DNA of 64,000 bases from assembly GCF_002934265.1 (NCBI RefSeq), contig NZ_PTIX01000006.1, positions 248,001 to 312,000 on the forward strand. Direction: 5' to 3'. Below the pieces are notes generated by a model that worked only from the letters and a program-made list of their open reading frames with translations, was not told the origin of the DNA and searched no databases. The stretch comes from Actinokineospora auranticolor. GTDB taxonomy: Bacteria; Actinomycetota; Actinomycetes; Mycobacteriales; Pseudonocardiaceae. This document shows, one piece after another, positions 1-64,000 of the stretch; the first letter of the stretch is position 1, and the number at the start of each line of letters is the position of its first letter. The translations under genes and the position numbers were made by a program.

Positions 1-668
1 ACCCCAACCGTTCGGCCCGCGCGCACCTGAGCTGGCTGGCCACGTCGAACAAGCTGCCGGGCACCGCGGTGGACGAGGTGCTCGACCTGGTCGGGCTGAC
101 CTCGGTGGCGCGCAAGAACGCGGGCGGGTTCTCCCTGGGCATGTCCCAGCGGCTCGGCATCGCCGCCGCACTTCTGGGTGATCCCAAGGTGCTGCTGTTC
201 GACGAGCCGGTCAACGGCCTGGACCCCGAGGGCATCCTCTGGATCCGGCGGTTCATGCACCGGTTGGCCGAAGAGGGGCGCACCGTCTTCGTCTCCAGCC
301 ACCTGCTCTCCGAGATGTCGCAGACCGCGCAGGACCTGGTGGTCATCGGCCGCGGCAAGCTGATCTACCAGGGCACCGTCGGCGACTTCATCGCGCACGC
401 CACGGAGAACTCCGTCCTCGTGCGCAGCCCGGAGCTGGGCAGGCTCGCCGAGGTGCTCAGCGCCGAGGGCGCCAAGCTGAGCCAGGACGGCGACGGGTTG
501 CAGGTGTCCGGAATGGACAGTGCGGAGGTCGGCGAGCTGGCCGCGGCGGCGCGGATCACCCTGCACGAGCTGAGCAACCACGCCGGTTCGCTGGAGCAGG
601 CGTTCATCCAGCTGACCGGTGGGACGGTGGAGTACCAGGCCGCCACCGAGGAGGGACCGACCGCATGA
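1..668 (+). CDS. ABC transporter ATP-binding protein, 5' truncated by window edge
   Basis: The reading frame is open from base 3, so the true start lies upstream and only the C-terminal two thirds is visible. The signature loop is of the variant type (FSLGMSQR), followed by the Walker B segment KVLLFDEPVNGLDPEG and the H-loop SSHLLSEM. This is the arrangement of single-domain ATPases of ABC-2 exporters of the bacitracin/antibiotic-resistance type. The stop codon overlaps the start of the next gene by 4 bp (ATGA), so the two are translationally coupled subunits of one exporter. The Walker A motif is outside the window. The substrate cannot be inferred. Confidence 0.92.
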   Translation, partial: PNRSARAHLSWLATSNKLPGTAVDEVLDLVGLTSVARKNAGGFSLGMSQRLGIAAALLGDPKVLLFDEPVNGLDPEGILWIRRFMHRLAEEGRTVFVSSHLLSEMSQTAQDLVVIGRGKLIYQGTVGDFIAHATENSVLVRSPELGRLAEVLSAEGAKLSQDGDGLQVSGMDSAEVGELAAAARITLHELSNHAGSLEQAFIQLTGGTVEYQAATEEGPTA

Positions 669-1408
669 GCCTGCTCGCCGCGGAACGGATCAAGCTGTTC
701 AGCACCCGCTCGCCGTGGGCCTGCGGGCTCCTGGCCGTCGCGCTGCCGGTCGGGTTCACCGCGCTGCTGGCCGCGCAGGCGGGCGACCAGATCGACGCCA
801 CCGTGGCGAACACCCAGATCACCACCAACCTGGGCCGGGCGGTGGTGCTGGTGCTGGCCGCGCTCGCGGTCACCAGCGAGTACCGCTTCGGCACGATCCG
901 CAGCACGTTCCAGGCCGTGCCGAACCGGGTGACCGCGCTGACCGCGAAGGCGACCGTGGTGGCGGCGGTGACCGCGGTGATCGGCGCGCTCGTCGGCTTC
1001 GGCTGCTGGGGCGTGTTCCGGGCCATCCACGCCGGCGCCGACCTGGCGCTCACCGGCGCCGAGGACTGGCGGCCGGTGGCCGGGCAGGCGCTGGTGTTCG
1101 CGCTGACCGGCCTGCTCGCGCTCGGCGTGGGCATCCTGGTGCGGCAGACCGCGGGCGCGGTCGCGCTGCTGCTGGTCTACTCGCTGCTGGTGGAGAGCCT
1201 GGTCCAGCTCATCCCCAAGATCGGCGACGACATCCAGCGGTGGCTGCCGTTCTTCGCCGCCGACCGGTTCATCGGCGCCACCGGCGACGACGCGGCGAAC
1301 CGGTCGGACCTGCCGCTGAGCCCGTGGGGCTACCTGGCCTACTTCGCCGCCATCTCGCTGGTCGTGCTGGCCGCCGGGATCGCCACGGCGGCGCGCCGGG
1401 ACGCGTGA
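665..1408 (+). CDS. ABC-2 type transporter permease
   Basis: This 247-residue protein has about six hydrophobic segments, starting around residue 15 (WACGLLAVALPVGFTALL) and ending in one near the C-terminus (YFAAISLVVLAAGIATAA). It has the layout of ABC-2 membrane subunits, including the conserved stretch EYRFGTIRSTF between the second and third segments. The start overlaps the ATPase stop by 4 bp, so the two genes make one exporter. The transported substrate is unknown. A hairpin at 1431-1472 probably ends the transcript. Confidence 0.9.
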   Translation: MSLLAAERIKLFSTRSPWACGLLAVALPVGFTALLAAQAGDQIDATVANTQITTNLGRAVVLVLAALAVTSEYRFGTIRSTFQAVPNRVTALTAKATVVAAVTAVIGALVGFGCWGVFRAIHAGADLALTGAEDWRPVAGQALVFALTGLLALGVGILVRQTAGAVALLLVYSLLVESLVQLIPKIGDDIQRWLPFFAADRFIGATGDDAANRSDLPLSPWGYLAYFAAISLVVLAAGIATAARRDA

Positions 1409-1430
1409 ACCACGCTGCGTGAGGTGTCCG

Positions 1431-1472
1431 GGAAGTCTGGGAAAGGCCCTTCGACCTGGCCGAAGGACTTCC
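1431..1472 (+). terminator. Imperfect hairpin after ABC exporter operon
   Basis: The outer arms GGAAGTC (1431-1437) and GACTTCC (1466-1472) enclose the inner pair CCTTCG/CGAAGG (1448-1453 and 1461-1466); the two share one base. There is no clear T-run, as is common in high-GC actinobacteria. It sits 22 bp after the permease stop. Confidence 0.4.
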
Positions 1473-1557
1473 GCCTCTAGTGGCGGCGCGCGCCGTTTCC
1501 TACAACAAACTGCGGGATTAAGACCACGTTAAGTAAGTGTGAGACCCCCCACACGTT

Positions 1558-1574
1558 ACGGACTTACCGTCCGT
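1558..1574. promoter_or_regulatory. Short inverted repeat upstream of hypothetical gene
   Basis: ACGGAC-TTACC-GTCCGT is a perfect 6-bp inverted repeat 52 bp before the TTG start of the next gene. It could be an operator or a leader hairpin. No binding protein can be named. Confidence 0.25.
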
Positions 1575-1626
1575 CACGGGGTCAGATGGACCCACAGACC
1601 CGTCTCGGAACCCTTGGAGGTGGACC

Positions 1627-2199
1627 TTGACGGTGATCGACTCCAACGCCGCCCGCAAGCGGCAGACCATCCCGATGCACCGAGGACTGCACGTCGAACC
1701 GCTCATCGGACTGGAGTGGTCCGAAGCACTGGAACAGCCGGTGGCGGGCGAGGCCACCGCGCCGGGCGAGGCCCGCCGGGCCTGGGTGCACCGCGCACCG
1801 GAGGCCCAGGTCGTCGCCCTCTACCGCGCCGCGTCGGCGGCCGAGCGGGCCCTGCCCGCCCCGTGGTGGCTGCGCGCGGTCGCCGCGGGCGAACTCCCCT
1901 CCCGGCGCGAGGGCTTCGCCGTCGAGGACCGGGTGGCCAAGCTGCTGAACGCCCGCCCGGGGTGGGTCTTCGTCCCGTGGGGCGTGGACGGCGACGCGGG
2001 CTACTGGGAGTTCATGCCGTCCGAACGCGCGCTGGTCGAACCCGGCATGCCGACCACGTTGGCGCACACGCACCGGCACCCGGGCTGGATCGACGTGGTG
2101 GCGGTGCACGCGGGCGGCCCGGCCCCGGCGCCGATCCCGGTGCGGGGACTGCCGGACCTGCGCGCCAACCTGTCCAGGTTGGAGTCGTTAAGACCCTGA
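1627..2199 (+). CDS. Hypothetical protein
   Basis: This 190-residue soluble protein is not recognised. The TTG start was chosen because GGAGG at 1616-1620 lies 6 bp upstream. It has no signal peptide or membrane segment. The centre is Trp- and Arg-rich (PAPWWLRAVAAGELPSRREG), and the later stretch GDAGYWEFMPSERALVEPG followed by HTHRHPGW contains several His. It stands alone between the ABC exporter and trmB, with its own leader. Confidence 0.7.
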   Translation: MTVIDSNAARKRQTIPMHRGLHVEPLIGLEWSEALEQPVAGEATAPGEARRAWVHRAPEAQVVALYRAASAAERALPAPWWLRAVAAGELPSRREGFAVEDRVAKLLNARPGWVFVPWGVDGDAGYWEFMPSERALVEPGMPTTLAHTHRHPGWIDVVAVHAGGPAPAPIPVRGLPDLRANLSRLESLRP

Positions 2200-2309
2200 G
2201 GTCCGGGCGGTGGACCGGGTTCGCGCCTCGGCGGCGGCGCGCCCGCGGTGGGCCGCGCGGAGCGGGAGTGGGCGTCAGCGGGTGAACCGGCAGGTGGCAC
2301 GCTGTTCGG

Positions 2310-3044
2310 GTGACTCAGCCGGACCAGCACCCGACCAGCGCCACCGAACCGTTCGACGACCGGCCCCGGCGGACGGTGGTGAGTTTCGTGCACCGCGGTG
2401 GCCGGATGACGGTGGGCCAGGCCAAGGCGTGGGAGCGGCGGTGGCCGGAGTTGGGTCGGCAGGTCGGTGACCTGCCCGAGGGGACCCTCGACGCGGATCG
2501 GTGGTTCGGGCGGTCGGCGCCGGTGCTGCTGGAGATCGGGTCCGGGATGGGGGAGACCACCTCGCTCCTCGCGCAGGCCGCGCCGGAGGTGAACTACCTG
2601 GCGGTCGAGGTGTACGAGCCGGGGTTGGCGCAGCTGATGCTGCGGGCCGAGGCGATGGGGCTGACCAACCTCCGGCTGCTGCGCGGCGACGCCGTCGTCC
2701 TGCTGACCGACCACATCGCACCGGGATCGCTGTCCGGGGTCCGGTTGTTCTTCCCAGACCCCTGGCCGAAGAAGAAGCACCACAAGCGCCGCATCGTGCA
2801 GCCGTCGTTCGCGGGGCTCGTCGCGTCGCGGTTGGCGCCGGGGGGCACCTTCCACCTGGCGACCGACTGGGAGAACTACGCCGAGCAGATGCTGGCGGTG
2901 CTGTCCGGGGAACCGCTGCTGCGCAACCGGTTCGACGGGTGGGCGCCGCGGCCGGAGTGGCGGCCGGTGACCAAGTTCGAGTCCCGCGCCCGCACCGAGG
3001 GACGGATCAGTCGTGATCTCATCTTCGAACGAGTGAATGACTGA
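2310..3044 (+). CDS. trmB: tRNA (guanine-N7-)-methyltransferase TrmB
   Basis: TrmB methylates N7 of G46 in the variable loop of tRNAs using S-adenosylmethionine. The SAM-binding loop is EIGSGMGETTSLLAQ, the acidic loop is LAVEVYEPG, and the family signature FFPDPWPKKKHHKRRI follows, with the C-terminal ATDWENYAEQML segment. Length (244 residues) fits the family, with a typical short disordered actinobacterial N-terminus. The start is GTG. The gene is followed after 79 bp by the NOS-like gene on the same strand, with no strong terminator in between. Confidence 0.95.
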   Translation: MTQPDQHPTSATEPFDDRPRRTVVSFVHRGGRMTVGQAKAWERRWPELGRQVGDLPEGTLDADRWFGRSAPVLLEIGSGMGETTSLLAQAAPEVNYLAVEVYEPGLAQLMLRAEAMGLTNLRLLRGDAVVLLTDHIAPGSLSGVRLFFPDPWPKKKHHKRRIVQPSFAGLVASRLAPGGTFHLATDWENYAEQMLAVLSGEPLLRNRFDGWAPRPEWRPVTKFESRARTEGRISRDLIFERVND

Positions 3045-3123
3045 CCGTCGGTGACAGGGGTTCGGCAAGGACCACACGTCCGAGTAGTCGAGGCGCGGGG
3101 CTTGAGTACCGATATCCAGTGAT

Positions 3124-4173
3124 GTGACGGCCCTGCGCGATGCCCCCACCCCCGCACCCCCGACCGACCCGGGGCCGCCGTCGCCACGCAACCGCCCCGC
3201 CGACTCGCTCTTCACGGCGGCCGAGCGGTTCCTCCAGGTCTTCCACGACGCGCGGCCCAAGGCGGGGCCGTTGGCCGCGCGGCTGGCCAAGGTCCGCGCG
3301 GAGGTCGCCGCGACCGGCACCTACCGGCACACCCCCGCCGAACTGGCCTTCGGCGCCCGGGTCGCGCTGCGCGAGAGCGGCTGGTGCCCGGACACGGTGC
3401 CGTGGCGCGGTTTGCTGGTGCGCGACCTGCGCGAGGTCCGCGACGCCACGGCGGTGGCCGCCGAGTGCGTGCACCACCTGCGGATGGCCGCGGCGGGCGG
3501 CGCGGTCAGACCGGTGGTCAGCGTGTTCGCGCCGGACACGCCGTGGCGGGCGGGACCGCGCATCCGCAACGACCAACTGGTCCGCTACGCCGGTTACCGC
3601 GAGGCCGACGGCGTGCTCGGCGACCGCCGCTACGTCGACTTCACCACCGGGGTCTGCCGGTTGGGGTGGCGCCCGCCGGTCGAGCGCGGCCCGTTCGACC
3701 TGCTCCCACTGGTCGTGGAGACCGACGACGACGGCGTGCGGCTGTTCCCCATCCCGCGCGAGGCCGTGGTCGAGGTGCGGCTGGCGCACCCGGAGTTCGC
3801 CTGGTTCACCGAGCTGGACCTGCGCTGGCACGCGGTCCCGGTGATCAGCAACACCCGCCTGCACATCGGCGGCATCGACTACCCCGCCGCGCCGTACAAC
3901 GGCATCTACATCTGCCGCGCGATCGGCGAGGACGTGCTCGGCGAGGAAGCCGCGTACGGCAAGGCCACCGCGGTGGCGCGGCGGCTGGGCCTGGACACCA
4001 GCAGCGACCGCACGCTCTGGCGCGACCGCGTCGCCCTCGAGCTCAACCGCGCGGTGCTGCACTCCTTCGACGCGGCGGGCGTGCGCATCGAGCACTCGGC
4101 CGAGGTCTACGCCCCCGCGACCGAGGCCCCGCACCGCCCCGCCTTCCTCCGCCAGATCCCCGTCAAGCGCTGA
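3124..4173 (+). CDS. Nitric-oxide-synthase oxygenase-fold protein with altered substrate pocket
   Basis: The 349-residue protein aligns collinearly, from my memory of the family, with bacterial NOS oxygenase domains: TGTYRHTPAELAFGARVALR, then RNDQLVRYAGYRE, FDLLPLVVE, HPEFAWF, LRWHAVPVISN, IGGIDYPAAPYNG, RRLGLDTSSDRTLWRDR and VLHSF. The heme-ligand cysteine is kept at C88, but the surrounding motif RCIGR reads WCPDT. The usual Trp stacked on heme is L82. The substrate-site segment WYMGTEIG reads IYICRAIG (261-268): the Trp is I261 and the arginine-binding Glu is A266. The pterin-side Arg is D270. No reductase domain is present, as in other bacterial NOS. Family membership is firm, but classical L-Arg oxidation to NO is doubtful. 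The GTG start has no obvious ribosome-binding site. Confidence 0.88.
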   Translation: MTALRDAPTPAPPTDPGPPSPRNRPADSLFTAAERFLQVFHDARPKAGPLAARLAKVRAEVAATGTYRHTPAELAFGARVALRESGWCPDTVPWRGLLVRDLREVRDATAVAAECVHHLRMAAAGGAVRPVVSVFAPDTPWRAGPRIRNDQLVRYAGYREADGVLGDRRYVDFTTGVCRLGWRPPVERGPFDLLPLVVETDDDGVRLFPIPREAVVEVRLAHPEFAWFTELDLRWHAVPVISNTRLHIGGIDYPAAPYNGIYICRAIGEDVLGEEAAYGKATAVARRLGLDTSSDRTLWRDRVALELNRAVLHSFDAAGVRIEHSAEVYAPATEAPHRPAFLRQIPVKR

Positions 4174-4237
4174 GATCCGACACCGGCGGGTGACACCGAC
4201 CCGCGCCCGGTGCCGGGGCGGTGGGAGGATCGGGCGC

Positions 4238-5542
4238 ATGAGCCTGCGCCTGCGCGCCCCCATCGTGCTGCCGTGCGACCCGACCTGCTCGGTGCTGCGC
4301 GACGCGGTCGTCGACGTCGACGCCGGTGGCCGGATCACCCACTGCGGCCCCCGGGCGAGCGCCCCGCCGTCCTCCGCCCCGGTGCGCGAGCTGACCGGCA
4401 TCCTGCTGCCCGGCCTGGTGAACGCGCACGCGCACAGCCCGATGACGCTGCTGCGCGGCCTCGGCGGCGACCTGCCGCTGGTGCGCTGGCTGACCGAGGT
4501 CATCTGGCCAGCCGAGGCGAAGCTGGCCCCGGCCGACATCCACACCGGCATGGTGCTCGGCTCGCTGGAGATGCTGCGCGCGGGCGTGACCACCAGCGCG
4601 GAGATGTACTTCCACGGCGAGGAAGTGGTCCGCGCCGTGCTCGACACCGGCGCCCGGCTCGTGCTGGCCCCGGCGGTGATCGACGCCCCCGGGTGGGACT
4701 GGCGCGCGCAGCTGGCCGCGACCAGCGCGTGGATCGACGCGGACGGCCTGCGGTTCGGGCCGGGCCAGCGCATCGAGGTCGGCTACGGCCCGCACTCCGG
4801 CTACATGCTCTCCCCGGCGGCGCTGGGCGAGGTCGGCGCGGCGGCCCGCGAGCGCGGGGCGCTGGTGCAGGTGCACGTGTCGGAGTCGCTGCCGGAGGAC
4901 GTGGCGCAGCGCGAGTCGCACGGGTCGATGGCCGCGCTGATGGACCGGGCGGAGCTGTTCGGCGGCCGGGTGCTGGCCGCGCACTCGGTCCACCTGTCCG
5001 ACGAGGACATCGCGGTGTTCGCCCGGCGCGGTGTCGGCGTCGCGCACTGCCCCGGGTCGAACATGAAGCTGGCGTCCGGCATCGCCCGGGTCGGCGACCT
5101 GCGCGCGGCCGGGGTGGCGCTGGGGCTGGGCACCGACGGGCCCGCCAGCAACGACGACCTGGACCTGTGGGAGGACATGCGGTTGGCGGGCCTGCTCAGC
5201 CGTGTGTCCACACTGGACTCGACCGCGCTCGGCGCGGCGGACCTGCTGCTGATGGCGACCCGGGGCAGCGCCGCGGCCCTGTCCCGCGACGACATCGGCG
5301 TGCTGGCACCGGGCGCTTGGGCCGACCTGGTGCACGTCGGCGTCGACGACCCGGCCTTCGCGGGCGGGCTCGACGTGTCGGACGAGCAGCTGCTGTCGAA
5401 CCTGGTGTGGGCGGCCGGGTCCCGGACGGTGCGGGACGTGTGGGTCGCCGGGGACGTCGTGGTCAGCGAGGGCGCGCCGGTGCGCGTGTCGTGGGACGAG
5501 GCGCTGGGCGCGTCCCGCAAGGCCGTCGCCGGGCTGGTCTGA
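4238..5542 (+). CDS. Amidohydrolase, MtaD/SsnA-type deaminase
   Basis: This metal-dependent amidohydrolase belongs to the branch that includes 5-methylthioadenosine/S-adenosylhomocysteine deaminase and chlorohydrolase-like enzymes. Visible metal and catalytic motifs are NAHAHSPMTLLRG (HxH), VQVHVSES, AAHSVHLSDEDI, VAHCPGSNMKLASG and LGTDGPASNDDLDLW. The ATG at 4238 was chosen because GGGAGGA lies 8 bp upstream at 4223-4229, although the frame is open earlier. It follows the NOS-like gene by 64 bp on the same strand, so the two may be co-transcribed. The exact substrate cannot be read from sequence. Confidence 0.85.
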   Translation: MSLRLRAPIVLPCDPTCSVLRDAVVDVDAGGRITHCGPRASAPPSSAPVRELTGILLPGLVNAHAHSPMTLLRGLGGDLPLVRWLTEVIWPAEAKLAPADIHTGMVLGSLEMLRAGVTTSAEMYFHGEEVVRAVLDTGARLVLAPAVIDAPGWDWRAQLAATSAWIDADGLRFGPGQRIEVGYGPHSGYMLSPAALGEVGAAARERGALVQVHVSESLPEDVAQRESHGSMAALMDRAELFGGRVLAAHSVHLSDEDIAVFARRGVGVAHCPGSNMKLASGIARVGDLRAAGVALGLGTDGPASNDDLDLWEDMRLAGLLSRVSTLDSTALGAADLLLMATRGSAAALSRDDIGVLAPGAWADLVHVGVDDPAFAGGLDVSDEQLLSNLVWAAGSRTVRDVWVAGDVVVSEGAPVRVSWDEALGASRKAVAGLV

Positions 5543-5545
5543 GCC

Positions 5546-6073
5546 TCAGCCCACCGGGGCGGGCGCGGTCCGGTTCCGGGATTGCCGCAGCCTGCGCCAG
5601 GAGTTGACCCCGGCCAGCAGGGCGCACCCGGCACTCACGCCGAGCAGACCGAACCCGATGCCGCTGAGCAGCCGCTTGCGCTCGAACCACGCGGGCAGCC
5701 GGACGTCCGTGGACTGGTCGCAGGTGACGGTGGCGGTTCCGGTGAACCACATCGTCACGGTCTGCTTGTCCCACCGGGCGCCGCGCTCGAACATGCCCTT
5801 GTCCTGGAGCAGGAAGAACCGCTCCTCGCCGGAGTCGGTTCGGAGCTTGCACTGGTACTGGCCGTTGCCGTGGGGGTTGAGGCCGAGCAGGTCGCCTTCC
5901 TCCACGGTGACCTGGACACCGGCCCGCGTCGCCTCGACCTCGTTGGCGCCCAGCGCCCGGCCCGCGAAGATCGCCGCGCCGTCGACCCACAGCCAGACGG
6001 CGCCCACCACGGTGAACGCGACCCACAGGACGAGCCAGCGCAGGACCTTGGGCTTGCGTGTTTTCTCCCCCAC
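5546..6073 (-). CDS. Two-TM membrane protein of unknown function
   Basis: The protein is about 175 residues from a GTG at 6073, 11 bp after the stop of the SDR gene. It has one membrane segment near the N-terminus (WLVLWVAFTVVGAVWLWV) and one near the C-terminus (GIGFGLLGVSAGCALLAGV), with a soluble domain of about 100 residues between them that contains two Cys. The layout resembles small DUF3592-like proteins, but I do not claim the family. The frame is open through the SDR gene on the same strand, which is a shadow. It is likely the second gene of an SDR operon. Confidence 0.65.
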   Translation of the reverse strand: MGEKTRKPKVLRWLVLWVAFTVVGAVWLWVDGAAIFAGRALGANEVEATRAGVQVTVEEGDLLGLNPHGNGQYQCKLRTDSGEERFFLLQDKGMFERGARWDKQTVTMWFTGTATVTCDQSTDVRLPAWFERKRLLSGIGFGLLGVSAGCALLAGVNSWRRLRQSRNRTAPAPVG

Positions 6074-6084
6074 GGGCGGAGAAA

Positions 6085-6768
6085 CTAGCGAACCGGGCGG
6101 GACCGGATGACCAGTTCCGTCAGATGCGCGTCGTCGGCGGCGAACACGGCGGTCCGGATGGACTCGGCGACCGACTCCGGCCGCAGGTACTTCGCCGGTT
6201 CGTAGTCCCCACCCTCGTCGGCGCGGACCACGCGTTGCATGTCCGTGTCGGTGCGACCGGGGAAGACCGAGGTGACCCGGATACCCGCCGCTTCCTCCTC
6301 GCCGCGCAGCACGTCGGCGTAGGCGGTGAGGGCGAACTTGCTCGCCGCGTACGGGCCCCACCCGGGGTTGGCGGACTTGCCCGCGCCCGAGTTCACCAGC
6401 ACCACGCGGCCCCGGGCGGCGCGCAGCGCGGGGAGCAGCAGCCGGGTCAGCTCCGCGACCGCCACGACGTTGATCTCGTAGGTGCTCCGCCACAGGTCCG
6501 CCGACGCCGCGGCCAGCGGACCCACCCGCGCCACACCGGCGGAGTGCACCAGGACGTCCAAAGTGGACAATTCGGCCGCCGCGGCGGCCAAGGCCGCGTG
6601 GTCGGTCAGCTCGACCGGCCACGGCCGTGCGTCGGGCAGCTCGGCGGCCAGCGCGGCCAGCGCCGCCTCGTCGCGACCACCGAGCAGGAGCGTGTGCGTG
6701 TCGGCGAGGGCGCGCGCGGTGGCCGCGCCGATACCTCGGGACGCGCCGGTGATCAGGGCCAGGGGCAT
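6085..6768 (-). CDS. Short-chain dehydrogenase/reductase
   Basis: This is a classical SDR of 227 residues. The cofactor loop is TGASRGIG (residues 7-14), followed by the structural motif HSAGVAR, the catalytic Ser in LVNSGAG and the catalytic YAASK. An Arg follows the second strand (GGRDEA), which favours NADPH over NADH. The substrate is unknown. It is the first gene of a two-gene minus-strand unit and is separated from phoX by a strong hairpin. Confidence 0.88.
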   Translation of the reverse strand: MPLALITGASRGIGAATARALADTHTLLLGGRDEAALAALAAELPDARPWPVELTDHAALAAAAAELSTLDVLVHSAGVARVGPLAAASADLWRSTYEINVVAVAELTRLLLPALRAARGRVVLVNSGAGKSANPGWGPYAASKFALTAYADVLRGEEEAAGIRVTSVFPGRTDTDMQRVVRADEGGDYEPAKYLRPESVAESIRTAVFAADDAHLTELVIRSRPVR

Positions 6769-6779
6769 GGCCCGAACAG

Positions 6780-6814
6780 TAGGGCCCGCGCACCCGGTGG
6801 GTGCGCGGGCCCTA
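6780..6814 (-). terminator. Strong hairpin terminator after phoX
   Basis: This is a perfect 16-bp stem with a 3-nt loop (arms 6780-6795 and 6799-6814) lying 17 bp downstream of the phoX stop on the minus strand. It separates phoX from the SDR gene. Confidence 0.75.
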
Positions 6815-6830
6815 CCCGTCGGTCAGCCGC

Positions 6831-8900
6831 TCACTCGCCGATGCGGCAGCCGGACTTCCAGATCACCGCGACCGACGGCCGCGGCTGGGCGGTGCCGCCG
6901 TCGGGCCAGTGCGCCAGCGGGTTGTCCGCGCTCGCGCCGTCGAGCTCGCCCGGGTGCTGCACCGACACCAGGATGAAGTCGTCCTCGACGACCGGGCCGC
7001 AGGTCTCGGCGCCGACCGGCACGGTGAGGAACTGCTTGAGGTAACCGCGGTAGCGGCCGTCGACCGGCACGGCGAACAGGCCGTCGTTGGACCCGAGCGC
7101 GTTGCCGTCGGTGGCGATCCACAGGTTGCCGTAGCGGTCGAACGCCACGTTGTCCGGGCACGAGATCGGGCTGACCTGGGTCTTGTCGTACCCGCCGAAG
7201 TAGGTGTCCGGCGAGGTCGGGTCACCGCAGACCAGCAGCAGCCGCCAGGCGAAGGTGGTCGCGGTGTGGTCGCCGCGGTTCTCCTCCCACTCCAGGATGT
7301 GGCCGTGCTTGTTGCCGACGCGCGGGTTGATCTCCGTCGCGCCTTCCTTGCCCGCCTTGCCGCGGTCGGTGTTGTTGGTCAGCGCGGCGTAGATCCGGCC
7401 GTTGACCGGGTTCGGCTGCACGTCCTCGGGGCGGTCCATCTTGGTGGCGCCCACCTTGTCCGCGGCGAGGCGGGTGAAGACGTACACCTCCTCGGCGGTG
7501 AAGCCCTCGACGAAGGACTGGTCGCCGGAGACCAGCTTGACCCACTTGCCGGAGCCGTCGAACTGGCCGTCGGCCGGGAGCTTGCCGGTGCCGTCGATCT
7601 CCGCGACCGGGCTGTCGCCGGTGAACTGGGCGACGTAGAGGGTGCCCTCGGTCAGCAGCTTCTTGTTGTGCGCGCGGGCCGAGGGGCTGTTGCCCCGGCG
7701 GTAGCGCTCCTTGGAGACGAACTTGTAGACGTAGTCGAAGCGCTCGTCGTCACCCATGTAGCAGACGACGCGGCCGTCGCGGGCGACCTGGATGGTGGCG
7801 CCCTCGTGCTTGAACCGGCCCAGCGCGGTGTGCTTCACCGGCGCCGCGTTCGGCTCCAGCGGGTCGATCTCCACGACCCAGCCGTGCCGGTTGAACTCGT
7901 TCGGGTCCTTGGACAGGTCGAAGCGCGGGTCGAACCGCTCCCACTTGCGGACGCTCTCGCCCTTCGGCGTGCCGTAGCGGGCGATGCGCGGCACGGCCAC
8001 CGGGTCGGTGACCTTCTCGCCGCCGCCGAAGTAGCCGTTGAAGTTCTCCTCGCCGGAGAGGATGGTGCCCCACGGGGTCACGCCACCGGCGCAGTTGCCG
8101 AACGTGCCGAAGACCTTGCGGCCGGTCGGGTCGGCGTTGGTGCGCAGGAACTGGCTGCCCGCGGCCGGGCCGACCACCTGGAACGGCGTGGTGACGGTGA
8201 TCCGGCGGTTGTACTTGCGGTCGATCCGGGGGACCAGCTTGCCGGTGCGGCGCTCGCGGTCGACGCGGACCACGGAGAAGCCGTGCCCGGCCCAGCCGAT
8301 CTTGACCTGCTCCTCGGTGGGGTTGGCCGCGCTGTAGCCCTTGAACATGAACGACTCGGTCGTGTACTCGTGGTTCGAGCCCATGAGGTACGAGTCGTGG
8401 TCCAGCGGGACCAGGCCGCAGAAGTCGTTGTTGTAGCCGAACTGCTTGGCCTGCGCCGCGGCGGTCTGCTTGTCGAAGTCGAACGCGGGGGCACCCGGCA
8501 GCACCGCGTCGCCCCAGCGGATCACGACGGCGTTGTTGTAGCCGGCCGGGGTGACGATCCGGTCCTCGCGGTTGGGCGCGACGGCGTCGAAGTCCAAGCC
8601 CTTCGGCCCCTTCGGGCGACCGTGGCCGCCGTGGCCGCCGTGGTCCGGGTGCGCGGCCGCGGTACCCGCGGTGCCCGCGACACCGGCACCGGCGACGGCG
8701 AGCACCGCGCCCGCCTTGAGCATGCCGCGCCTGCTCACGATCGAGCGGACGACGTCACCGAAGTAGGCGTTGTCCGAGGTGTTGGGCGCCTCGTGCGCGC
8801 ACGCGTTCGAGCAGCGGTACTGGCAGGTCACGGCGGACCTGCCGAGCGGGTGGTTCGGCGGCAACAGCGGCAGCGAGATCCGGCCGTCGGTGGTGGACAC
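6831..8900 (-). CDS. phoX: PhoX-family alkaline phosphatase (DUF839), Tat-exported
   Basis: This 689-residue protein of the PhoX/DUF839 family is a secreted calcium- and iron-dependent phosphomonoesterase. The N-terminal CSNACAHEAPNTSDNAYFGD is typical of the family and precedes a twin-arginine signal (SRRGMLKAGAVLAVAGAG) ending in AAAHP and a His/Gly linker. Later motifs include GSNHEYTTESFM, CAGGVTPWGTILSGEENFN, ATIQVARDGRVVCYMGDD, MDRPEDVQPNP and SCPDNVAFDRYGNLWIATDG. The GTG at 8900 was chosen over the longer open frame because GGAGG (8905-8909) precedes it. A candidate PHO box lies 77 bp upstream. Confidence 0.92.
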   Translation of the reverse strand: MSTTDGRISLPLLPPNHPLGRSAVTCQYRCSNACAHEAPNTSDNAYFGDVVRSIVSRRGMLKAGAVLAVAGAGVAGTAGTAAAHPDHGGHGGHGRPKGPKGLDFDAVAPNREDRIVTPAGYNNAVVIRWGDAVLPGAPAFDFDKQTAAAQAKQFGYNNDFCGLVPLDHDSYLMGSNHEYTTESFMFKGYSAANPTEEQVKIGWAGHGFSVVRVDRERRTGKLVPRIDRKYNRRITVTTPFQVVGPAAGSQFLRTNADPTGRKVFGTFGNCAGGVTPWGTILSGEENFNGYFGGGEKVTDPVAVPRIARYGTPKGESVRKWERFDPRFDLSKDPNEFNRHGWVVEIDPLEPNAAPVKHTALGRFKHEGATIQVARDGRVVCYMGDDERFDYVYKFVSKERYRRGNSPSARAHNKKLLTEGTLYVAQFTGDSPVAEIDGTGKLPADGQFDGSGKWVKLVSGDQSFVEGFTAEEVYVFTRLAADKVGATKMDRPEDVQPNPVNGRIYAALTNNTDRGKAGKEGATEINPRVGNKHGHILEWEENRGDHTATTFAWRLLLVCGDPTSPDTYFGGYDKTQVSPISCPDNVAFDRYGNLWIATDGNALGSNDGLFAVPVDGRYRGYLKQFLTVPVGAETCGPVVEDDFILVSVQHPGELDGASADNPLAHWPDGGTAQPRPSVAVIWKSGCRIGE

Positions 8901-8976
8901 GGAGCCTCCGGTATCGGACAGCGTGGTCAGTGGGAACGGCGTGACCGTAGGAGCCCGAAACCAGTGAAAGCGGACA

Positions 8977-8998
8977 ACAGGGTTAACAACGACTGAAC
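8977..8998 (-). promoter_or_regulatory. Candidate PHO box upstream of phoX
   Basis: On the minus strand, two adjacent 11-nt units read GTTCAGTCGTT and GTTAACCCTGT. Tandem 11-nt repeats beginning GTTCA/GTTAA are the pattern of PhoP sites in Streptomyces. The position upstream of a phosphatase supports phosphate control, but neither unit fits the consensus perfectly. Confidence 0.5.
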
Positions 8999-9057
8999 TC
9001 CTCCGGGTACGCCCAGGTCCTCGCGCTGCGCGACCGCGCCGTGACGGCCGGACATGC

Positions 9058-9093
9058 CGGTGGCCGCCATCCCAACCCGGATGGCGGCCACCG
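9058..9093 (-). terminator. Hairpin terminator after ino1
   Basis: This is a perfect 15-bp stem (9058-9072 with 9079-9093) and a 6-nt loop, 32 bp downstream of the ino1 stop on the minus strand. Confidence 0.75.
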
Positions 9094-9124
9094 AACGGCG
9101 TATTACCCGAAAACCACTGCCCGA

Positions 9125-10216
9125 CTAGCGCTCCACGTCGCCGCGGATGAACGCCTCGACGGCCTCGTACGCGTCGTCGTCGGAGTACTGCTCCGGCGGG
9201 GACTTCATGAAGTAGCTCGACGCCGACAGGATCGGCCCGCCGATGCCCCGGTCCAGGGCGATCTTCGCCGCGCGCACCGCGTCGATGATCACGCCCGCGG
9301 AGTTGGGCGAGTCCCAGACCTCGAGCTTGTACTCCAGGTTGAGCGGGGTGTCGCCGAACGAGCGGCCCTCGAGCCGCACGTAGGCCCACTTGCGGTCGTC
9401 GAGCCACGGCACGTGGTCCGACGGGCCGATGTGCACGTCCGCCTTGGCCATCTCGTGCGGGATCTGCGAGGTGACCGACTGCGTCTTGGAGATCTTCTTG
9501 GACTGGAGCCGCTTGCGCTCCAGCATGTTCATGAAGTCCATGTTGCCGCCGAAGTTGAGCTGGTACGTGCGCTGCAACTCGACGCCGCGGTCCTCGAACA
9601 GCTTCGCCATGACCCGGTGCGTGATGGTGGCGCCGACCTGCGACTTGATGTCGTCGCCGACGATCGGCACGCCTGCCTCGGTGAACTTCGCCGCCCACTC
9701 CGGGTCGGAGGCGATGAACACGGGCAGCGCGTTGACGAACGCCACGCCCGCGTCGATCGCGCACTGCGCGTAGAAGCGGTCCGCCTCCTCCGAGCCGACC
9801 GGCAGGTACGAGACCAGCACGTCGACCTCGGCCTCGCGCAGCGCCGCGACGACGTCGACCGGCTCCTCGTCGGACTCGCTGATGATCTCGCGGTAGAACT
9901 CGCCGAGACCGTCGTAGGTGTGGCCACGGCCGACGGTGACGCCCAGCGGCGGCACGTCGCAGATCTTGATCGTGTTGTTCTCGCTGGCCACGATCGCCTC
10001 GGACAGGTCGCGACCGACCTTCTTCGCGTCGACGTCGAACGCGGCCACGAACTCGATGTCGCGCACGTGGTAGTCGCCGAACTGGACGTGCATCAGCCCC
10101 GGCACCCGCGTGGTCGGGTCGGCGTCGCGGTAGTAGTGCACGCCTTGCACCAGCGACGCCGCGCAGTTGCCGACGCCGACGATGGCCACCCGAACAGAGT
10201 GGCGGTTCTCGCCCAT
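9125..10216 (-). CDS. ino1: Myo-inositol-1-phosphate synthase
   Basis: Ino1 converts glucose 6-phosphate to inositol 1-phosphate (NAD-dependent), the first step toward mycothiol and phosphatidylinositol in actinobacteria. The dinucleotide loop is [13 protein letters not shown], and the family blocks [46 protein letters not shown] and [18 protein letters not shown] are all present. The length of 363 residues matches the actinobacterial form (M. tuberculosis Rv0046c). A PadR regulator lies 82 bp upstream on the same strand, as in mycobacteria. Confidence 0.97.
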
Positions 10217-10298
10217 GCCGGTTCTCCTTCTCGTTTCTCCATCCCCGTTCCGGGACGGGGTACAGGCGCGTCGCCTGCGTGCTGGCGGTCTTTGGCCG

Positions 10299-10850
10299 TC
10301 AATCGGTGGGGTCGGGCTGCTCGCTCTGCTCGTGGGCGATCAGCTCGTTGAGCCAGCGCACCTCGCGCTCGCTGGTCTCCAGGCCCAGGCGGTGCAGCTC
10401 CCGGGTGTAGCGGTCGATCTGCTCACCGGCGCGGGTCATCGCCGAGCGCAGGCCCTCCCGGCGCTCCTCGACCCGGCGCCGCCGCCCTTCCAGGATGCGC
10501 ATCCTGACCTCGGCGGGGGTGCGGGAGAAGAAGGCCAGGTGGACGCCGAAACCCTCGTCGTCCCAGGTCTGCGGACCGGCGTCGGCGAGCAGGGTGGCGA
10601 AGTGCTCCTTGCCCTCCGCGGTGAGCTTGTACACCCGCTTGCCGCGCTTGCCCCACGACCGGGTCTCCGCGTCCGGGGTCTCCTCGACGATCCACCCGGA
10701 CCGCAGCAGCCGCCGCAGCGTGGGGTAGAGCGAGCCGTAGGAGAACGTCCGCAGGGTCCCGAGCAGGTCGTGCAGGCGCTTGCGCAGCTCGTAGCCGTGC
10801 ATCGGGGCCTCGTGGAGCAGCCCGAGGATCGCGAACTCGAGCACGGGCAC
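10299..10850 (-). CDS. PadR-family transcriptional regulator
   Basis: This is a PadR regulator of 183 residues with an N-terminal winged helix ([20 protein letters not shown], then [14 protein letters not shown]) and a helical C-terminal dimerisation domain. The GTG start follows a GAGGGGG-type site. It is the counterpart of Rv0047c, also directly upstream of ino1, so control of ino1 and of itself is likely. A small palindrome lies at 10898-10910 in its promoter region. Confidence 0.92.
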
Positions 10851-10897
10851 ACCCCCTCAACTTCGGGCACGCTGTGAGCTGACCTACTGGACGCTTA

Positions 10898-10910
10898 TAT
10901 CGTGCCGATA
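10898..10910. promoter_or_regulatory. Candidate PadR operator
   Basis: TATCG-TGC-CGATA is a perfect inverted repeat, AT-richer than its surroundings and 48 bp upstream of the padR start. PadR proteins usually repress themselves through such sites. Confidence 0.4.
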
Positions 10911-11100
10911 CATCGCAAGGGTGGCCAAGCCGAGATCGTGTGTCAATCACCACGTGAACCGGCCGACCGGCGCCGACGCCCGCCCAGGACCGGATCCGCC
11001 CCGGTCAGCGGGCACGCAGGTCACGAATGGGATCGATCAGGCATGTCGGCGGCCGGAATCGGCTCGCCCCCGTGGTAACGCCGCCGCGTAGGCTGTCGGC

Positions 11101-11505
11101 GTGCGAACGCAGCGGCAGGTGGTCGACTACGCGTTGCAGCGCCGGTCGCTGCTCGCCGAGGTCTACTCGGGTCGGGTCGGCACCAGCGAGGTGTGCGACG
11201 CCAACCCCTACCTGCTGCGCGCCGCGAAGTTCCACGGCAAGCCGACGGACGTCACCTGCCCGGTGTGCCGCAAGGAGCACCTCACCCAGGTCAGCTGGGT
11301 CTACGGCGACGAGCTCAAGCACGCCTCCGGCTCGGCCCGCGCCGAGGAGGAGCTGGCCAAGATGGCGACGGTGTTCGAGGAGTTCACCGTCTACACCGTC
11401 GAGGTCTGCCGGACATGTTCGTGGAACCACCTGGTGCAGTCATACGTCCTGGGGACCGGGGGCGTTCGCACGCCCAAAACCCGCAGGAGAACGGCAGCCG
11501 AGTGA
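11101..11505 (+). CDS. DUF5318 family protein
   Basis: This small soluble protein of 134 residues has two CxxC pairs, TCPVCRKEHL and EVCRTCSWNHL, that probably bind zinc. It starts with RTQRQVVDYALQRRSLLAEVYSGR. It corresponds to Rv0049 of M. tuberculosis, which also lies directly upstream of the penicillin-binding protein gene. The function is unknown. The conserved pairing suggests a link with cell wall synthesis, which is inference. Confidence 0.82.
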   Translation: MRTQRQVVDYALQRRSLLAEVYSGRVGTSEVCDANPYLLRAAKFHGKPTDVTCPVCRKEHLTQVSWVYGDELKHASGSARAEEELAKMATVFEEFTVYTVEVCRTCSWNHLVQSYVLGTGGVRTPKTRRRTAAE

Positions 11506-11605
11506 CGTGCAAGGTGACCACGGTCCCCTCGCGGTCGCACCACCCTGCCGCGCGTGACCACGGAACGGCGCCCTGGACCGGCGCGTCGGCCTGGGAGGCT
11601 CTTTC

Positions 11606-14476
11606 GTGAACGACCACAGTGACCATCGGCGACGCCCCGAGCCGGAGTGGCCCTCGGGCGACGACCCGGACACCGGGCGCGCGTCCGGCTCGGACGGCAA
11701 GCCCAAGGACCCGGCGGCGGGCGGCAAGGCCGACCAGCCGAAGGAGGAGAGCACCGGGTTCTGGAGCCCGCTGTGGGAGGACGACGGCGACGGTGACGCG
11801 CCCGGCCCCGGCCCGGCGCGCGGCGACGCGCCCCGCCAGCCCGGCCCCGGCCCGCGCGGCCCCCAGGCGGGACCGGCCAACGGCCGCGGCCCCGGCGGGC
11901 CGAACCGCCCCGCGGGTCCGCCCCAGGGTGGCCCCGGCAAGCCGAACGGCGCCCCGCCGCGGCCCGGCGCACCGGCACCCGGCCCGGGTGGCCCTGGTGG
12001 TCGCGGGCCGAACGGGCCCGGTGGCCCCGGTGGCCCGAGCGCGCCGACCTCGGTGATGGGCGCCCCCGGCAGGCCGGGTGGCCCGAACGGGCCCGGCGGC
12101 CCGCGGCCCACCGACGCGACCATGGCCATCACCCCGCCCGGCGCGGCCGACCGGACCGTGGCGATCCCGCCCGCCAAGCCGGACCCCGGCGCGGCGCAGA
12201 CCGTCTTCATCCCCAAGGGGCACGGGCAGACCCGGCCCTCCGAGCCGCAGCTGCTCACCCATCGCGAGCCCGAGCCAGACCTCGACGACTACGACGACGA
12301 GAAACCGGACGTGGACACCGCCCAGCCCAGCGAGGAAGAGCTGCGCAAGCGGCGCCGCAAGAAGATCTGGCGCCGCGTCCGCCGCACGCTCTACGTCGCG
12401 GCGGGTCTGATGATCGTCGGCCCGATCGTGGCCTTCTTCATCACCTACCAGCTCGTCGACGTCGACAACCCGAACGACGTGGCCCGCGACCAGGACAAGG
12501 TCGTCACGCTGCTCTACGCCAACGGCGACGAGATGGCCAAGATCGCCAAGCCCGAGGCGAACCGGGTGATGCTCAAGCCGGGCGAGATCCCGAAGACGGT
12601 CCTGCACGCGGTGTACGCCGCCGAAGACTCCACCTTCGAGACCAACGCGGGCTTCGACATCACCGGCATCATGCGCGCGGTCTGGAACAACGCGACCGGC
12701 GGCAAGGGCGGTGGCTCGACCATCACCCAGCAGTACATCAAGACCGCGAGCGGTGACGACGACCCGACGCTGACCCGGAAGTGGGTCGAGGTCGTCAAGG
12801 CGTACAAGATGAACGAGACCTACTCCAAGGACGAGATCATCACCGCCTACCTCAACACGATCTACTTCGGTCGCGGGGCGTGGGGCATCGCGTCGGCGGC
12901 GAAGATGTACTACGGCGTCACCGACCTCAACCAGCTCACCAAGTCGCAGGCCGCGCTGCTCGGCGGCATGATCCAGAGCCCGTCGCGGTACAAGGACACG
13001 ACCTACCAGCACTCGCGCTGGGACTTCGTGACCAAGCAGATGGTGCAGAACGGCTGGATGACCGAGGCCGAGCTGCGGGAAGCCGCCTTCCCGGAGCTGG
13101 TGCCGATGGAGCAGAACAAGGCGGTCTCGCTGACCGGCCCGCGGGCCCGCATCCCGTTCCTCATCGAGGACGAGCTGGCGAGCCTCGGCTACTCCATGGA
13201 CAAGGTCAAGAAGAACGGCTACAAGATCACCACGACGATCGACCCGCGCGCGCAGCAGCTCGCCGAGGACGCGGTCAACGACGTGATGAAGAACCAGCCG
13301 AAGAACCTGATGCCCGGAATGGTCGCGGTCGACCCGAAGACCGGCGGCGTGCTGGCCTACTACGGCGGCGCCGATCCCAACGGCCTGGACTGGGCGGGGA
13401 CCGAGCAGGAACCGGGGTCGTCGTTCAAGCCGTTCGACCTGGTCGGGCTGCTGCACAAGAACCAGGGCCTGGGCAAGCTCTACGACAGCTCGCCCTACAA
13501 GGTTCCGGGCATCGACCGCACCATCACCAACGCCTCCACCCCCAAGTGCGAGGAGTGCACGGTGGCGGAGGCGATGAAGCAGTCGCTGAACAGCGTCTTC
13601 ACCAAGATGGTCGTCGAGGACGTCGGTCCGGCGAACGTGGCCAAGGCCGCCCGGGAAGCGGGCATCACCTCGGAGAAGATCGAGGAGACGAGCTTCAACA
13701 TCGCCATCGGCGGTGGCAACACCCGGGTCAGCACGCTGGAGATGGCCAGCGCGTACGCCACCTTCGCCTCGGGCGGCATGCGCAGACCGCCGCACATGAT
13801 CGCCAAGATCGAGTACCCGAACGGCGGCACCGCCTGGGAGGCGAGCGGCGAGGCGAAGTACGCCGAGGTCCAGGCGTTCGACCCGGACGACGCCGAGCAG
13901 AACCAGAAGATCGCCCGCAACGTCACCGAGGCGCTGCTGCCGATCCCGCAGTCGTCGGGCATCCCGTGCGCCAAGGAGCGGCTGTGCGCGGGCAAGACCG
14001 GTACGCACCAGTGGACCGACCCGAAGAACCCGGGCAAGAAGTCCAACGACAACGCCAAGGCGTGGATGGTCGGGTACACCCCGCAGGTCTCCACCGCGGT
14101 CTCGCTGAGCGCGCTCGACGGCGCACCCGTGCGCAACGACAAGGACAAGCCGATCTACGGCGCGGGCGTGCCGGGGCAGATCTGGCAGAAGTTCATGAAC
14201 AACTACCTGGGCAACTCGCCGAAGGAGAACTTCGGCAGGTTCGTGGCGATCGGCGAACCCGACCGGAGTTCGATCTCGACGTCGGCCAAGCCGTCGTCGA
14301 CGGCGAACTCGCAGCCGCCGGTGACCACCACCGAGCAGCCGACCACGGCGGCCCCGACGACCACCACCCCGACCGGAGGTGAGGAGACGACGACCACGAC
14401 CACGACGAGTCGTACGCGTCCCACCAAACCGGGTGGACCGACCGAAACGGAGATACCCCTACCGGGGAACAACTAG
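11606..14476 (+). CDS. ponA: Bifunctional class A penicillin-binding protein (PonA-like)
   Basis: This peptidoglycan glycosyltransferase/transpeptidase has 956 residues. Residues 1 to about 250 are cytoplasmic, very Pro/Gly-rich and disordered. One membrane anchor lies at about 262-284. The GT51 domain has its catalytic Glu at E340 (AAEDSTF) and the motif GGSTITQQYIKT. The transpeptidase motifs are S605-S-F-K608, S660-L-N662 and K797-T-G799. A Thr/Pro-rich tail ends the protein. The GTG start has GGGAGG 7 bp upstream. It is the orthologue of PonA1 (Rv0050) by position and domains. A strong terminator follows. Confidence 0.96.
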   Translation: MNDHSDHRRRPEPEWPSGDDPDTGRASGSDGKPKDPAAGGKADQPKEESTGFWSPLWEDDGDGDAPGPGPARGDAPRQPGPGPRGPQAGPANGRGPGGPNRPAGPPQGGPGKPNGAPPRPGAPAPGPGGPGGRGPNGPGGPGGPSAPTSVMGAPGRPGGPNGPGGPRPTDATMAITPPGAADRTVAIPPAKPDPGAAQTVFIPKGHGQTRPSEPQLLTHREPEPDLDDYDDEKPDVDTAQPSEEELRKRRRKKIWRRVRRTLYVAAGLMIVGPIVAFFITYQLVDVDNPNDVARDQDKVVTLLYANGDEMAKIAKPEANRVMLKPGEIPKTVLHAVYAAEDSTFETNAGFDITGIMRAVWNNATGGKGGGSTITQQYIKTASGDDDPTLTRKWVEVVKAYKMNETYSKDEIITAYLNTIYFGRGAWGIASAAKMYYGVTDLNQLTKSQAALLGGMIQSPSRYKDTTYQHSRWDFVTKQMVQNGWMTEAELREAAFPELVPMEQNKAVSLTGPRARIPFLIEDELASLGYSMDKVKKNGYKITTTIDPRAQQLAEDAVNDVMKNQPKNLMPGMVAVDPKTGGVLAYYGGADPNGLDWAGTEQEPGSSFKPFDLVGLLHKNQGLGKLYDSSPYKVPGIDRTITNASTPKCEECTVAEAMKQSLNSVFTKMVVEDVGPANVAKAAREAGITSEKIEETSFNIAIGGGNTRVSTLEMASAYATFASGGMRRPPHMIAKIEYPNGGTAWEASGEAKYAEVQAFDPDDAEQNQKIARNVTEALLPIPQSSGIPCAKERLCAGKTGTHQWTDPKNPGKKSNDNAKAWMVGYTPQVSTAVSLSALDGAPVRNDKDKPIYGAGVPGQIWQKFMNNYLGNSPKENFGRFVAIGEPDRSSISTSAKPSSTANSQPPVTTTEQPTTAAPTTTTPTGGEETTTTTTTSRTRPTKPGGPTETEIPLPGNN

Positions 14477-14488
14477 CTGATCAAGCCA

Positions 14489-14528
14489 CCGAGAGGGTCG
14501 GGAACCCCGTGGTTCCCGACCCTCTCGG
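14489..14528 (+). terminator. Rho-independent terminator after ponA
   Basis: This is a perfect 18-bp stem with loop CCGT (arms 14489-14506 and 14511-14528), 12 bp after the stop. Only a weak T-rich tail (GTATTTG) follows. Confidence 0.8.
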
Positions 14529-14582
14529 GTATTTGCCCTCGGGCCTACCCCATTCGCACATCGCAGGCCGTAGCATCGCCGC

Positions 14583-16289
14583 GTGCCAGGCGATCCAGGT
14601 CAGCCCGATGAGGTCGTGACCCCACGACCCGACGAGGTCGAGTCCCCAGCGGGGGCCGCGCGCGCACCCGAGGCGCCCGGCGACACCGGGCCGGGGACGC
14701 GCGAGAGCGCTTCACCGTCCGGGGTCAGCGACACCGACTCCCTCGACCCGGACGAGCGCGTCCGCCCGTCGTGGTCGGAGTCGCTCGCCCGCAACGCCAC
14801 GCGACCGCTGGGCGGTCCGCTCGGCGAGCACGCCGTGGTGGGCAGGCACTGGTTCTGGACGCCGCTGCGCGTCGGGCTGCTGCTGGCGCTGCTGGCGCTG
14901 GTGGTGAGCTGGTTCGGCAAGTCGGCCTGCGTGCAGCAGTACGACACCGGGGACAAGCTCGCCCTGGACTGGCGCTCCAGCAGGCCGTACGTGGCGATGT
15001 GCTACTCGGACATCGTCCCGCTCTACACCGCGGAGCGGCTGGACAAGCCGGAGACCTTCCCGTACGAGACGTCCTGGGTGGACGACGAGGGGAAGCCGAC
15101 CGCGCACACCCGGTACATGGAGTACCCGGTGGTGACCGGCATGTTCCAGTGGGTCAACGCGAAGATCACCGCGGGGTGGGTGACCAAGTCCGAGGAGGGC
15201 TGGCTGCCGACCGCGCTGCCGGTGGTCATCTACTTCTCCATCTCCGCGTTCTGGCTCGCCCTGGCCTGGCTGGTCACCGTGTGGTGCACCGGCCGCACGG
15301 CCCGACATCGACCGTGGGACGCGGCGTTCATCGCGCTGTCACCGCTGGTGCTGGTGCACGCCTTCACCAACTTCGACACCCTGGCCACGGCCTGCGCGGC
15401 CGGTGCGCTGCTGGCGTGGTCGCGGAAGAAACCGGTGCTCGCGGGTGTGCTGCTGGGGTTGGGCATAGCCACGAAGCTCTACCCGCTGTTCCTGCTGGGG
15501 CCGCTGTTGATCCTCTGCCTGCGCACGGGCCGGATGAAGGCCTGGTGGCAGGCGACCGCGGGTGCCGTCGTCACCTGGCTGGCGTGCAACCTGTGGCTGA
15601 TCCTGCTCTACCCCGAAGGCTGGGCGGAGTTCTTCCGGCTCAACTCGGAGCGCGGCGCGGACCCGGACTCGCTCTACAACGTGGTCATGAAGTTCACCGG
15701 CTGGGAGGGCTTCGACGGGCCGCTGCCGTGGGGCGAGTCCCCGCAGTGGCTGAACCTGGTCAGCGCCGCGTTGTTCGTGGTGCTGTGCGCGGGCATCGCC
15801 TACATCGGACTCCAGGCGGTGAACCGGCCGCGGCTGGCGCAGCTGTCGTTCCTGGTGGTCTCGGCGTTCCTGCTGACCAACAAGGTGTGGAGCCCGCAGT
15901 ACTCGCTGTGGCTGGTGCCGCTGGCGGTGCTGGCGCTGCCGCGCTGGAAGCTGCTGCTGGCCTGGATGACCATCGACGCCCTGGTCTGGGCGCCGCGGAT
16001 GATGTACTACCTCGGCGAGAACAACAAGGGCCTGCCGGAGGAGTGGTTCCTCGGCATGGTCGTGCTCCGCGACCTCGCGGTCATCGGGTTGTGCGTGCTG
16101 GTCATCTACGAGATCTACCACCCGGCGCTGGACCGGGCGCGCCGCAGGGTCGACGAGGACCCGGGCGGTGGCGTGTTCGAGGACGCCCCGGACAAGTTCG
16201 TCATCGGCGGGCGCAAACCGCGCTCGGGCACGGTTTCCGATCACGACGACGTGCCGGGTGAGCCGGTCCCGGCGCCGGTCGGGACGTAG
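14583..16289 (+). CDS. GT87/DUF2029 membrane glycosyltransferase
   Basis: This polytopic membrane protein of 568 residues has about ten hydrophobic segments after a charged cytoplasmic N-terminus of roughly 95 residues. The stretches YVAMCYSDIVPLY, MEYPVVTGMF, LGIATKLYPLFLLGPLL and SPQYSLWLVPLA are those of GT-C polyprenyl-phosphate-dependent mannosyltransferase-like proteins (GT87). It corresponds to Rv0051, next to ponA1. The gene at 17432 is a clear paralogue. The actual sugar donor and glycan are unknown. Confidence 0.85.
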   Translation: MPGDPGQPDEVVTPRPDEVESPAGAARAPEAPGDTGPGTRESASPSGVSDTDSLDPDERVRPSWSESLARNATRPLGGPLGEHAVVGRHWFWTPLRVGLLLALLALVVSWFGKSACVQQYDTGDKLALDWRSSRPYVAMCYSDIVPLYTAERLDKPETFPYETSWVDDEGKPTAHTRYMEYPVVTGMFQWVNAKITAGWVTKSEEGWLPTALPVVIYFSISAFWLALAWLVTVWCTGRTARHRPWDAAFIALSPLVLVHAFTNFDTLATACAAGALLAWSRKKPVLAGVLLGLGIATKLYPLFLLGPLLILCLRTGRMKAWWQATAGAVVTWLACNLWLILLYPEGWAEFFRLNSERGADPDSLYNVVMKFTGWEGFDGPLPWGESPQWLNLVSAALFVVLCAGIAYIGLQAVNRPRLAQLSFLVVSAFLLTNKVWSPQYSLWLVPLAVLALPRWKLLLAWMTIDALVWAPRMMYYLGENNKGLPEEWFLGMVVLRDLAVIGLCVLVIYEIYHPALDRARRRVDEDPGGGVFEDAPDKFVIGGRKPRSGTVSDHDDVPGEPVPAPVGT

Positions 16290-16304
16290 CGGGAACGAGG
16301 TCTT

Positions 16305-16345
16305 CGAACGGGAGTGGCTCCGCGTGACGGAGCCGCTCCCGTTCG
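16305..16345 (+). terminator. Rho-independent terminator after GT87 gene
   Basis: This is an 18-bp stem with one G-T pair and a 5-nt loop (arms 16305-16322 and 16328-16345), followed by TTTATG. It lies 15 bp after the stop codon. Confidence 0.8.
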
Positions 16346-16500
16346 TTTATGTGGCGCAGTGGTGGCGGTCGCGCTCTCGACGCCGGGGCGCGCGGTGACC
16401 GAAGATGAACCCGAGCCGTTTTCACGGCGTGAAATCCGCTGTTCGCACCGTCCATCCCGGTGAAACACTGGCGGCAGTGATGGGATGATCGGAGGAACTG

Positions 16501-17406
16501 GTGGCGCAGCGGCAGGGGTTCTGGCTCGGGTTCCTGGCCTACGCGATCTGGGGGTTCTTCCCGCTGTACTGGCCGCTGCTGGCCCCCGCGGGTCCGGTCG
16601 AGATCCTCGCGCACCGCATCTTCTGGTCGCTGGCCGTCGTCGTCGCGCTGGTGTTCGCGACCCGGCGCTGGCGGCAGCTGCGCGCGGTGGGGCGGCGGCA
16701 GCTCGGGTTCATCGCGGTCGGCGCGCTGACCATCGGGATGAACTGGGGGATGTACATCTACGGCGTGGTCACCAACCAGGTGGTCGAGACCGCGCTCGGG
16801 TACTTCATCAACCCGCTCGTCACGATCCTCTGGGGCGTGCTCTTCGTGGGGGAGCGGCTGCGGCGCGCGCAGTGGATCGGCCTGCTCATCGCGCTGGCCG
16901 CCGTCGTCGAGCTGACCTTCGACTACGGGCGCCTGCCCTGGCTCGCCCTCACCCTGGCGTTCTCCTTCGGCACCTACGGCCTGATGAAGAAGAAGGCGGC
17001 GGTCGGGTCGACCGAGGGGCTGGCGCTGGAAACCGCGATCCTGGCCCCGCTGGCCCTCGGGTACCTGGTGTTCACCCACGCCCAGGGCACCGGCACCTTC
17101 GGCCACGCCGGGTGGGGCAACGCGCTGCTGCTCGTCGGCACCGGGGTGATCACCGCGATCCCGCTGCTGATGTTCGGCGCCGCCGCGACCCGGGTGCCGC
17201 TGACCACGCTGGGCCTGCTCCAGTACTTCGTGCCGATCATCCAGTTCGCGATCGGGCTGCTGGTCTTCCACGAGCACATGACCACGGCCCGCTGGGTCGG
17301 CTTCGGCCTGGTCTGGGTGGCGCTGGTCGTGATCACGGTCGAGTCGCTGGTGGCCCGGGGCACCGCGCGGCGCCGGGTGGCGCGGGTCGAGCCCGAACTC
17401 GTCTAG
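16501..17406 (+). CDS. rarD: RarD-type EamA transporter
   Basis: This protein has 301 residues and about ten membrane helices in two EamA halves. The motifs FLAYAIWGFFPLYW, HRIFWSLAVV, NWGMYIYGV, ALGYFINPLV and GLLQYFVPIIQF are characteristic of RarD. RarD proteins are putative permeases of the drug/metabolite transporter superfamily, and the substrate is unknown. The GTG start has GGAGGA at 16491-16496. The gene is convergent with the next one, with a 25-bp gap. Confidence 0.9.
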   Translation: MAQRQGFWLGFLAYAIWGFFPLYWPLLAPAGPVEILAHRIFWSLAVVVALVFATRRWRQLRAVGRRQLGFIAVGALTIGMNWGMYIYGVVTNQVVETALGYFINPLVTILWGVLFVGERLRRAQWIGLLIALAAVVELTFDYGRLPWLALTLAFSFGTYGLMKKKAAVGSTEGLALETAILAPLALGYLVFTHAQGTGTFGHAGWGNALLLVGTGVITAIPLLMFGAAATRVPLTTLGLLQYFVPIIQFAIGLLVFHEHMTTARWVGFGLVWVALVVITVESLVARGTARRRVARVEPELV

Positions 17407-17431
17407 GCGCGCTGGTGGATCCCCTTGCCCA

Positions 17432-18910
17432 TCAAGCCGGGGACGGTGCCGGGCGGGGCAGCGGGGGCGGGCGGTGGGCGAAGTCGGACAGGGTCGGCCG
17501 GGAGCCGAGGAACGCGATGAACATGCCGACCAGCAGGGCCGCCCGGCCCCACACGCCGATCATCACCGCCTGCGCGGCGAAGCCCTCGTAGATGCCAGAC
17601 GGCTCGCGGGCGGCGATCTGCGCGAACCACAGGAAGATGCCGATCCCCATGGCCAGGTCGGCCACCAGGTAGGCGGTGATCCAGCCCCAGCGCAGGTTCA
17701 GCAGCACGAACATCGGCACCAGCCACAGCGTGTACTGCGGCGAGTGGACCTTGTGCAGCAGCAGGAACCCGCACAGCATCGCCGCCGACACCGCGATCCA
17801 CGGGTAGGTGCCCTCGCGGCGGTAGCGGATCCAGCCGACCACGCAGGCCACGGCGAAGGACGCGAAGACCAGCAGCGGTGAGAGCAGGCCGATGACCTGG
17901 TGCATCGACTCGTTGCTCGGGTCCGAGTCCGGCCGCAGGCCCCAGAACCAGATCGAGTTCGCGGTGATGTCCGCCTTGCGCTGGCCCTGGAAGACGAAGG
18001 AGGCCAGCCAGCCGTCGAAACCCGCGATGGCGAACGGGACGTTGACCGCGACCGCGGTGGCCAGCGCCGCCGACCCGACCTTGACCATGCCCGCCCAGTC
18101 GCGGACCTTGCCCACCGGCAGTTCCCGGCCGCGCTCGCCGCCGGTGAGCACGTAGAGCATCAGCGGCAGCACGAAGATCGCCGGGTAGAGCTTGAACGCG
18201 AAGCCCAACCCCAGCAGCACCGCGGCGACCAGCGCCCGGTGCAGCAGCGGCCGGTCGGCGCCCCGGGCGCCCCAGCCGCGGTGCAGGAAGTAGACGGCGG
18301 CGACCGCGCACGCCACGACCGGGAGCTCCCAGTTGTGGAAGGCGTACATGACCAGCGCCGGTGACAACGACCAGATCAGCGCCCGCCACCGCGACAGCTT
18401 GCCCAGCATCCAGCCGGTGACCAGACCGAACGGGGCCATGATGAGCGCCGAGGCGAGCAGGAAGCCCGCGTCGTTGGTGGCGAAGAGCGCGCCGAGCCAG
18501 ATCAGCAGGCCGGTGAGCACCGGGTACTCGACCGTGCCGCCGGTCAGGCCGCCGTCGGCGGTGATGCCGCCGTGCACGTACGGGAAGACGTGCCGGTCGA
18601 TGTCGCGGCCGATCCACAGGTACTGGATGTCGGAGTAGCAGACCTCGGCGTACTTGCGCTCGTCGAAGTCCGGCTGGCTGCGGCCCCAGGTGTCGAACTC
18701 CGGGCCGGTGCAGCGGTCCTTGTTGGCGAAGCCGAGCACCAGGGTGAGCCCGCAGAGCAGCACCACGAGCGCGAGCGCGCCGCGGCCGAGCCGCACCGCC
18801 CTGGCGCGGTGCCCGGTCGGGACGGGGGCGCGGTCGGCGTCGTCCACGGCGTTCGCTCCCTCGACCTGCCCGTCCACCCGGCCGGAGGCGCCTGCGGGCA
18901 CCGTGGTCAC
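17432..18910 (-). CDS. GT87/DUF2029 membrane glycosyltransferase, paralogue of the 14583 gene
   Basis: This protein has 492 residues and about ten membrane helices. It shares with the protein at 14583 the blocks YAEVCYSDIQYLW, VEYPVLTGLL, GLGFAFKLYPAIFVLPLM and SPQYTLWLVPMF, in the same order. The GTG start overlaps the stop of the endonuclease IV gene by 4 bp (GTGA), so translation is probably coupled. It is likely a polyprenyl-phosphate-dependent sugar transferase of envelope glycan synthesis; the specificity is unknown. Confidence 0.85.
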   Translation of the reverse strand: MTTVPAGASGRVDGQVEGANAVDDADRAPVPTGHRARAVRLGRGALALVVLLCGLTLVLGFANKDRCTGPEFDTWGRSQPDFDERKYAEVCYSDIQYLWIGRDIDRHVFPYVHGGITADGGLTGGTVEYPVLTGLLIWLGALFATNDAGFLLASALIMAPFGLVTGWMLGKLSRWRALIWSLSPALVMYAFHNWELPVVACAVAAVYFLHRGWGARGADRPLLHRALVAAVLLGLGFAFKLYPAIFVLPLMLYVLTGGERGRELPVGKVRDWAGMVKVGSAALATAVAVNVPFAIAGFDGWLASFVFQGQRKADITANSIWFWGLRPDSDPSNESMHQVIGLLSPLLVFASFAVACVVGWIRYRREGTYPWIAVSAAMLCGFLLLHKVHSPQYTLWLVPMFVLLNLRWGWITAYLVADLAMGIGIFLWFAQIAAREPSGIYEGFAAQAVMIGVWGRAALLVGMFIAFLGSRPTLSDFAHRPPPLPRPAPSPA

Positions 18911-19677
18911 CGGCCGAGCGCGGTGCGCAGGTACTCGATGTCCGCCGCCTGGCCCTCCGCCGGGGTCTCCACGACCACCGGGGCGCCCGCCGCCGCGACC
19001 ACCGCGACCAGTTGGTCGGCGTCGATCGTGCCGGTGGCTATGTTGTCGTGCCGGTCGCGCGCGGAGCCGAACTCGTCGCGCGAGCTGTTGAGGTGCACCA
19101 GGTCGATCCGGCCGGTGATCGCCTTGACCCGGTCGACGATGCCGACCAGGTCCTCACCGGCGGCGAAGGCGTGGCAGGTGTCCAGGCAGAAGCCCGCGCC
19201 GAACTCGGCGACCGCGTCCCAGAGGCGGGCCAGCACGTCGAAGCGGCGGGCCATGGCGTTGTCGCCGCCCGCGGTGTTCTCGATCAGGATCGGCACGCCG
19301 AAGCCGCCCTCGGCGTGCTGGCGCTCGAAGAACTTGCGCCAGTTGTCGATGCCGACCTGGACGTCTTCGCCCTTGTTGACGTGTCCGCCGTGCACCACGA
19401 GCCCCTGGGCGCCGACCTTGGCCGCGGCCTCGGCGTGCTGGGTGACCAGCTTGCGGGAGGGGATCCGGATCCGGTTGTTGGTCGAGGCCAGGTTGACCAC
19501 GTAGGGGGAGTGCACGAAGAGGGTGAGGTCGGTGGCGAGCAGTTCGTCGGTGCGCGGGTGCGCCTTGGGCGCCTTCCAGTCCTGCGGGTCGGCGAGGAAG
19601 AACTGCACGACCCGCGCACCGCGCTCGTGCGCGGCGGCCAGCGGGTCGTCATCGCGGACGTGGGCGCCGATGCTCAT
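18907..19677 (-). CDS. nfo: Deoxyribonuclease IV (AP endonuclease)
   Basis: Endonuclease IV cleaves DNA 5' of abasic sites in base excision repair. The 256-residue TIM-barrel protein carries the zinc-ligand motifs FVHSPYVVNLAS, LVVHGGHVNKGE, LIENTAGG, CLDTCHAFAAG and LVHLNSSRDEFGSARDRHDN. The ATG at 19677 (MSIGAHVRDDDP) begins right at the first strand of the fold and was preferred over the longer open frame. The downstream GT87 gene overlaps it by 4 bp. Confidence 0.95.
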   Translation of the reverse strand: MSIGAHVRDDDPLAAAHERGARVVQFFLADPQDWKAPKAHPRTDELLATDLTLFVHSPYVVNLASTNNRIRIPSRKLVTQHAEAAAKVGAQGLVVHGGHVNKGEDVQVGIDNWRKFFERQHAEGGFGVPILIENTAGGDNAMARRFDVLARLWDAVAEFGAGFCLDTCHAFAAGEDLVGIVDRVKAITGRIDLVHLNSSRDEFGSARDRHDNIATGTIDADQLVAVVAAAGAPVVVETPAEGQAADIEYLRTALGR

Positions 19678-19899
19678 GGCGGTGAGGGTAGTCGGCCCGC
19701 GCACCAGGGGAAGCCCTGGTCCGGTCGGGAACCAAGTGGATCTTGGGGGAGGTCGGCCGCGTGCGCACCGGGTGCCGAACCCTGCTCCATCCGGGCTATT
19801 GCGAACCACTTTCAGGGAAAGCACCCCAGCGGGCGTCACTGTCTCGGGTTACAGTCGTTTCTCCGAGTGAAGCTACTCGCGAGTACACGGAGGATCTTC

Positions 19900-20910
19900 A
19901 TGCGAAGGCGTGGCCGGGCCGTGGCCGTAGGTCTCACCGTGGTGATCGCCGGGACCACCACGGGACTTCTCGCCGGGACCGGGACGGCCGCCGCCGCGCC
20001 ACCGATCGTGGTCGGCAGTTGCGCCACCACCGTCCAAGGCGCCCCGGGCACCCCGATCGCGCTGAGCCCCACCGCGGTGCTGGACCCGGTGCTACGCGTG
20101 GTCAACGCCGTGCCGCTGGTCGGACAGGGGATCGCGGGCGGGGTGCGCAACGCGCTGTCGGCCATGGGGAACATCCCGATCGGCACCGTCCTGGCGGGCG
20201 ACTCGATGATCTCCGGCGGGTCCATCGCCGCCGCCGCGGTCCCGCGCATCCGCGACGCCATCGGCAAGGTCCCGCTGATCGGCCCCGTGCTCGGCGGGAT
20301 CATCGGCGACGTGCAGCAGACGCTCACCGCGGGCTGCGCGATCACCGTCAAAGCGGTGAACGACGCGGTCGCGCCGGTGCAGGACGGCGCGGGAGCCGTG
20401 GCGGGTGCGGTCGAGCGCGGCGCGGCAGCGCTGCCGCAACTGCCCAACCTCCTCCCCGGCACCCCGGGCACCCCCGGTAAACCGGGCACCAACCCGGGAA
20501 CCCAGCCCGGCACGAACCCCGGCACCCGGCCCGGCGGCACCGCCCCCGGCGGCGGTCTGCCCGGACCGGACAGCAAGGTGGTCGGCGGTGTCGCCACGGG
20601 CGCGCCACCGCTCTTCGGCACCGGGCGCGCGCCGATGACCGACTACACCGGCATCCCCTTCGCCCCGGCCGGACTGTTCTCCCCCGCCCCGGGCGTGCGC
20701 TACGGCGGCACCATCCCCGGCTACGCGCCGCAGTTCGGCATCCTCGGCGCGGGTGACGCCGACGGCGTGCAAGCCGCGGGCCGCGCGGAGGCGCTGGACG
20801 CGCCCGGCGGCAACAAGATCGCGCTCCCGGTCCTGCTTGCGGTCTTCGCCCTCTCCGGCGTCACCGCCGCACTGGTCCGCACCTGGGTGCTGCGCAAGAC
20901 ACCCGCTTGA
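19900..20910 (+). CDS. Exported protein with C-terminal membrane anchor, tandem paralogue 1
   Basis: This 336-residue protein is not assigned to a family. A signal peptide with twin Arg-like start (MRRRGRAVAVGLTVVIAG) ends near AAAAPP. The central part is rich in Gly/Ala/Val/Ile, with two Cys (GSCATT and AGCAIT). A Pro/Gly/Thr repeat stalk (PGTPGTPGKPGTNPGTQPGT) follows around residues 185-220. Near the C-terminus come IPGYAPQFGILG and a membrane segment ending RTWVLRKTPA. The ATG has ACGGAGGA upstream. The next gene shares the C-terminal boxes. A cell-wall-spanning anchored protein is likely; its role is unknown. Confidence 0.8.
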   Translation: MRRRGRAVAVGLTVVIAGTTTGLLAGTGTAAAAPPIVVGSCATTVQGAPGTPIALSPTAVLDPVLRVVNAVPLVGQGIAGGVRNALSAMGNIPIGTVLAGDSMISGGSIAAAAVPRIRDAIGKVPLIGPVLGGIIGDVQQTLTAGCAITVKAVNDAVAPVQDGAGAVAGAVERGAAALPQLPNLLPGTPGTPGKPGTNPGTQPGTNPGTRPGGTAPGGGLPGPDSKVVGGVATGAPPLFGTGRAPMTDYTGIPFAPAGLFSPAPGVRYGGTIPGYAPQFGILGAGDADGVQAAGRAEALDAPGGNKIALPVLLAVFALSGVTAALVRTWVLRKTPA

Positions 20911-20943
20911 CCCGCCGGTAGGTTTACTTCGATCGGGTAACCG

Positions 20944-20953
20944 CCCGATCGGG
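20944..20953. promoter_or_regulatory. Palindrome and direct repeat between tandem paralogues
   Basis: CCCGATCGGG is a perfect palindrome, and CGATCGGGT occurs at 20930-20938 and again at 20946-20954, 16 bp apart. It lies just ahead of the ribosome-binding site GAAAGGA of the second paralogue and may be an operator for it. Confidence 0.3.
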
Positions 20954-20968
20954 TGAAAGGATCACGGC

Positions 20969-21838
20969 GTGCGGCGACTGCTCGGCTCGGCCACGGTGAC
21001 CATCGGCCTGCTCGGCGCCGGGTTCGCCGGCACGGGTGTGGCCGCCGCGGACCCGCTGCCGTTCCTCGCGGTCGACTGCGCCCAGCAGGTCGTCGCGTTC
21101 CAAGGGCAGCCGGTCCGGCTCGCCCGCGCAGCCGTGGCCGGGTTCGTCACCAAGGCGGTCCGCGAGACCCCCGGGCTGGGGTTGGCGCGGTCGACCGCGG
21201 TCGGGCTGTCGTTCCCGCTCGGTCCCGCGATCGAGGTCGGGACCGTCCCCGACGGCACCGGCGAGATCCCGGCCGCGCACATCGCGGACGTTGTGGCAGC
21301 CGAGGTCCGCCAGGTCGAGGCGGTCGCCCCGGCGGCGGACGCGGTGAGCGCGCGGGTCCGCGAACTGGTGGCGGCGGACTGCGGGATGACGCTGCGGGCA
21401 CTGGACGCGAGCAAGCGCGCACCCGCGCCGGGCAAGCCGACCCAGCCGCGCGCGGACGACCCGAAGGCGCCGGACGCGACCACGCCGAACACCCAGCCCG
21501 TCGGTGGCGCGCCGTCGGCCCCGGAGATCCGCCTGTACGACCCCCGGTCCTTCCCCGGCGCCGCGGCGCGCGACTACGGGACCGTGCCCTACGCCAAAGC
21601 GGGCCACTACGTGCCCGCGCCGGACGCCCGCTACGGCGCGATCCCCGGTTACGCACCGCAGTTCGGGATCCTCGGCTCCGGCCTGACCGATGTCCGCCCG
21701 GCGGGTGAGGCCTACGCACTCCCCGTGACCCCGGTGGGCGCCGTCGGCCTGCCGGTGGTGCTCGCGGTCCTGGCGCTGTCGGTGGTCAGTGGTGCGCTCG
21801 TGCGCACGTGGGTCCTGCGCCGGACCAGCCCGCGCTGA
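20969..21838 (+). CDS. Exported protein with C-terminal membrane anchor, tandem paralogue 2
   Basis: This 289-residue protein has the same plan as its upstream neighbour: signal peptide (MRRLLGSATVTIGLLGAG, ending AAADP), an Ala/Val-rich domain with two Cys (VDCAQQ and ADCGMT), a Pro-rich linker, then DARYGAIPGYAPQFGILG and a final membrane helix ending ALVRTWVLRRTSPR. The two proteins match mainly in the C-terminal third. The GTG start has GAAAGGA 7 bp upstream. The family and function were not recognised. Confidence 0.8.
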   Translation: MRRLLGSATVTIGLLGAGFAGTGVAAADPLPFLAVDCAQQVVAFQGQPVRLARAAVAGFVTKAVRETPGLGLARSTAVGLSFPLGPAIEVGTVPDGTGEIPAAHIADVVAAEVRQVEAVAPAADAVSARVRELVAADCGMTLRALDASKRAPAPGKPTQPRADDPKAPDATTPNTQPVGGAPSAPEIRLYDPRSFPGAAARDYGTVPYAKAGHYVPAPDARYGAIPGYAPQFGILGSGLTDVRPAGEAYALPVTPVGAVGLPVVLAVLALSVVSGALVRTWVLRRTSPR

Positions 21839-21904
21839 ACCCGGCCCCTCGCTGAAACCGGCTGTTCGGCCTGCTGTTACGCTGCTCGGCGCGAGACCCC
21901 TCCT

Positions 21905-21923
21905 GCCACGGAAAGTCCGTGGC
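21905..21923 (+). promoter_or_regulatory. Hairpin in rpsF leader, possible S6:S18 binding element
   Basis: GCCACGGA-AAG-TCCGTGGC is a perfect 8-bp stem with a 3-nt loop, 30 bp before the rpsF start. A second possible pairing (GTGG with CCAC) encloses a CCGCCGAGT loop. Autoregulatory S6:S18 leaders are known upstream of rpsF in many bacteria; the match here is only suggestive. Confidence 0.35.
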
Positions 21924-21953
21924 CGCCGAGTCCACAGGAGGTGAGTGGTCTTC

Positions 21954-22244
21954 ATGCGTCATTACGAGGTCATGGTCATCCTCGACCCCACACTCGACGA
22001 GCGCACCGTCGCCCCGTCCCTCGACACGTTCCTCAACGTCATCCGCACTTCGGGCGGCAACGTGGAGAAGGTCGACATCTGGGGCAAGCGCCGCCTCTCG
22101 TTCGAGATCAAGAAGCACAGCGAGGGCATCTACGCCGTGCTCGACGTGAACGCCGAGCCCGCCGCGGTCAAGGAGCTCGACCGCCAGCTGTCGCTGCAGG
22201 AGTCCGTGCTGCGGACCAAGGTCATGCGCCGCGAGACGGCCTGA
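21954..22244 (+). CDS. rpsF: 30S ribosomal protein S6
   Basis: S6 (96 residues) begins [20 protein letters not shown] and contains [18 protein letters not shown]. It binds S18 in the platform of the small subunit. The ATG at 21954 was chosen because AGGAGGTGA at 21936-21944 is 9 bp upstream; the earlier GTG would start on the Shine-Dalgarno itself. It is the first gene of rpsF-ssb-rpsR-rplI, in the usual actinobacterial order. Confidence 0.97.
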
Positions 22245-22246
22245 CC

Positions 22247-22780
22247 ATGGCCGGGGACACGATCATCACGGTCGTCGGGAACCTCACCGCGGACCCGGAG
22301 CTGCGCTTCACGCCCTCCGGGGCGGCGGTCGCGAGCTTCACCGTGGCGTCCACCCCGCGCACCTTCGACCGCCAGAGCGGCGAGTGGAAGGACGGCGAGG
22401 CGCTGTTCCTGCGCTGCAACATCTGGCGGCAGGCGGCGGAGAACGTCGCCGAGTCGCTGACCCGCGGCGCCCGCGTGCTGGTCACCGGGCGGCTCAAGCA
22501 GCGCTCGTTCGAGACCCGCGAGGGTGAGAAGCGCACGGTCATGGAGCTCGAGGTCGACGAGGTCGGCCCCTCCCTGCGGTACGCCACCGCCAAGGTCAAC
22601 AAGGTCAGCCGGGGTACCGGCGGCGGTGGTGGCGGCGGCTTCGGTGGCGGCAACGGTGGCGGTGGCGGCGGTGGGGGCTACAACGGCCCGTCCGCGCCTC
22701 CGGACGACCCGTGGGGTTCCGCGCCTCCCGCCGGTGGCGGCGGTGGCGGCGGCGGCTTCAACGACGAGCCGCCCTTCTAA
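22247..22780 (+). CDS. ssb: Single-stranded DNA-binding protein
   Basis: This is the essential SSB, 177 residues. The OB-fold spans about 1-115 ([49 protein letters not shown]). A flexible linker made almost wholly of Gly follows, and the C-terminal acidic tip is FNDEPPF, the protein-interaction tail. The start is 2 bp after the rpsF stop, so translation is likely coupled. Confidence 0.97.
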
Positions 22781-22840
22781 CCGGGCAGCGCACCCCCGCA
22801 CAGACGCTTATTTCCTCAAGACACACTCAGGAGTTCTCCC

Positions 22841-23089
22841 GTGGCCAAGCCACCGCCTCGCAAGCCGAAGAAGAAGGTCTGCGTGTTCTGCAAGGACGTG
22901 AAGAAGGACCGTCCGGTGAACATCGACTACAAGGACACCACGCTGCTGCGGAAGTACATCTCCGACCGCGGCAAGATCCGTGCCCGCCGGGTCACCGGCA
23001 ACTGCAGCCAGCACCAGCGCGACGTGGCCATCGCGGTCAAGAACGCCCGCGAGGTCGCTCTCCTGCCGTACACCTCGACCGCTCGCTGA
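22841..23089 (+). CDS. rpsR: 30S ribosomal protein S18
   Basis: S18 (82 residues) contains [20 protein letters not shown] and [20 protein letters not shown], both diagnostic. The N-terminal [10 protein letters not shown] together with the later NCSQH gives the C+ (zinc-type) cysteine set. The GTG start has AGGAG 7 bp upstream. Confidence 0.97.
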
Positions 23090-23106
23090 CCTGGAGGGGA
23101 TCAGAC

Positions 23107-23562
23107 ATGAAGCTCATCCTCACCACCGACGTCAGCGGCCTGGGCGGCCCGGGTGACCTCGTCGAGGTCAAGGACGGCTACGGCCGCAACTACCTGCTGC
23201 CGCGCGGGTTCGCGATCCCGGCGACCAAGGGCGCCGAGAAGCAGGTCCAGGTCATCCGCCGGGCCCAGGAGGCCAGCCGGATCCGCAACCTGGACCACGC
23301 CAAGGAGGTCAAGGCCGCGCTGACCGCGCTGGGCTCCGTCCCGCTGAAGGCCAAGTCCGCCGCGGGCTCGGGCAAGCTGTTCGGCTCGGTCACCACCGCC
23401 GACATCGTCGCCGCCGTCAAGGCCGCGGGTGGTCCCGTGCTGGACAAGCGCGCCGTCGAGGTCACGGGTCACATCAAGACCGTTGGCAAGCACTCCGTGA
23501 GCGTGCGCCTGCACCCCGAGGTGACCGCCGCGTTCACCGTCCAGGTCGCCGCCGCGAGCTGA
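23107..23562 (+). CDS. rplI: 50S ribosomal protein L9
   Basis: L9 (151 residues) has the two-domain layout: N-terminal RNA-binding domain with the signature [19 protein letters not shown], a long connecting helix, and a C-terminal domain ([20 protein letters not shown]). CTGGAGGGGA precedes the ATG. A hairpin after the stop closes the ribosomal operon. Confidence 0.97.
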
Positions 23563-23578
23563 CCGGACACCGGCAGTA

Positions 23579-23619
23579 CGGAACCGCCCCGCTCCGTCAC
23601 GCAGAGTGGGGCGGTTCCG
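23579..23619 (+). terminator. Terminator of the rpsF-rplI operon
   Basis: This is a 15-bp stem with one G-T pair (23579-23593 with 23605-23619) and an 11-nt loop, beginning 17 bp after the rplI stop. Confidence 0.7.
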
Positions 23620-23630
23620 CGTCCGCCCAG

Positions 23631-23856
23631 TTGTCCACAGGGGGACGCTCACCCTGGTGAGCGACGCGCCCCGCGACACGCCGAATCCCGCCGCCCGCGC
23701 GACACGCCGGGGACCGCGCGAGGGATTTTCTCCACACCTCATACACAGGCCCTGACCTGGCGATTCCCCACCACTTCGGTCAGTTGTCCTCAGGTTGTCC
23801 ACAGGCCCTGCCGGACCTGTGCCCACCTCAGCGCAACCATCCCCAAGTTATCCACA
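23631..23856 (+). promoter_or_regulatory. Cluster of DnaA-box-like sites upstream of dnaB
   Basis: The 476-bp gap between rplI and dnaB holds several 9-mers related to the DnaA box TTATCCACA, all in the same direction: TTGTCCACA at 23631 and 23795, TTATCCACA (perfect) at 23848, and one-mismatch forms TTCTCCACA at 23728 and TTGTCCTCA at 23784. Weaker matches occur at 23739 and 23860. Nothing that looks like a protein-coding gene is present. It could regulate dnaB, titrate DnaA or act in replication control. dnaA and dnaN are not in the window, so this is unlikely to be oriC. Confidence 0.7.
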
Positions 23857-24038
23857 GGGTAGTCCCCAGTGGGGTTTGCGTACCCCGCGAAGGGGTTCTA
23901 GCGTCGCCTCGCGACCGGCCGCCGGGCGGGGTGAACACCACCCGGATGTCGTAGCGGGGGACGTATCGTTGGCGTCGAACACGCGTGCGATCCGCCCGGC
24001 AGACACCCACGGCAGACCAGCAGGAGGGGGCACAGCTC

Positions 24039-25412
24039 GTGGCGCTCGCCGACGACTTCTCCGCACCGCCGGAACCCGGTGGTGGCGGGCAGGACCGCAA
24101 GCCCCCGCAGGACATCGCGGCCGAGCAGAGCGTGCTCGGCGGCATGATGCTGTCCAAGGACGCCATCGCCGACGTCATCGAGGCGCTGCGCCCGGACGAC
24201 TTCTACCGGCCGAACCACCAGACCATCTACGACTGCGTCCTGGACCTGTACGGCCGCGGCGAGCCCGCCGACCCGATCACCGTCTCCGCCGAGCTGGAGC
24301 GCCGCGGCGAGCTGCGCCGCATCGGCGGCACCAACTACCTGCACACGCTGCTGTCCACCGTGCCGACCGCGGCCAACGCGGGCTACTACGCCGAGATCGT
24401 CGCCGAGAAGGCGATCCTGCGGCGGCTGGTGGAGGCGGGCACCCGGATCGTGCAGCTGGGCTACCAGGGCGCGGAGGGTGCGGACGTCACCGAGATCGTC
24501 GACCGGGCGCAGGCCTCGATCTACGAGGTGACCGAGCGCAGCATGAGCGAGGACTACGTCGCGCTCGAGGAGCTGCTGCAGCCCACCATGGACGAGATCG
24601 ACGCCATCGCCTCGCGCGGCGGCCAGTCCCAGGGCATCCCCACCGGCTTCGCCGACCTCGACGAGATCACCAACGGCCTGCACCCCGGTCAGATGGTCAT
24701 CGTCGCGGCCCGCCCCGGTGTCGGCAAGTCCACCCTGGGCTTGGACTTCGCCCGCTCGTGCTCGATCAAGCACGGCATGTCCAGCGCCATCTTCTCCCTG
24801 GAGATGAGCCGCGTCGAGATCGTCATGCGCCTGCTCTCCGCCGAGGCCAAGATCCGCCTCGGCGACATGCGCGGCGGCCGGATGAGCGACGACGACTGGA
24901 CCCGCCTGGCCCGCCGGATGAGCGAGATCAGCGAGGCGCCCATGTTCATCGACGACTCGCCGAACATGACCATGATGGAGATCCGCGCCAAGGCCCGGCG
25001 GCTCAAGCAGCGGCACGACCTGAAGCTGGTGGTGGTCGACTACCTCCAGCTGATGACCTCCGGCAAGCGCGTCGAGTCCCGCCAGCAGGAGGTATCGGAG
25101 TTCTCCCGGCAGCTCAAGCTGCTGGCCAAGGAGATCGAGGTCCCGGTCATCGCGATCAGCCAGCTGAACCGAGGTCCGGAGCAGCGCACCGACAAGCGCC
25201 CCATGCTCTCCGACCTGCGCGAGTCCGGCTCCCTGGAGCAGGACGCGGACATGGTCCTGCTGATCAACCGCCCGGACGCCTGGGAACGCGACGACCCGCG
25301 CGCGGGCGAAGCCGACCTGATCCTGGCCAAGCACCGCGCGGGCCCCACCGCCACGGTCGTCGTGGCCCACCAACTCCACTACAGCCGCTTCGCCGACCTC
25401 GCCCAGGGCTGA
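24039..25412 (+). CDS. dnaB: Replicative DNA helicase DnaB
   Basis: DnaB is the hexameric 5'-3' replicative helicase. The N-terminal domain starts with PPQDIAAEQSVLGGMMLSKD. The RecA-like domain has Walker A AARPGVGKST, the Walker B region LVVVDYLQLMTSG, and AISQLNRGPEQR and DLRESGSLEQDADMVLLINR. The GTG at 24039 was chosen because AGGAGGGGG at 24022-24030 lies 8 bp upstream, giving 457 residues. Unlike several mycobacterial DnaB proteins, no intein interrupts the Walker A or other motifs. Confidence 0.97.
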   Translation: MALADDFSAPPEPGGGGQDRKPPQDIAAEQSVLGGMMLSKDAIADVIEALRPDDFYRPNHQTIYDCVLDLYGRGEPADPITVSAELERRGELRRIGGTNYLHTLLSTVPTAANAGYYAEIVAEKAILRRLVEAGTRIVQLGYQGAEGADVTEIVDRAQASIYEVTERSMSEDYVALEELLQPTMDEIDAIASRGGQSQGIPTGFADLDEITNGLHPGQMVIVAARPGVGKSTLGLDFARSCSIKHGMSSAIFSLEMSRVEIVMRLLSAEAKIRLGDMRGGRMSDDDWTRLARRMSEISEAPMFIDDSPNMTMMEIRAKARRLKQRHDLKLVVVDYLQLMTSGKRVESRQQEVSEFSRQLKLLAKEIEVPVIAISQLNRGPEQRTDKRPMLSDLRESGSLEQDADMVLLINRPDAWERDDPRAGEADLILAKHRAGPTATVVVAHQLHYSRFADLAQG

Positions 25413-25560
25413 CCCCCTCGATGGCCGTCCGCCGACCTAGTCGGAAGTCGGTATTTCCGTGCGCGCCAGGTACGCCAGTTCGATCCGCGCCCGGCGGGCC
25501 AGCTCGACTCGTCGGTCATGACCGTGCGCCACGGACTCGACACCCGGGCGGGCCCCGGTC

Positions 25561-26508
25561 TCAGCCGTACCGCTCGACGAGGGCGGTGCCGATCGCGGCC
25601 AGGTGGTCTCGCACTGCGGGCGGTCCGGTCGCCTCGACCCAGTCGATCAGGCCGGCCAGCTCGCCCGCGAGCATGTGCTCGTCGCGGCCGCGGATGACGA
25701 CCTCGACGCGGCCGTCGGGCGTGGTACCCCCCACCTCGAGCCGACCGCCGAACGCGATCCGGAGTACGCCTATGCCGTCGGGCACGCACACGGCCTGGGC
25801 CTCGACGGGTGTGCGCTTGCGGTCGACCTCGTCGGCGATCTCGCGCCAGCTCTCGGCGAGGTCGAAGTCGTCGGGTCGGCGCACGGGGTCGTCGGTCGGG
25901 TCGACGGAGGACACGCGGTCGATGCGGAAGGTTCGCCTGCCTGCCTCGGTGTTGGCGACGAGGTACCACGACAGGCCCTTGGCGACGATGCCCAGTGGGT
26001 GGACGGTTCGCTCGGTTTCGGCGCCGCCGCGGTCGACGTAGCCGAGTCGCACCTGGACGCCGTGGATCACCGCGTCCTGGAGTTCGTCGAGGAAGCGCGG
26101 TGGGCGGTGCTCGATCCGGCTCGACCCCCACCGCCGGGGGTCCGTGACCACCGACGACGCCGCTGCCTCGGCTTGGGCACGGAAGGGCTCCGGCAGGGCG
26201 TGGACGAGTTTGCGCAGCGCCGCCTTCACCGTCGGTGTCGCCGCCGAGGCCGGGCCCGCGACCAGGAACAGGGCGCGGGCCTCACTCGCGGTCAACCCGG
26301 ACAGGTCGGTACGGGCACCGCCCACCAGCCGCCAGCCGCCGCCGCGGCCCTGCGTGGCGTACAGGGGCACCCCGGCCGTGGCCAGGGCGTCGAGGTCGCG
26401 GCGGGCGGTGCGTTCGGAGACCTCCAGTTCGCTGGCGACCTCCGCCGCCGTCACCTGCTCGCGCCGTTGCAGCAAGAGGAGGACGGCCACCAGCCGGTCG
26501 GTTCGCAC
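25561..26508 (-). CDS. WYL-domain transcriptional regulator
   Basis: This 315-residue regulator has an N-terminal HTH_11/DeoR-like helix-turn-helix (residues 1-55, VTAAEVASELEVSERTARRD) and a central WYL domain (HPLGIVAKGLSWYLVANTE, then RTFRIDRVSSV), followed by a WCX-type C-terminal part. WYL domains sense ligands or nucleic acids. It is divergent from the hydrolase at 26573, with a perfect palindrome in the 64-bp gap, so it most likely controls that gene and itself. Confidence 0.92.
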   Translation of the reverse strand: MRTDRLVAVLLLLQRREQVTAAEVASELEVSERTARRDLDALATAGVPLYATQGRGGGWRLVGGARTDLSGLTASEARALFLVAGPASAATPTVKAALRKLVHALPEPFRAQAEAAASSVVTDPRRWGSSRIEHRPPRFLDELQDAVIHGVQVRLGYVDRGGAETERTVHPLGIVAKGLSWYLVANTEAGRRTFRIDRVSSVDPTDDPVRRPDDFDLAESWREIADEVDRKRTPVEAQAVCVPDGIGVLRIAFGGRLEVGGTTPDGRVEVVIRGRDEHMLAGELAGLIDWVEATGPPAVRDHLAAIGTALVERYG

Positions 26509-26528
26509 ACCGCCAACACTCGCACGGA

Positions 26529-26553
26529 AAACCGGTCATGGGGTGACCGGTTT
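26529..26553. promoter_or_regulatory. Operator palindrome between WYL regulator and hydrolase
   Basis: AAACCGGTCA-N5-TGACCGGTTT is a perfect 10-bp inverted repeat placed midway between the two divergent start codons (26508 and 26573). It is the obvious candidate binding site of the WYL regulator. Confidence 0.7.
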
Positions 26554-26572
26554 CAGTGGCCAAGATGGCGCC

Positions 26573-27529
26573 ATGACCTCACCGACGACTCATCCAACCG
26601 ATTTCCCCCAGCCCACTCTCATCCCGGTCAACGGTGTGGAGCTCGAGGTTTTCGAAGCGGGACGGCACAACGCAGGCAAGCCCATCGTGCTCTGCCACGG
26701 CTGGCCGGAGCTCGCCTTTTCCTGGCGCTACCAGGTGCCCGCCCTGGTCGAGGCGGGCTACCACGTCATCGTCCCCAACCAGCGGGGCTACGGGAACTCG
26801 TCCCGTCCGACCGAACTGACGGACTACGACATCGAGCACCTGTCCGGTGACCTCGTAGCGCTCCTCGACCACTACGGGTACGAAGACGCCACCTTCGTCG
26901 GTCATGACTGGGGCGCGGCCGTCGTCTGGGGACTGACCTTGCTGCACCCGACCCGGGTGAACAAGGTGATCAACCTCAGCCTCCCCTACCTCGAGCGCGG
27001 GGCGAAGCCCTGGATCGAGTTCATGGAGGAGGTGCTCGGCGGCGACTACTACTTCGTCCACTTCAACCGGCAGCCAGGCGTCGCGGACGCCGTGTTCGAC
27101 GAGAACGCGGGCCGGTTCCTCCGCAACCTGTACCGGAAGAACGAACCCCCCCAGGAGCCCCGGCCGGGCATGGCGTTCATCGAACTCGCCCGCGCGGACA
27201 CACCACTCGGTGATCCCCTGATGAGCGACAGCGACCTCGCCGTCTACACCGCCACCTTCGGGTCGACGGGATTCACGGGCGGCGTGAACTGGTACCGCAA
27301 CCTCGACCGCAACTGGCACCTGCTGGCGGACGCGGACCCGGTCATCCACCAGCCCACCCTCATGATCTACGGCGACCGGGACACGATCGCCAAGTCGGCG
27401 AACCTGGCGGAGTTCGTGCCGAACGTGGAGGTGATCAGCCTGGACACCGGTCACTGGATCCAGCAGGAGAAGCCCGAGGAGACCAACCGGGCGATCCTGG
27501 AGTGGCTGGCACGGCAGGACGCCCGCTAG
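26573..27529 (+). CDS. Alpha/beta hydrolase, epoxide-hydrolase-like
   Basis: This 318-residue alpha/beta-hydrolase has the oxyanion motif LCHGWPELAFSW (HGWP is typical of epoxide hydrolases and haloalkane dehalogenases). The nucleophile elbow is GHDWGAAVVWG with Asp as nucleophile, a cap domain is in the middle, the acid lies in YGDRDTIA, and the catalytic His is in DTGHWIQQEKPEE. The ATG at 26573 begins a normal N-terminus. It is convergent with the next gene with a 4-bp overlap. The substrate is unknown; an epoxide is the best guess. Confidence 0.88.
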   Translation: MTSPTTHPTDFPQPTLIPVNGVELEVFEAGRHNAGKPIVLCHGWPELAFSWRYQVPALVEAGYHVIVPNQRGYGNSSRPTELTDYDIEHLSGDLVALLDHYGYEDATFVGHDWGAAVVWGLTLLHPTRVNKVINLSLPYLERGAKPWIEFMEEVLGGDYYFVHFNRQPGVADAVFDENAGRFLRNLYRKNEPPQEPRPGMAFIELARADTPLGDPLMSDSDLAVYTATFGSTGFTGGVNWYRNLDRNWHLLADADPVIHQPTLMIYGDRDTIAKSANLAEFVPNVEVISLDTGHWIQQEKPEETNRAILEWLARQDAR

Positions 27530-28623
27530 GGCGCCAGCACCGTGGTCGGGGTGATCTCCGGGACGAAGGCCACTACGTCGTAGGCACCGCGCAGCGAGCG
27601 CACCTCCAGGTAGTGCTCGCCGTCGCGGGCCGGGTCGTAGACGCCGGAGATCAGCCGTGTCCGCCATGGCGCGTCGAGGGTGGTGGGGGAGCCGTCGTCC
27701 AGCCGGACGGTCCGCTCCCCGCCCGCCGCGAGCAGGACGTCCTCGAGCGAGCCGGGCGCGGGCGGCGGAACGTCGACGCCGTTCGCCCGGCCGTGGCCGA
27801 ACGTCACGTGCGCGGCCGCGTAGGCCCGGCCCAGTTCCGCGCGCAGGTGTCCACCCATCATGGCGTCCGCCGCGACGTGCGCGCTGCCCTCCCACAGCAC
27901 GACGCGCGCGGGCAGCAGCGCGCGCACCCGGTCGGCCGCCGCGCGCTCCTCGCGATCAGCGTCGTACCCCACGCCGATCGCGTTCGCGTGGTGGTCGACG
28001 ATCGCGTCGAGGAGTTCCCCGGCCCCCGCCCGCCCCGCGATCTCTCGTGCCCGGCGGGCCAGCTCCACGAACGGAGTCCCCGGATGGGTGCCTCGCGCGC
28101 GCAGCACGTGCTCACCGGCGTCGTGGGCGGTGCGGATGACGTCGAATAGCACGCGGACCTTCGCCGCTTCGGCCGGGTCAACCGCCTCCACCAGGTCCAC
28201 AACGCGGTCGTAGTCGGCGGGGAGCACCCGCGAGCTACCCACACCGACTACGCGCACAGGGTCACCGGGGTGGTCGGCGTTGCGGCGTCGCAGCGAGTCC
28301 AGCGCATCGCGCATCTCCTCCGTGCGCCACGGCCCCCACGCCTGGCGCAGCGCGGCATCGATGTCGACGTCCGCGCCGCGCACGTACCGGTCGTACAACT
28401 CGCCGACCCGCTGGTTGTCGAGGACCGCGATCACCCGGAACCCGCGCTCGACGAGCACCCGGGTCGTCCGCGTCACGACCGCGAACGTCTCGCGCGCGGA
28501 CCGCGTCCCGGTCCCCAACCCGACCACCGACGCGTGCCCCACCACATCGGCGAACGCCTCCGGGTCGGTGTCCGCCCGCTGCGCGCGCACCCAGTCGACC
28601 AGCGTTTCCTGTTGTCCGCTCAT
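27526..28623 (-). CDS. Erythromycin-esterase-like protein with altered active site
   Basis: This 365-residue protein has the general plan of the erythromycin esterase family (PF05139): SVVGLGTGTRSARETFAVVTR near the N-terminus, then VIAVLDNQRVGELYDRYVRG, and later VVLWEGSAHVAADAMMGGHL. In active members these read GE-x-T-H-G and W-A-H-N-x-H. Here the Glu and His of the first motif are T38 and R41, and the first His of the second is Gly. Ester hydrolysis by the usual mechanism is therefore doubtful. An ATG at 28623 and a GTG at 28632 are both possible starts; neither has a strong ribosome-binding site. Confidence 0.65.
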   Translation of the reverse strand: MSGQQETLVDWVRAQRADTDPEAFADVVGHASVVGLGTGTRSARETFAVVTRTTRVLVERGFRVIAVLDNQRVGELYDRYVRGADVDIDAALRQAWGPWRTEEMRDALDSLRRRNADHPGDPVRVVGVGSSRVLPADYDRVVDLVEAVDPAEAAKVRVLFDVIRTAHDAGEHVLRARGTHPGTPFVELARRAREIAGRAGAGELLDAIVDHHANAIGVGYDADREERAAADRVRALLPARVVLWEGSAHVAADAMMGGHLRAELGRAYAAAHVTFGHGRANGVDVPPPAPGSLEDVLLAAGGERTVRLDDGSPTTLDAPWRTRLISGVYDPARDGEHYLEVRSLRGAYDVVAFVPEITPTTVLAP

Positions 28624-28668
28624 GTGGACCACGCTGTCGGGTCGACCTAGGTCGAGGTCAAGCCCGGG

Positions 28669-29781
28669 CTACGCGTCGGGTTGGAAGAACGCGAGGACCC
28701 GCTGGGCGGCGTCCGGTGCCATCAGCATCTTCTGCACCTCCGCCGACATCCGGGCGGCGGCGCTGGTGCGCTCGAACATCTCGAGTTCGTACTCCCGGAC
28801 GGCGGTGGGGTAGTCGTCCGGGTGGGCGGCCAGCGCGCGGCCGAGCAGGGCGCCGTCGAGCAGCGCCATGTTGGCGCCCTCGCCCGTCGGCGGCATCAGG
28901 TGCGCGGCGTCGCCGAGCAGCGTGACGCCCGGGGTGGGCGGCCAGGTCAGGCCGATCGGGAGCGTGGCGACCTGCCGGGGCACGACCTCGTCCGCGCAGG
29001 CCGCGACCAGCGCGGGGAACCGCGGGTCCCAGCCCGCGAGCCGGTCGACCAGCCAGGCCCGGGTGGCGGCCGGGTCGTCGAAGGGGATGCCGCAGGTGGC
29101 GATCCAGTCCTCGGCGGTGTTGTAGAAGCCGACGCCGACGCGGACGTGCCCGTCGCCCTTGCGCTGCGCCGCCAGGGACAACCCGTCGCCGAGCACCCAG
29201 CAGGTGCCGCGCCCGACCATCGCCGCGAGGTCGGGGTGGGTGCGGTCGATGTCGGGGATGCCGAGTTCGACGAGGTTCTGGCCGAGGTGCGTCGGGGCGG
29301 CGTCGGTGAGCAGCGCGCGGACGCGGGAGTTCGCGCCGTCGGCACCGACGAGCAGGTCGTACGGCGCGCTGCCGCCGTCGGCGAAGCGCAGCACGCCGTT
29401 GTCGGCGGAGGCGAACGCGTGCCCCCAGCGCACGGTGCCCTCGGGGAGCGAGTCCAGCAGCAGGTCGCGCAGGGCTGCGCGGTCGACCTCGGGTCGCAGC
29501 AGCGGGGCGTCGTCGGGTGTGTCCTCTTGCAGCAGCAACGTGCCGTCCGGCTCGAATAAGCGCATGTCCTGGCCCGAGCCGCGGGCGATCGCGTGGAACC
29601 CGTCGATCAGGCCCGCATCGCGCAGCGCCCGCTGACCGGAGTGGATGTCGAGCGTGCCGCCCTGCCCGCGCGCGTGGCGCGACGACTCGCGTTCGTACAC
29701 GACGGCCTGGATGCCGTGGACGTGCAGCACTCGAGCAAGGGCCAGGCCACCCAGGCCCGCACCGACGATCGCGATCCCCAT
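28669..29781 (-). CDS. FAD-dependent monooxygenase, TetX-like
   Basis: This 370-residue class A flavoprotein monooxygenase has the N-terminal dinucleotide loop AIVGAGLGGLALARVL, the DG region DLLVGADGANSRVR and the second FAD motif VTLLGDAAHLMPPTGEGANM. Its closest recognisable type is the TetX-like/aromatic hydroxylase group. The ATG at 29781 is preceded by GGAGG. The gene is divergent from a TetR regulator with an operator between them, so expression is probably induced by its substrate or a related compound. Confidence 0.88.
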   Translation of the reverse strand: MGIAIVGAGLGGLALARVLHVHGIQAVVYERESSRHARGQGGTLDIHSGQRALRDAGLIDGFHAIARGSGQDMRLFEPDGTLLLQEDTPDDAPLLRPEVDRAALRDLLLDSLPEGTVRWGHAFASADNGVLRFADGGSAPYDLLVGADGANSRVRALLTDAAPTHLGQNLVELGIPDIDRTHPDLAAMVGRGTCWVLGDGLSLAAQRKGDGHVRVGVGFYNTAEDWIATCGIPFDDPAATRAWLVDRLAGWDPRFPALVAACADEVVPRQVATLPIGLTWPPTPGVTLLGDAAHLMPPTGEGANMALLDGALLGRALAAHPDDYPTAVREYELEMFERTSAAARMSAEVQKMLMAPDAAQRVLAFFQPDA

Positions 29782-29793
29782 GACTCCTCCAGT

Positions 29794-29819
29794 CACTGTA
29801 TCGGTCGATACACTGTATC
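29794..29819. promoter_or_regulatory. TetR operator, monooxygenase/TetR intergenic region
   Basis: The inverted repeat TGTATCG-GT-CGATACA (29797-29812) overlaps a direct repeat CACTGTATC (29794-29802 and 29811-29819). It is centred between the divergent start codons at 29781 and 29845. Confidence 0.65.
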
Positions 29820-29844
29820 AATGCACCCGCTGTATGGTCGCGCC

Positions 29845-30552
29845 ATGCTGGTGTGGGAACGGCCGGAGCCGCCGGACCGACCGACGCCCGCCCCGCTGAG
29901 CCGGGAGCGGATCGTCCGGGCGGCGATCCGGCTCGCCGACGCGGACGGCCTGGACGCGGTGTCGCTGCGCAAGGTCGCGGCGGCGCTGGACGTCGGACCG
30001 ATGCGCCTCTACGGCTACCTCGCCACCAAGGAGGAGCTGCTCGACCTGATGCTCGACGCGGCGCACGCCGAGATCCGGCCGTCCGGGACCGGCTGGCGGG
30101 AGGTGCTGCGCTCCCTCGCCGAGTCCACCCGGCAGACCGCCCACCGGCACGAGTGGCTCGCCGACCTGCTCGGCGGACGCCCCCAACTGGGCCCGAACAC
30201 GCTCGCCACCAGCGAGGCCGTGCTGGCCGGGGTGGGCGACGCCGACCTGGAGACCGTCGTGCCCGCGATCTCCGCGGTGAACGCGTACGTGACCGGCGCG
30301 GTGCGCCGGGAGATCGCCGAGCGCCGCGCGGAGCGGGCCTCCGGGTTGGACAAGGCGCAGTGGCAGGCCGCATTCGGGCCGTACCTGCTGCGCACCTTCG
30401 CCACCGGTCGGTTCCCCGCGCTGGCCGCGATGGTCCACGACGGCCCCCACCTCGACGCCGACCGGAGCTTCGACGCGGGCCTCGACTTCCTCCTCGACGG
30501 CATCGAGGCCTGCCTCACCCGAGCCGAGACCGGACCCCCAACCGGGTCCTGA
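29845..30552 (+). CDS. TetR-family regulator (TetR_C type)
   Basis: This regulator of 235 residues begins MLVWERPEPPDRP and has the helix-turn-helix VSLRKVAAALDVGPMRLYGYL. The C-terminal ligand domain resembles those of tetracycline-repressor-like proteins. An ATG 24 bp upstream (29821) is also possible, but it would abut the operator. It most likely represses the monooxygenase at 28669 and itself. Confidence 0.88.
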   Translation: MLVWERPEPPDRPTPAPLSRERIVRAAIRLADADGLDAVSLRKVAAALDVGPMRLYGYLATKEELLDLMLDAAHAEIRPSGTGWREVLRSLAESTRQTAHRHEWLADLLGGRPQLGPNTLATSEAVLAGVGDADLETVVPAISAVNAYVTGAVRREIAERRAERASGLDKAQWQAAFGPYLLRTFATGRFPALAAMVHDGPHLDADRSFDAGLDFLLDGIEACLTRAETGPPTGS

Positions 30553-30569
30553 CCAGCGAATACGCCAAG

Positions 30570-30621
30570 TGGTGCCACACCTGGCATCATTCTGAGCCAG
30601 ATTTGCTTGCAATGGTGCCAC
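30570..30621. promoter_or_regulatory. Repeats upstream of ribbon-helix-helix gene
   Basis: TGGTGCCAC occurs at 30570-30578 and 30613-30621 as a direct repeat. The first copy also forms the inverted repeat TGCCA-CACC-TGGCA (30573-30586). Spaced short repeats are typical of ribbon-helix-helix operators, so autoregulation by the 30642 product is plausible. Confidence 0.45.
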
Positions 30622-30641
30622 GCGTGTGTCACAGTTGAGCC

Positions 30642-31160
30642 ATGGACCTGACCACGTATGTGCGCAACCTCGGCCGCGAGTTCGCGACGCTCGCCGAAGC
30701 GGGCGGCGAGGAGTCGCGTGCGCTGGTCGAGCGGCTGACCGGACCGCTGGAGTCGGCGATCCGGATGGCCCTGCTGGAGGCGCTGTCCGCCGCCGCCGAC
30801 GAGATCACCCGGGACCTGGCACCGGGTTCGGTGGAGCTGCGCCTGCGCGGCCGCGACCCGGGCTTCGTGGTGACCCAGGCGCCCGCCGAGCCGCCCGCGA
30901 ACCCCACCGACCACGGCGCGACGGCCACCGACGGCGACTTCCAGATCGCCGAGGACGGCCCATCCGCGCGGATCAACGTGCGGCTGCCCGAGCAGCTCAA
31001 GGCCGCGGTCGAGGAGGCCGCCGCCAAGGAAGGCCGCTCGGTCAACGCCTGGCTGGTGCGGGCCGCGGCCACCGCGTTGCAGCGGTCCGAGCGCGACCAG
31101 CGGCCCGAGCCGTCGGGCGGCAAGCGGGCCAAGCAGTCGCTGACCGGCTGGGTGCGCTGA
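30642..31160 (+). CDS. Ribbon-helix-helix (HicB/Arc-like) regulator
   Basis: This 172-residue protein has a helical N-terminal half (MDLTTYVRNLGREFATLAEA) of unknown role. The C-terminal segment ARINVRLPEQLKAAVEEAAA followed by KEGRSVNAWLVRAAATALQR is a ribbon-helix-helix DNA-binding unit of the HicB/Arc kind. There is no HicA-like toxin next to it, so it is a regulator rather than a toxin-antitoxin partner. It leads an apparent operon with the DUF4097 protein and a DrrAB-type exporter. Confidence 0.8.
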   Translation: MDLTTYVRNLGREFATLAEAGGEESRALVERLTGPLESAIRMALLEALSAAADEITRDLAPGSVELRLRGRDPGFVVTQAPAEPPANPTDHGATATDGDFQIAEDGPSARINVRLPEQLKAAVEEAAAKEGRSVNAWLVRAAATALQRSERDQRPEPSGGKRAKQSLTGWVR

Positions 31161-31245
31161 CCGCACCCGGCGCGCCGCGCTCCGCACCACTTCACCGTCC
31201 CTGACCTGCGGGGATGGTTCACCGAAACAGAACGAGGGGACAGCC

Positions 31246-32091
31246 ATGCCCATTTTCGAGACCACCGAGCCGATCGCCGTGACCGTCGAGTTCGGCGTCG
31301 GCGACCTGCGGGTCACCGCGAGCGACCGCGCCGACACCGTCGTCGAGGTCCGGCCGAGCGACGAGACCGACGAGTCGGACGTGCAGGCCGCGCAGCGGAT
31401 CCGCGTCGACTACGCCAACGGCAGGCTCCAGATCACCGGGCCGAAGTCGCGGGTCTTCGACTTCTCCCGCAAGTCCAGGTCGGTCGACGTGACCATCGAA
31501 CTGCCCACCGGCTCCGACGTGTCGGCGCAGGTGCAGCTCGGCGACTTCCACGGCACGGGCACGCTGGGGGAGTGCCGGTTCAAGACCTCGATCGGCCACG
31601 CCCGGCTGGAGCGCACCGGCCCGCTGCGCGTCGAGACCTCCACCGGCCACGTCGACGTCGACGTCGTCGCGGGTGACACCGAGGTCTCCACCGGCTCGGG
31701 GAAGATCCGGCTCGGCGCGGTCGACGGCACCGCCGTGGTCAAGAACTCCAACGGGCACACCGCGATCGAGTCGGTGACCGGCGAGGTGCGGGTGCGCGCG
31801 GCCAACGGCGACATCGGCGTCGGCCGGGCCGGGGCGGGCGTCGACGCGAAGACCTCCAACGGCGACATCGAGCTCGGCGAGGTGGTCGGCGGTTCGGTCG
31901 TGCTCGCGACCGCCATGGGCGACCTCACGATCGGCATCGCCGACGGCACCGCCGCGTGGCTCGAGGTGACCACCGGGTTCGGGCAGGTGCGCAACCTGCT
32001 GGAGAACACCACCCGGCCCGAGCACGCCGACCGGACCGTCGAGGTGCGCGGGCGCACCACCTACGGCGACGTCACCGTCAAGCGCGCCTGA
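31246..32091 (+). CDS. DUF4097 beta-repeat protein
   Basis: This 281-residue cytoplasmic protein is made of repeating short beta strands with the period DV..STGSG.I.LG and KTSNGDIELGEV, the pattern of DUF4097/adhesin-like beta-helix proteins. It has no signal peptide or membrane segment. GAGGGG lies upstream of the ATG. Together with the ribbon-helix-helix regulator upstream and the ABC exporter genes downstream it forms a recurring actinobacterial set. A scaffolding or sensing role is inference. Confidence 0.82.
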   Translation: MPIFETTEPIAVTVEFGVGDLRVTASDRADTVVEVRPSDETDESDVQAAQRIRVDYANGRLQITGPKSRVFDFSRKSRSVDVTIELPTGSDVSAQVQLGDFHGTGTLGECRFKTSIGHARLERTGPLRVETSTGHVDVDVVAGDTEVSTGSGKIRLGAVDGTAVVKNSNGHTAIESVTGEVRVRAANGDIGVGRAGAGVDAKTSNGDIELGEVVGGSVVLATAMGDLTIGIADGTAAWLEVTTGFGQVRNLLENTTRPEHADRTVEVRGRTTYGDVTVKRA

Positions 32092-32116
32092 TCCACCGCC
32101 ACCGAGGGGGAATCCC

Positions 32117-33070
32117 ATGACCAGCAAGCAATCCCAGGCCGCGATCGCGGTGGTCGGACTGCGCAGGTCGTTCGGCGACAAGGTGGTCCTCGACGGCCTC
32201 GACCTGACCGTGCCGCGCGGCACCGTGTACTCGCTGCTCGGCGCGAACGGCGCGGGCAAGACCACGGTCGTGAAGATCCTGTCCACTTTGCTCGGTGCGG
32301 ACGCGGGCACTGCCCGCGTCGCCGGGCACGACGTGGCCCGCGACCCCGACGCCGTGCGCGCCGCGATCGGGGTCACCGGCCAGTTCTCCGCCGTGGACAA
32401 CCTGCTCACCGGCGAGGAGAACCTGCTGTTGATGGCGGACCTGCACCACCTCGCCAAGGGCGATCGGCGCGGGCGTACCGCCGAACTGCTGGCCAGGTTC
32501 GACCTGACCGAGGCCGCGCGCAAGCCCGCCTCGACCTACTCCGGGGGCATGCGGCGGCGGCTCGACCTGGCGATGACGCTGGTCGGCGACCCCCGGGTGA
32601 TCTTCCTCGACGAGCCGACCACCGGGCTCGACCCGCGCAGCCGCCGGAACCTGTGGCAGATCATCCGCGACCTGGTGGCGGGCGGCGTCACGATCTTCCT
32701 GACCACGCAGTACCTCGAAGAGGCCGACGAGCTGGCCGACCGGATCGGTGTGCTGGACCAGGGCAGGTTGGTCGCCGAGGGGACACCGGAGGAACTCAAG
32801 CGCCGCATCCCCGGTGGTCACGTCCGCCTGCGGTTCGCCGACCAGCGCGGCCTCGACACCGCCCGGCGCGCGCTCGGCCGGGCGTCCCACGACAGCGACG
32901 CGCTGACCCTGCGGGTGCCCAGCGACGGCAGCCTGCGCGCGCTCAAGACCCTGATCGACCGGCTCGACGCGCAGGCCGTCGCGGTCGACGAGTTGTCCGT
33001 GCACACCCCCGACCTCGACGACGTCTTCCTGTCCCTCACCGGCACCGACGAGAAGGTGACTTCCCGATGA
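32117..33070 (+). CDS. DrrA-type ABC transporter ATP-binding protein
   Basis: This 317-residue ATPase has Walker A LLGANGAGKTTVVKIL, Q-loop region GVTGQFSAVDNLLTGEENL, signature TYSGGMRRRLDLAMTLVG, Walker B VIFLDEPTTGLDPRSR and the H-region TTQYLEEADELADRI with Gln where most ABC ATPases have His. This is the daunorubicin-resistance DrrA pattern, including the C-terminal domain ending LDDVFLSLTG. It is coupled to the permease by a 4-bp overlap. Confidence 0.94.
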   Translation: MTSKQSQAAIAVVGLRRSFGDKVVLDGLDLTVPRGTVYSLLGANGAGKTTVVKILSTLLGADAGTARVAGHDVARDPDAVRAAIGVTGQFSAVDNLLTGEENLLLMADLHHLAKGDRRGRTAELLARFDLTEAARKPASTYSGGMRRRLDLAMTLVGDPRVIFLDEPTTGLDPRSRRNLWQIIRDLVAGGVTIFLTTQYLEEADELADRIGVLDQGRLVAEGTPEELKRRIPGGHVRLRFADQRGLDTARRALGRASHDSDALTLRVPSDGSLRALKTLIDRLDAQAVAVDELSVHTPDLDDVFLSLTGTDEKVTSR

Positions 33071-33870
33071 CCACCCTCGCGCCCCCGCGCACGCAGCCGC
33101 TGCGCGACTCCGCGACGATGCTGCGCCGCAACCTCCGGCGCATGCTGCGGTACCCGTCGATGACGGTGATGCTCGTCGGGATGCCGATCGTGTTCCTGCT
33201 GCTGTTCGTCTACGTCTTCGGCGGCACGCTCGGCGCGGGCCTCGGCGGACCCGCGGGCGGTCGCGCCGAGTACGCCAACTACCTGGCGCCCGCGATCATC
33301 CTGATGACCGTGACGACCACCGTCCAGGGGACCGCGATCTCGGTCGCGATGGACCTGACCGAGGGGGTCATCGCCCGGTTCCGCACCATGCACATCGCCC
33401 GCGTCTCGGTGCTGACCGGGCACGTGCTGGGCAGCGTGCTCCAGGCGCTGTTCAGCGTGGCGGTCGTCGTCGGCGTCGCGCTGCTGGTCGGTTTCCGCCC
33501 CGCCGCCGGGCTCGGCGGCTGGCTGGCCGCGACCGGGTTCCTGGCGGTGCTGGCCTTCGCGCTGGTCTGGTTGACCGTCGCGCTCGGCCAGGTGAGCAAG
33601 AGCGTCGAGACGGCGAGCAACCTGCCCATGCCGCTGATGTTCCTGCCTTTCCTGAGCAGCGGCTTCGTGCCCACCGACTCGATGCCCGCCGGGCTGCGCT
33701 GGGTCGCCGACCACCAGCCGTTCACCCCGGTCATCGAGACCCTGCGCGGCCTGCTGATGGCCAAGCCGCTGGGCGACCACGGCTGGATCGCGCTCGGGTG
33801 GTGCGCGGTGATCGCCCTCGGTGGCTACCTGTGGTCGAAGAAGCTGTTCAACCGCGAGTCCGCGCGCTGA
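33067..33870 (+). CDS. DrrB-type ABC transporter permease
   Basis: This 267-residue ABC-2 membrane subunit has about six helices, beginning MTVMLVGMPIVFLLLFVYVF, and the motif VAMDLTEGVIARFRTMHIAR between helices two and three, characteristic of DrrB. The ATG overlaps the ATPase stop (ATGA). With the gene upstream it forms a two-component exporter of lipophilic compounds. The substrate is unknown. Confidence 0.94.
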   Translation: MTTLAPPRTQPLRDSATMLRRNLRRMLRYPSMTVMLVGMPIVFLLLFVYVFGGTLGAGLGGPAGGRAEYANYLAPAIILMTVTTTVQGTAISVAMDLTEGVIARFRTMHIARVSVLTGHVLGSVLQALFSVAVVVGVALLVGFRPAAGLGGWLAATGFLAVLAFALVWLTVALGQVSKSVETASNLPMPLMFLPFLSSGFVPTDSMPAGLRWVADHQPFTPVIETLRGLLMAKPLGDHGWIALGWCAVIALGGYLWSKKLFNRESAR

Positions 33871-33925
33871 CCCGCGCCGCGGGGTCGACCGGACCACCCC
33901 CAGGCGGCCCGGTCGACCCGTCGTT

Positions 33926-34375
33926 TCACCAGACCTTGCCCGCCTGCTCCCGGATCGCGTGGTTGACCCGGTTGAACAGGTTGGTCATCGCGATGTTCAG
34001 GATGATCGCGGACAGCTGCTCTTCGGTGAAGTGCTCGGCGGCCGCGGCCCAGACCTCATCGGTCACCCCGGGGGCGCCGTCCTGGATCCGGGTCGTGGCC
34101 TCGGCCAAGGCCAGCGCCGCCCGCTCCGGCTCGGTGAAGAACGGCGTCTCGCGCCAGGTGACGACGCTGTGCAGGCGCTCGTCGGTCTCGCCGCGCTTCT
34201 TCGCCTGCTGCACACCGGCGAACGCGCAGGGGGCGCAGCCGTTGATCTGGCTGGCGCGCAGGTGGACCAGCTCTTGGACGAGCGGGTCGGCGCCACCGGC
34301 CTGGATCGCCTTGTGCAGCAGCTTGACGGCGGTGGTGACGTCGGGGTTGAACGCGGCTTCGATACGGGGTCCCAC
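33926..34375 (-). CDS. Carboxymuconolactone decarboxylase/AhpD-like protein
   Basis: This 149-residue protein has the AhpD-type core LVHLRASQINGCAPCAFAG, with the CxxC pair and downstream His replaced by Gln (GVQQAKK), and the later segment FTEEQLSAIILNIAMTNLFNR. The GTG at 34375 has GGAGG 10 bp upstream. The divergent neighbour encodes an ECF41-like sigma factor; such pairs are typical, with the sigma factor transcribing the CMD gene. The real activity of these partners is unknown; a redox function is commonly suggested. Confidence 0.87.
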   Translation of the reverse strand: MGPRIEAAFNPDVTTAVKLLHKAIQAGGADPLVQELVHLRASQINGCAPCAFAGVQQAKKRGETDERLHSVVTWRETPFFTEPERAALALAEATTRIQDGAPGVTDEVWAAAAEHFTEEQLSAIILNIAMTNLFNRVNHAIREQAGKVW

Positions 34376-34401
34376 GGATCTCGTTCCTCCATCGGTTACC
34401 T

Positions 34402-34433
34402 GTGCCCGGTCGGGCACGTCATCCCCCATGACG
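34402..34433. promoter_or_regulatory. Two adjacent inverted repeats between AhpD-like and ECF sigma genes
   Basis: GTGCCCG-GT-CGGGCAC (34402-34417) is followed immediately by CGTCAT-N5-ATGACG (34417-34433). Both lie in the divergent promoter region. CGTCA/TGACG elements may be part of ECF-type promoters reading in either direction. Confidence 0.4.
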
Positions 34434-34458
34434 AAGCGGAATCGCGGAAGGTAACGAC

Positions 34459-35325
34459 ATGTCTGACACCGCCGGGGCGTTCGAGGCCCACCGGGACCGG
34501 CTGCGCGGGATCGCCCACCGGGTGCTCGGCTCGCACGCCGACGCCGAGGACGTGGTGCAGGAGGCGTGGCTGCGGCTCTCCCGCCAGGACGCGGCGGGCA
34601 TCGACAACCTCGGGGCCTGGCTGACCACGGTCGTCGGCAGGCTCAGCCTCGACGTCCTGCGGGCCCGCCAGGCCCGACCGGAGTCGTCCTACGACCTCGT
34701 GGTGACCGCCGACGACGGACCGGCACCGGAGGACGACGCGGCACTGGCCGACACGGTGGGCCTGGCGCTGCTGGTGGTGCTGGATTCCCTGCGCCCCGGC
34801 GAGCGCATGGCGTTCGTCCTGCACGACCTGTTCGCCGTGCCCTTCGACGAGATCGGCCGGATCCTCGGCAAGTCCACCGACGCCACCAAGATGCTGGCCA
34901 GCCGCGCCCGCAAGAAGGTCCGCGCCCCCGCCGAACCCGCGGCGGCCCGAGCCCACCGAGCCGTGGTCGACGCCTTCCTCGCCGCCGCCCGCCACGGCGA
35001 CTTCGACGGCCTCCTGCGCGTGCTGGACCCGGAGGTGAAGCTCACCGCCGACACCCCGGGCGGCGTGGTCGTCGTCCTGGGCGCGACCAAGGTCGCGGCC
35101 GGGGCCCAACTGGCGGCCACCGCCGCCATCCACGGCCGCGCGGTCCGAGTCAACGACCTCCCCGGAACCCTGAGCTGGCGCGAAGACGGCAGCTTGTTCT
35201 CCCTGATCGCCTTCACCGTCACGGGCGACCGGATCACGGAGATCTCGATCCTGTCCGACCCGACCGAACTCGCGGCGCTGGACCTACCTAGCCCTTCTGC
35301 CCCAGAACAGCCGCGGCAGCCATGA
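34459..35325 (+). CDS. ECF41-like RNA polymerase sigma factor with SnoaL-type C-terminus
   Basis: This 288-residue protein has region 2 at the N-terminus (RLRGIAHRVLGSHADAEDVV), region 4 in the middle (ERMAFVLHDLFAVPFDEIGR, then ATKMLASRARKKV) and a C-terminal NTF2/SnoaL-like extension from about residue 165 (RAHRAVVDAFLAAARHGDFD). That is the SigJ/ECF41 layout, in which the extension regulates the sigma factor in place of an anti-sigma protein. The usual DGGGR motif is degenerate (ADTPGGVV); a VNDLPG element is kept. The 3' end overlaps the next, convergent gene by 38 bp. Confidence 0.9.
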   Translation: MSDTAGAFEAHRDRLRGIAHRVLGSHADAEDVVQEAWLRLSRQDAAGIDNLGAWLTTVVGRLSLDVLRARQARPESSYDLVVTADDGPAPEDDAALADTVGLALLVVLDSLRPGERMAFVLHDLFAVPFDEIGRILGKSTDATKMLASRARKKVRAPAEPAAARAHRAVVDAFLAAARHGDFDGLLRVLDPEVKLTADTPGGVVVVLGATKVAAGAQLAATAAIHGRAVRVNDLPGTLSWREDGSLFSLIAFTVTGDRITEISILSDPTELAALDLPSPSAPEQPRQP

Positions 35326-36094
35326 CGTCGACGTAGTCGCGGACATGCCCGATCTGTCCATTGCGGACAGTCAGCACCACGATGTTGGGCAAGGTGAACT
35401 CCCCGGCCGGGGTCACCCCGAACGCCTCCTGCTCGACGACGATCGTCGCGGGGTCACTGGTGTGGTGGAGGGCGAGCGTGCGGTAGCCCTGGTACCTGGG
35501 CAGATCACCCCGCCACCCGGCCTCGACCCACCCGACGATCTCCTCCCGCCCCTCGAACCGCGACGGCACCCCGGGGTAGACGAACGGAAACTCGTGCACC
35601 GCGTCAACGGCATACACCCGCCGCAACCCCTCAACGGACTGCCCGACAACGGCTTGCCGCCAACTCTCCAGCACCTCGACCGCGCCACGATCTTCGCGCC
35701 CGAGCGGCAGTCGTCGAGGAGTCACCTTGCGGTAGGAGATCCGCCACCCGTCGGGCGTGCGGGTGGCGGTGTCGTCGTAGACGACGCTGCCCGCCGACCC
35801 GTCGGCCAGAACGCCCAACCCCTTGGCGCGGACCCGCGCGGTGCGGTCGTCAACCTCGGTGATCACGATGTTGGTCACGTGACGACCGACCGGATTCCCG
35901 TCCCCCAAAGCGATCGCGGCCTCGCGGATGGCGTCGACCCCGCGCAGGGTCCCGAACCCGAAGTCGGTCACGTCGTAGGTGACGTCGGGCGTGAACAACT
36001 CGCCCAGCCGGTCCAACTCGCCCGCGTCACACAGATGACCGTGGCGGTTGACGAGGTCGGTGATGTCGATCCGGTCTTGGTCACCCAGTCCCAC
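35288..36094 (-). CDS. Tandem SnoaL/NTF2-like protein
   Basis: This 268-residue protein appears to be two NTF2-fold domains in a row: residues 1 to about 125 (DITDLVNRHGHLCDAGELDR) and about 135-265 (VEVLESWRQAVVGQSVEGLR). Single SnoaL-like domains are about 130 residues, so this is a fusion or duplication. Such proteins act as small-molecule isomerases, hydratases or binding proteins. The GTG start is 98 bp from the divergent TetR gene at 36193, with repeats between, which suggests TetR control. Confidence 0.82.
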   Translation of the reverse strand: MGLGDQDRIDITDLVNRHGHLCDAGELDRLGELFTPDVTYDVTDFGFGTLRGVDAIREAAIALGDGNPVGRHVTNIVITEVDDRTARVRAKGLGVLADGSAGSVVYDDTATRTPDGWRISYRKVTPRRLPLGREDRGAVEVLESWRQAVVGQSVEGLRRVYAVDAVHEFPFVYPGVPSRFEGREEIVGWVEAGWRGDLPRYQGYRTLALHHTSDPATIVVEQEAFGVTPAGEFTLPNIVVLTVRNGQIGHVRDYVDVMAAAAVLGQKG

Positions 36095-36135
36095 GGGACA
36101 GCCCTCCAGAGCGCCAGCCAGCTAAGATGAGACAC

Positions 36136-36164
36136 AGTCCGGTTATCCGGAACAGTAACGGACT
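36136..36164. promoter_or_regulatory. Candidate TetR operator
   Basis: AGTCCGGTTA (36136-36145) is mirrored by TAACGGACT (36156-36164) with one base missing, and TCCGG-TTAT-CCGGA (36138-36151) is a nested perfect inverted repeat. It lies between the NTF2-like gene and the TetR gene. Confidence 0.45.
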
Positions 36165-36192
36165 ATGTCCCCGGTTAGCCAGGGTGGTGTGG

Positions 36193-36789
36193 ATGCGGAC
36201 AGGCCAGGACCCGGGACGCCCACTGCGCGCGGATGCCCGCCGCAACTACGAACAGCTGGTGGCGCAGGCGAAGGCCGCGTTCGCCGAGTTCGGGGTGGAC
36301 GCGTCCCTCGACGAGATCGCGCGGCGGGCCGGGGTGGCCAGCGGCACGCTCTACCGGCACTTCCCGACCCGCCTCGACCTGATCGAGGTGGTGCTCGGGG
36401 AGCAGATCGCGGACCTGGTCGACCTCGGTCGTGAACTGCTGGCGGCCGAGGACGAGTTCGACGCGTTGGCCACCTGGCTGCGCGCCACCCTCGACCACGG
36501 TCTGACCTACCGCGGACTGGCGGCGGCCGTGCTGAACTCGGAACTCGACCGCGAGCGGGTGTCGGCCTGGCACGCGGAACTGTTCGAGATGGGTGCCGGG
36601 TTGCTGGCTCGAGCGCGGCGATCGGGCGCCGTCACCGCGGCGGTCGAGGACGCGGACGTGCTGAAGGTGGTCGGCGCCATCGCCTGGGCCGCGCAGGACA
36701 GTCCGGAGAGGTCGGCCCAGGCCGCGCGGATGCTCACGCTGCTGTTGAGCGGACTACGTCACGGTGATCCCGAACGCCCTGCCCACTAG
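36193..36789 (+). CDS. TetR-family transcriptional regulator
   Basis: This 198-residue regulator has the helix-turn-helix ASLDEIARRAGVASGTLYRH, followed by FPTRLDLIEVVL. It has a C-terminal domain of the type often annotated as SbtR-like (TetR_C). The ATG at 36193 gives a normal N-terminus (MRTGQDPGRPLRADARRN); the open frame extends further upstream. It is divergent from the NTF2-like gene and followed 10 bp later by a methyltransferase gene, probably in the same transcript. Confidence 0.9.
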   Translation: MRTGQDPGRPLRADARRNYEQLVAQAKAAFAEFGVDASLDEIARRAGVASGTLYRHFPTRLDLIEVVLGEQIADLVDLGRELLAAEDEFDALATWLRATLDHGLTYRGLAAAVLNSELDRERVSAWHAELFEMGAGLLARARRSGAVTAAVEDADVLKVVGAIAWAAQDSPERSAQAARMLTLLLSGLRHGDPERPAH

Positions 36790-36799
36790 CGTCGAGACC

Positions 36800-37573
36800 A
36801 TGACGCGTTCTGGGGACGGAAGTGCGGGCGACGCCGACTACGGCCAGGTCGGCGATGGGTACACGAGGTTCCGGCAGCCGGATCCACGGATCGCCGCCCA
36901 CATCGAGCAAGCGCTGGGGGACGCGCGGACCGTCCTGAACGTCGGGGCCGGTGCGGGCTCTTACGAACCCGTCGACCGCAAGGTCACCCCCGTCGAGCCT
37001 TCAGCGTCGATGCGGGCGCAGCGGCCGTCGCACCTGGCCGAGGCGGTGGACGCGACCGCCGAGAACTTGCCGTTCGCGGACAACACCTTCGACGCCGCGA
37101 TGACGACGTTCAGCGTGCACCAGTGGGGTGACCTCGACGCGGGCCTGCGCGAGCTGCGCCGGGTGACCCGTGGCCCCGTCGTGGTCCTGACCGGTGACCC
37201 CGACCTCCTGCACCGCTTCTGGCTCACCGACTACGCCCGCGACGTGATCGACGTCGAGGCCGGCCGCTACCCGTCGCGGGCGCGGTTGGCCGCGGGGCTC
37301 GGTGGTCGCGCCTCGACGGAGCTGGTGCCCATCCCGCTGGACTGCGTCGACGGGTTCAACGAGGCCTACTACGGCCGCCCCGAGTCCCTCCTCGACCCCG
37401 CGGCCCGACTCGCCTGCTCCGCGTGGAGCTTCCTGTCCGACGACGCGGTCGCCCGGTTCACCGACCACCTCGGCCGCGACCTGGCCGACGGCAGCTGGGA
37501 CGAGCGCTTCGGGCACCTGCGCACCCAACCCGCCTACGAGGGTTCGCTCGTCCTGCTCACCGCGCGCCCCTAG
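36800..37573 (+). CDS. SAM-dependent methyltransferase (Methyltransf_11 type)
   Basis: This 257-residue class I methyltransferase has motif I TVLNVGAGAGSYEPV, the acidic turn KVTPVEPSASM and motif III-like AENLPFADNTFDAAMTTFSV. The start at 36800 (MTRSGDGSAGDADYGQVGDG) is 10 bp after the TetR stop. The substrate is unknown. The gene converges on the DODA dioxygenase gene with a 4-bp overlap of stop codons. Confidence 0.88.
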   Translation: MTRSGDGSAGDADYGQVGDGYTRFRQPDPRIAAHIEQALGDARTVLNVGAGAGSYEPVDRKVTPVEPSASMRAQRPSHLAEAVDATAENLPFADNTFDAAMTTFSVHQWGDLDAGLRELRRVTRGPVVVLTGDPDLLHRFWLTDYARDVIDVEAGRYPSRARLAAGLGGRASTELVPIPLDCVDGFNEAYYGRPESLLDPAARLACSAWSFLSDDAVARFTDHLGRDLADGSWDERFGHLRTQPAYEGSLVLLTARP

Positions 37574-38361
37574 TCGAACTGCCAGGAGCGCTTGGCCAGC
37601 CCGTACCAGTAGCCGTCGATCACGGCGCGCTGGTGGTGGAGGGTGTCGGTGCTGGCGCCGAGGGCGACGAACAGCGGGGCGAAGTGTTCGGTGCGCGGGT
37701 GCGCGAGCCGGGCCGCGGGGGCCTTGCGCTGGAAGTCGATCAGCGCGTCGAGGTCCTGGGCGGCGATGGCCCGGTCGCCCCAGTCGTCGAACTCCGATGA
37801 CCAGGTCGGGGGGCGGTGGGCGGCGTCGCGGCCCATGTCCAGGCCGGACAGGTTGTGCGTGAAGAAGCCGCTGCCGATGATCAGCACGCCCTCGTCGCGC
37901 AGCGGGGCGAGCCTGCGGCCGAGTTCGACCAGGGCGGCCGGGTCCAGCGTCGGCATCGAGATCTGCAGCACCGGCACGTTCGCCTCGGGGAACATCTCGA
38001 CCAGCGGCACGTAGGCGCCGTGGTCGAGCCCGCGCTCGGGGTCGTCGGCGACCGGGTGGTCCGCCGACCGCAGCAGCTTGCGGACCTTCGCGGCCAGTTC
38101 GGGCGCGCCCGGGGCCGGGTAGGTCACCCGGTAGTAGCGCTCCGGGAAGCCCCAGAAGTCGTAGGTCAGCGGCGCGGTCGTGGTGGCGCCCAGGGTCAGC
38201 GGCGCCTCCTCCCAGTGCGCGGACACGACCAGGATCGCCGTGGGTTCCCCCAGGTCGGTGGCCCAGTCGGCGAGCTGCTTGGTCCACAGCGCGTCGTCGG
38301 CGAGCGGCGGCGCGCCGTGGCTGAGGTAGAGCACGGGCTGGCGGGTCGGTGCGTGGGTCAT
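37570..38361 (-). CDS. LigB/DODA-type extradiol aromatic ring-opening dioxygenase
   Basis: This 263-residue protein has the conserved histidines of the DODA/YgiD family: H15 (LYLSHGAPPL), H49 (VVSAHWEE), H114 (LDHGAYVPL) and H226 (RTEHFAPLF). Members open catechol-type rings such as DOPA using a single metal ion. The ATG at 38361 lies just downstream of a near-perfect palindrome (38372-38393), and a MarR gene lies upstream on the same strand, so MarR repression is likely. The physiological substrate is unknown. Confidence 0.93.
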   Translation of the reverse strand: MTHAPTRQPVLYLSHGAPPLADDALWTKQLADWATDLGEPTAILVVSAHWEEAPLTLGATTTAPLTYDFWGFPERYYRVTYPAPGAPELAAKVRKLLRSADHPVADDPERGLDHGAYVPLVEMFPEANVPVLQISMPTLDPAALVELGRRLAPLRDEGVLIIGSGFFTHNLSGLDMGRDAAHRPPTWSSEFDDWGDRAIAAQDLDALIDFQRKAPAARLAHPRTEHFAPLFVALGASTDTLHHQRAVIDGYWYGLAKRSWQFD

Positions 38362-38371
38362 CGGTCACCCC

Positions 38372-38393
38372 TGTTGTTGAATATTGAACAACA
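38372..38393 (-). promoter_or_regulatory. MarR-type operator at the dioxygenase promoter
   Basis: TGTTGTT-N8-AACAACA, with an AATATT centre, is a 22-bp near-perfect palindrome (only the symmetric G positions break it). AT-rich dyads of this size are typical of MarR sites. It lies 11 bp upstream of the DODA start. Confidence 0.65.
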
Positions 38394-38428
38394 TAGCACG
38401 ACACCCCGCCGCCCCGCGGTATTCCCAC

Positions 38429-38803
38429 TCATTCGAGATTGGCCACCATCCGTTCGAGGGTGCGCACCGCGACCAGGTAGTCCGCGTCGCCGATCCCGTC
38501 GGCGGCCTTGGCCCGCAACCCGGCCACCTCGGCGCCGATCGCCTCCCGCGCGGCGAACCCCGCACCGGTCAACTCGACGACCTCGCCGCGCCGCGCCCAG
38601 CCCCGGTCGACCAGGCCGTCCAGCAGTTCGGCCGCGCTCGACAGGAACGGCGCCATCTCCCGGTCGACCTCGTCGGCGGGGGCGGGCAGCACGTTGAGCA
38701 CCTGCCACTGCCGCCGCGTCACCCCCGCACCACCCAACCGGCGCTCGAACTCCGCCTCCAGCCTGCGGTCCAGCTCTTTGGCCCAGTACCCGATCGGTCG
38801 CAT
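38429..38803 (-). CDS. MarR-family regulator (dioxygenase-linked)
   Basis: This protein of 124 residues has the MarR winged-helix order: MRPIGYWAKELDRRLEAEFE, GVTRRQWQVLNVLPA, LLDGLVDRGWARRGEVVELT. The ATG at 38803 was chosen because GGAGG is 5 bp upstream; the frame continues to 38821. Its gene is directly upstream of the DODA gene (67-bp gap) and divergent from another MarR gene. Confidence 0.85.
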   Translation of the reverse strand: MRPIGYWAKELDRRLEAEFERRLGGAGVTRRQWQVLNVLPAPADEVDREMAPFLSSAAELLDGLVDRGWARRGEVVELTGAGFAAREAIGAEVAGLRAKAADGIGDADYLVAVRTLERMVANLE

Positions 38804-38812
38804 GTCATCCTC

Positions 38813-38840
38813 CAAATACATGTCTTCTTACATGTATTTG
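38813..38840. promoter_or_regulatory. Perfect 28-bp palindrome between divergent MarR genes
   Basis: CAAATACATGT-N6-ACATGTATTTG has perfect 11-bp arms and a strongly AT-rich core in a GC-rich genome. It covers the ribosome-binding region of the minus-strand MarR gene and ends 13 bp before the plus-strand MarR start. It is a very likely operator of one or both MarR proteins. Confidence 0.8.
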
Positions 38841-38853
38841 TAGACTAGCATGC

Positions 38854-39297
38854 ATGTCGGACCAGGACGATGTGGCGTTGGTCGAACGCGCGATGGTGGC
38901 GATCCGCCGCCTGCAGGCGCGACGGGCACTCGGCGCGCTGAGCGGGCGCGACCACACCCCGGCGGCGACGGCCGTGGTCGACGTCGTCGAGGACCAGGAA
39001 CCCTGCACGGTCGGCGCGGTCGCCGCCGCGCTCGCCGTCGACCAGCCCCGGGCCAGCAGGCTGGTCGCCGCCGCGGTCGAGGCCGGGCTGGTCGAGCGCC
39101 GGGCCGACCAGTCCGACGGCAGGCGCACCCTGCTCGCGCTCACCCGCGCGGGCCGCGCGCACGCCGACGAGGTGCACCGCTTCCGGCAAGGCGTGTTCGC
39201 CGAGGCGATGGCCGACTGGCCGCCGGACAAGCGGGCCGCGTTCGCGGGCATGCTCACCGACTTCGTCGACGCCTACACCGCGCTCGTGCGCCGCTGA
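38854..39297 (+). CDS. MarR-family regulator (SnoaL-linked)
   Basis: This MarR protein of 147 residues has the wing-helix core PCTVGAVAAALAVDQPRASR followed by LVAAAVEAGLVERRADQSDG and RRTLLALTRAG. No ribosome-binding site is visible and the start is close behind the palindrome, so the mRNA may be leaderless. The small SnoaL-like gene 109 bp downstream is its probable target or partner. Confidence 0.9.
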   Translation: MSDQDDVALVERAMVAIRRLQARRALGALSGRDHTPAATAVVDVVEDQEPCTVGAVAAALAVDQPRASRLVAAAVEAGLVERRADQSDGRRTLLALTRAGRAHADEVHRFRQGVFAEAMADWPPDKRAAFAGMLTDFVDAYTALVRR

Positions 39298-39406
39298 GCA
39301 GGACGCTTACCCCCGGGGTAATCGACGCGCCCCCGCCGCGCCGGCATCGTCGTCCCCGTCGCGGCCACGACAGACGATCAGCCAAGAACCGAAGGGGAGT
39401 CCCGAC

Positions 39407-39769
39407 ATGAGCGACCTGATCGATCTCGTCGACCGCTACATCGGCGTGTGGAACACCGCCGACACCGATGCCCGCCGGGCGGCCGTCGCCGACCTGTGGG
39501 CCGAGGGCGGCACGCTCACCGACCCGCTGGTCGACCTCACCGGCCACGACCAGATCACCGACGGCATCGGCGCCGCGCTGGCGCAGTTCCCCGGCCACGT
39601 GGTCCGGCTGCTCGGCGCCGCCGACGCCCACCACGGCACGGTCCGCTTCCGCTGGGAGCTGGTGCCGACGGGCGGCGGTCAGTCCGTTGTGGAGGGTTCG
39701 GACGTGGCCGTGGCCGAGCACGGCCGATTCACCGCCGTCTACGGCTTCCTCGACAAGGTCCCCGCCTGA
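39407..39769 (+). CDS. SnoaL/NTF2-like protein
   Basis: This single NTF2-fold protein of 120 residues starts MSDLIDLVDRYIGVWNTADT and has the pocket-forming stretch FRWELVPTGGGQSVVEGSDV. A purine-rich site (AAGGGGAG) precedes the ATG. Its activity is unknown. It is paired with the MarR gene upstream. Confidence 0.85.
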   Translation: MSDLIDLVDRYIGVWNTADTDARRAAVADLWAEGGTLTDPLVDLTGHDQITDGIGAALAQFPGHVVRLLGAADAHHGTVRFRWELVPTGGGQSVVEGSDVAVAEHGRFTAVYGFLDKVPA

Positions 39770-39776
39770 GCACGCC

Positions 39777-39813
39777 GGAAGGGCCCGGGAGCGCAGCGCT
39801 CCCGGGCCCTTCC
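39777..39813. terminator. Long bidirectional hairpin terminator
   Basis: This is a near-perfect stem of about 17 bp with a 3-nt loop, centred at 39795, followed on the plus strand by TCTCTGA. It lies between the convergent SnoaL-like and chaplin-like genes and can serve both. Confidence 0.75.
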
Positions 39814-39836
39814 TCTGACGGTTCAGACCAGGTGGA

Positions 39837-42800
39837 TCAGTCGAACAGGCCCGCGAGGCGCGCCTGGGTGTCGGTCAGCGACGACACACCGGGCAGGCTC
39901 GGCAGACCGGGCAGGCCGGCAGTCGGGAGACCGGCGGTCGGCAGGGCAGCGGCGCTGTCCAAACCGGACAGCGCGGGGGTCTGCACCGGCAGGTGGTTCA
40001 GCGACGGGGCCTCGAACAGGTTGCCGGAGAAGGCACCCGACACGTTGTTCAGGTTGTCCAGGCCGGGCACGGTGGCCGGGAAGTCCGCGCGGGCCTGGCG
40101 GCCCAGCGGCAGGCCCGAGGCCAGCGGCAGGCCGCCGGTCAGGCCGCCCGGGTTGAGCGCACCGGTCAGGTTGCCCGGGTTCACCGGCAGACCGCCGATC
40201 GGCAGGCCGCCCAGCGGGAGCCCGCCCAGCAGGTCGCCGCCGGGGAGCTCGGCACCGGGCAGGCCCGCGGTGCCGAGGCCGCCGCGCAGCGGGTTGGCGA
40301 CGTTGAGCGCGTCCAGCGGGGTGCCGTGCGCGGAGCGCGCGGCGGGCAGGCCCTTGAAGATGCCCTTGAACGGCAGCGAGGACAGCGACGGCACCTCGGT
40401 GACGCCGAGGCCACCGGCGGCCGGGAGCTTCAGCGCCTCGTCCTCGTCGGCCAGGCGGTTCTCGCCGACGGTGACGTCGCTGCTGTGCGTCGAGTGGGTC
40501 AGCGCGTCGGCCAGCACCTCGACCGGGACGTCCCGGACCGGGGCGTTCACCGAGGTGGGCCCGGTGATGTCGATGCCGTTGAGCGAACCGCCGAGGCCGC
40601 TGGTGGTGGAGGTGCCACCGACCGAGCCGGAGGTGTTGTTGTCGCCGACGCCGACCGCGTCGCTGCCGACCGCGGACACCGCGTCGGCGTTGGGCTGCAC
40701 GAGCCCGGCCACCGGGAGGTCGGCCAGGTTGCCGGAGAGGAAGCCCTGGTCACCGTTGGTGGTCAGGTCGCCGCCGGAGCTGCCCGAGGTGGTGTTGGTC
40801 GAGGTGGCGGTGCTGTCGCCCGCGACCCCCGCGATGGCGGTGCCGTGCGACTGGACGAACGGGAACAGCTGCGGGCTGACGATGTTGCCCGCCAGGTTGC
40901 CGTCGCGGCCGTCGGTGTCCACGGTGGACCCGGCGGTGCTGTCGACGGTGTTGTCCGCCTGCGAGGTGCCGTCGCCGAGCACGGCGGCGTTGTCGCCGAA
41001 GCCCTGGACAGCGCCCGCGAAGGGCAGCGAGACCACGTTGCCGGACGCGTTGCCGTCGACGCCGTCGGTGGTGGCGGTGCCGCCGGTGGCCACCGAGGTG
41101 ACGTTCGAGGCGACCGCGTCGCCGCTGCCGCCGACGGTGGTGCCCGAGCCGAAGACCTGGGTCGGCAGCACACCCGGGGCCTGGACGATGTTGCCCGAGC
41201 CGGTGCCGCCGGTGCCGGAGGACTGCGACGGGCCGCCCGCGCTGATCTGGTTCTCGAGCGCGGTGTCGGAGGTCGTGTTGGCCACGCCGCCGAAGGTGTT
41301 GCCGAAGGCCTGGACCGGCGCGGCGATCGGCGCGTTGACCAGGTTCGCGCCGAGCACGGCGTCGTCGTCGGCGGTGTTGGCGTCGCCGCCCGCGCTGGAG
41401 AACTTGGTCTCCGTGGCGTAGATGTCGGCGTCGCCGAGGGCCGCGCCGCCGTTGTCGATCAGCTCGACCGGCACGGTGATCGGGGTGGTGGCGCCGTTGC
41501 CACCGCCGACCGAGTCGTCACCGGTGGAGCCCGCGTCGCCGCCCGCGCTCGTGGTGGAGATGTTCTCGCAGGCGATGTTGGTGTCGCCGACGAGCACGCC
41601 GCCGTTGGCGCAGGAGTCGACCGGGGCCGACACCGGCGAGTTGACCAGGGTGCCGCCGAGCACGCTCTCGTGGCCGCGGGTGCGGCTGTGCCCGCCCGCG
41701 GTGGTGTCGATGGTGTTGTTCTGGTCGGTGTTGGCGTCGCCGATGACGCCGCCCGCGTTGCCGATCACGCTCACCGGCACGGCGGCCGGGGTCGCGCCGA
41801 TGGCGCCGCCGAGCACCGAGTCGGTGCCCCAGGTGCGGTTGCCGCCGCCTGCGGCGGTCGTCAGGTTGGACTGGCAGAGGGCGTCGGAGTTGCCCACCGC
41901 GACACCCGACACGCAGTCGGCGGTGACCGGGGTGGCCAGCGGCGCCTGCACGACGTTGCCGCCGATGGTCGAGTCCTCGCCGTTGCTGAAGACGTAGGTC
42001 GGGTTCTGGTTGAAGTCCGGCGCCTGGTCCCCGGCCTGGGCCGAGGTGGCGTTGGTGGACTGCGCGTTGGTGTTGCCGATGATGCCGATGGACTGGCCGG
42101 TGACCCGGGCGGGCGCCGCGATCGGCGCGGCCACGCCGTTGCCGCCGAGGGTGCTGTCGACGCCGTCGGTGGTGATGACCCCGCCGACGACGCTGTCGGA
42201 GGTGGTGTTGGAGTCGGTGTCGGCGTTGCCGCCGATGCCGATCGCGTTGCCGTTGACCTGCACCGGGGTGGTGGCCTGGCCCGCGACGACGTTGCCGGAG
42301 ATGGCGCCGTCGTTGCCGGTGGTGGTGATGTCGCCGCCCGTGCTGGTCGACTGCGACGCGGTGTTGGTCGACTCGGCGTCGCCCAGCAGGCTGATCGCGT
42401 TGCCGGTCACCTGGGTGGGGGCGGTGTAGTCGAGGTCGACGACGTTGCCCGCGATCGCGCGGTCGTCGCCGGTGGTGGTGATGTCGCGGTCGGTCGAGAC
42501 GCTCTGCGTGGAGTCGTTGGTGACCGACGAGTCGCCGCCGAGGGCGATGGCGTTGCCGGAGACGTCGACCGGCACGACCACGTTGCCGACGACCTTGTTC
42601 GCCCGCAGCGGGGCGTTCTCCCCGGTGAGCGCGCGCTCGGAGATGCCGTCGACGAGCGGCGTGACGACCTGCCCGCCGGGGACGGCCCTGAGGACCTCGC
42701 GGGGGCTGGTGGAGATGGTGCGGTTGATCTCCGGCAGGTGCTCGTCGCCGAGCACGGTGCCGATGGAGTTGTTCGTGACGTTGCCGACGACCTTGATGTT

Positions 42801-42932
42801 CGCGTCGAGCGCGGACTTCGGGGTGATGTCGGGGTTGACGTTGTCGTCGGCCGACGCGATGCCGGTGCCGAGCATCAACAGGCCACCGGTGACCAGCGCG
42901 GTCTGGAAACCGCGCTTCGCCCAGGTCTGCAT
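39837..42932 (-). CDS. Secreted 1031-residue protein with about 13 chaplin-like modules
   Basis: The signal peptide MQTWAKRGFQTALVTGGLLM ends near GIASA/DD (residue 27). Residues from about 111 to 785 are about thirteen modules of roughly 51 residues with the pattern (S/G)GN-V-x4-(A/T)PV-x2-GNA-x-G-x2-GDA, then a Thr/Ser/Asn-rich part and a G-x-D-(S/G) end. The core resembles the chaplin domain (GNVVQ..PV.V.GN). Most modules lack Cys; modules five and seven each have a Cys pair. A Leu/Pro/Gly-rich tail (GLPLGGLPIGGLP) ends the protein. GAAGGAGA precedes the ATG. It is probably a hydrophobic cell-surface protein of aerial growth; this is inference. Confidence 0.8.
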   Translation of the reverse strand: MQTWAKRGFQTALVTGGLLMLGTGIASADDNVNPDITPKSALDANIKVVGNVTNNSIGTVLGDEHLPEINRTISTSPREVLRAVPGGQVVTPLVDGISERALTGENAPLRANKVVGNVVVPVDVSGNAIALGGDSSVTNDSTQSVSTDRDITTTGDDRAIAGNVVDLDYTAPTQVTGNAISLLGDAESTNTASQSTSTGGDITTTGNDGAISGNVVAGQATTPVQVNGNAIGIGGNADTDSNTTSDSVVGGVITTDGVDSTLGGNGVAAPIAAPARVTGQSIGIIGNTNAQSTNATSAQAGDQAPDFNQNPTYVFSNGEDSTIGGNVVQAPLATPVTADCVSGVAVGNSDALCQSNLTTAAGGGNRTWGTDSVLGGAIGATPAAVPVSVIGNAGGVIGDANTDQNNTIDTTAGGHSRTRGHESVLGGTLVNSPVSAPVDSCANGGVLVGDTNIACENISTTSAGGDAGSTGDDSVGGGNGATTPITVPVELIDNGGAALGDADIYATETKFSSAGGDANTADDDAVLGANLVNAPIAAPVQAFGNTFGGVANTTSDTALENQISAGGPSQSSGTGGTGSGNIVQAPGVLPTQVFGSGTTVGGSGDAVASNVTSVATGGTATTDGVDGNASGNVVSLPFAGAVQGFGDNAAVLGDGTSQADNTVDSTAGSTVDTDGRDGNLAGNIVSPQLFPFVQSHGTAIAGVAGDSTATSTNTTSGSSGGDLTTNGDQGFLSGNLADLPVAGLVQPNADAVSAVGSDAVGVGDNNTSGSVGGTSTTSGLGGSLNGIDITGPTSVNAPVRDVPVEVLADALTHSTHSSDVTVGENRLADEDEALKLPAAGGLGVTEVPSLSSLPFKGIFKGLPAARSAHGTPLDALNVANPLRGGLGTAGLPGAELPGGDLLGGLPLGGLPIGGLPVNPGNLTGALNPGGLTGGLPLASGLPLGRQARADFPATVPGLDNLNNVSGAFSGNLFEAPSLNHLPVQTPALSGLDSAAALPTAGLPTAGLPGLPSLPGVSSLTDTQARLAGLFD

Positions 42933-43136
42933 GTGGTGTGTTCTCCTTCTTCGGGGTGGTTATCCCTGTCGGGATGTCGCGGGTCGCCCGCCACCGGGCG
43001 CGTTCGGGGCAGTGCTCACCCGCTTTTCGGGGTGCGGGAGGGGATCCCGCGGCGGAAGACGCGGCCTGGGCACGGCAGACGTGGGTGCGCGTGACCCGGC
43101 GGGAGCGGAGCGCTCCTCAGCCGCGAGGGGGATGGC

Positions 43137-44066
43137 TCAGTCGGGGGTGACGCCCGGCTGGGCGTCGACGGCGGCGAGCGCCAGGGCCGGTGCGGTGCGC
43201 AGTGCGCGGACCGGGCCGCTTTCCGTGCTCGCGGGAACCGTCGCCACCAGGGCGAGGCCCGTGGCGTCCGCGCTGCCACCACCGGGGCTGTGCCCGGTGG
43301 AGACGGGAGCGGGCATGCTCAGCGGCGCCAGCGGGCTGGGGCCGGTGGGCAGGGCGGGGGCCTCCGGTTCGGAGCGCTCCCGGGATCCGGGCAGGTCGGG
43401 GGTCGCGTAGCCGTGGGCGCTCGCGCCGAACATGACCGCGCTCGCGCCCACCACGCCGGACCGGTGCGGCGCGGCGGCGGGGACTCCCGCGGCGGGCTGC
43501 TCGGTCACGACCTGCTCGGGGCCGGGCACCGCGACGCCGGGCAGCTCGGTGGCGGAGCCATCGAATCGCTCGGCGGCGGGGGCCGTGTCGAGTGCCCGGG
43601 TGGTGATCGGGTTCGGCACCACGTGCCGAACCACCTCGACGACCGCCGCGACCCGGGGTGCGGCGGGGGTGCCGCCGGGCAGGTCGAACCGGCCGGGGTC
43701 GAGGACGGGCAGCTGGGCGAGGTCGTGGCCGAAGTCGTCCACGGCCTTCGCCGCCCGAACCGCCCGCTGACCGACCGCACTGGTGACGGTCCGGTCGACG
43801 GGCTCGCCGAGCACGACGCCGAGCCGGTCGGTCAGACCGGTGACCAGCTCCTCGGTGTCGGCCGCGGCGGGGGTGTCGAGCACCGGCACCGAGTCGGCCG
43901 TGGACCGCAGGCCGTCCTGCAGGTCCGTGGCCACGTCGGCACCGGCGGTCGCGGTCGTGACGGCCCACGCGGCGGCGGTGGAGGCGACCGTGCCACCCAG
44001 GACGAGCAGGGTGCGGGAAAGCACGCGGCGCCAGGCGCCGGTCTCCTTCGTCCGCTGCTGGTCCAC
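43137..44066 (-). CDS. Secreted Ala/Pro-rich protein of unknown function
   Basis: This protein is about 309 residues from a GTG at 44066. After a short charged N-terminus it has a signal peptide (TLLVLGGTVASTAAAWAVTT, ending TAGA). The mature part has a predicted helical half with DRTVTSAVGQRAVRAAKAVD and a Pro/Ala/Ser-rich disordered half. No Cys or known motif was found. It lies directly upstream of the chaplin-like gene on the same strand, 204 bp away, and may belong to the same surface layer. The family was not recognised. Confidence 0.7.
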   Translation of the reverse strand: MDQQRTKETGAWRRVLSRTLLVLGGTVASTAAAWAVTTATAGADVATDLQDGLRSTADSVPVLDTPAAADTEELVTGLTDRLGVVLGEPVDRTVTSAVGQRAVRAAKAVDDFGHDLAQLPVLDPGRFDLPGGTPAAPRVAAVVEVVRHVVPNPITTRALDTAPAAERFDGSATELPGVAVPGPEQVVTEQPAAGVPAAAPHRSGVVGASAVMFGASAHGYATPDLPGSRERSEPEAPALPTGPSPLAPLSMPAPVSTGHSPGGGSADATGLALVATVPASTESGPVRALRTAPALALAAVDAQPGVTPD

Positions 44067-44285
44067 GGTGTGCGGGGTCCCTTCTGCCGCTCGTGCGCCG
44101 GTCCGATCGGCACGGCAGGCCGCCGTGCACCGGAGACACTGGCACCCGCACGCACCGTTATGCACGCGTGACTCAGCATGCCCACCGGATCGTGTGACGA
44201 ACACAGAGTGTTTCCACAGATCACGTTCCGTGAGTACGCCAGGTGATCGCGAAAAACCGACCGGAGCTGTCCACAGCCCCCGCGC

Positions 44286-46517
44286 TCAGCCCCGCTTGAG
44301 CACGCGGGTCGCGCCGGTGGCCGCGGTGGTCGCCAGGATCCAGCCGACGGCGATGAGCACGCCCGAGATCCACTGCGACGCGCCGACCATCCGCCACTTG
44401 TTGTCCTGGCCCAGGTCGATGATCGGCAGCAGCAGGTCGGTGGCCAGCAGCGGCGGGTTCCACACCGGGTCCATGTCGTTGTCCAGCTTGACCATCGGGT
44501 GGTCGCCGAACCAGAGCGTGCCCAGCAGCCAGAACAACCCGAGCCAGACCATGGCCAGCCACGGCCGGTACCCGTAGCCGACGGTCACGTCCTGCAGCCG
44601 ACCCCACAGCCTGCCCGCCACGTGCAGTTCGGCGTAGCGGCGGCGCTGCCGCTCCAGGTGCACGCGCTGGGCCAGCTCCTCCTCGCCGCCGTCGGAGTAG
44701 ACCGCGGCCAGCCGATCGTAGGGGCCGGGCGCGAAGTCCGGCTGCACCTTCCGCAGCCACGCCAGCCGCGTGCGCACCGACACCTCGGGCACGGCCGCGA
44801 GCGCGGTGAAGGTGAAGTCCTCGACGTCGACCCCGCCCCGCGCGGCCCAGAGCCCGGCCCCGTCGGTGACCGACACGGCCGACGCGCGGGTGAGGATCAC
44901 CAGCCCCAGCGGCGGGCGGCGCTCCGGGAAGACGAGGACGAGCTCCTGCGCGGTGAGCCCGTAGGCCGAGAGCGCCTTGTCGGTGACGGGGTGGCCGGGA
45001 CCGGTGCGCCCGCCGAGCCGCGCACCGGCGAAGGTGGCCATCTTGCCGACCTCGACCAACCGGACCCGGACACCGCCGATGGCGCGGAAGCCGTAACTGC
45101 AGAGGAGGTCCTTGCCGATGGTCGCCACGCGCGCGTCGAGGGACGGCTTGACCGAACCGTCCGGGCGCAACCGCGGCTTGATCAGCCGGGCGCCGGAGCA
45201 GTCGAGGCTGGACCCGATGTGCGCGTTCTGCAGCCGGATCGAGCCGCTGGCCCGCACCTTGCGCAGGAAGAGCGTGCCGCCGACGCGCAGGCGGTCGGCG
45301 AACAGGACGTCTATCCCGGGGCCGCGCAGCCAGGCCCGGGAGAGGCTGGCGCTGCCGTGCACGTGCGCGTCGACCAGGCGGACCTGGCCGTAGGCGCGGA
45401 AGGCGGTGCGGGCGTCGCCGTCGGAGTCGGTCTCGCCGAACCGCGTGCCCCGTGCCTCGACGTCACCGCGCACCTCGACGCCGTCGGCGACCAGCGCGAC
45501 CGGGACGCGGGTGGTCGTCCGCCCCTCGGCAAACGCTTTCACCTGGTCGGCCAGCATCGCGCGGTGGCCCATCTCGGCGCCGGAGAGCAAGAGGTGGCCG
45601 CCGATGTGCGCGCCGCGCAACCCGACCGAGCCGTGCGCGGTGAACCCGGAGTCGAGTTTGAGGTCGCCGTCGACGCGCAACCGCTCAGCGTCGAGGACGT
45701 AGTGGTCCGCCGCGGTACCCCGGGGGAGGACGAGCACTTGGCCGTCGCCGTCGCGGGCGTCGTGCAACCGGGCGCCGGAGAAGACAGCGTCACCGCCGAT
45801 GCGGGCGCCGGAAAGAACAGCCGTGCCCGCGACGTCGAACCGGCCGCCCGCCGAGTCGCAGAGCAGGTTGCCCGCGACCACGAGCCCGGTCGCCTCCAGC
45901 GCGACACCGGACGGGTGCGCGAGCTGGGCGCCGGTCAGGTGGACGCTGCCGCCGACTCCCGCGCCGCGCAGCCGCAGCTCGCCGAACACGCGCAGGGAGA
46001 TGGCCTGGATGGAGCCGGAGATCCGGAGCCGGGCGCCGAGGAGCGCCGCCGCGCCGGGGTTGCGGAGCACGGCGCCTGCTAATCGCAGCGTGCCCTCGAC
46101 GGTGGCGTCGGTGAGGTCGAGTACGCCGTCGCACGTGAAGCCCGCCTCCAATAAGAGGTCACTGCCGACGCGCAGGTTGCGGGCGTAGAGCGCGGGCACG
46201 CGGCAGCCGCGCAGGCTGAGGGCGACCAGTCGCGCCATCCGCAGCACGGGCGCGTGCTCGAACTCGCAGCGCTGGAGCGTGATGACCGAGTCCACCGCGC
46301 GGCCCTCGAGGTCGAGCCTGCCGGTGACCCGCGCGTTGTCGAGGCGGAGGGCGGGCATCGCGCCGACCCCCAGGGGATAGGCGCCGGTGAGCAAACCCGC
46401 CAGGACGGCCCCCCGGACGGACTTGCCCGCCAGGTCCAGCCGGGCCCCGCCGCCGAAGGCCGCCCGCACCGCGCGCTCGGTGTCGGTCAGGTCGTCGAGC
46501 GGCACGTAGGCGGTCAT
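44286..46517 (-). CDS. Large right-handed-beta-helix-like protein with C-terminal membrane segments
   Basis: In this 743-residue protein, residues 40 to about 540 are repeating strands of the type LxLxGAxIxGxVxLxGA (GGSVHLTGAQL, GSVGLRGAHIGGHLLLSGAE), like bactofilin or pentapeptide-type beta-helices. A linker of about 100 residues follows, then two or three membrane helices near the C-terminus (PWLAMVWLGLFWLLGTLWFG and WISGVLIAVGWILATTAATG). It has no signal peptide, so the helix is probably cytoplasmic and membrane-tethered. Homologues are often labelled membrane-associated oxidoreductase, but no redox motif is visible. Confidence 0.75.
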   Translation of the reverse strand: MTAYVPLDDLTDTERAVRAAFGGGARLDLAGKSVRGAVLAGLLTGAYPLGVGAMPALRLDNARVTGRLDLEGRAVDSVITLQRCEFEHAPVLRMARLVALSLRGCRVPALYARNLRVGSDLLLEAGFTCDGVLDLTDATVEGTLRLAGAVLRNPGAAALLGARLRISGSIQAISLRVFGELRLRGAGVGGSVHLTGAQLAHPSGVALEATGLVVAGNLLCDSAGGRFDVAGTAVLSGARIGGDAVFSGARLHDARDGDGQVLVLPRGTAADHYVLDAERLRVDGDLKLDSGFTAHGSVGLRGAHIGGHLLLSGAEMGHRAMLADQVKAFAEGRTTTRVPVALVADGVEVRGDVEARGTRFGETDSDGDARTAFRAYGQVRLVDAHVHGSASLSRAWLRGPGIDVLFADRLRVGGTLFLRKVRASGSIRLQNAHIGSSLDCSGARLIKPRLRPDGSVKPSLDARVATIGKDLLCSYGFRAIGGVRVRLVEVGKMATFAGARLGGRTGPGHPVTDKALSAYGLTAQELVLVFPERRPPLGLVILTRASAVSVTDGAGLWAARGGVDVEDFTFTALAAVPEVSVRTRLAWLRKVQPDFAPGPYDRLAAVYSDGGEEELAQRVHLERQRRRYAELHVAGRLWGRLQDVTVGYGYRPWLAMVWLGLFWLLGTLWFGDHPMVKLDNDMDPVWNPPLLATDLLLPIIDLGQDNKWRMVGASQWISGVLIAVGWILATTAATGATRVLKRG

Positions 46518-46654
46518 GCGGCCATGAGATCAGATCCCCGGGGGGTGGTGATGGCAACAGTGACCCAGGGGACGGGCCCCGATGACGGGGCGGACGGGTC
46601 AACACCCGGGATTTCATCGCCGGCATCCGGTTCGACCTATTACCGTGATCGGCG

Positions 46655-47848
46655 ATGAGCAGAAACCGCGTCGCGGGGCTCAAGCACCGCGCCACGCTTC
46701 AGAGCAACGACGTCACGCCACTTGTGCCCAGGGGGCTGCGCGTCAGCGCGGCGCTGTCCTGGCGCTTCATCGTCATCATCGGCGCCCTCTACATCGTCAT
46801 CTGGCTGCTGGGCTTCTTCGCCCACGTGGTGATCCCGATGGCGATCGCCTTACTGCTCTCCGCGCTGATGGCACCCGGTGTCGGGAAGCTGGTGGAGTGG
46901 CGCGTGCCGCGCTCGCTGGCCACCGCGATAGTGCTCATCGGCGGTCTGGCCGTGGTCGGCGGCGTGCTCACGTTCGTGATCACGGAGTTCACCAACGGCC
47001 TGCCGCAGCTGCAGAGCCAGGTCAACGACAGCCTCGACACCATCCAGAAGTGGCTGACCAACGGCCCGTTGCACCTGCGCCAGGACCAGATCCAGTCGTT
47101 CATCCAGAACGCCATCGGCACCATCAAGACCAACCAGTCGGCGATCACCTCGGGGGCGATCACCACCGCGGCCACCATCGGCGAGGTGCTGACCGGGCTG
47201 CTGCTGACACTGTTCATCCTCATCTTCTTCCTCTTCGACGGCGCCGGGATCTGGCGGTTCGTGGTCCGCGCGGTGCCCGCCCCGGTGCGCGACCGGGTCG
47301 ACGTGGCGGGCCGCCGCGGCTTCTCGTCGCTGGTCAGCTACGTCCGGGCGACGGCGGCGGTGGCGGTGTTCGACGCGGTCGGCATCGGCATCGGGCTGTG
47401 GATCACCGGCGTGCCGCTGGTGGTGCCGCTGGCCGCGCTGGTGTTCCTCACCGCGTTCATCCCGATCATCGGCGCGCTCATCGCGGGCACGGTGGCGGTG
47501 CTGATCGCGCTGGTCGCGAAGAGCTTCGTGACCGCGCTGGTGGTGCTGGCGATCGTGGTCGCGATCATGCAGATCGAGAGCCACGTGCTCCAGCCGTGGC
47601 TGCTGGGCCGGGCGGTGAAGCTGCACCCGCTGGCCGTGGTGCTGGCCATCGGCGTCGGCCTGATAGCCGCGGGCATCGCGGGCGCGCTGCTGTCGGTGCC
47701 GCTGCTCGCGGTGCTCAACGCCGGTATCCGGTCGCTGCTGCATGAGGGCGATACCGAACCGGAGGAAGTCGACGTGCTAGACGACGCCGGGTCGCAGCCC
47801 AACGTGACCGAAGACGACGAGGACAGCGCGGAACCATCAAGACCATAA
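46655..47848 (+). CDS. AI-2E family transporter
   Basis: This 397-residue membrane protein is of the AI-2E/TqsA (PF01594) family with about eight helices. It has an amphipathic central part (QLQSQVNDSLDTIQKWLTNG), the conserved TAFIPIIGALIAGTVAVLIA and HVLQPWLLGRAVKLHPLAVV, and an acidic C-terminal tail. Family members export or exchange small molecules, with autoinducer-2 only one case. It is divergent from the beta-helix gene and followed 43 bp later by the kinase gene. Confidence 0.93.
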   Translation: MSRNRVAGLKHRATLQSNDVTPLVPRGLRVSAALSWRFIVIIGALYIVIWLLGFFAHVVIPMAIALLLSALMAPGVGKLVEWRVPRSLATAIVLIGGLAVVGGVLTFVITEFTNGLPQLQSQVNDSLDTIQKWLTNGPLHLRQDQIQSFIQNAIGTIKTNQSAITSGAITTAATIGEVLTGLLLTLFILIFFLFDGAGIWRFVVRAVPAPVRDRVDVAGRRGFSSLVSYVRATAAVAVFDAVGIGIGLWITGVPLVVPLAALVFLTAFIPIIGALIAGTVAVLIALVAKSFVTALVVLAIVVAIMQIESHVLQPWLLGRAVKLHPLAVVLAIGVGLIAAGIAGALLSVPLLAVLNAGIRSLLHEGDTEPEEVDVLDDAGSQPNVTEDDEDSAEPSRP

Positions 47849-47891
47849 GACCCATCACGGCCCCGTGACCGCCCATGAGAGTGTCCCGAGC

Positions 47892-49043
47892 ATGAAACCG
47901 CCGGCGCGCAAGGACGCACTCAAACCGCTGTGGCGGGCGGCAGTACTACTACGGGTCATCACGCTCGTCTTCGCCGCAGGTGTGGTCATGACGCACGACG
48001 GCGAGTACGCGCGCACCTGGCTGGCCTGGTCGACGATCGGCGCGATGGCGCTGTGGACGCTCGTCACCTCCATCCACTACCTGCGTCCCGGACGCGGCAG
48101 CGTCTGGTTCACCGTCGTGGACCTGGGTGTGTGTTGCGCGCTGATGACCCTCTCGCGCATGGCCCTCACCCACGACCAGTTGGCCGTGGACGCCGTGCCA
48201 CTGCTGCCCACGGTGTGGGTGACCTCGGTCGTCGCGGTCGGCGCCATCCGGGCCCGGGTGGTCGGCGGCGCGGTCTTCGGCGCGGTGATCTCAGCGTTCA
48301 ACTACGGCGTGCGCGGCTACGTGGACACCGACCTCACCAGGGACATGGTGCTGCTGATCGGCGTCGGCATCGTCGTGGGCATGCTCAGCCTCAACCAGGT
48401 CAAGGCCGCCGAGACCGCCGAGCGCCTGGCCCAGGCGATGCGCGCGGAGGCGGCGACCGCCGAGCGGGAGCGGCTGGCCCGCACCATCCACGACAGCGTG
48501 CTCCAGGTGCTGGCCCGGGTCCGCAAGCGCGGCCGGGAGTTGGGTGGCGAGGCCGCCGAACTGGCCGAGTTGGCTGGTCGGCAGGAGGTGGCGCTGCGCG
48601 CGCTGGTCGCGGCGGCACCGCTGGAGTCGACCGCCGGTGGCGAGGCCGACCTGCGCCCCCGGTTGCAGGTGCTGACCAACGACCGGCACCAGGTGTCCGT
48701 CCCCGCGACGGCGGTGATGGTGCCCGAGGCCGCGGCGGCCGAGCTGGCCTACCTGGTGCGGGAGGCGCTGGAGAACGTCGACCGGCACGCCGGGCCCACC
48801 GCGCGCGCGTGGGTGCTGCTGGAGGACTTGGGCGACGAAGTGGTGCTGAGCGTGCGCGACGACGGTGTGGGCATCCCCGCCGGTCGGGTCGCCGCGGCGG
48901 AAACCGAGGGCCGGTTGGGGATCGCCCGGTCCATCCGGGGGAGGGTCCGGGAGCTGGGTGGCACGGCCACCCTCGAAACGGCACCGGACGCGGGGACCGA
49001 GTGGGAGATCCGAATCCCGAACGCCAAGAGGGGGACGCGGTGA
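47892..49043 (+). CDS. MacS-like sensor histidine kinase
   Basis: This 383-residue kinase has about five N-terminal membrane helices (residues 15-165), a HisKA_3 dimerisation segment ERERLARTIHDSVLQVLARV with phosphorylated H200, and an ATPase domain with AYLVREALENVDRHAG (N-box), VRDDGVGIPAG (G1) and GRLGIARSIRGRV. This layout is that of MacS-type kinases of actinobacteria. A GTG at 47865 is an alternative start. The stop overlaps the response regulator start by 4 bp. Confidence 0.9.
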   Translation: MKPPARKDALKPLWRAAVLLRVITLVFAAGVVMTHDGEYARTWLAWSTIGAMALWTLVTSIHYLRPGRGSVWFTVVDLGVCCALMTLSRMALTHDQLAVDAVPLLPTVWVTSVVAVGAIRARVVGGAVFGAVISAFNYGVRGYVDTDLTRDMVLLIGVGIVVGMLSLNQVKAAETAERLAQAMRAEAATAERERLARTIHDSVLQVLARVRKRGRELGGEAAELAELAGRQEVALRALVAAAPLESTAGGEADLRPRLQVLTNDRHQVSVPATAVMVPEAAAAELAYLVREALENVDRHAGPTARAWVLLEDLGDEVVLSVRDDGVGIPAGRVAAAETEGRLGIARSIRGRVRELGGTATLETAPDAGTEWEIRIPNAKRGTR

Positions 49044-49702
49044 GCGAGCAGGTGATCTCGGTGATGGTCGTGGACGACCACCCGATGTGGCGGGACGGGG
49101 TGGCCCGCGACCTGACCGAACGCGGGTTCGACGTGCGCGCGACGGCCGCCGACGCGTCGTCGGCGGTGCGCATCGCGCACGCGGTCCGCCCGGACGTGGT
49201 GCTGATGGACCTCAACCTCGGCGTCGAGTCGGGGGTGGACGCGACCAGGGCGATCACCGCCGCGCTGACCGACACCCGGGTGCTGGTGCTCTCCGCCAGC
49301 GGCGAGCACAGCGACGTGCTGGAGGCGGTGAAAGCGGGCGCGTCCGGCTACCTGGTGAAGTCGGCGTCGGCCGACGAGCTGGTCGACGCCGTCGGCCGGA
49401 CCGCGGCCGGTGACGCGGTGTTCACCGCCGGGCTGGCCGGGCTGGTGCTCGGCGAGTACCGCCGGATGGCCGCGGGCCCGGAGGAGGGGAGCGCGCCGAA
49501 GCTCTCCGAGCGGGAGACCGAGGTGCTGCGGCTGGTCGCCAAGGGCCTGACCGCGCGGCAGATAGCCGACCGGCTCGTGCTCTCGCACCGCACGGTGGAG
49601 AACCACGTGCAGTCCACGCTGCGGAAACTGCAGCTGCACAACCGCGTCGAACTGGCCAGGTACGCCATCGAACACGGCCTGGACGCCGACCCGGAGCAGT
49701 AG
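49040..49702 (+). CDS. NarL/LuxR-type response regulator, partner of the MacS-like kinase
   Basis: This response regulator of 220 residues has a receiver domain with acidic pocket VVDDHP, phosphoacceptor D57 (VVLMDLNLG) and K in GYLVKSAS. Its C-terminal LuxR helix-turn-helix is LSERETEVLRLVAKGLTARQ followed by IADRLVLSHRTVENHVQSTL. The GTG overlaps the kinase stop (GTGA), so the two form one two-component system. Confidence 0.95.
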   Translation: MSEQVISVMVVDDHPMWRDGVARDLTERGFDVRATAADASSAVRIAHAVRPDVVLMDLNLGVESGVDATRAITAALTDTRVLVLSASGEHSDVLEAVKAGASGYLVKSASADELVDAVGRTAAGDAVFTAGLAGLVLGEYRRMAAGPEEGSAPKLSERETEVLRLVAKGLTARQIADRLVLSHRTVENHVQSTLRKLQLHNRVELARYAIEHGLDADPEQ

Positions 49703-49711
49703 TCTGGGGTG

Positions 49712-50344
49712 GTGAGCACCGAGTCGTTCGCCGCACCGATCAGCCCCCGTGACTTCCGGGTGTCCGACGCCGAGCGCGAGCACGTGGTCGGCGTGCTGCA
49801 GAAGGCCATCGGGCACGGGCTGCTGAGCCTCGACGAGTTCAGCACCCGCACCGACACCGCGCTGGCCAGCAAGACGCGCGCCGAGCTGAACTCGGTGCTG
49901 GTCGACCTGCCCGGCGTGGTCAACCGCGAACCCGGCAGCCCCACCGCGGCGCCGCCGGTCGAGTTCCGCACCACCATGTCCTCGATCCGCCGCGAGGGCC
50001 CGTGGGTGGTGCCCCGCGAGATGACCATCCTCAACCGCATGAGCTCGAGCGACTTCGACTTCACCGAGGCGGTCATCACGCACGCCGAGGTGCGCATCCA
50101 CCTCGACGTGGCGGGCGGCTCGGTGGAGCTGCTGCTGCCGGAGCGGTCGCGGTGCGTGGCCAACGACATCGAGGTCGTGGCGGGCGCGGTGAAGAACAAG
50201 GCGAGGAACGAGACGGGCGGCGGGCCGCTGTTCGTGCTCACCGGCCGGGTGAAGGCGGGCTCGGTGGAGATCTCGCGTCCCTCGTACGTGCGCATCGGGT
50301 CGCTGACCATCCGCAAGCCGTGGAAGGTGAGCTGGGACACCTGA
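49712..50344 (+). CDS. DUF1707 domain protein
   Basis: This 210-residue soluble protein has the DUF1707 domain at the N-terminus (RVSDAEREHVVGVLQKAIGH, then GLLSLDEFSTRTDTALAS) and a C-terminal beta-rich segment (VRIHLDVAGGSVELLLPE) like cell-wall-active LiaF-type domains. It starts 9 bp after the response regulator stop, so it belongs to the same transcript. This suggests a role in envelope stress sensing with MacS, which is inference. Confidence 0.88.
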   Translation: MSTESFAAPISPRDFRVSDAEREHVVGVLQKAIGHGLLSLDEFSTRTDTALASKTRAELNSVLVDLPGVVNREPGSPTAAPPVEFRTTMSSIRREGPWVVPREMTILNRMSSSDFDFTEAVITHAEVRIHLDVAGGSVELLLPERSRCVANDIEVVAGAVKNKARNETGGGPLFVLTGRVKAGSVEISRPSYVRIGSLTIRKPWKVSWDT

Positions 50345-50476
50345 CGGACCCGGTGTCGCACCGGCTGTGCAGCTGCGCTGTCAAAGCAGTGCAGAAAGTC
50401 CCGATGGACCGCGCGGTGTGATCGGCGCGAGACTCCGCCCGGCGGGTGCCACCACCCGCCGCGTGGAGGAGCCGAC

Positions 50477-51505
50477 GTGAAAGCACTGGTCAAGACCGCC
50501 CACGGCCCCGGCCTGGAGCTGGCCGAGGTCCCGGACCCCCGGCCCGGGCCGGGCGAGGTGCTGCTGCGCGTGCTGCGGACCGGCATCTGCGGCACCGACC
50601 TGCACATCGAGTCCTGGGACGACTGGGCGGCGGGGGTCGTCAAGGCGCCGCTGGTGCTCGGGCACGAGTTCGTCGGCGAGGTCGTGGAGGTCGGCGCGGC
50701 GGTCAGCAAGGTGGCCGTCGGCGACCTGGTCAGCGGCGAGGGGCACCTGGTGTGCGGGGCCTGCCGCAACTGCCTGGCCGGGCGGCGGCACCTGTGCGCG
50801 AACACCCGCGGCCTGGGCGTGCACACCGACGGCGCGTTCGCCGAGTACGCGGTGCTGCCCGAGGCCAACGCCTGGGTGCACCGGCACGAGGTCGACCCGG
50901 ACGTGGCGGCGATCTTCGACCCGTTCGGCAACGCCGTGCACACCGCGCTGTCGTTCCCGGTGCTCGGCGAGGACGTGCTGATCACCGGCGCGGGCCCGAT
51001 CGGGCTGATGGCCGCGGCGGTGGCCCGGCACGCGGGCGCCCGGCACGTGGTGATCACCGACGTCAGCGAGCACCGGCTGGAGCTGGCGCGCAAGATCGGC
51101 GTGTCGGTGGCGCTCGACGTCAGCGCGACCCCGGTGGCCGCGGTGACCGGCGAGCTGGGCATGACCGAGGGCTTCGACATCGGCATGGAGATGTCCGGTC
51201 AGCCGTCGGCGCTGCGCGAGATGATCGCCAACATGACCCACGGCGGTCGGATCGCGATGCTGGGCCTGCCCGCGCGCGAGATCGCCGTGGACTTCGGCGC
51301 GGTCGTGCTGAAGATGCTGACCATCAAGGGCATCTACGGCCGCGAGATGTTCGAGACCTGGTACGCGATGTCGGTGCTGCTGCAGGCCGGGCTGGACATC
51401 TCCCCGGTGATCACCCACCGGTTCCCGCACACCGACTACGCCGAGGCGTTCGCCACCGCGCGCGGCGGCAAGTGCGGCAAGGTCATCCTCGACTGGACGA
51501 GCTAG
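50477..51505 (+). CDS. tdh: L-threonine 3-dehydrogenase
   Basis: Tdh oxidises threonine to 2-amino-3-ketobutyrate with NAD. This zinc MDR protein of 342 residues has catalytic zinc ligands in [11 protein letters not shown] and LGHEFVGEV, the structural-zinc cysteines in [15 protein letters not shown], and the NAD loop [15 protein letters not shown]. The GTG start has GTGGAGGAG upstream. kbl follows after 7 bp, and the two enzymes act in sequence, so they form an operon. Confidence 0.95.
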
Positions 51506-51512
51506 GAGACTC

Positions 51513-52697
51513 ATGTACGGCGCGATCCGCGACGACCTGCGCGGCACCATCGACGAGATCCGGGCGGCGGGCCTGTACAAGGCCGAGCGGGTGATCACCT
51601 CGCCGCAGCGGGCCGCGATCCGGGTCGGCGGCCCGGACGAGGTGCTGAACTTCTGCGCGAACAACTACCTGGGCTTGGCCGACCACCCGGCGCTGGTCGA
51701 CGCGGCGAAGCGGTCGCTGGACGAGTGGGGCTTCGGGATGGCCTCGGTGCGGTTCATCTGCGGTACGCAGGCGCCGCACAAGGAGCTGGAGGCGCGGATC
51801 TCGGCGTTCCTCGGCACCGAGGACACGATCCTGTACAGCTCCTGCTTCGACGCCAACGGCGGCCTGTTCGAGACGCTGCTGACCGACCGGGACGTGGTGA
51901 TCTCCGACGAGCTCAACCACGCGTCGATCATCGACGGCATCCGGCTGTGCAAGGCCGGGCGCAAGCGGTACCGCAACCGCGACATGGAGGACCTGGAGCG
52001 GCAGCTCGTCGAGTCCGCCGACGCCCGCTACCGCCTCATCGCCACCGACGGCGTCTTCTCCATGGACGGCTACCTCGCGCCCCTCGACGAGATCTGCGCC
52101 CTGGCCGAGCGGCACGACGCCCTGGTCATGGTCGACGACTCGCACGCCGTCGGGTTCATGGGCGCCACCGGCCGCGGCACCCCCGAGCACTTCGGCGTCG
52201 GCGACCGCGTCGACATCTACACCGGCACCCTCGGCAAGGCCCTCGGCGGCGCCAGCGGCGGCTACACCTCGGGCCGCGCGGAGATCGTCGAGCTGCTGCG
52301 GCAGCGATCGCGGCCGTACCTGTTCTCCAACTCGCTGGCCCCGTCGATCACCGGCGCGGCCCTGGCGGTCCTCGACCTGTTGGAGAACTCGGCCGAGCTG
52401 CTGACCCGGCTCCGGGACAACAGCGCCCTGTTCCGCGCCCGGATGACCGAGGCGGGCTTCGACCTGCTGCCCGGCGAACACCCGATCATCCCGGTGATGA
52501 TCGGCGACGCGGCGCAGGCGGCCCGGATGGCGGACCTGCTGCTGGCGCAGGGCATCTACGTGATCGGCTTCTCGTACCCGGTCGTCCCGCACGGCAAGGC
52601 CCGCATCCGCACCCAGATGTCGGCCGCCCACACCCCCGACGACGTCAACCGAGCCGTCGACGCCTTCATCACCGCCCGGGCGAAGATGGCCGACTGA
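51513..52697 (+). CDS. kbl: Glycine C-acetyltransferase (2-amino-3-ketobutyrate CoA ligase)
   Basis: Kbl splits 2-amino-3-ketobutyrate with CoA into glycine and acetyl-CoA, completing threonine degradation begun by Tdh. This PLP enzyme of the alpha-oxoamine synthase family has 394 residues: [43 protein letters not shown], and the PLP lysine in [20 protein letters not shown] precedes the ATG. Confidence 0.96.
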
Positions 52698-52714
52698 CCT
52701 GCCACGATGAGCGC

Positions 52715-53596
52715 GTGATTGACCCTCGACGCCTGCGGGTCCTGCGCGCCCTGGCCGACCACGGCACCGTCACGGCGGCGGGTGCCGCGCTGCACCTGAC
52801 CCCGTCGGCGGTGTCGCAGCAGTTGGCGGCCCTGGAGTCGGAGGTCGGCCAGGAACTCCTCCGCCGCCGAGGTCGCCGGGTGTGGCTGACCTCGGCGGGG
52901 GAGCTGCTGGTGGAACACGCGGACGCGGTGCTGGCGGAACTGGATCGTGCGGAAGCCCGCCTGGCCGCCTACGGAGCGGGCGAACTGGGCCAGGTCCGCG
53001 TCGCCGCCTTCGCGTCGGCGATCACCCAGGTCGTCGCGCCCGCCATCACCGCCCTGCGCGCCCTCGCGCCGTCGGTGACCATCCTGGTCCGCGACGCCGA
53101 GGGCCAGCAGAGCCTCCCCATGCTCCTAGACGGTGAGATCGACATCGCCGTCTCCATGCACAACCCCCTCGACGGCCCGGAACACCGAGCCACCTTCGAC
53201 TCGTTGTACTCCGAACCCTTCAACGCCGTCCTACCCCCCGGCCACCCCCTGCTGGCCCACCCCGAGATCCCCCTCCCCGCCCTAGCCGACGACGACTGGG
53301 TGGTCCCGCTGCCCGGCAACCCCTGCCGGGATGTGTTGCTGACGGCCTGCGCCCAAGCGGGCTTCACCCCCCGCGTAACCCACACCACGGACGACTTCAC
53401 CGCCACCGCCGCCCTAGTGGCGGCGGGCGTCGGCGTGGCACTGATCCCACGCACGACCCTGACCTCCACCGACCGCGTCCGCCCGGTAACCCCCTCCCCC
53501 CAACGCCAGGTCTACGCGGCGGTCCGCCGGGGGCGGGAGACGCACCCGCTGATCCAGGTCGTCCGCAAGGCCCTCATCGAGGCCAGCCCCGCCTGA
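52715..53596 (+). CDS. LysR-family transcriptional regulator
   Basis: This regulator of 293 residues has the N-terminal helix-turn-helix VTAAGAALHLTPSAVSQQLA and a periplasmic-binding-like effector domain (GQVRVAAFASAITQVVAPAI). The GTG at 52715 is 17 bp after the kbl stop, so it may be co-transcribed with tdh-kbl, although most LysR genes are divergent from their targets. Its 3' end overlaps the convergent cyclo-ligase pseudogene by 23 bp. Confidence 0.9.
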   Translation: MIDPRRLRVLRALADHGTVTAAGAALHLTPSAVSQQLAALESEVGQELLRRRGRRVWLTSAGELLVEHADAVLAELDRAEARLAAYGAGELGQVRVAAFASAITQVVAPAITALRALAPSVTILVRDAEGQQSLPMLLDGEIDIAVSMHNPLDGPEHRATFDSLYSEPFNAVLPPGHPLLAHPEIPLPALADDDWVVPLPGNPCRDVLLTACAQAGFTPRVTHTTDDFTATAALVAAGVGVALIPRTTLTSTDRVRPVTPSPQRQVYAAVRRGRETHPLIQVVRKALIEASPA

Positions 53597-54297
53597 CCCG
53601 CCGGGCTTCCAGCGCGGGAATCGCCGCGATCTTGTCGGTGGTCAGGTGCTCCCACAGCAACCCCGGCCGCCGCCGAGGCGCGTCGCAAGTGATGGTCCGG
53701 GTCGGGGTGACGATGAGATCGATGCCGAAGTCGTGCTCGGTCTCGGGCAGGTCGCCGTCGATCACCTGGAGGTCGTGCACGGTCGTGGCGATCACGGTGT
53801 CGGCCCCGATCAACCCGGCTTCGCCGAGCAACGCCAACTCCAGATCGGCGTAGCCCGCCCCCTTCCCCACACGCACCCCACCCCGACTCACCGCCACACT
53901 GCCGCACACCGCCAAGTCCACTGGATCCAGCGCATCGACCTCTACCGCGGGCGCCACTCGCGCGGCGATCTTGGGAACGGCCGCCTCCTCCGGCGGAACC
54001 GGGAGTCGCCGAGGGTCGAGCAGGTAGAAGGGCTTGGTTCCGGCGAGCTTGGGCACAGCCAGGTAGACCACCTTGCCCTCGCGCAACGCGCGCACTGTCA
54101 CCGACACCTGCGCCTTGTCCGGCGTCGCCTTGACCACCCGGGCATCCCGCCACACCGGCAAGCCGGTCGGCAGCGAGGTCAGCACCGAGGAAGTCCGGAA
54201 TCCGCCCGAAGACATCGATGTCCCGCACAACCCGTTCCGCGGTCAACGCTCCCCAGACGCGCCTCCGGACTGCGGACTTCGCCTCAGCCGAGGTCAT
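53574..54297 (-). pseudogene. 5-formyltetrahydrofolate cyclo-ligase family gene with frameshift
   Basis: The product family recycles 5-formyl-THF to 5,10-methenyl-THF using ATP. The N-terminal part is in one frame from the ATG at 54297 (MTSAEAKSAVRRRVWGALTA, then FGRIPDFLGADLAADRLA). The rest is in another frame (LPVWRDARVVKATPDKAQV, then PKLAGTKPFYLLDP, ETEHDFGIDLIVTP and LLWEHLTTDKIAAIP). The switch lies at about 54150-54166. An 8-nt loss between two copies of TGCCG would explain it; restoring 8 nt gives a 243-codon frame, a normal length. The start overlaps the stop of the upstream XRE gene (ATGA). It is either a real pseudogene or an assembly error. Confidence 0.75.
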
Positions 54298-55580
54298 CGC
54301 GCGATGTTGTCGAGCAGCCTGCGGTAGGCGTCTTGGAGATCCGGTGTCCGCGCGTTCGGGCCGACCCGGTCGACGACTTCGGTGACCCGCCAGAGGTTGC
54401 TCGGCACGATGCGGCCGGACTCGATCGCGCGCACCGCGCACTGGCAGGCCTCGTCGTGGCGGCCGGCGTTGGCCAGTGCCAGCGCGAGGTCGAGGTGTGC
54501 CGACGCGGCACGGCGTGGCCAACGGGTGGTGTCCCCGGGCGGCGCGAGGCGGGCGATGATCTCGCGGGCGTGTGCCTCCGCTGCGGGGTCGCCCGCCCAG
54601 GCGAGGGTGGTGGCGGTGTAGGCGACGGCCTTGTGCGGGTCATAGCGGTAGTGGTGCTCGGCGTCCGGGGTCGGCAGCGGGGCGACGAGCCGGTGCACCT
54701 GGCTGATCACCCGAGCGGTCGCGCGCCGGTCGCCGAGCCGGGCCAGCGCCCGCCCTTCCTGCGCGGTGGCCTGGATGGCGATCGAACTCCCCGCCGGGGC
54801 GTGGTGCCGGGCCGAGCGCGAGAGTTCGAGGGCGCGCGGGAAGTCCCCGTCGGTGAGGACCCGCCAGGCCTCGGTTTCGTAGCACCAGGCCCGGATCTCG
54901 TCGTGCCCGGCGTGGCGGGCCAGGCTCGCGGCGGTCCGCAGGTACGCGCCCGCCGCGTGCCGTTGGCGCAGGTCGACGTGGCAGGTCGCGGCGAGCAGCG
55001 ACATCCACCCGCCGACCACGACCAACCGCCGACGCTCGTCGAGCGTGGCCCGCTTGTCCAGCAGCCCGGCGACGTATCCCAGGTGCGCCCGCAGCCGGAC
55101 CAGCAACGCCGCAGGGGACGCCTTCGGGTAGTCCACCGCCAACCCGTCGAACGCCCGCTCCAGCCGCCCCACCGTCTCACCGGAGACATCAGTGGCCGCC
55201 ACCCGCCGCGCCAACTCCCAGGCCAACTCGTCATCACCCGCAAGGGGATCCGACGACACCTGCCGAAACGCTCCCACCTGCGCCTGAACCTCGGCGAGCG
55301 CCGACGCCCGCCCGCGAGCCACCACCTCGGCCGCGACAGCGACCGCTTCGCCGTACTCGTCGACGAGAACGCCGCCCGCCGCCAATGCCTTGTCGGCGTC
55401 CCGCCACCAGTCGGCGGTCCCTCGACCACGCCCGCGTTCGAGGTGGGCCACCATCGATCTGTCGCACAGCAGCCGCTCGGCCAACTCGGCCTGTGTCAGC
55501 CCGGCCGCCCGGCGGAACGCGGCCAACCGCAACCCCAATTGCCGCCGCCGCGCCAAGACAACCTCGGACTCGCGCCCCAT
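54294..55580 (-). CDS. XRE-family regulator with TPR-like domain
   Basis: This 428-residue protein has an N-terminal XRE helix-turn-helix (LRLAAFRRAAGLTQAELAER, then LLCDRSMVAHLERGRG) and about 300 residues of helical repeats with TPR-like spacing (ARALARLGDRR, DLALALANAGRHDEACQCAV). The architecture is common in streptomycete-type regulators of development and secondary metabolism. The stop overlaps the ATG of the cyclo-ligase gene by 4 bp. The ATG at 55580 is divergent from the DUF5753 gene. Confidence 0.87.
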   Translation of the reverse strand: MGRESEVVLARRRQLGLRLAAFRRAAGLTQAELAERLLCDRSMVAHLERGRGRGTADWWRDADKALAAGGVLVDEYGEAVAVAAEVVARGRASALAEVQAQVGAFRQVSSDPLAGDDELAWELARRVAATDVSGETVGRLERAFDGLAVDYPKASPAALLVRLRAHLGYVAGLLDKRATLDERRRLVVVGGWMSLLAATCHVDLRQRHAAGAYLRTAASLARHAGHDEIRAWCYETEAWRVLTDGDFPRALELSRSARHHAPAGSSIAIQATAQEGRALARLGDRRATARVISQVHRLVAPLPTPDAEHHYRYDPHKAVAYTATTLAWAGDPAAEAHAREIIARLAPPGDTTRWPRRAASAHLDLALALANAGRHDEACQCAVRAIESGRIVPSNLWRVTEVVDRVGPNARTPDLQDAYRRLLDNIAR

Positions 55581-55600
55581 ACCTCAACGCTAGACGCTCT

Positions 55601-55626
55601 GTGACAGACCGTGCGAGCGGTGTCAC
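55601..55626. promoter_or_regulatory. Spaced inverted repeat between divergent XRE genes
   Basis: GTGACA (55601-55606) and TGTCAC (55621-55626) form a perfect 6-bp inverted repeat with a 14-bp spacer in the shared promoter region. It could be bound by either XRE protein. Confidence 0.35.
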
Positions 55627-55707
55627 CACATGTTTGCTCACCGAGCGTTCACACCGCGATGGTCAACCGCGAGACCAGCGTCGACGGATCGGGAAGCGGT
55701 GGCAGCG

Positions 55708-56514
55708 GTGATCGACGAGCAGGTGAAGGCACCGGTGTGCCGGGTGTCGAGGACGCCGAAGGCGGTGGCGTTGGGGTGGGCGCTGCGGAAGGCCCGGCGC
55801 GCGGGTGGGTGGTCGTTGCGGGAGTTCGCCCACCTGATCAACCGGGACATGCCGACGTTGTCGAGGTGGGAGACGGGGCACCGGACGCCGCGATCCGAGC
55901 AGGTCGCGCACTTCCTCGGTGCCCTCGGGGTTTGCGGTGGCCAGTTCGCCGACACCCTGGCCCTCGCCACCGATACCAGCGCCCCGCACTGGATCGCGAC
56001 CACCGAGGCAGAGCGCAGGCACCAGGACGCCGTCTACCTGGAGTTCGAGCAGGCCGCCGACCATCTCACGTTCATCGCGCCCCAGATCATCCCCGACCTG
56101 TTCCGCCTGCCTGACAAAGAGCTACGGCAACGCCAAGAAATCCTCACGCGTCACCAACCCGCGACGGTGGGCCTGTTCGTCGGGCACACCGCACTCCAGC
56201 AGGCGTCGGATGACCAGTTGCGCCACCTCGCCGCGCTGTCCGCGCGCCCGAACATCGAACTCCGCGTCGTGGCCGCGCCGCCTCCGGCGTTCGACAGTCG
56301 GCGGACGCTGCTGGACTCCTGCGACCTGCGCTTCGCGATCAGCGGTCCGCCTCCGTTCGCCATGTGGAGCCACCGACCAGGAGACATCGCCATCCACGAC
56401 CGCGACATCCGGGCGATCCGAGACAAAGCCCTGTCGCCTCGGGTGTCTGTCGGGGCCATCGCCAACATCGTCGACAGGCGGCAGCGCAGTGCGGTTGGGG
56501 TGGGTCAGCTGTAG
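55708..56514 (+). CDS. XRE-family regulator with DUF5753
   Basis: This regulator of 268 residues has an HTH_31-type helix-turn-helix (LGWALRKARRAGGWSLREFA, then RDMPTLSRWETGHRTP) and a C-terminal DUF5753 domain (PATVGLFVGHTALQQASDDQ). Many such genes are followed by a small DUF397 gene; none is present here. A GTG at 55708 was chosen, and the frame stays open to 55630. It overlaps the convergent decarboxylase gene by 10 bp at the 3' end. Confidence 0.85.
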   Translation: MIDEQVKAPVCRVSRTPKAVALGWALRKARRAGGWSLREFAHLINRDMPTLSRWETGHRTPRSEQVAHFLGALGVCGGQFADTLALATDTSAPHWIATTEAERRHQDAVYLEFEQAADHLTFIAPQIIPDLFRLPDKELRQRQEILTRHQPATVGLFVGHTALQQASDDQLRHLAALSARPNIELRVVAAPPPAFDSRRTLLDSCDLRFAISGPPPFAMWSHRPGDIAIHDRDIRAIRDKALSPRVSVGAIANIVDRRQRSAVGVGQL

Positions 56515-57722
56515 CGGGCCTGCACCCCACGGGACTGGCCTGCATTGTCGACGGAGTCGCGGAGGTCGGTGAGGAATCGGTCGACGACTCGGTCGTGTTC
56601 GGGGGAGACCATGAGATGGAGGGCGTCCGGGTCGTTTTGGCGGTCCAGGTGCCAGCCCCGGTCGTCCATCTCATCGCCGATGGCCATGATGTTGGGAGCC
56701 GTGAAGGCGAGGACCGAGGCGGCTGGATCGCCGAGGAGTTCCAGGCCCAGGTCGGTGCTGCCGGCGCGGATCTTGGCGACGGTGGCCATGATCCGCCGGA
56801 CCAGGCGGGTGTAGCCGTCGACGCCGAGGTATCGCATGACGGCCCAGGCCGCCGCGATCGGGGCCGCCGGGCGGGCGCCCGCCAGGGCCAGTGACCCGTA
56901 CAGGCCGCCGGGCCAGTCCTGGTAGAGGAATGCCTGGTACTGCAGCACGTGGTCGCCGTTGCGGTGCAACAACACCGACGCGCCCTTGGTGGCGTAGCCG
57001 TATTTGTGCACGTCGGCCGACATGGTGGTCACGCCCGGGACGCGGAAGTCGAAGGCGGGCGCGTCGGGCAGGAACGGCAGCAGGAACCCGCCGACGCAGG
57101 CGTCGGTGTGGAAGGGGATGCCCCGGGACGCGGCGAGGGCGGCCAGTTCCGGGATCGGGTCGACGACCCCGTGCGGGTAGTTCGGCGCCGAACCGGCCAC
57201 CAACACCGTCCGCTCGTCGATCAACTCGGCGGCGGCCGAGACGTCTGCGCGGAGGGCGGCGTCCAAGGGGATCTGGCGCAGTTCGAGGCCGAAGTACTTG
57301 GCGCCCTTGGCGAAGGCCGGGTGGGCGGACCTCGGGACGACCAGCGCGGGCGACTCGACCGCGGCCCGGTCCCGCGCGACCCGGATCGCCTGCATGATCG
57401 ACTCGGTGCCGCCCGAGGTCAGCGAGCCCGACGCGCCCGGGGGAGCGTGCAGCAGCCCGGCCGTCATGGCCACCACTTCGCGTTCCATGTCGGCCAGGGA
57501 CGGGAAGCGGAACGGGTTGAGGGCGTTCTCGTACAGGTACAGCTCGTGGGCTTCGCGCAGGACCGCGTCGACGTCCTCGCCCGCCGGGTAGATCAGGCTC
57601 CAGGTGCGGCCCGCGCGCCAGTCGGCGTCGGCGGACTTGCGGGCGCGCAGGTCGGCGAACAGCTCTTCGCGCGGGGTGCCGTGCGCGGGCAGGGAGGTCT
57701 CCGGCAGGTCCATGGAAACCAT
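56505..57722 (-). CDS. PLP-dependent decarboxylase/aldehyde-lyase, sphingosine-phosphate-lyase-like
   Basis: This 405-residue fold-type I PLP enzyme of the group II decarboxylase superfamily has LTSGGTESIMQAIRVARDRA, PHGVVDPIPELAALA, HTDACVGGFLLPF and the PLP lysine in TMSADVHKYGYATKGASV. The spacing and the N-terminal YLYENALNPFRFPSLADME are closest to sphingosine-1-phosphate lyase-like proteins rather than glutamate decarboxylase. The substrate is unknown. It is divergent from a TetR gene with an inverted repeat between them. Confidence 0.87.
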   Translation of the reverse strand: MVSMDLPETSLPAHGTPREELFADLRARKSADADWRAGRTWSLIYPAGEDVDAVLREAHELYLYENALNPFRFPSLADMEREVVAMTAGLLHAPPGASGSLTSGGTESIMQAIRVARDRAAVESPALVVPRSAHPAFAKGAKYFGLELRQIPLDAALRADVSAAAELIDERTVLVAGSAPNYPHGVVDPIPELAALAASRGIPFHTDACVGGFLLPFLPDAPAFDFRVPGVTTMSADVHKYGYATKGASVLLHRNGDHVLQYQAFLYQDWPGGLYGSLALAGARPAAPIAAAWAVMRYLGVDGYTRLVRRIMATVAKIRAGSTDLGLELLGDPAASVLAFTAPNIMAIGDEMDDRGWHLDRQNDPDALHLMVSPEHDRVVDRFLTDLRDSVDNAGQSRGVQARYS

Positions 57723-57742
57723 GGTCCCACTTTACTCAGCCG

Positions 57743-57769
57743 TGTTACTATTTACTCATGCAGGTAACA
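57743..57769. promoter_or_regulatory. Candidate TetR operator at decarboxylase/TetR promoter
   Basis: TGTTAC and GTAACA form an inverted repeat over 57743-57769. TTTACTCA is also repeated directly at 57731-57738 and 57751-57758, and the second copy overlaps the TetR start codon. Confidence 0.5.
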
Positions 57770-58318
57770 GTGACCGAAGCGGCGCGCAGGCAGCAGATCG
57801 CGGAGGCGGCCGTCGAGGTGGTGGCGCGGCACGGGTTCGCGGGCGCCTCGTTCGCCAAGATCGTCGAGCACGCCGGGCTGAGCAGCACCCGGCTGATCTC
57901 CTACCACTTCCGCGACAAGTCCGACCTGATGATGACCACCCTGATCTCCGCCATCAGCGCGGTCGACGACCGGATGAACGAACGGCTCGACGGCACCACC
58001 GACCGCGTCGACATGCTGCGGTCCTACATCGAGTTCCTGGTCGGCATGCTCACCACCCACCCCGACCAGGTCCGGGCGATCCGCGAGATCGGCGCGAACA
58101 TGCCCGAGTTCGCCCCGGTGCTGCGCGACTTCCGCACCGGCAGGCTCGAACGCCAACTCGTCCAGGGGCAACGCGAGGGCGTGTTCGGCGAGTTCGACGT
58201 CCGGGTCGTGGCCCGCACGATCGCGAACGGCGTCGACGGCGCGGACGGTGCCGACACCGATGTCGACGCCTACGCCCGTGAACTCGCCGACCTGTTCATC
58301 CGCTCCTGCGTCGGGTAG
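57758..58318 (+). CDS. TetR-family transcriptional regulator
   Basis: This regulator of 186 residues has the helix-turn-helix ASFAKIVEHAGLSSTRLISY followed by HFRDKSDLMMTTL and an all-helical ligand domain. The ATG lies in the operator region, so the protein probably shuts off its own gene and the divergent decarboxylase. Its last 49 bp overlap the convergent ribokinase gene. Confidence 0.9.
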   Translation: MQVTVTEAARRQQIAEAAVEVVARHGFAGASFAKIVEHAGLSSTRLISYHFRDKSDLMMTTLISAISAVDDRMNERLDGTTDRVDMLRSYIEFLVGMLTTHPDQVRAIREIGANMPEFAPVLRDFRTGRLERQLVQGQREGVFGEFDVRVVARTIANGVDGADGADTDVDAYARELADLFIRSCVG

Positions 58319-59130
58319 GACGGCTGCGCACCGGACGCCGTCACCGACACCGACGCCACCGCGACGGCCCGTCGAACAGCCGACACCAGGTCCGCCCCGC
58401 CGGCCAACGCGACCGCGAGCGCGCCGGTGAACGCGTCGCCCGCGCCCGTCGTGTCGACGACGTCGACGCGCGGCGCGGGCACCTCGGTCGCGCGTTCGCG
58501 TTCGACCACGACGGCCCCGCGCGCACCCAACGTGATCACCGCCGAACGCACGCCCAACGCCAACAGGTCACCCAGCTCGTCGGCCTCGTGTTCGTTGACC
58601 ACCAGCGGGTCCAGCACCGCCAACGCCTCCGCCGACAGCCGCGCGACCGGCGACACGTTCACGACCGCCCGCGCGCCAACGCGTTCCGCCGCCACCACCG
58701 CGTGTTCGACGACGGCGAGCGGCACCTCCAACGACGCCGCCAACACCCGCGCCGACCCCAACCACACGTCGTCGGCGGTCAACGCCGCGTTCGCCCCCGG
58801 CGACACGACGATCGAGTTCTCCCCGTCCGGCGTCACCGTGATGTACGCGGCGCCCGTCGGCCGGTCCACCCGGCGCACGTGGTCGACGCGCACACCCGCG
58901 TCGACGAGCGAACGCACCACCAGGTCCCCGTTCGCGTCGCCTCCGACGGCACCCACGAACGCGACCGCGCCGCCCAACCGGGCAGCCGCCACCGCCGCGT
59001 TCGCACCCTTGCCGCCGGGCAGCACACACGTGTCCGACCCCAGCACGGTCTCGCCCGCGAGGGGCCGCCGAGCGACCTCGACGACCAGATCCGCGTTCGC
59101 TGAGCCCAGTACCACAATCGCGGTTTCCAC
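58270..59130 (-). CDS. rbsK: Ribokinase (PfkB family)
   Basis: This PfkB-type sugar kinase of 286 residues has the N-terminal GSANADLVVEV and the sugar-binding GGKGANAAVAAARLGG; the catalytic Asp and anion hole are in VDTTGAGDAFTGAL. RbsK phosphorylates ribose at O5; related nucleoside kinases share these motifs, so substrate choice is not certain. No ribose transporter genes are nearby. The last 49 bp are antisense to the end of the TetR gene. Confidence 0.87.
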   Translation of the reverse strand: METAIVVLGSANADLVVEVARRPLAGETVLGSDTCVLPGGKGANAAVAAARLGGAVAFVGAVGGDANGDLVVRSLVDAGVRVDHVRRVDRPTGAAYITVTPDGENSIVVSPGANAALTADDVWLGSARVLAASLEVPLAVVEHAVVAAERVGARAVVNVSPVARLSAEALAVLDPLVVNEHEADELGDLLALGVRSAVITLGARGAVVVERERATEVPAPRVDVVDTTGAGDAFTGALAVALAGGADLVSAVRRAVAVASVSVTASGAQPSYPTQERMNRSASSRA

Positions 59131-59235
59131 GACATTGACCCTAGTCAGCGGCCGTTGCCATTAGCGAACGTGCGCAAGTGTGAACGATCGGGTAGCCGAG
59201 CGGAGCGGGAGTGCCACACTGTGCGTCAGTTGTGA

Positions 59236-59276
59236 CACATCCCATCGGGATGTGCGAAGCCCCGGCGCGAGCCGGG
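59236..59276 (-). terminator. Two hairpins downstream of MMPL gene
   Basis: CACATCCC-ATC-GGGATGTG (59236-59254) and CCCGGC-GCGA-GCCGGG with a GNRA loop (59261-59276) lie 68-108 bp downstream of the MMPL stop on the minus strand. One or both may end that transcript before rbsK. Confidence 0.45.
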
Positions 59277-59343
59277 AGTTGTCACCGGCGCCGGTCGCGT
59301 AGCCCCCCGAGCGATCGGCGCCGGTGGCCGTAATGGCGGGTGG

Positions 59344-61479
59344 CTAGACCTTCTCCAACTCGCGCGGGGACTCGACCTCCGAAAGCCCCGCCTTCTCCTG
59401 CAGGCGCCGTAACGACTTCGGTGCCCACCAGGCCGCGTCGCCGAAGAGCCTGATCACCGCCGGGACCAGCAGCATCCGCACCACGGTGGCGTCCAGGACC
59501 AGGGCGATGATCATGCCGAGGCCGATGAACCGCATGCTGGCCAAGGACGACATGCCGAACGCGCCGGTCACCACCCCGAGCAGCAGCGCCGCGGCGGTGA
59601 TCATCCGACCGGTGCGCACCAGTCCCGTGCGCACCGCGTCGCCGGTCGACATCCCCGCGTGCCGGGCCTCGACCATCCGCGCCAGCAGGAACGTCTCGTA
59701 GTCGGTGGACAGCCCGAACACCACCGCGCCGATCAGCACGAGCATCCCGGCCTGGATCGGTTGCGGTGTCACGTCGAGCAGCCCGGCGCCGTGCCCGTAC
59801 TGGAAGACGAACACCAGCACGCCGAAGGTGGCCGACAGGCTCAACGCGCTCATCACCACGGCCTTGATCGGCAGCAGCACCGACCCGAAGGCCAGGAACA
59901 TCAGGACCAGCGTGGCCGCCGCCAGGATGCCGACCATCCACGGCACCCGGCTGACGATCCCGTCGACCGAGTCCACCACCAGCGCCGGATAACCACCGAC
60001 CAGCACCTCGGCCTGCGACGGGATCGCGCGCAGTCCCTCGACGGCGTGCCGCGCCCGGTCCGATGACGCGTTGGCGTCCAACGGCGCGGTGAACACGACG
60101 GTGTTGCCACCCGCGCCGGACGGCGTGAACGCCTTCACCCCGGGCACCCGGAACACGGCGTCGGTGAACGCCTGCACGATCGCCTGGTCCGGCGCGCCGT
60201 TCGCGCCGCGCAGCACGACGCGCACGGTGTTGTTGCTCGCCGCCGGGAAGTTGGCGGTGATCGCCTCGGCGGTCGCGCGGTGCGGGTCGCCGGGCGGCAG
60301 CTGGCGCTCGTCGGAGCCGCCGAACTCGATGCCGCCGAAGGGCAGGGCCAGCACGACCAGCACCGCCACGATCGGCGCGACGAACAGCGCGGGCTTGCGC
60401 ATGACCGCGTCGGCGATCCGGCCGAGCAGCTTGGGCTCACCGGGCTCCTTGCGCCGCCAGGGCAGCGAGAGCTTGTCGACGCGGCGACCGAGGATGGCCA
60501 GCAGCGCGGGCAGCAGCGTCAGCGACACCAGCGCGGCGATGGCCACCGCGGACATGCCGCCGTAGGCCATCGATTTGAGGAAGTCCATGGGGAACACCAG
60601 CAGCCCGGCGAGCGCGATGACCAGCAGCGTCGCCGAGAACGCGACCGTCCGACCCGCCGTGGCCACGGTGCGCCGCACGGCCTCCGCCGGTGTGCGGCCC
60701 GCCGCCATCTCCTCGCGGAACCGGCCGACGGTGAACAGGCCGTAGTCGATGGCCATGCCCAACCCGAGCAGCGTCGCGACGTTGACCGCGAACGTGTTGA
60801 CCTCGAGCCCGAGGCTCAGCAACCGCAGCACGCCCAGCGCGCCGAAGATCGCCAGACCGCCGACCAGCACCGGCAGCGCCGCCGCGACCAGGCTGCCGAA
60901 GATCAGCACGAGCAGGATCAGGGTGACCGGCAGCGAAATGGCCTCGGCGACCGCGAGGTCGGAGTTGGACCGCTCGGTCATCGCCCGCTCGGTCGGCACC
61001 TTGCCGCCGACCTGGGTCAGCACCCCGTCGATCGCGAGCTTGTCCTCGACCTTGGCGAAAGACTTCTGCCGCGCGTCGAAATTGTCGCCGACCAGCACGA
61101 TCGTGGCCATGGCCAGGCGCTTGTCCGCGCTGGCCAGCGCGGGCTGCCCGGCCGTCCAGTAGTCGATGCGCGAGGCGACCGCGTCGGTGGGCAGCGCGGC
61201 CAGGGCCGCGGTGACCTTGCCCGAGACCTCCGGGTCGTCGACGGTCTTGCCCGCGGGCGCGGTGTAGAGCAGGACGATGTCGGCGGGCTTCTGCCCCAAC
61301 TCGTCCTCCACGATCTTGTTGACCCGGGCCGACTCGCTGGCCGGGTCCTCGTACCCGCCCTGGGTCAGCTTGTCGAACACGCCGAGGCCCCATAAGCCGC
61401 CGCCCAGGGTGATGACGAGAGTGGCAACCAGGACCAGCCAGCGCCTACGGTGGACGACCGACCCCCACGATGAGAACAC
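59344..61479 (-). CDS. MMPL-family transporter
   Basis: This RND-superfamily exporter of 711 residues has two repeats, each with one helix, a large outside loop and five clustered helices. It starts MFSSWGSVVHRRRWLVLVAT. Conserved blocks are GLGMAIDYGLFTVGRFREEM and its C-terminal counterpart GAVVFGLSTDYETFLLARMV, containing the proton-relay acidic residues. The GTG at 61479 has GGAGGG upstream and gives the usual length; the frame runs on to 61707. It likely exports a lipid or lipophilic compound, under the divergent TetR. Confidence 0.93.
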   Translation of the reverse strand: MFSSWGSVVHRRRWLVLVATLVITLGGGLWGLGVFDKLTQGGYEDPASESARVNKIVEDELGQKPADIVLLYTAPAGKTVDDPEVSGKVTAALAALPTDAVASRIDYWTAGQPALASADKRLAMATIVLVGDNFDARQKSFAKVEDKLAIDGVLTQVGGKVPTERAMTERSNSDLAVAEAISLPVTLILLVLIFGSLVAAALPVLVGGLAIFGALGVLRLLSLGLEVNTFAVNVATLLGLGMAIDYGLFTVGRFREEMAAGRTPAEAVRRTVATAGRTVAFSATLLVIALAGLLVFPMDFLKSMAYGGMSAVAIAALVSLTLLPALLAILGRRVDKLSLPWRRKEPGEPKLLGRIADAVMRKPALFVAPIVAVLVVLALPFGGIEFGGSDERQLPPGDPHRATAEAITANFPAASNNTVRVVLRGANGAPDQAIVQAFTDAVFRVPGVKAFTPSGAGGNTVVFTAPLDANASSDRARHAVEGLRAIPSQAEVLVGGYPALVVDSVDGIVSRVPWMVGILAAATLVLMFLAFGSVLLPIKAVVMSALSLSATFGVLVFVFQYGHGAGLLDVTPQPIQAGMLVLIGAVVFGLSTDYETFLLARMVEARHAGMSTGDAVRTGLVRTGRMITAAALLLGVVTGAFGMSSLASMRFIGLGMIIALVLDATVVRMLLVPAVIRLFGDAAWWAPKSLRRLQEKAGLSEVESPRELEKV

Positions 61480-61503
61480 TGCCGAATCACCCTCCGAAAC
61501 GCG

Positions 61504-61557
61504 GTTAACACTGTTCACCCAGCAGTGGCAGGATAGGGCTCGGTAAACAGCGTTTAC
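61504..61557. promoter_or_regulatory. Twin TetR operators between MMPL and TetR genes
   Basis: GTAAAC-AGC-GTTTAC (61543-61557) is a perfect inverted repeat. A close relative, GTGAAC-AGT-GTTAAC on the minus strand, lies at 61504-61518. The two 15-mers share spacer and half-site length and are 39 bp apart between the divergent genes. Confidence 0.7.
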
Positions 61558-61570
61558 AAGGGAGTGTGCG

Positions 61571-62317
61571 ATGACCCAGGCCACACGGCGCGAGCGGGGC
61601 CGCGCCGCGACGGACCGGGATATCCGACAGCAGGCCAGGACGCTGCTGGTCGCCGACGGGCCGCAGGCGGTGACGCTGCGCGCGATCGCCCGCGAGCTGG
61701 GCATCACCGCGCCCGCCCTCTACCGCTACTACACCTCGCGCGAGGACCTCATCGAGCACCTGCGCCAGGACATCTGCGCCGATCTGGGCACCGACCTCGG
61801 CGGGGACCTGGCCGAGGTCGACGAGGCCGACCACCTCGGCCAGGTGCTCGCGGTCTGCCGCGGCTTCCGCGCCTGGGCACTGGCCCACCCGCAGGAGTTC
61901 GCCATGGTCTTCGCCTCACCGGCCGAGCCGGGTCAGCACTGCCCGGTCGGCGCCCAGCGCGCGGGCCGGGACGTGGCGGTGGACTCCTTCGGCCGGATCT
62001 TCCTCACCGTCGCGGGCCGCGTGCTGGCCAACGGCTTCCAGCTCGCCCAGGCCGACGCCGAGGTGCCCGCGCAGCTGGTCGCGGACATGGAGAACTTCCG
62101 CGACGACCTGCTCGCGGCCATGGCCGAGTCCGGCGTCCAAGTGCCGCCGGAGTACCTGGGCACCGGGACCGCCTACGTGATCCTGCAATTCTGGGTACGG
62201 CTCTACGGGCAGGTCGCCTTGGAGGTGTTCGGCCAGTTCCCGTACCCGGTCTCCGACTGCGAGCCGCTCTTCGAGTCGATGCTCACCGGCCTGGTGCGCG
62301 ACGCCGGTCTTCTGTGA
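61571..62317 (+). CDS. TetR-family transcriptional regulator (WHG-domain type)
   Basis: This regulator of 248 residues has the helix-turn-helix VTLRAIARELGITAPALYRY followed by YTSREDLIEHL, and a long C-terminal domain (RGFRAWALAHPQEFAMVF) of the TetR_C WHG type. GGGAG lies upstream of the ATG. Given the twin palindromes at 61504-61557, it most likely represses the MMPL exporter. Confidence 0.92.
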   Translation: MTQATRRERGRAATDRDIRQQARTLLVADGPQAVTLRAIARELGITAPALYRYYTSREDLIEHLRQDICADLGTDLGGDLAEVDEADHLGQVLAVCRGFRAWALAHPQEFAMVFASPAEPGQHCPVGAQRAGRDVAVDSFGRIFLTVAGRVLANGFQLAQADAEVPAQLVADMENFRDDLLAAMAESGVQVPPEYLGTGTAYVILQFWVRLYGQVALEVFGQFPYPVSDCEPLFESMLTGLVRDAGLL

Positions 62318-62374
62318 CGTGTCGCTGCTAGCTCCCTGGCGCTACGCGACGCCACATGCTCCTCAATTCCGCGG

Positions 62375-62412
62375 CATCCCCGCCCGGTCGGGAACGATGC
62401 CGGGCGGGGATG
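62375..62412 (-). terminator. Hairpin terminator after leuS
   Basis: This is a perfect 13-bp stem CATCCCCGCCCGG/CCGGGCGGGGATG (62375-62387 and 62400-62412) with a 12-nt loop, 26 bp downstream of the leuS stop on the minus strand. Confidence 0.7.
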
Positions 62413-62437
62413 AGGGGGTGGGTGGCGGAAGGAAATG

Positions 62438-64000
62438 TCACAGAACGATGTTGACCAGGCGGCCCGGTACCACGATGACCTTCCTCGGGGTCGAGTCGCC
62501 GACCAGGGCGGCCACCTTCTCCTCCGCCAGCGCCGCCGCCTTGACCTCGTCCTGCGACGCGGCCGCGGGCACCGACACCCGGCCGCGCACCTTGCCGTTG
62601 ACCTGGATCGGGTACTCGACGCTGTCCTCGACCAGGTAGCGCTCGTCCGCGGCCGGGAACGGCCCGTGCGCCAGCGAAGTGGCACCACCCAGCTTCGCCC
62701 ACAGCTCCTCGGCGACGTGCGGGCACAGCGGCGCCAGCATCTGCACCAGCCCCTCCGCGACCACGCGCGGCGCGCCGTCGGGGAACGTCTTGGTGACGTG
62801 GTTGTTCAGCTCGATCAGCTTCGCGCCCGCGGTGTTGTAGCGCAGGTTCGCGTAGTCCTCGTGCACACCGGCGATCGCCTTGTGCAGCGCGCGCAGCGTG
62901 GTCTCGTCCGGCTCGGCGTCGGTGACCCGCAGCTCGCCGGTCTCCTCGTCGACCAGGTTGCGCCACAGCCGCTGCAGGAACCGCTGCGCGCCGATGACGT
63001 CCTTCGTCGCCCACGGCCGGGAGACGTCCATGGGACCCATCGACATCTCGTACAGCCGGAAGGTGTCGGCGCCGTAGGTCGCGCACATCTCGTCGGGGGT
63101 GACGACGTTGCGCAGGCTCTTGCCCATCTTCCCGTACTCCTGGCGCACCTTCTCGTCGCCGTGGAAGAACCCGCCGTCGCGCTCGACGACCTCCGACGCG
63201 TTCACGTACACGCCCCGGCTGTCGGTGTACGCGTACGCCTGGATGAAGCCCTGGTTGAACAACCGCCGGTACGGCTCCGGGCCGCTGACCTCGCCCAGGT
63301 CGAACAGCACCTTCTGCCAGAACCGCGCGTACAACAGGTGCAGCACCGCGTGCTCGACGCCGCCGATGTACAGGTCGACGCCACCGGGGTCGCCAGGGGA
63401 CTGCGGGCCCAGCCAGTAGCGCTCGTTCTCCGGCGCGCAGAACCGGTCGGGGTCGTCCGGGTCGACGTAGCGCAGCTGGTACCAGCAGGAACCGGCCCAG
63501 TTGGGCATGGTGTTGGTGTCGCGGCGGTAGGTCTTGGGGCCGTCGCCCAGGTCCAGCTCGACCTCGACCCACTCGGTGGCCCGCGACAGCGGCGGCGACG
63601 GCTCGGTGTCGGCGTCCTCCGGGTCGAAGGTCTTGGGGGAGTAGTCGTCGACCTCGGGCAGCTCCACCGGCAGCAGGTGCTCGGGGATCGCGACCGCGGT
63701 GCCCTCGGCGTCGTAGACCACGGGGAACGGCTCGCCCCAGTAGCGCTGGCGGGAGAACAGCCAGTCGCGCAGCTTGTACTGGATGGTGCCGCGACCGTGG
63801 CCGTGCTCCTCCAGCCAGGCGATGATCGCCTTCTTGGCCTCACCGATGTCCAGGCCGTCCAGGAACCCGGAGTTGACCGCCGGGCCCTCGCCGGTGAACG
63901 CCTCGCCGTCGAAGCCGGGGGTGGGCTCGACGGTGCGCACGACCGGCAGGCCGAAGGCGGCGGCGAAGTCCCAGTCGCGCTGGTCCTGGCCGGGCACCGC
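62438..64000 (-). CDS. leuS: Leucyl-tRNA synthetase, C-terminal part (start beyond window)
   Basis: LeuS charges tRNA-Leu. About 520 C-terminal residues are visible, and the frame is open at the right edge. [16 protein letters not shown] is from the editing domain, [20 protein letters not shown] begins the second half of the catalytic domain, and [19 protein letters not shown] and [20 protein letters not shown] follow. The KMSKS loop reads [15 protein letters not shown]. The anticodon-binding and C-terminal domains end in [10 protein letters not shown]. The HIGH motif lies outside the window. Confidence 0.97.

Follow-up and report, generated by a model that had tools for sequence, protein, structure and literature searches.

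A paralogue of bacterial nitric oxide synthase (NOS) is kept at one locus in the Pseudonocardiaceae. The member studied here, from Actinokineospora auranticolor, is encoded in the stretch of 64,000 nucleotides that was analysed as a whole, hereafter the window. Judging from its residues, the window protein very probably makes no NO from arginine. Our preferred reading, to which we give a probability of slightly under one half (about 0.47), is that the NOS fold here would serve binding or regulation, as in a pseudoenzyme or a ligand sensor, with a heme-thiolate in most species. The features of the locus are:

1633–2199, + strand: conserved hypothetical gene c4, 188 amino acids, no Pfam match; belongs to the syntenic block and occurs at 33 of the 35 loci of the clade
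2310–3044, + strand: trmB, tRNA (guanine46-N7)-methyltransferase; shares the stretch with the NOS-like gene at 34 of 35 loci of the clade and lies directly upstream at 27
3072–3114, + strand: promoter-like block conserved upstream of type A genes, with CCACACG, GTAGTCGAG (3084–3092) and CCGATA (3109–3114)
3124–4173, + strand: NOS-like gene, type A of the NOS-like clade; 349 amino acids, GTG start
3367–3411, + strand: proximal heme loop, residues 82–96, with L82, W87, C88 (heme-ligand position), P89, D90, T91 and P93
3904–3933, + strand: arginine/pterin helix, residues 261–270, with I261, Y262, A266, E269 and D270 for W, Y, E, A and R
4093–4170, + strand: short C-terminal tail, from which the canonical pterin segment is absent in the alignment
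4238–5542, + strand: TRZ/ATZ-type amidohydrolase, a neighbour that also occurs in genomes with no NOS match
6085–6768, − strand: short-chain dehydrogenase, at the edge of the syntenic block

Fold and active site of the window protein

The sole Pfam family to reach an E value of 0.001 or better in the window protein is NO_synthase (314 bits, E 1.2e-93), which gives it the NOS oxygenase fold, as the original prediction had it. The match pairs residues 27–323 with positions 3–299 of the 362 in the profile, and no second domain was seen by Pfam. A match along the whole length, also predicted, holds for these residues but not for the C terminus, where about 60 profile positions, including the pterin-binding segment, are without a counterpart. 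The nearest solved structures in a PDB sequence comparison are NOS, and the AlphaFold model superposes on NOS over almost its full length, a prediction biased towards that fold by the ordinary NOS sequences in its input alignments. The Pfam result and the model, which aligns with NOS, place the protein outside the cytochrome P450 family. The fold of P450s is unrelated to that of NOS; a thiolate-bound heme would be shared by the two if the NOS-like protein binds heme.

Within the heme loop, L82 stands where canonical NOS has Trp, W87 where it has Arg or Lys and D90 where it has Gly, with the heme cysteine C88 retained; in the substrate segment, I261, A266 and D270 replace Trp, Glu and Arg. These six substitutions, the kept cysteine and the loss of the L-arginine pocket had been proposed before, and each is borne out by alignment to Geobacillus NOS, which is gap-free around C88 and around residues 231–324, so that the residue mapping is firm. 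Position A266 lies opposite a Glu of human eNOS in the PDB alignment, which is E361 if the numbering is traced from N370 in the row of the P370N chain (8uft); the chain titled E361Q is 8ufs.

As opposed to bacterial NOS oxygenases such as bsNOS, gsNOS (2flq) and the ordinary NOS that this genome also encodes, the window protein has no proximal Trp, arginine-binding Glu and Trp, nearby Arg or pterin segment. The ordinary NOS, on contig C9, is full length (500 bits) and shares 57% identity with the window protein; ordinary actinobacterial NOS genes such as this one occupy a different locus from the NOS-like gene. The best PDB sequence match, the cyanobacterial SyNOS (9q05, 249 bits), differs similarly, since its segment still has both arginine-site residues, Trp and Glu, as well as the proximal Trp and an Arg. 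SyNOS carries globin and reductase domains, according to passages of PMC9500659. The same passages describe TxtD, RufN and PtnF as NOS-type bacterial proteins with highly conserved catalytic centres, of which TxtD and RufN reportedly provide NO and PtnF reportedly takes part in triazolopyrimidine formation (PMC9500659). By these descriptions they are set apart from the window protein, in which the catalytic centre is dismantled.

The NOS-like clade and the apparent order of loss

Relatives carrying the same variants, suggested earlier as a check, form a conserved clade. In a FastTree phylogeny the NOS-like sequences are monophyletic (52 of 52 tips, support 1.0) and nested in ordinary Pseudonocardiaceae NOS; this tree and the signature counts are based on 52 NOS-like and 30 canonical tips, which are chosen representatives rather than all loci. 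By a definition of our own, residue 261 splits the clade into type A (V/I) and type B (other residues; B/C in the counts below). Two copies that are split over two reading frames, in genomes G126 and G038, are excluded from all counts.

Fifteen positions separate the 52 divergent from the 30 canonical tips, and eight of them fall within residues 82–96, the heme-cysteine loop. The proximal Trp is present in 30/30 canonical tips and in 0/52 clade tips. The ADWxW pterin motif is likewise found in 0/52 clade tips, against 26 of the 28 canonical tips with a tail in the alignment; canonical tips L170 and L181 failed the motif pattern, and the two PDB segments end before the tail. The pterin deletion is clean in type B, because the tail beyond the deleted segment (RPEF / RPAF...) remains alignable. 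At the arginine site, the binding Glu is present in 30/30 canonical tips, 0/22 type A tips and 25/30 type B/C tips (Asp in 4, Thr in 1), the latter retaining the substrate Trp in 29/30 and either Glu or Asp in 29/30. Throughout type A, the window protein included, Trp, Glu and Arg are replaced by V/I, a small residue and D/E (22/22). A Glu at the guanidinium site, named earlier as evidence against the lost pocket, did not turn up: the window protein aligns there without gaps, and the 22 tips have A (18), T (2), G (1) or S (1). One B/C-like sequence, L078, has Thr for Glu with Trp retained and is sister to type A in the tree, so the loss of Glu may have preceded that of Trp. Residue 262 is Tyr in 22/22 type A tips, as in canonical NOS, and Phe in 30/30 B/C tips; type A is therefore more than type B in a further state of degradation.

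The heme-ligand Cys is kept in 49 of the 52 clade tips and is Tyr in three, all type A (two from Kibdelosporangium and one from a record titled Rhodococcus rhodnii) and all with a shortened PVISN segment. New residues have become common in the clade, W87 in 45/52 tips and P93 in 51/52, and the distal residue N259 persists. The losses look ordered in these residue patterns, from the proximal Trp and the pterin segment (52/52), through Glu, Trp and Arg of the arginine site (the subgroup of the window protein), to the heme Cys (the Kibdelosporangium lineage).

The divergent form is present in 16/16 genomes of Actinokineospora, at 71–100% identity, which excludes chance and, for this genus, supports the earlier view that the gene is no product of random decay; 11 of the 16 additionally carry an ordinary NOS. 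Internal stops considered in five homologues of the genus were rejected, as the frames are open to their own C terminus and the match had overrun the natural stop. Across a sample of the family in which the best seven candidates per genome were scored, so that second copies were possibly missed, 188 of 297 genomes and 27 of 46 genera have a NOS-type match, and the remaining 19 genera have none. An open divergent copy occurs in 17 of the 27 NOS-bearing genera, as seen in fetched examples (17 of the 46 genera sampled). Genus g24 (G038) has an ordinary NOS and a divergent copy in two frames directly after trmB, eight of the 27 have the ordinary form alone in the genome examined, and one has a marginal match. 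Among the genera with the ordinary form only, G028 holds remnants of a further NOS-type gene. The named scan kept 80 loci, 51 divergent (12 genera plus the record titled Rhodococcus rhodnii) and 29 ordinary, a share that favours the clade because the query was built from it.

Outside the family no divergent form was found in a class-level sample of 394 genomes, of which the best five candidates each were scored (second copies were possibly missed); 53 genomes match, and by motif 53/53 are ordinary, with both the Glu and the motif of the proximal Trp in place; one of them (L269) is in two pieces. Searches of viral contigs with patterns from the window protein found no relatives.

Several single loci are unusual. 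L267 (G391, from another family of the order) is an ordinary NOS with His for the substrate-site Trp (NGHYLGDEIG). Genome G042, of the same genus as K. aridum, has five NOS-type genes (L207, L223, L227, L231 and L233); L231 and L233 are just 42–44% identical to the window protein, and the pterin segment of L233 is altered. L131 (JOAA01000011.1, titled Rhodococcus rhodnii NRRL B-16535) is a Kibdelosporangium-type Cys-to-Tyr gene in a trmB locus, 97% identical to the K. aridum copy; the species name of this record is probably wrong.

Locus, putative promoter and selection

We compared neighbouring genes, called with our own gene caller, in the window and in 40 further stretches, each no longer than 20 kb; together they comprise 35 divergent and 6 ordinary loci. 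The amidohydrolase shares the stretch with the NOS-like gene in 32/35 divergent loci and lies directly downstream of it in 18/35; none of trmB, c4 and the amidohydrolase was found near the ordinary NOS in 6/6 loci. Within the flanks covered in the named set, trmB is present at 49/51 divergent against 0/29 ordinary loci, and the amidohydrolase at 44/51 divergent loci. Exceptions to the trmB linkage come from a second, unlinked NOS-like copy in Kibdelosporangium (L066; L136, L143). Second copies in the Kibdelosporangium group (these three, L207 and L208) are of type B, have Asp for Glu and show no trmB in the flanks covered. The arrangement also varies within linked loci: in L063 trmB has moved to the opposite side and strand of the NOS-like gene, three genes lie between the two in L051, L052 and L055 and one in L071, L075 and L076, and a search of the 6 kb downstream of L086, L087, L099 and L120 found no amidohydrolase. 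A kinase, which might be the linked partner of a heme-based gas sensor, follows the NOS-like gene in many type B loci.

Much of this block exists without the NOS-like gene. Among 14 genomes with no NOS match, one per genus, 13 carry a 61–69% identical amidohydrolase, directly preceded by trmB in 3/13 loci and with a kinase–regulator pair upstream in 9/13. Because the amidohydrolase, the trmB order and the kinase pair occur in such genomes, the neighbouring genes tell little about function, and we rejected the amidohydrolase and TrmB as functional partners.

Type A genes appear to be read from a promoter of their own, with transcripts that would start leaderless. In 17/17 type A loci examined, CGATA starts 13–14 nucleotides before the GTG; CCGATA is present in 16/17, against 2/291 other genes in the same stretches, and a Shine–Dalgarno-like sequence precedes the gene in 1/17. 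The block is retained where trmB has been relocated or three genes intervene. A regulon sharing the promoter was sought and rejected, as the pattern GTARTYSAG-N14..22-CCGATA has one site genome-wide, that of the window, and the reversed control has none. The −10-like CCGATA resembles the GCCGATAA of sigma-WhiG/FliA sites, but the −35 does not fit; the consensus is given as TAAA / GCCGATAA in the relevant passage of PMC8325347. A WhiG-type sigma factor scores above the cut-off in 20/20 genomes. The full consensus with at most two mismatches is found in 1/17 type A loci, and sigma-WhiG control was rejected and kept as a lead only; with at most four mismatches it is found in 17/17, against 27/291 other genes.

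In the gene pairs compared, purifying selection acts on the NOS-like gene. Its pN/pS is 0.19–0.62, compared with 0.13–0.57 for TrmB (12 pairs) and 0.16–0.53 for ordinary NOS (4 pairs). The Cys-to-Tyr form has a pN/pS of 0.06–0.07 in 3/3 pairs, with, for example, 16 nonsynonymous and 90 synonymous differences. The two split copies reflect either decay (frameshift) or assembly error. In G126 the gene affected is a Cys-to-Tyr copy (L228 and L232; contig C50, about 352153–353069), and in G038 it is a divergent copy beside trmB (L225 and L229; contig C1, about 4226367–4227346). An ordinary-type NOS of G126 (L224/L234) is likewise broken up. The heme loop of the G038 split copy reads SGHCP, and its arginine site retains the Glu.

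Possible functions and meaning

The chemistry of NOS combines a thiolate-bound heme, a pterin that serves as one-electron donor and an arginine held by a Glu, as set out in passages of PMC9500659. With two of these three requirements gone, NO formation from arginine by the window protein would be very unlikely. We favour a binding or regulatory protein because neither a pterin electron donor nor a guanidinium-binding Glu is present, no specific partner gene is seen and the Cys-less lineage is strongly conserved. Strong purifying selection on a relative without the heme cysteine also weakens ‘heme enzyme’ as a clade-wide role. The predicted NOS fold has been kept, and nearly always the heme-ligand Cys with it, while all members examined have lost the pterin segment and the Trp on the proximal side; Glu, Trp and Arg of the arginine site then went in the subgroup of the window protein, and Cys in one lineage. 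On the binding or regulatory reading, most species would hold heme via Cys88, with room for a small ligand on the distal side, where the pocket has been reshaped, and in Kibdelosporangium the same scaffold would work without a thiolate-bound heme. Some observations pull the other way: Cys88 persists in nearly all tips, as do Y262 in type A and N259; W87 and P93 look re-tuned rather than abandoned, which fits catalysis equally well; two copies are split; and the AlphaFold prediction leans towards NOS through its input alignments.

The same persistence of Cys88, Y262 and N259, the newly fixed W87 and P93 and the predicted fold would suit a NOS-derived heme-thiolate oxygenase or peroxygenase, acting P450-like without pterin or proximal Trp on a new substrate, in a small-residue pocket that replaces the arginine site. 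In types B/C, which largely keep Glu or Asp and Trp, that substrate could be guanidine-like. We nevertheless regard this main rival as possible but on balance doubtful, as purifying selection is strong in the lineage with Tyr for Cys and no reductase or substrate-pathway gene is seen travelling along, TrmB, the amidohydrolase and the kinase pair co-occurring without the NOS-like gene.

Slow decay of the gene is unlikely. The active-site losses, the split copies and the remnants in G028 would accord with it, but the frame is open in every Actinokineospora genome and in the fetched examples of 17 genera, pN/pS resembles that of TrmB and drops far lower where the Cys is missing, and the promoter is conserved even where the locus is rearranged. 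Still less probable is a metabolic partnership in which the neighbouring amidohydrolase would act on the NOS-like product: close as the two genes often are, a similar enzyme occurs in nearly all of the genomes with no NOS match, in three of them directly behind trmB, and four divergent loci have none nearby downstream. Least likely of all, a rearranged pocket would still make NO from arginine. Against it stand the loss of the pterin segment and of the proximal Trp, the loss of Glu, Trp and Arg at or near an arginine site that aligns without gaps, and the ordinary NOS in most genomes of the genus.

No description of the NOS-like clade appeared among the matches listed in searches of the open-access literature. 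Pfam NO_synthase annotation by itself would label the NOS-like genes NO synthases, which concerns 51 of the 80 loci kept in the named scan, with a query that favoured the clade.

NOS is regarded as a family that carries out a single reaction and whose active site hardly varies. Tentatively, and at somewhat less than even odds, the binding or regulatory proteins described here may be the first clade of NOS-fold pseudoenzymes, having lost in order the pterin segment with the redox-tuning Trp, the arginine site and the heme cysteine, by steps that present-day genera still display. They would serve another role, perhaps one that needs no heme and is under developmental control. An active site dismantled in order under selection would mean that the NOS fold is reusable, and natural proteins that lack the pterin segment, the proximal Trp, the arginine-site Glu or the heme Cys would provide a test set for the contribution of each.
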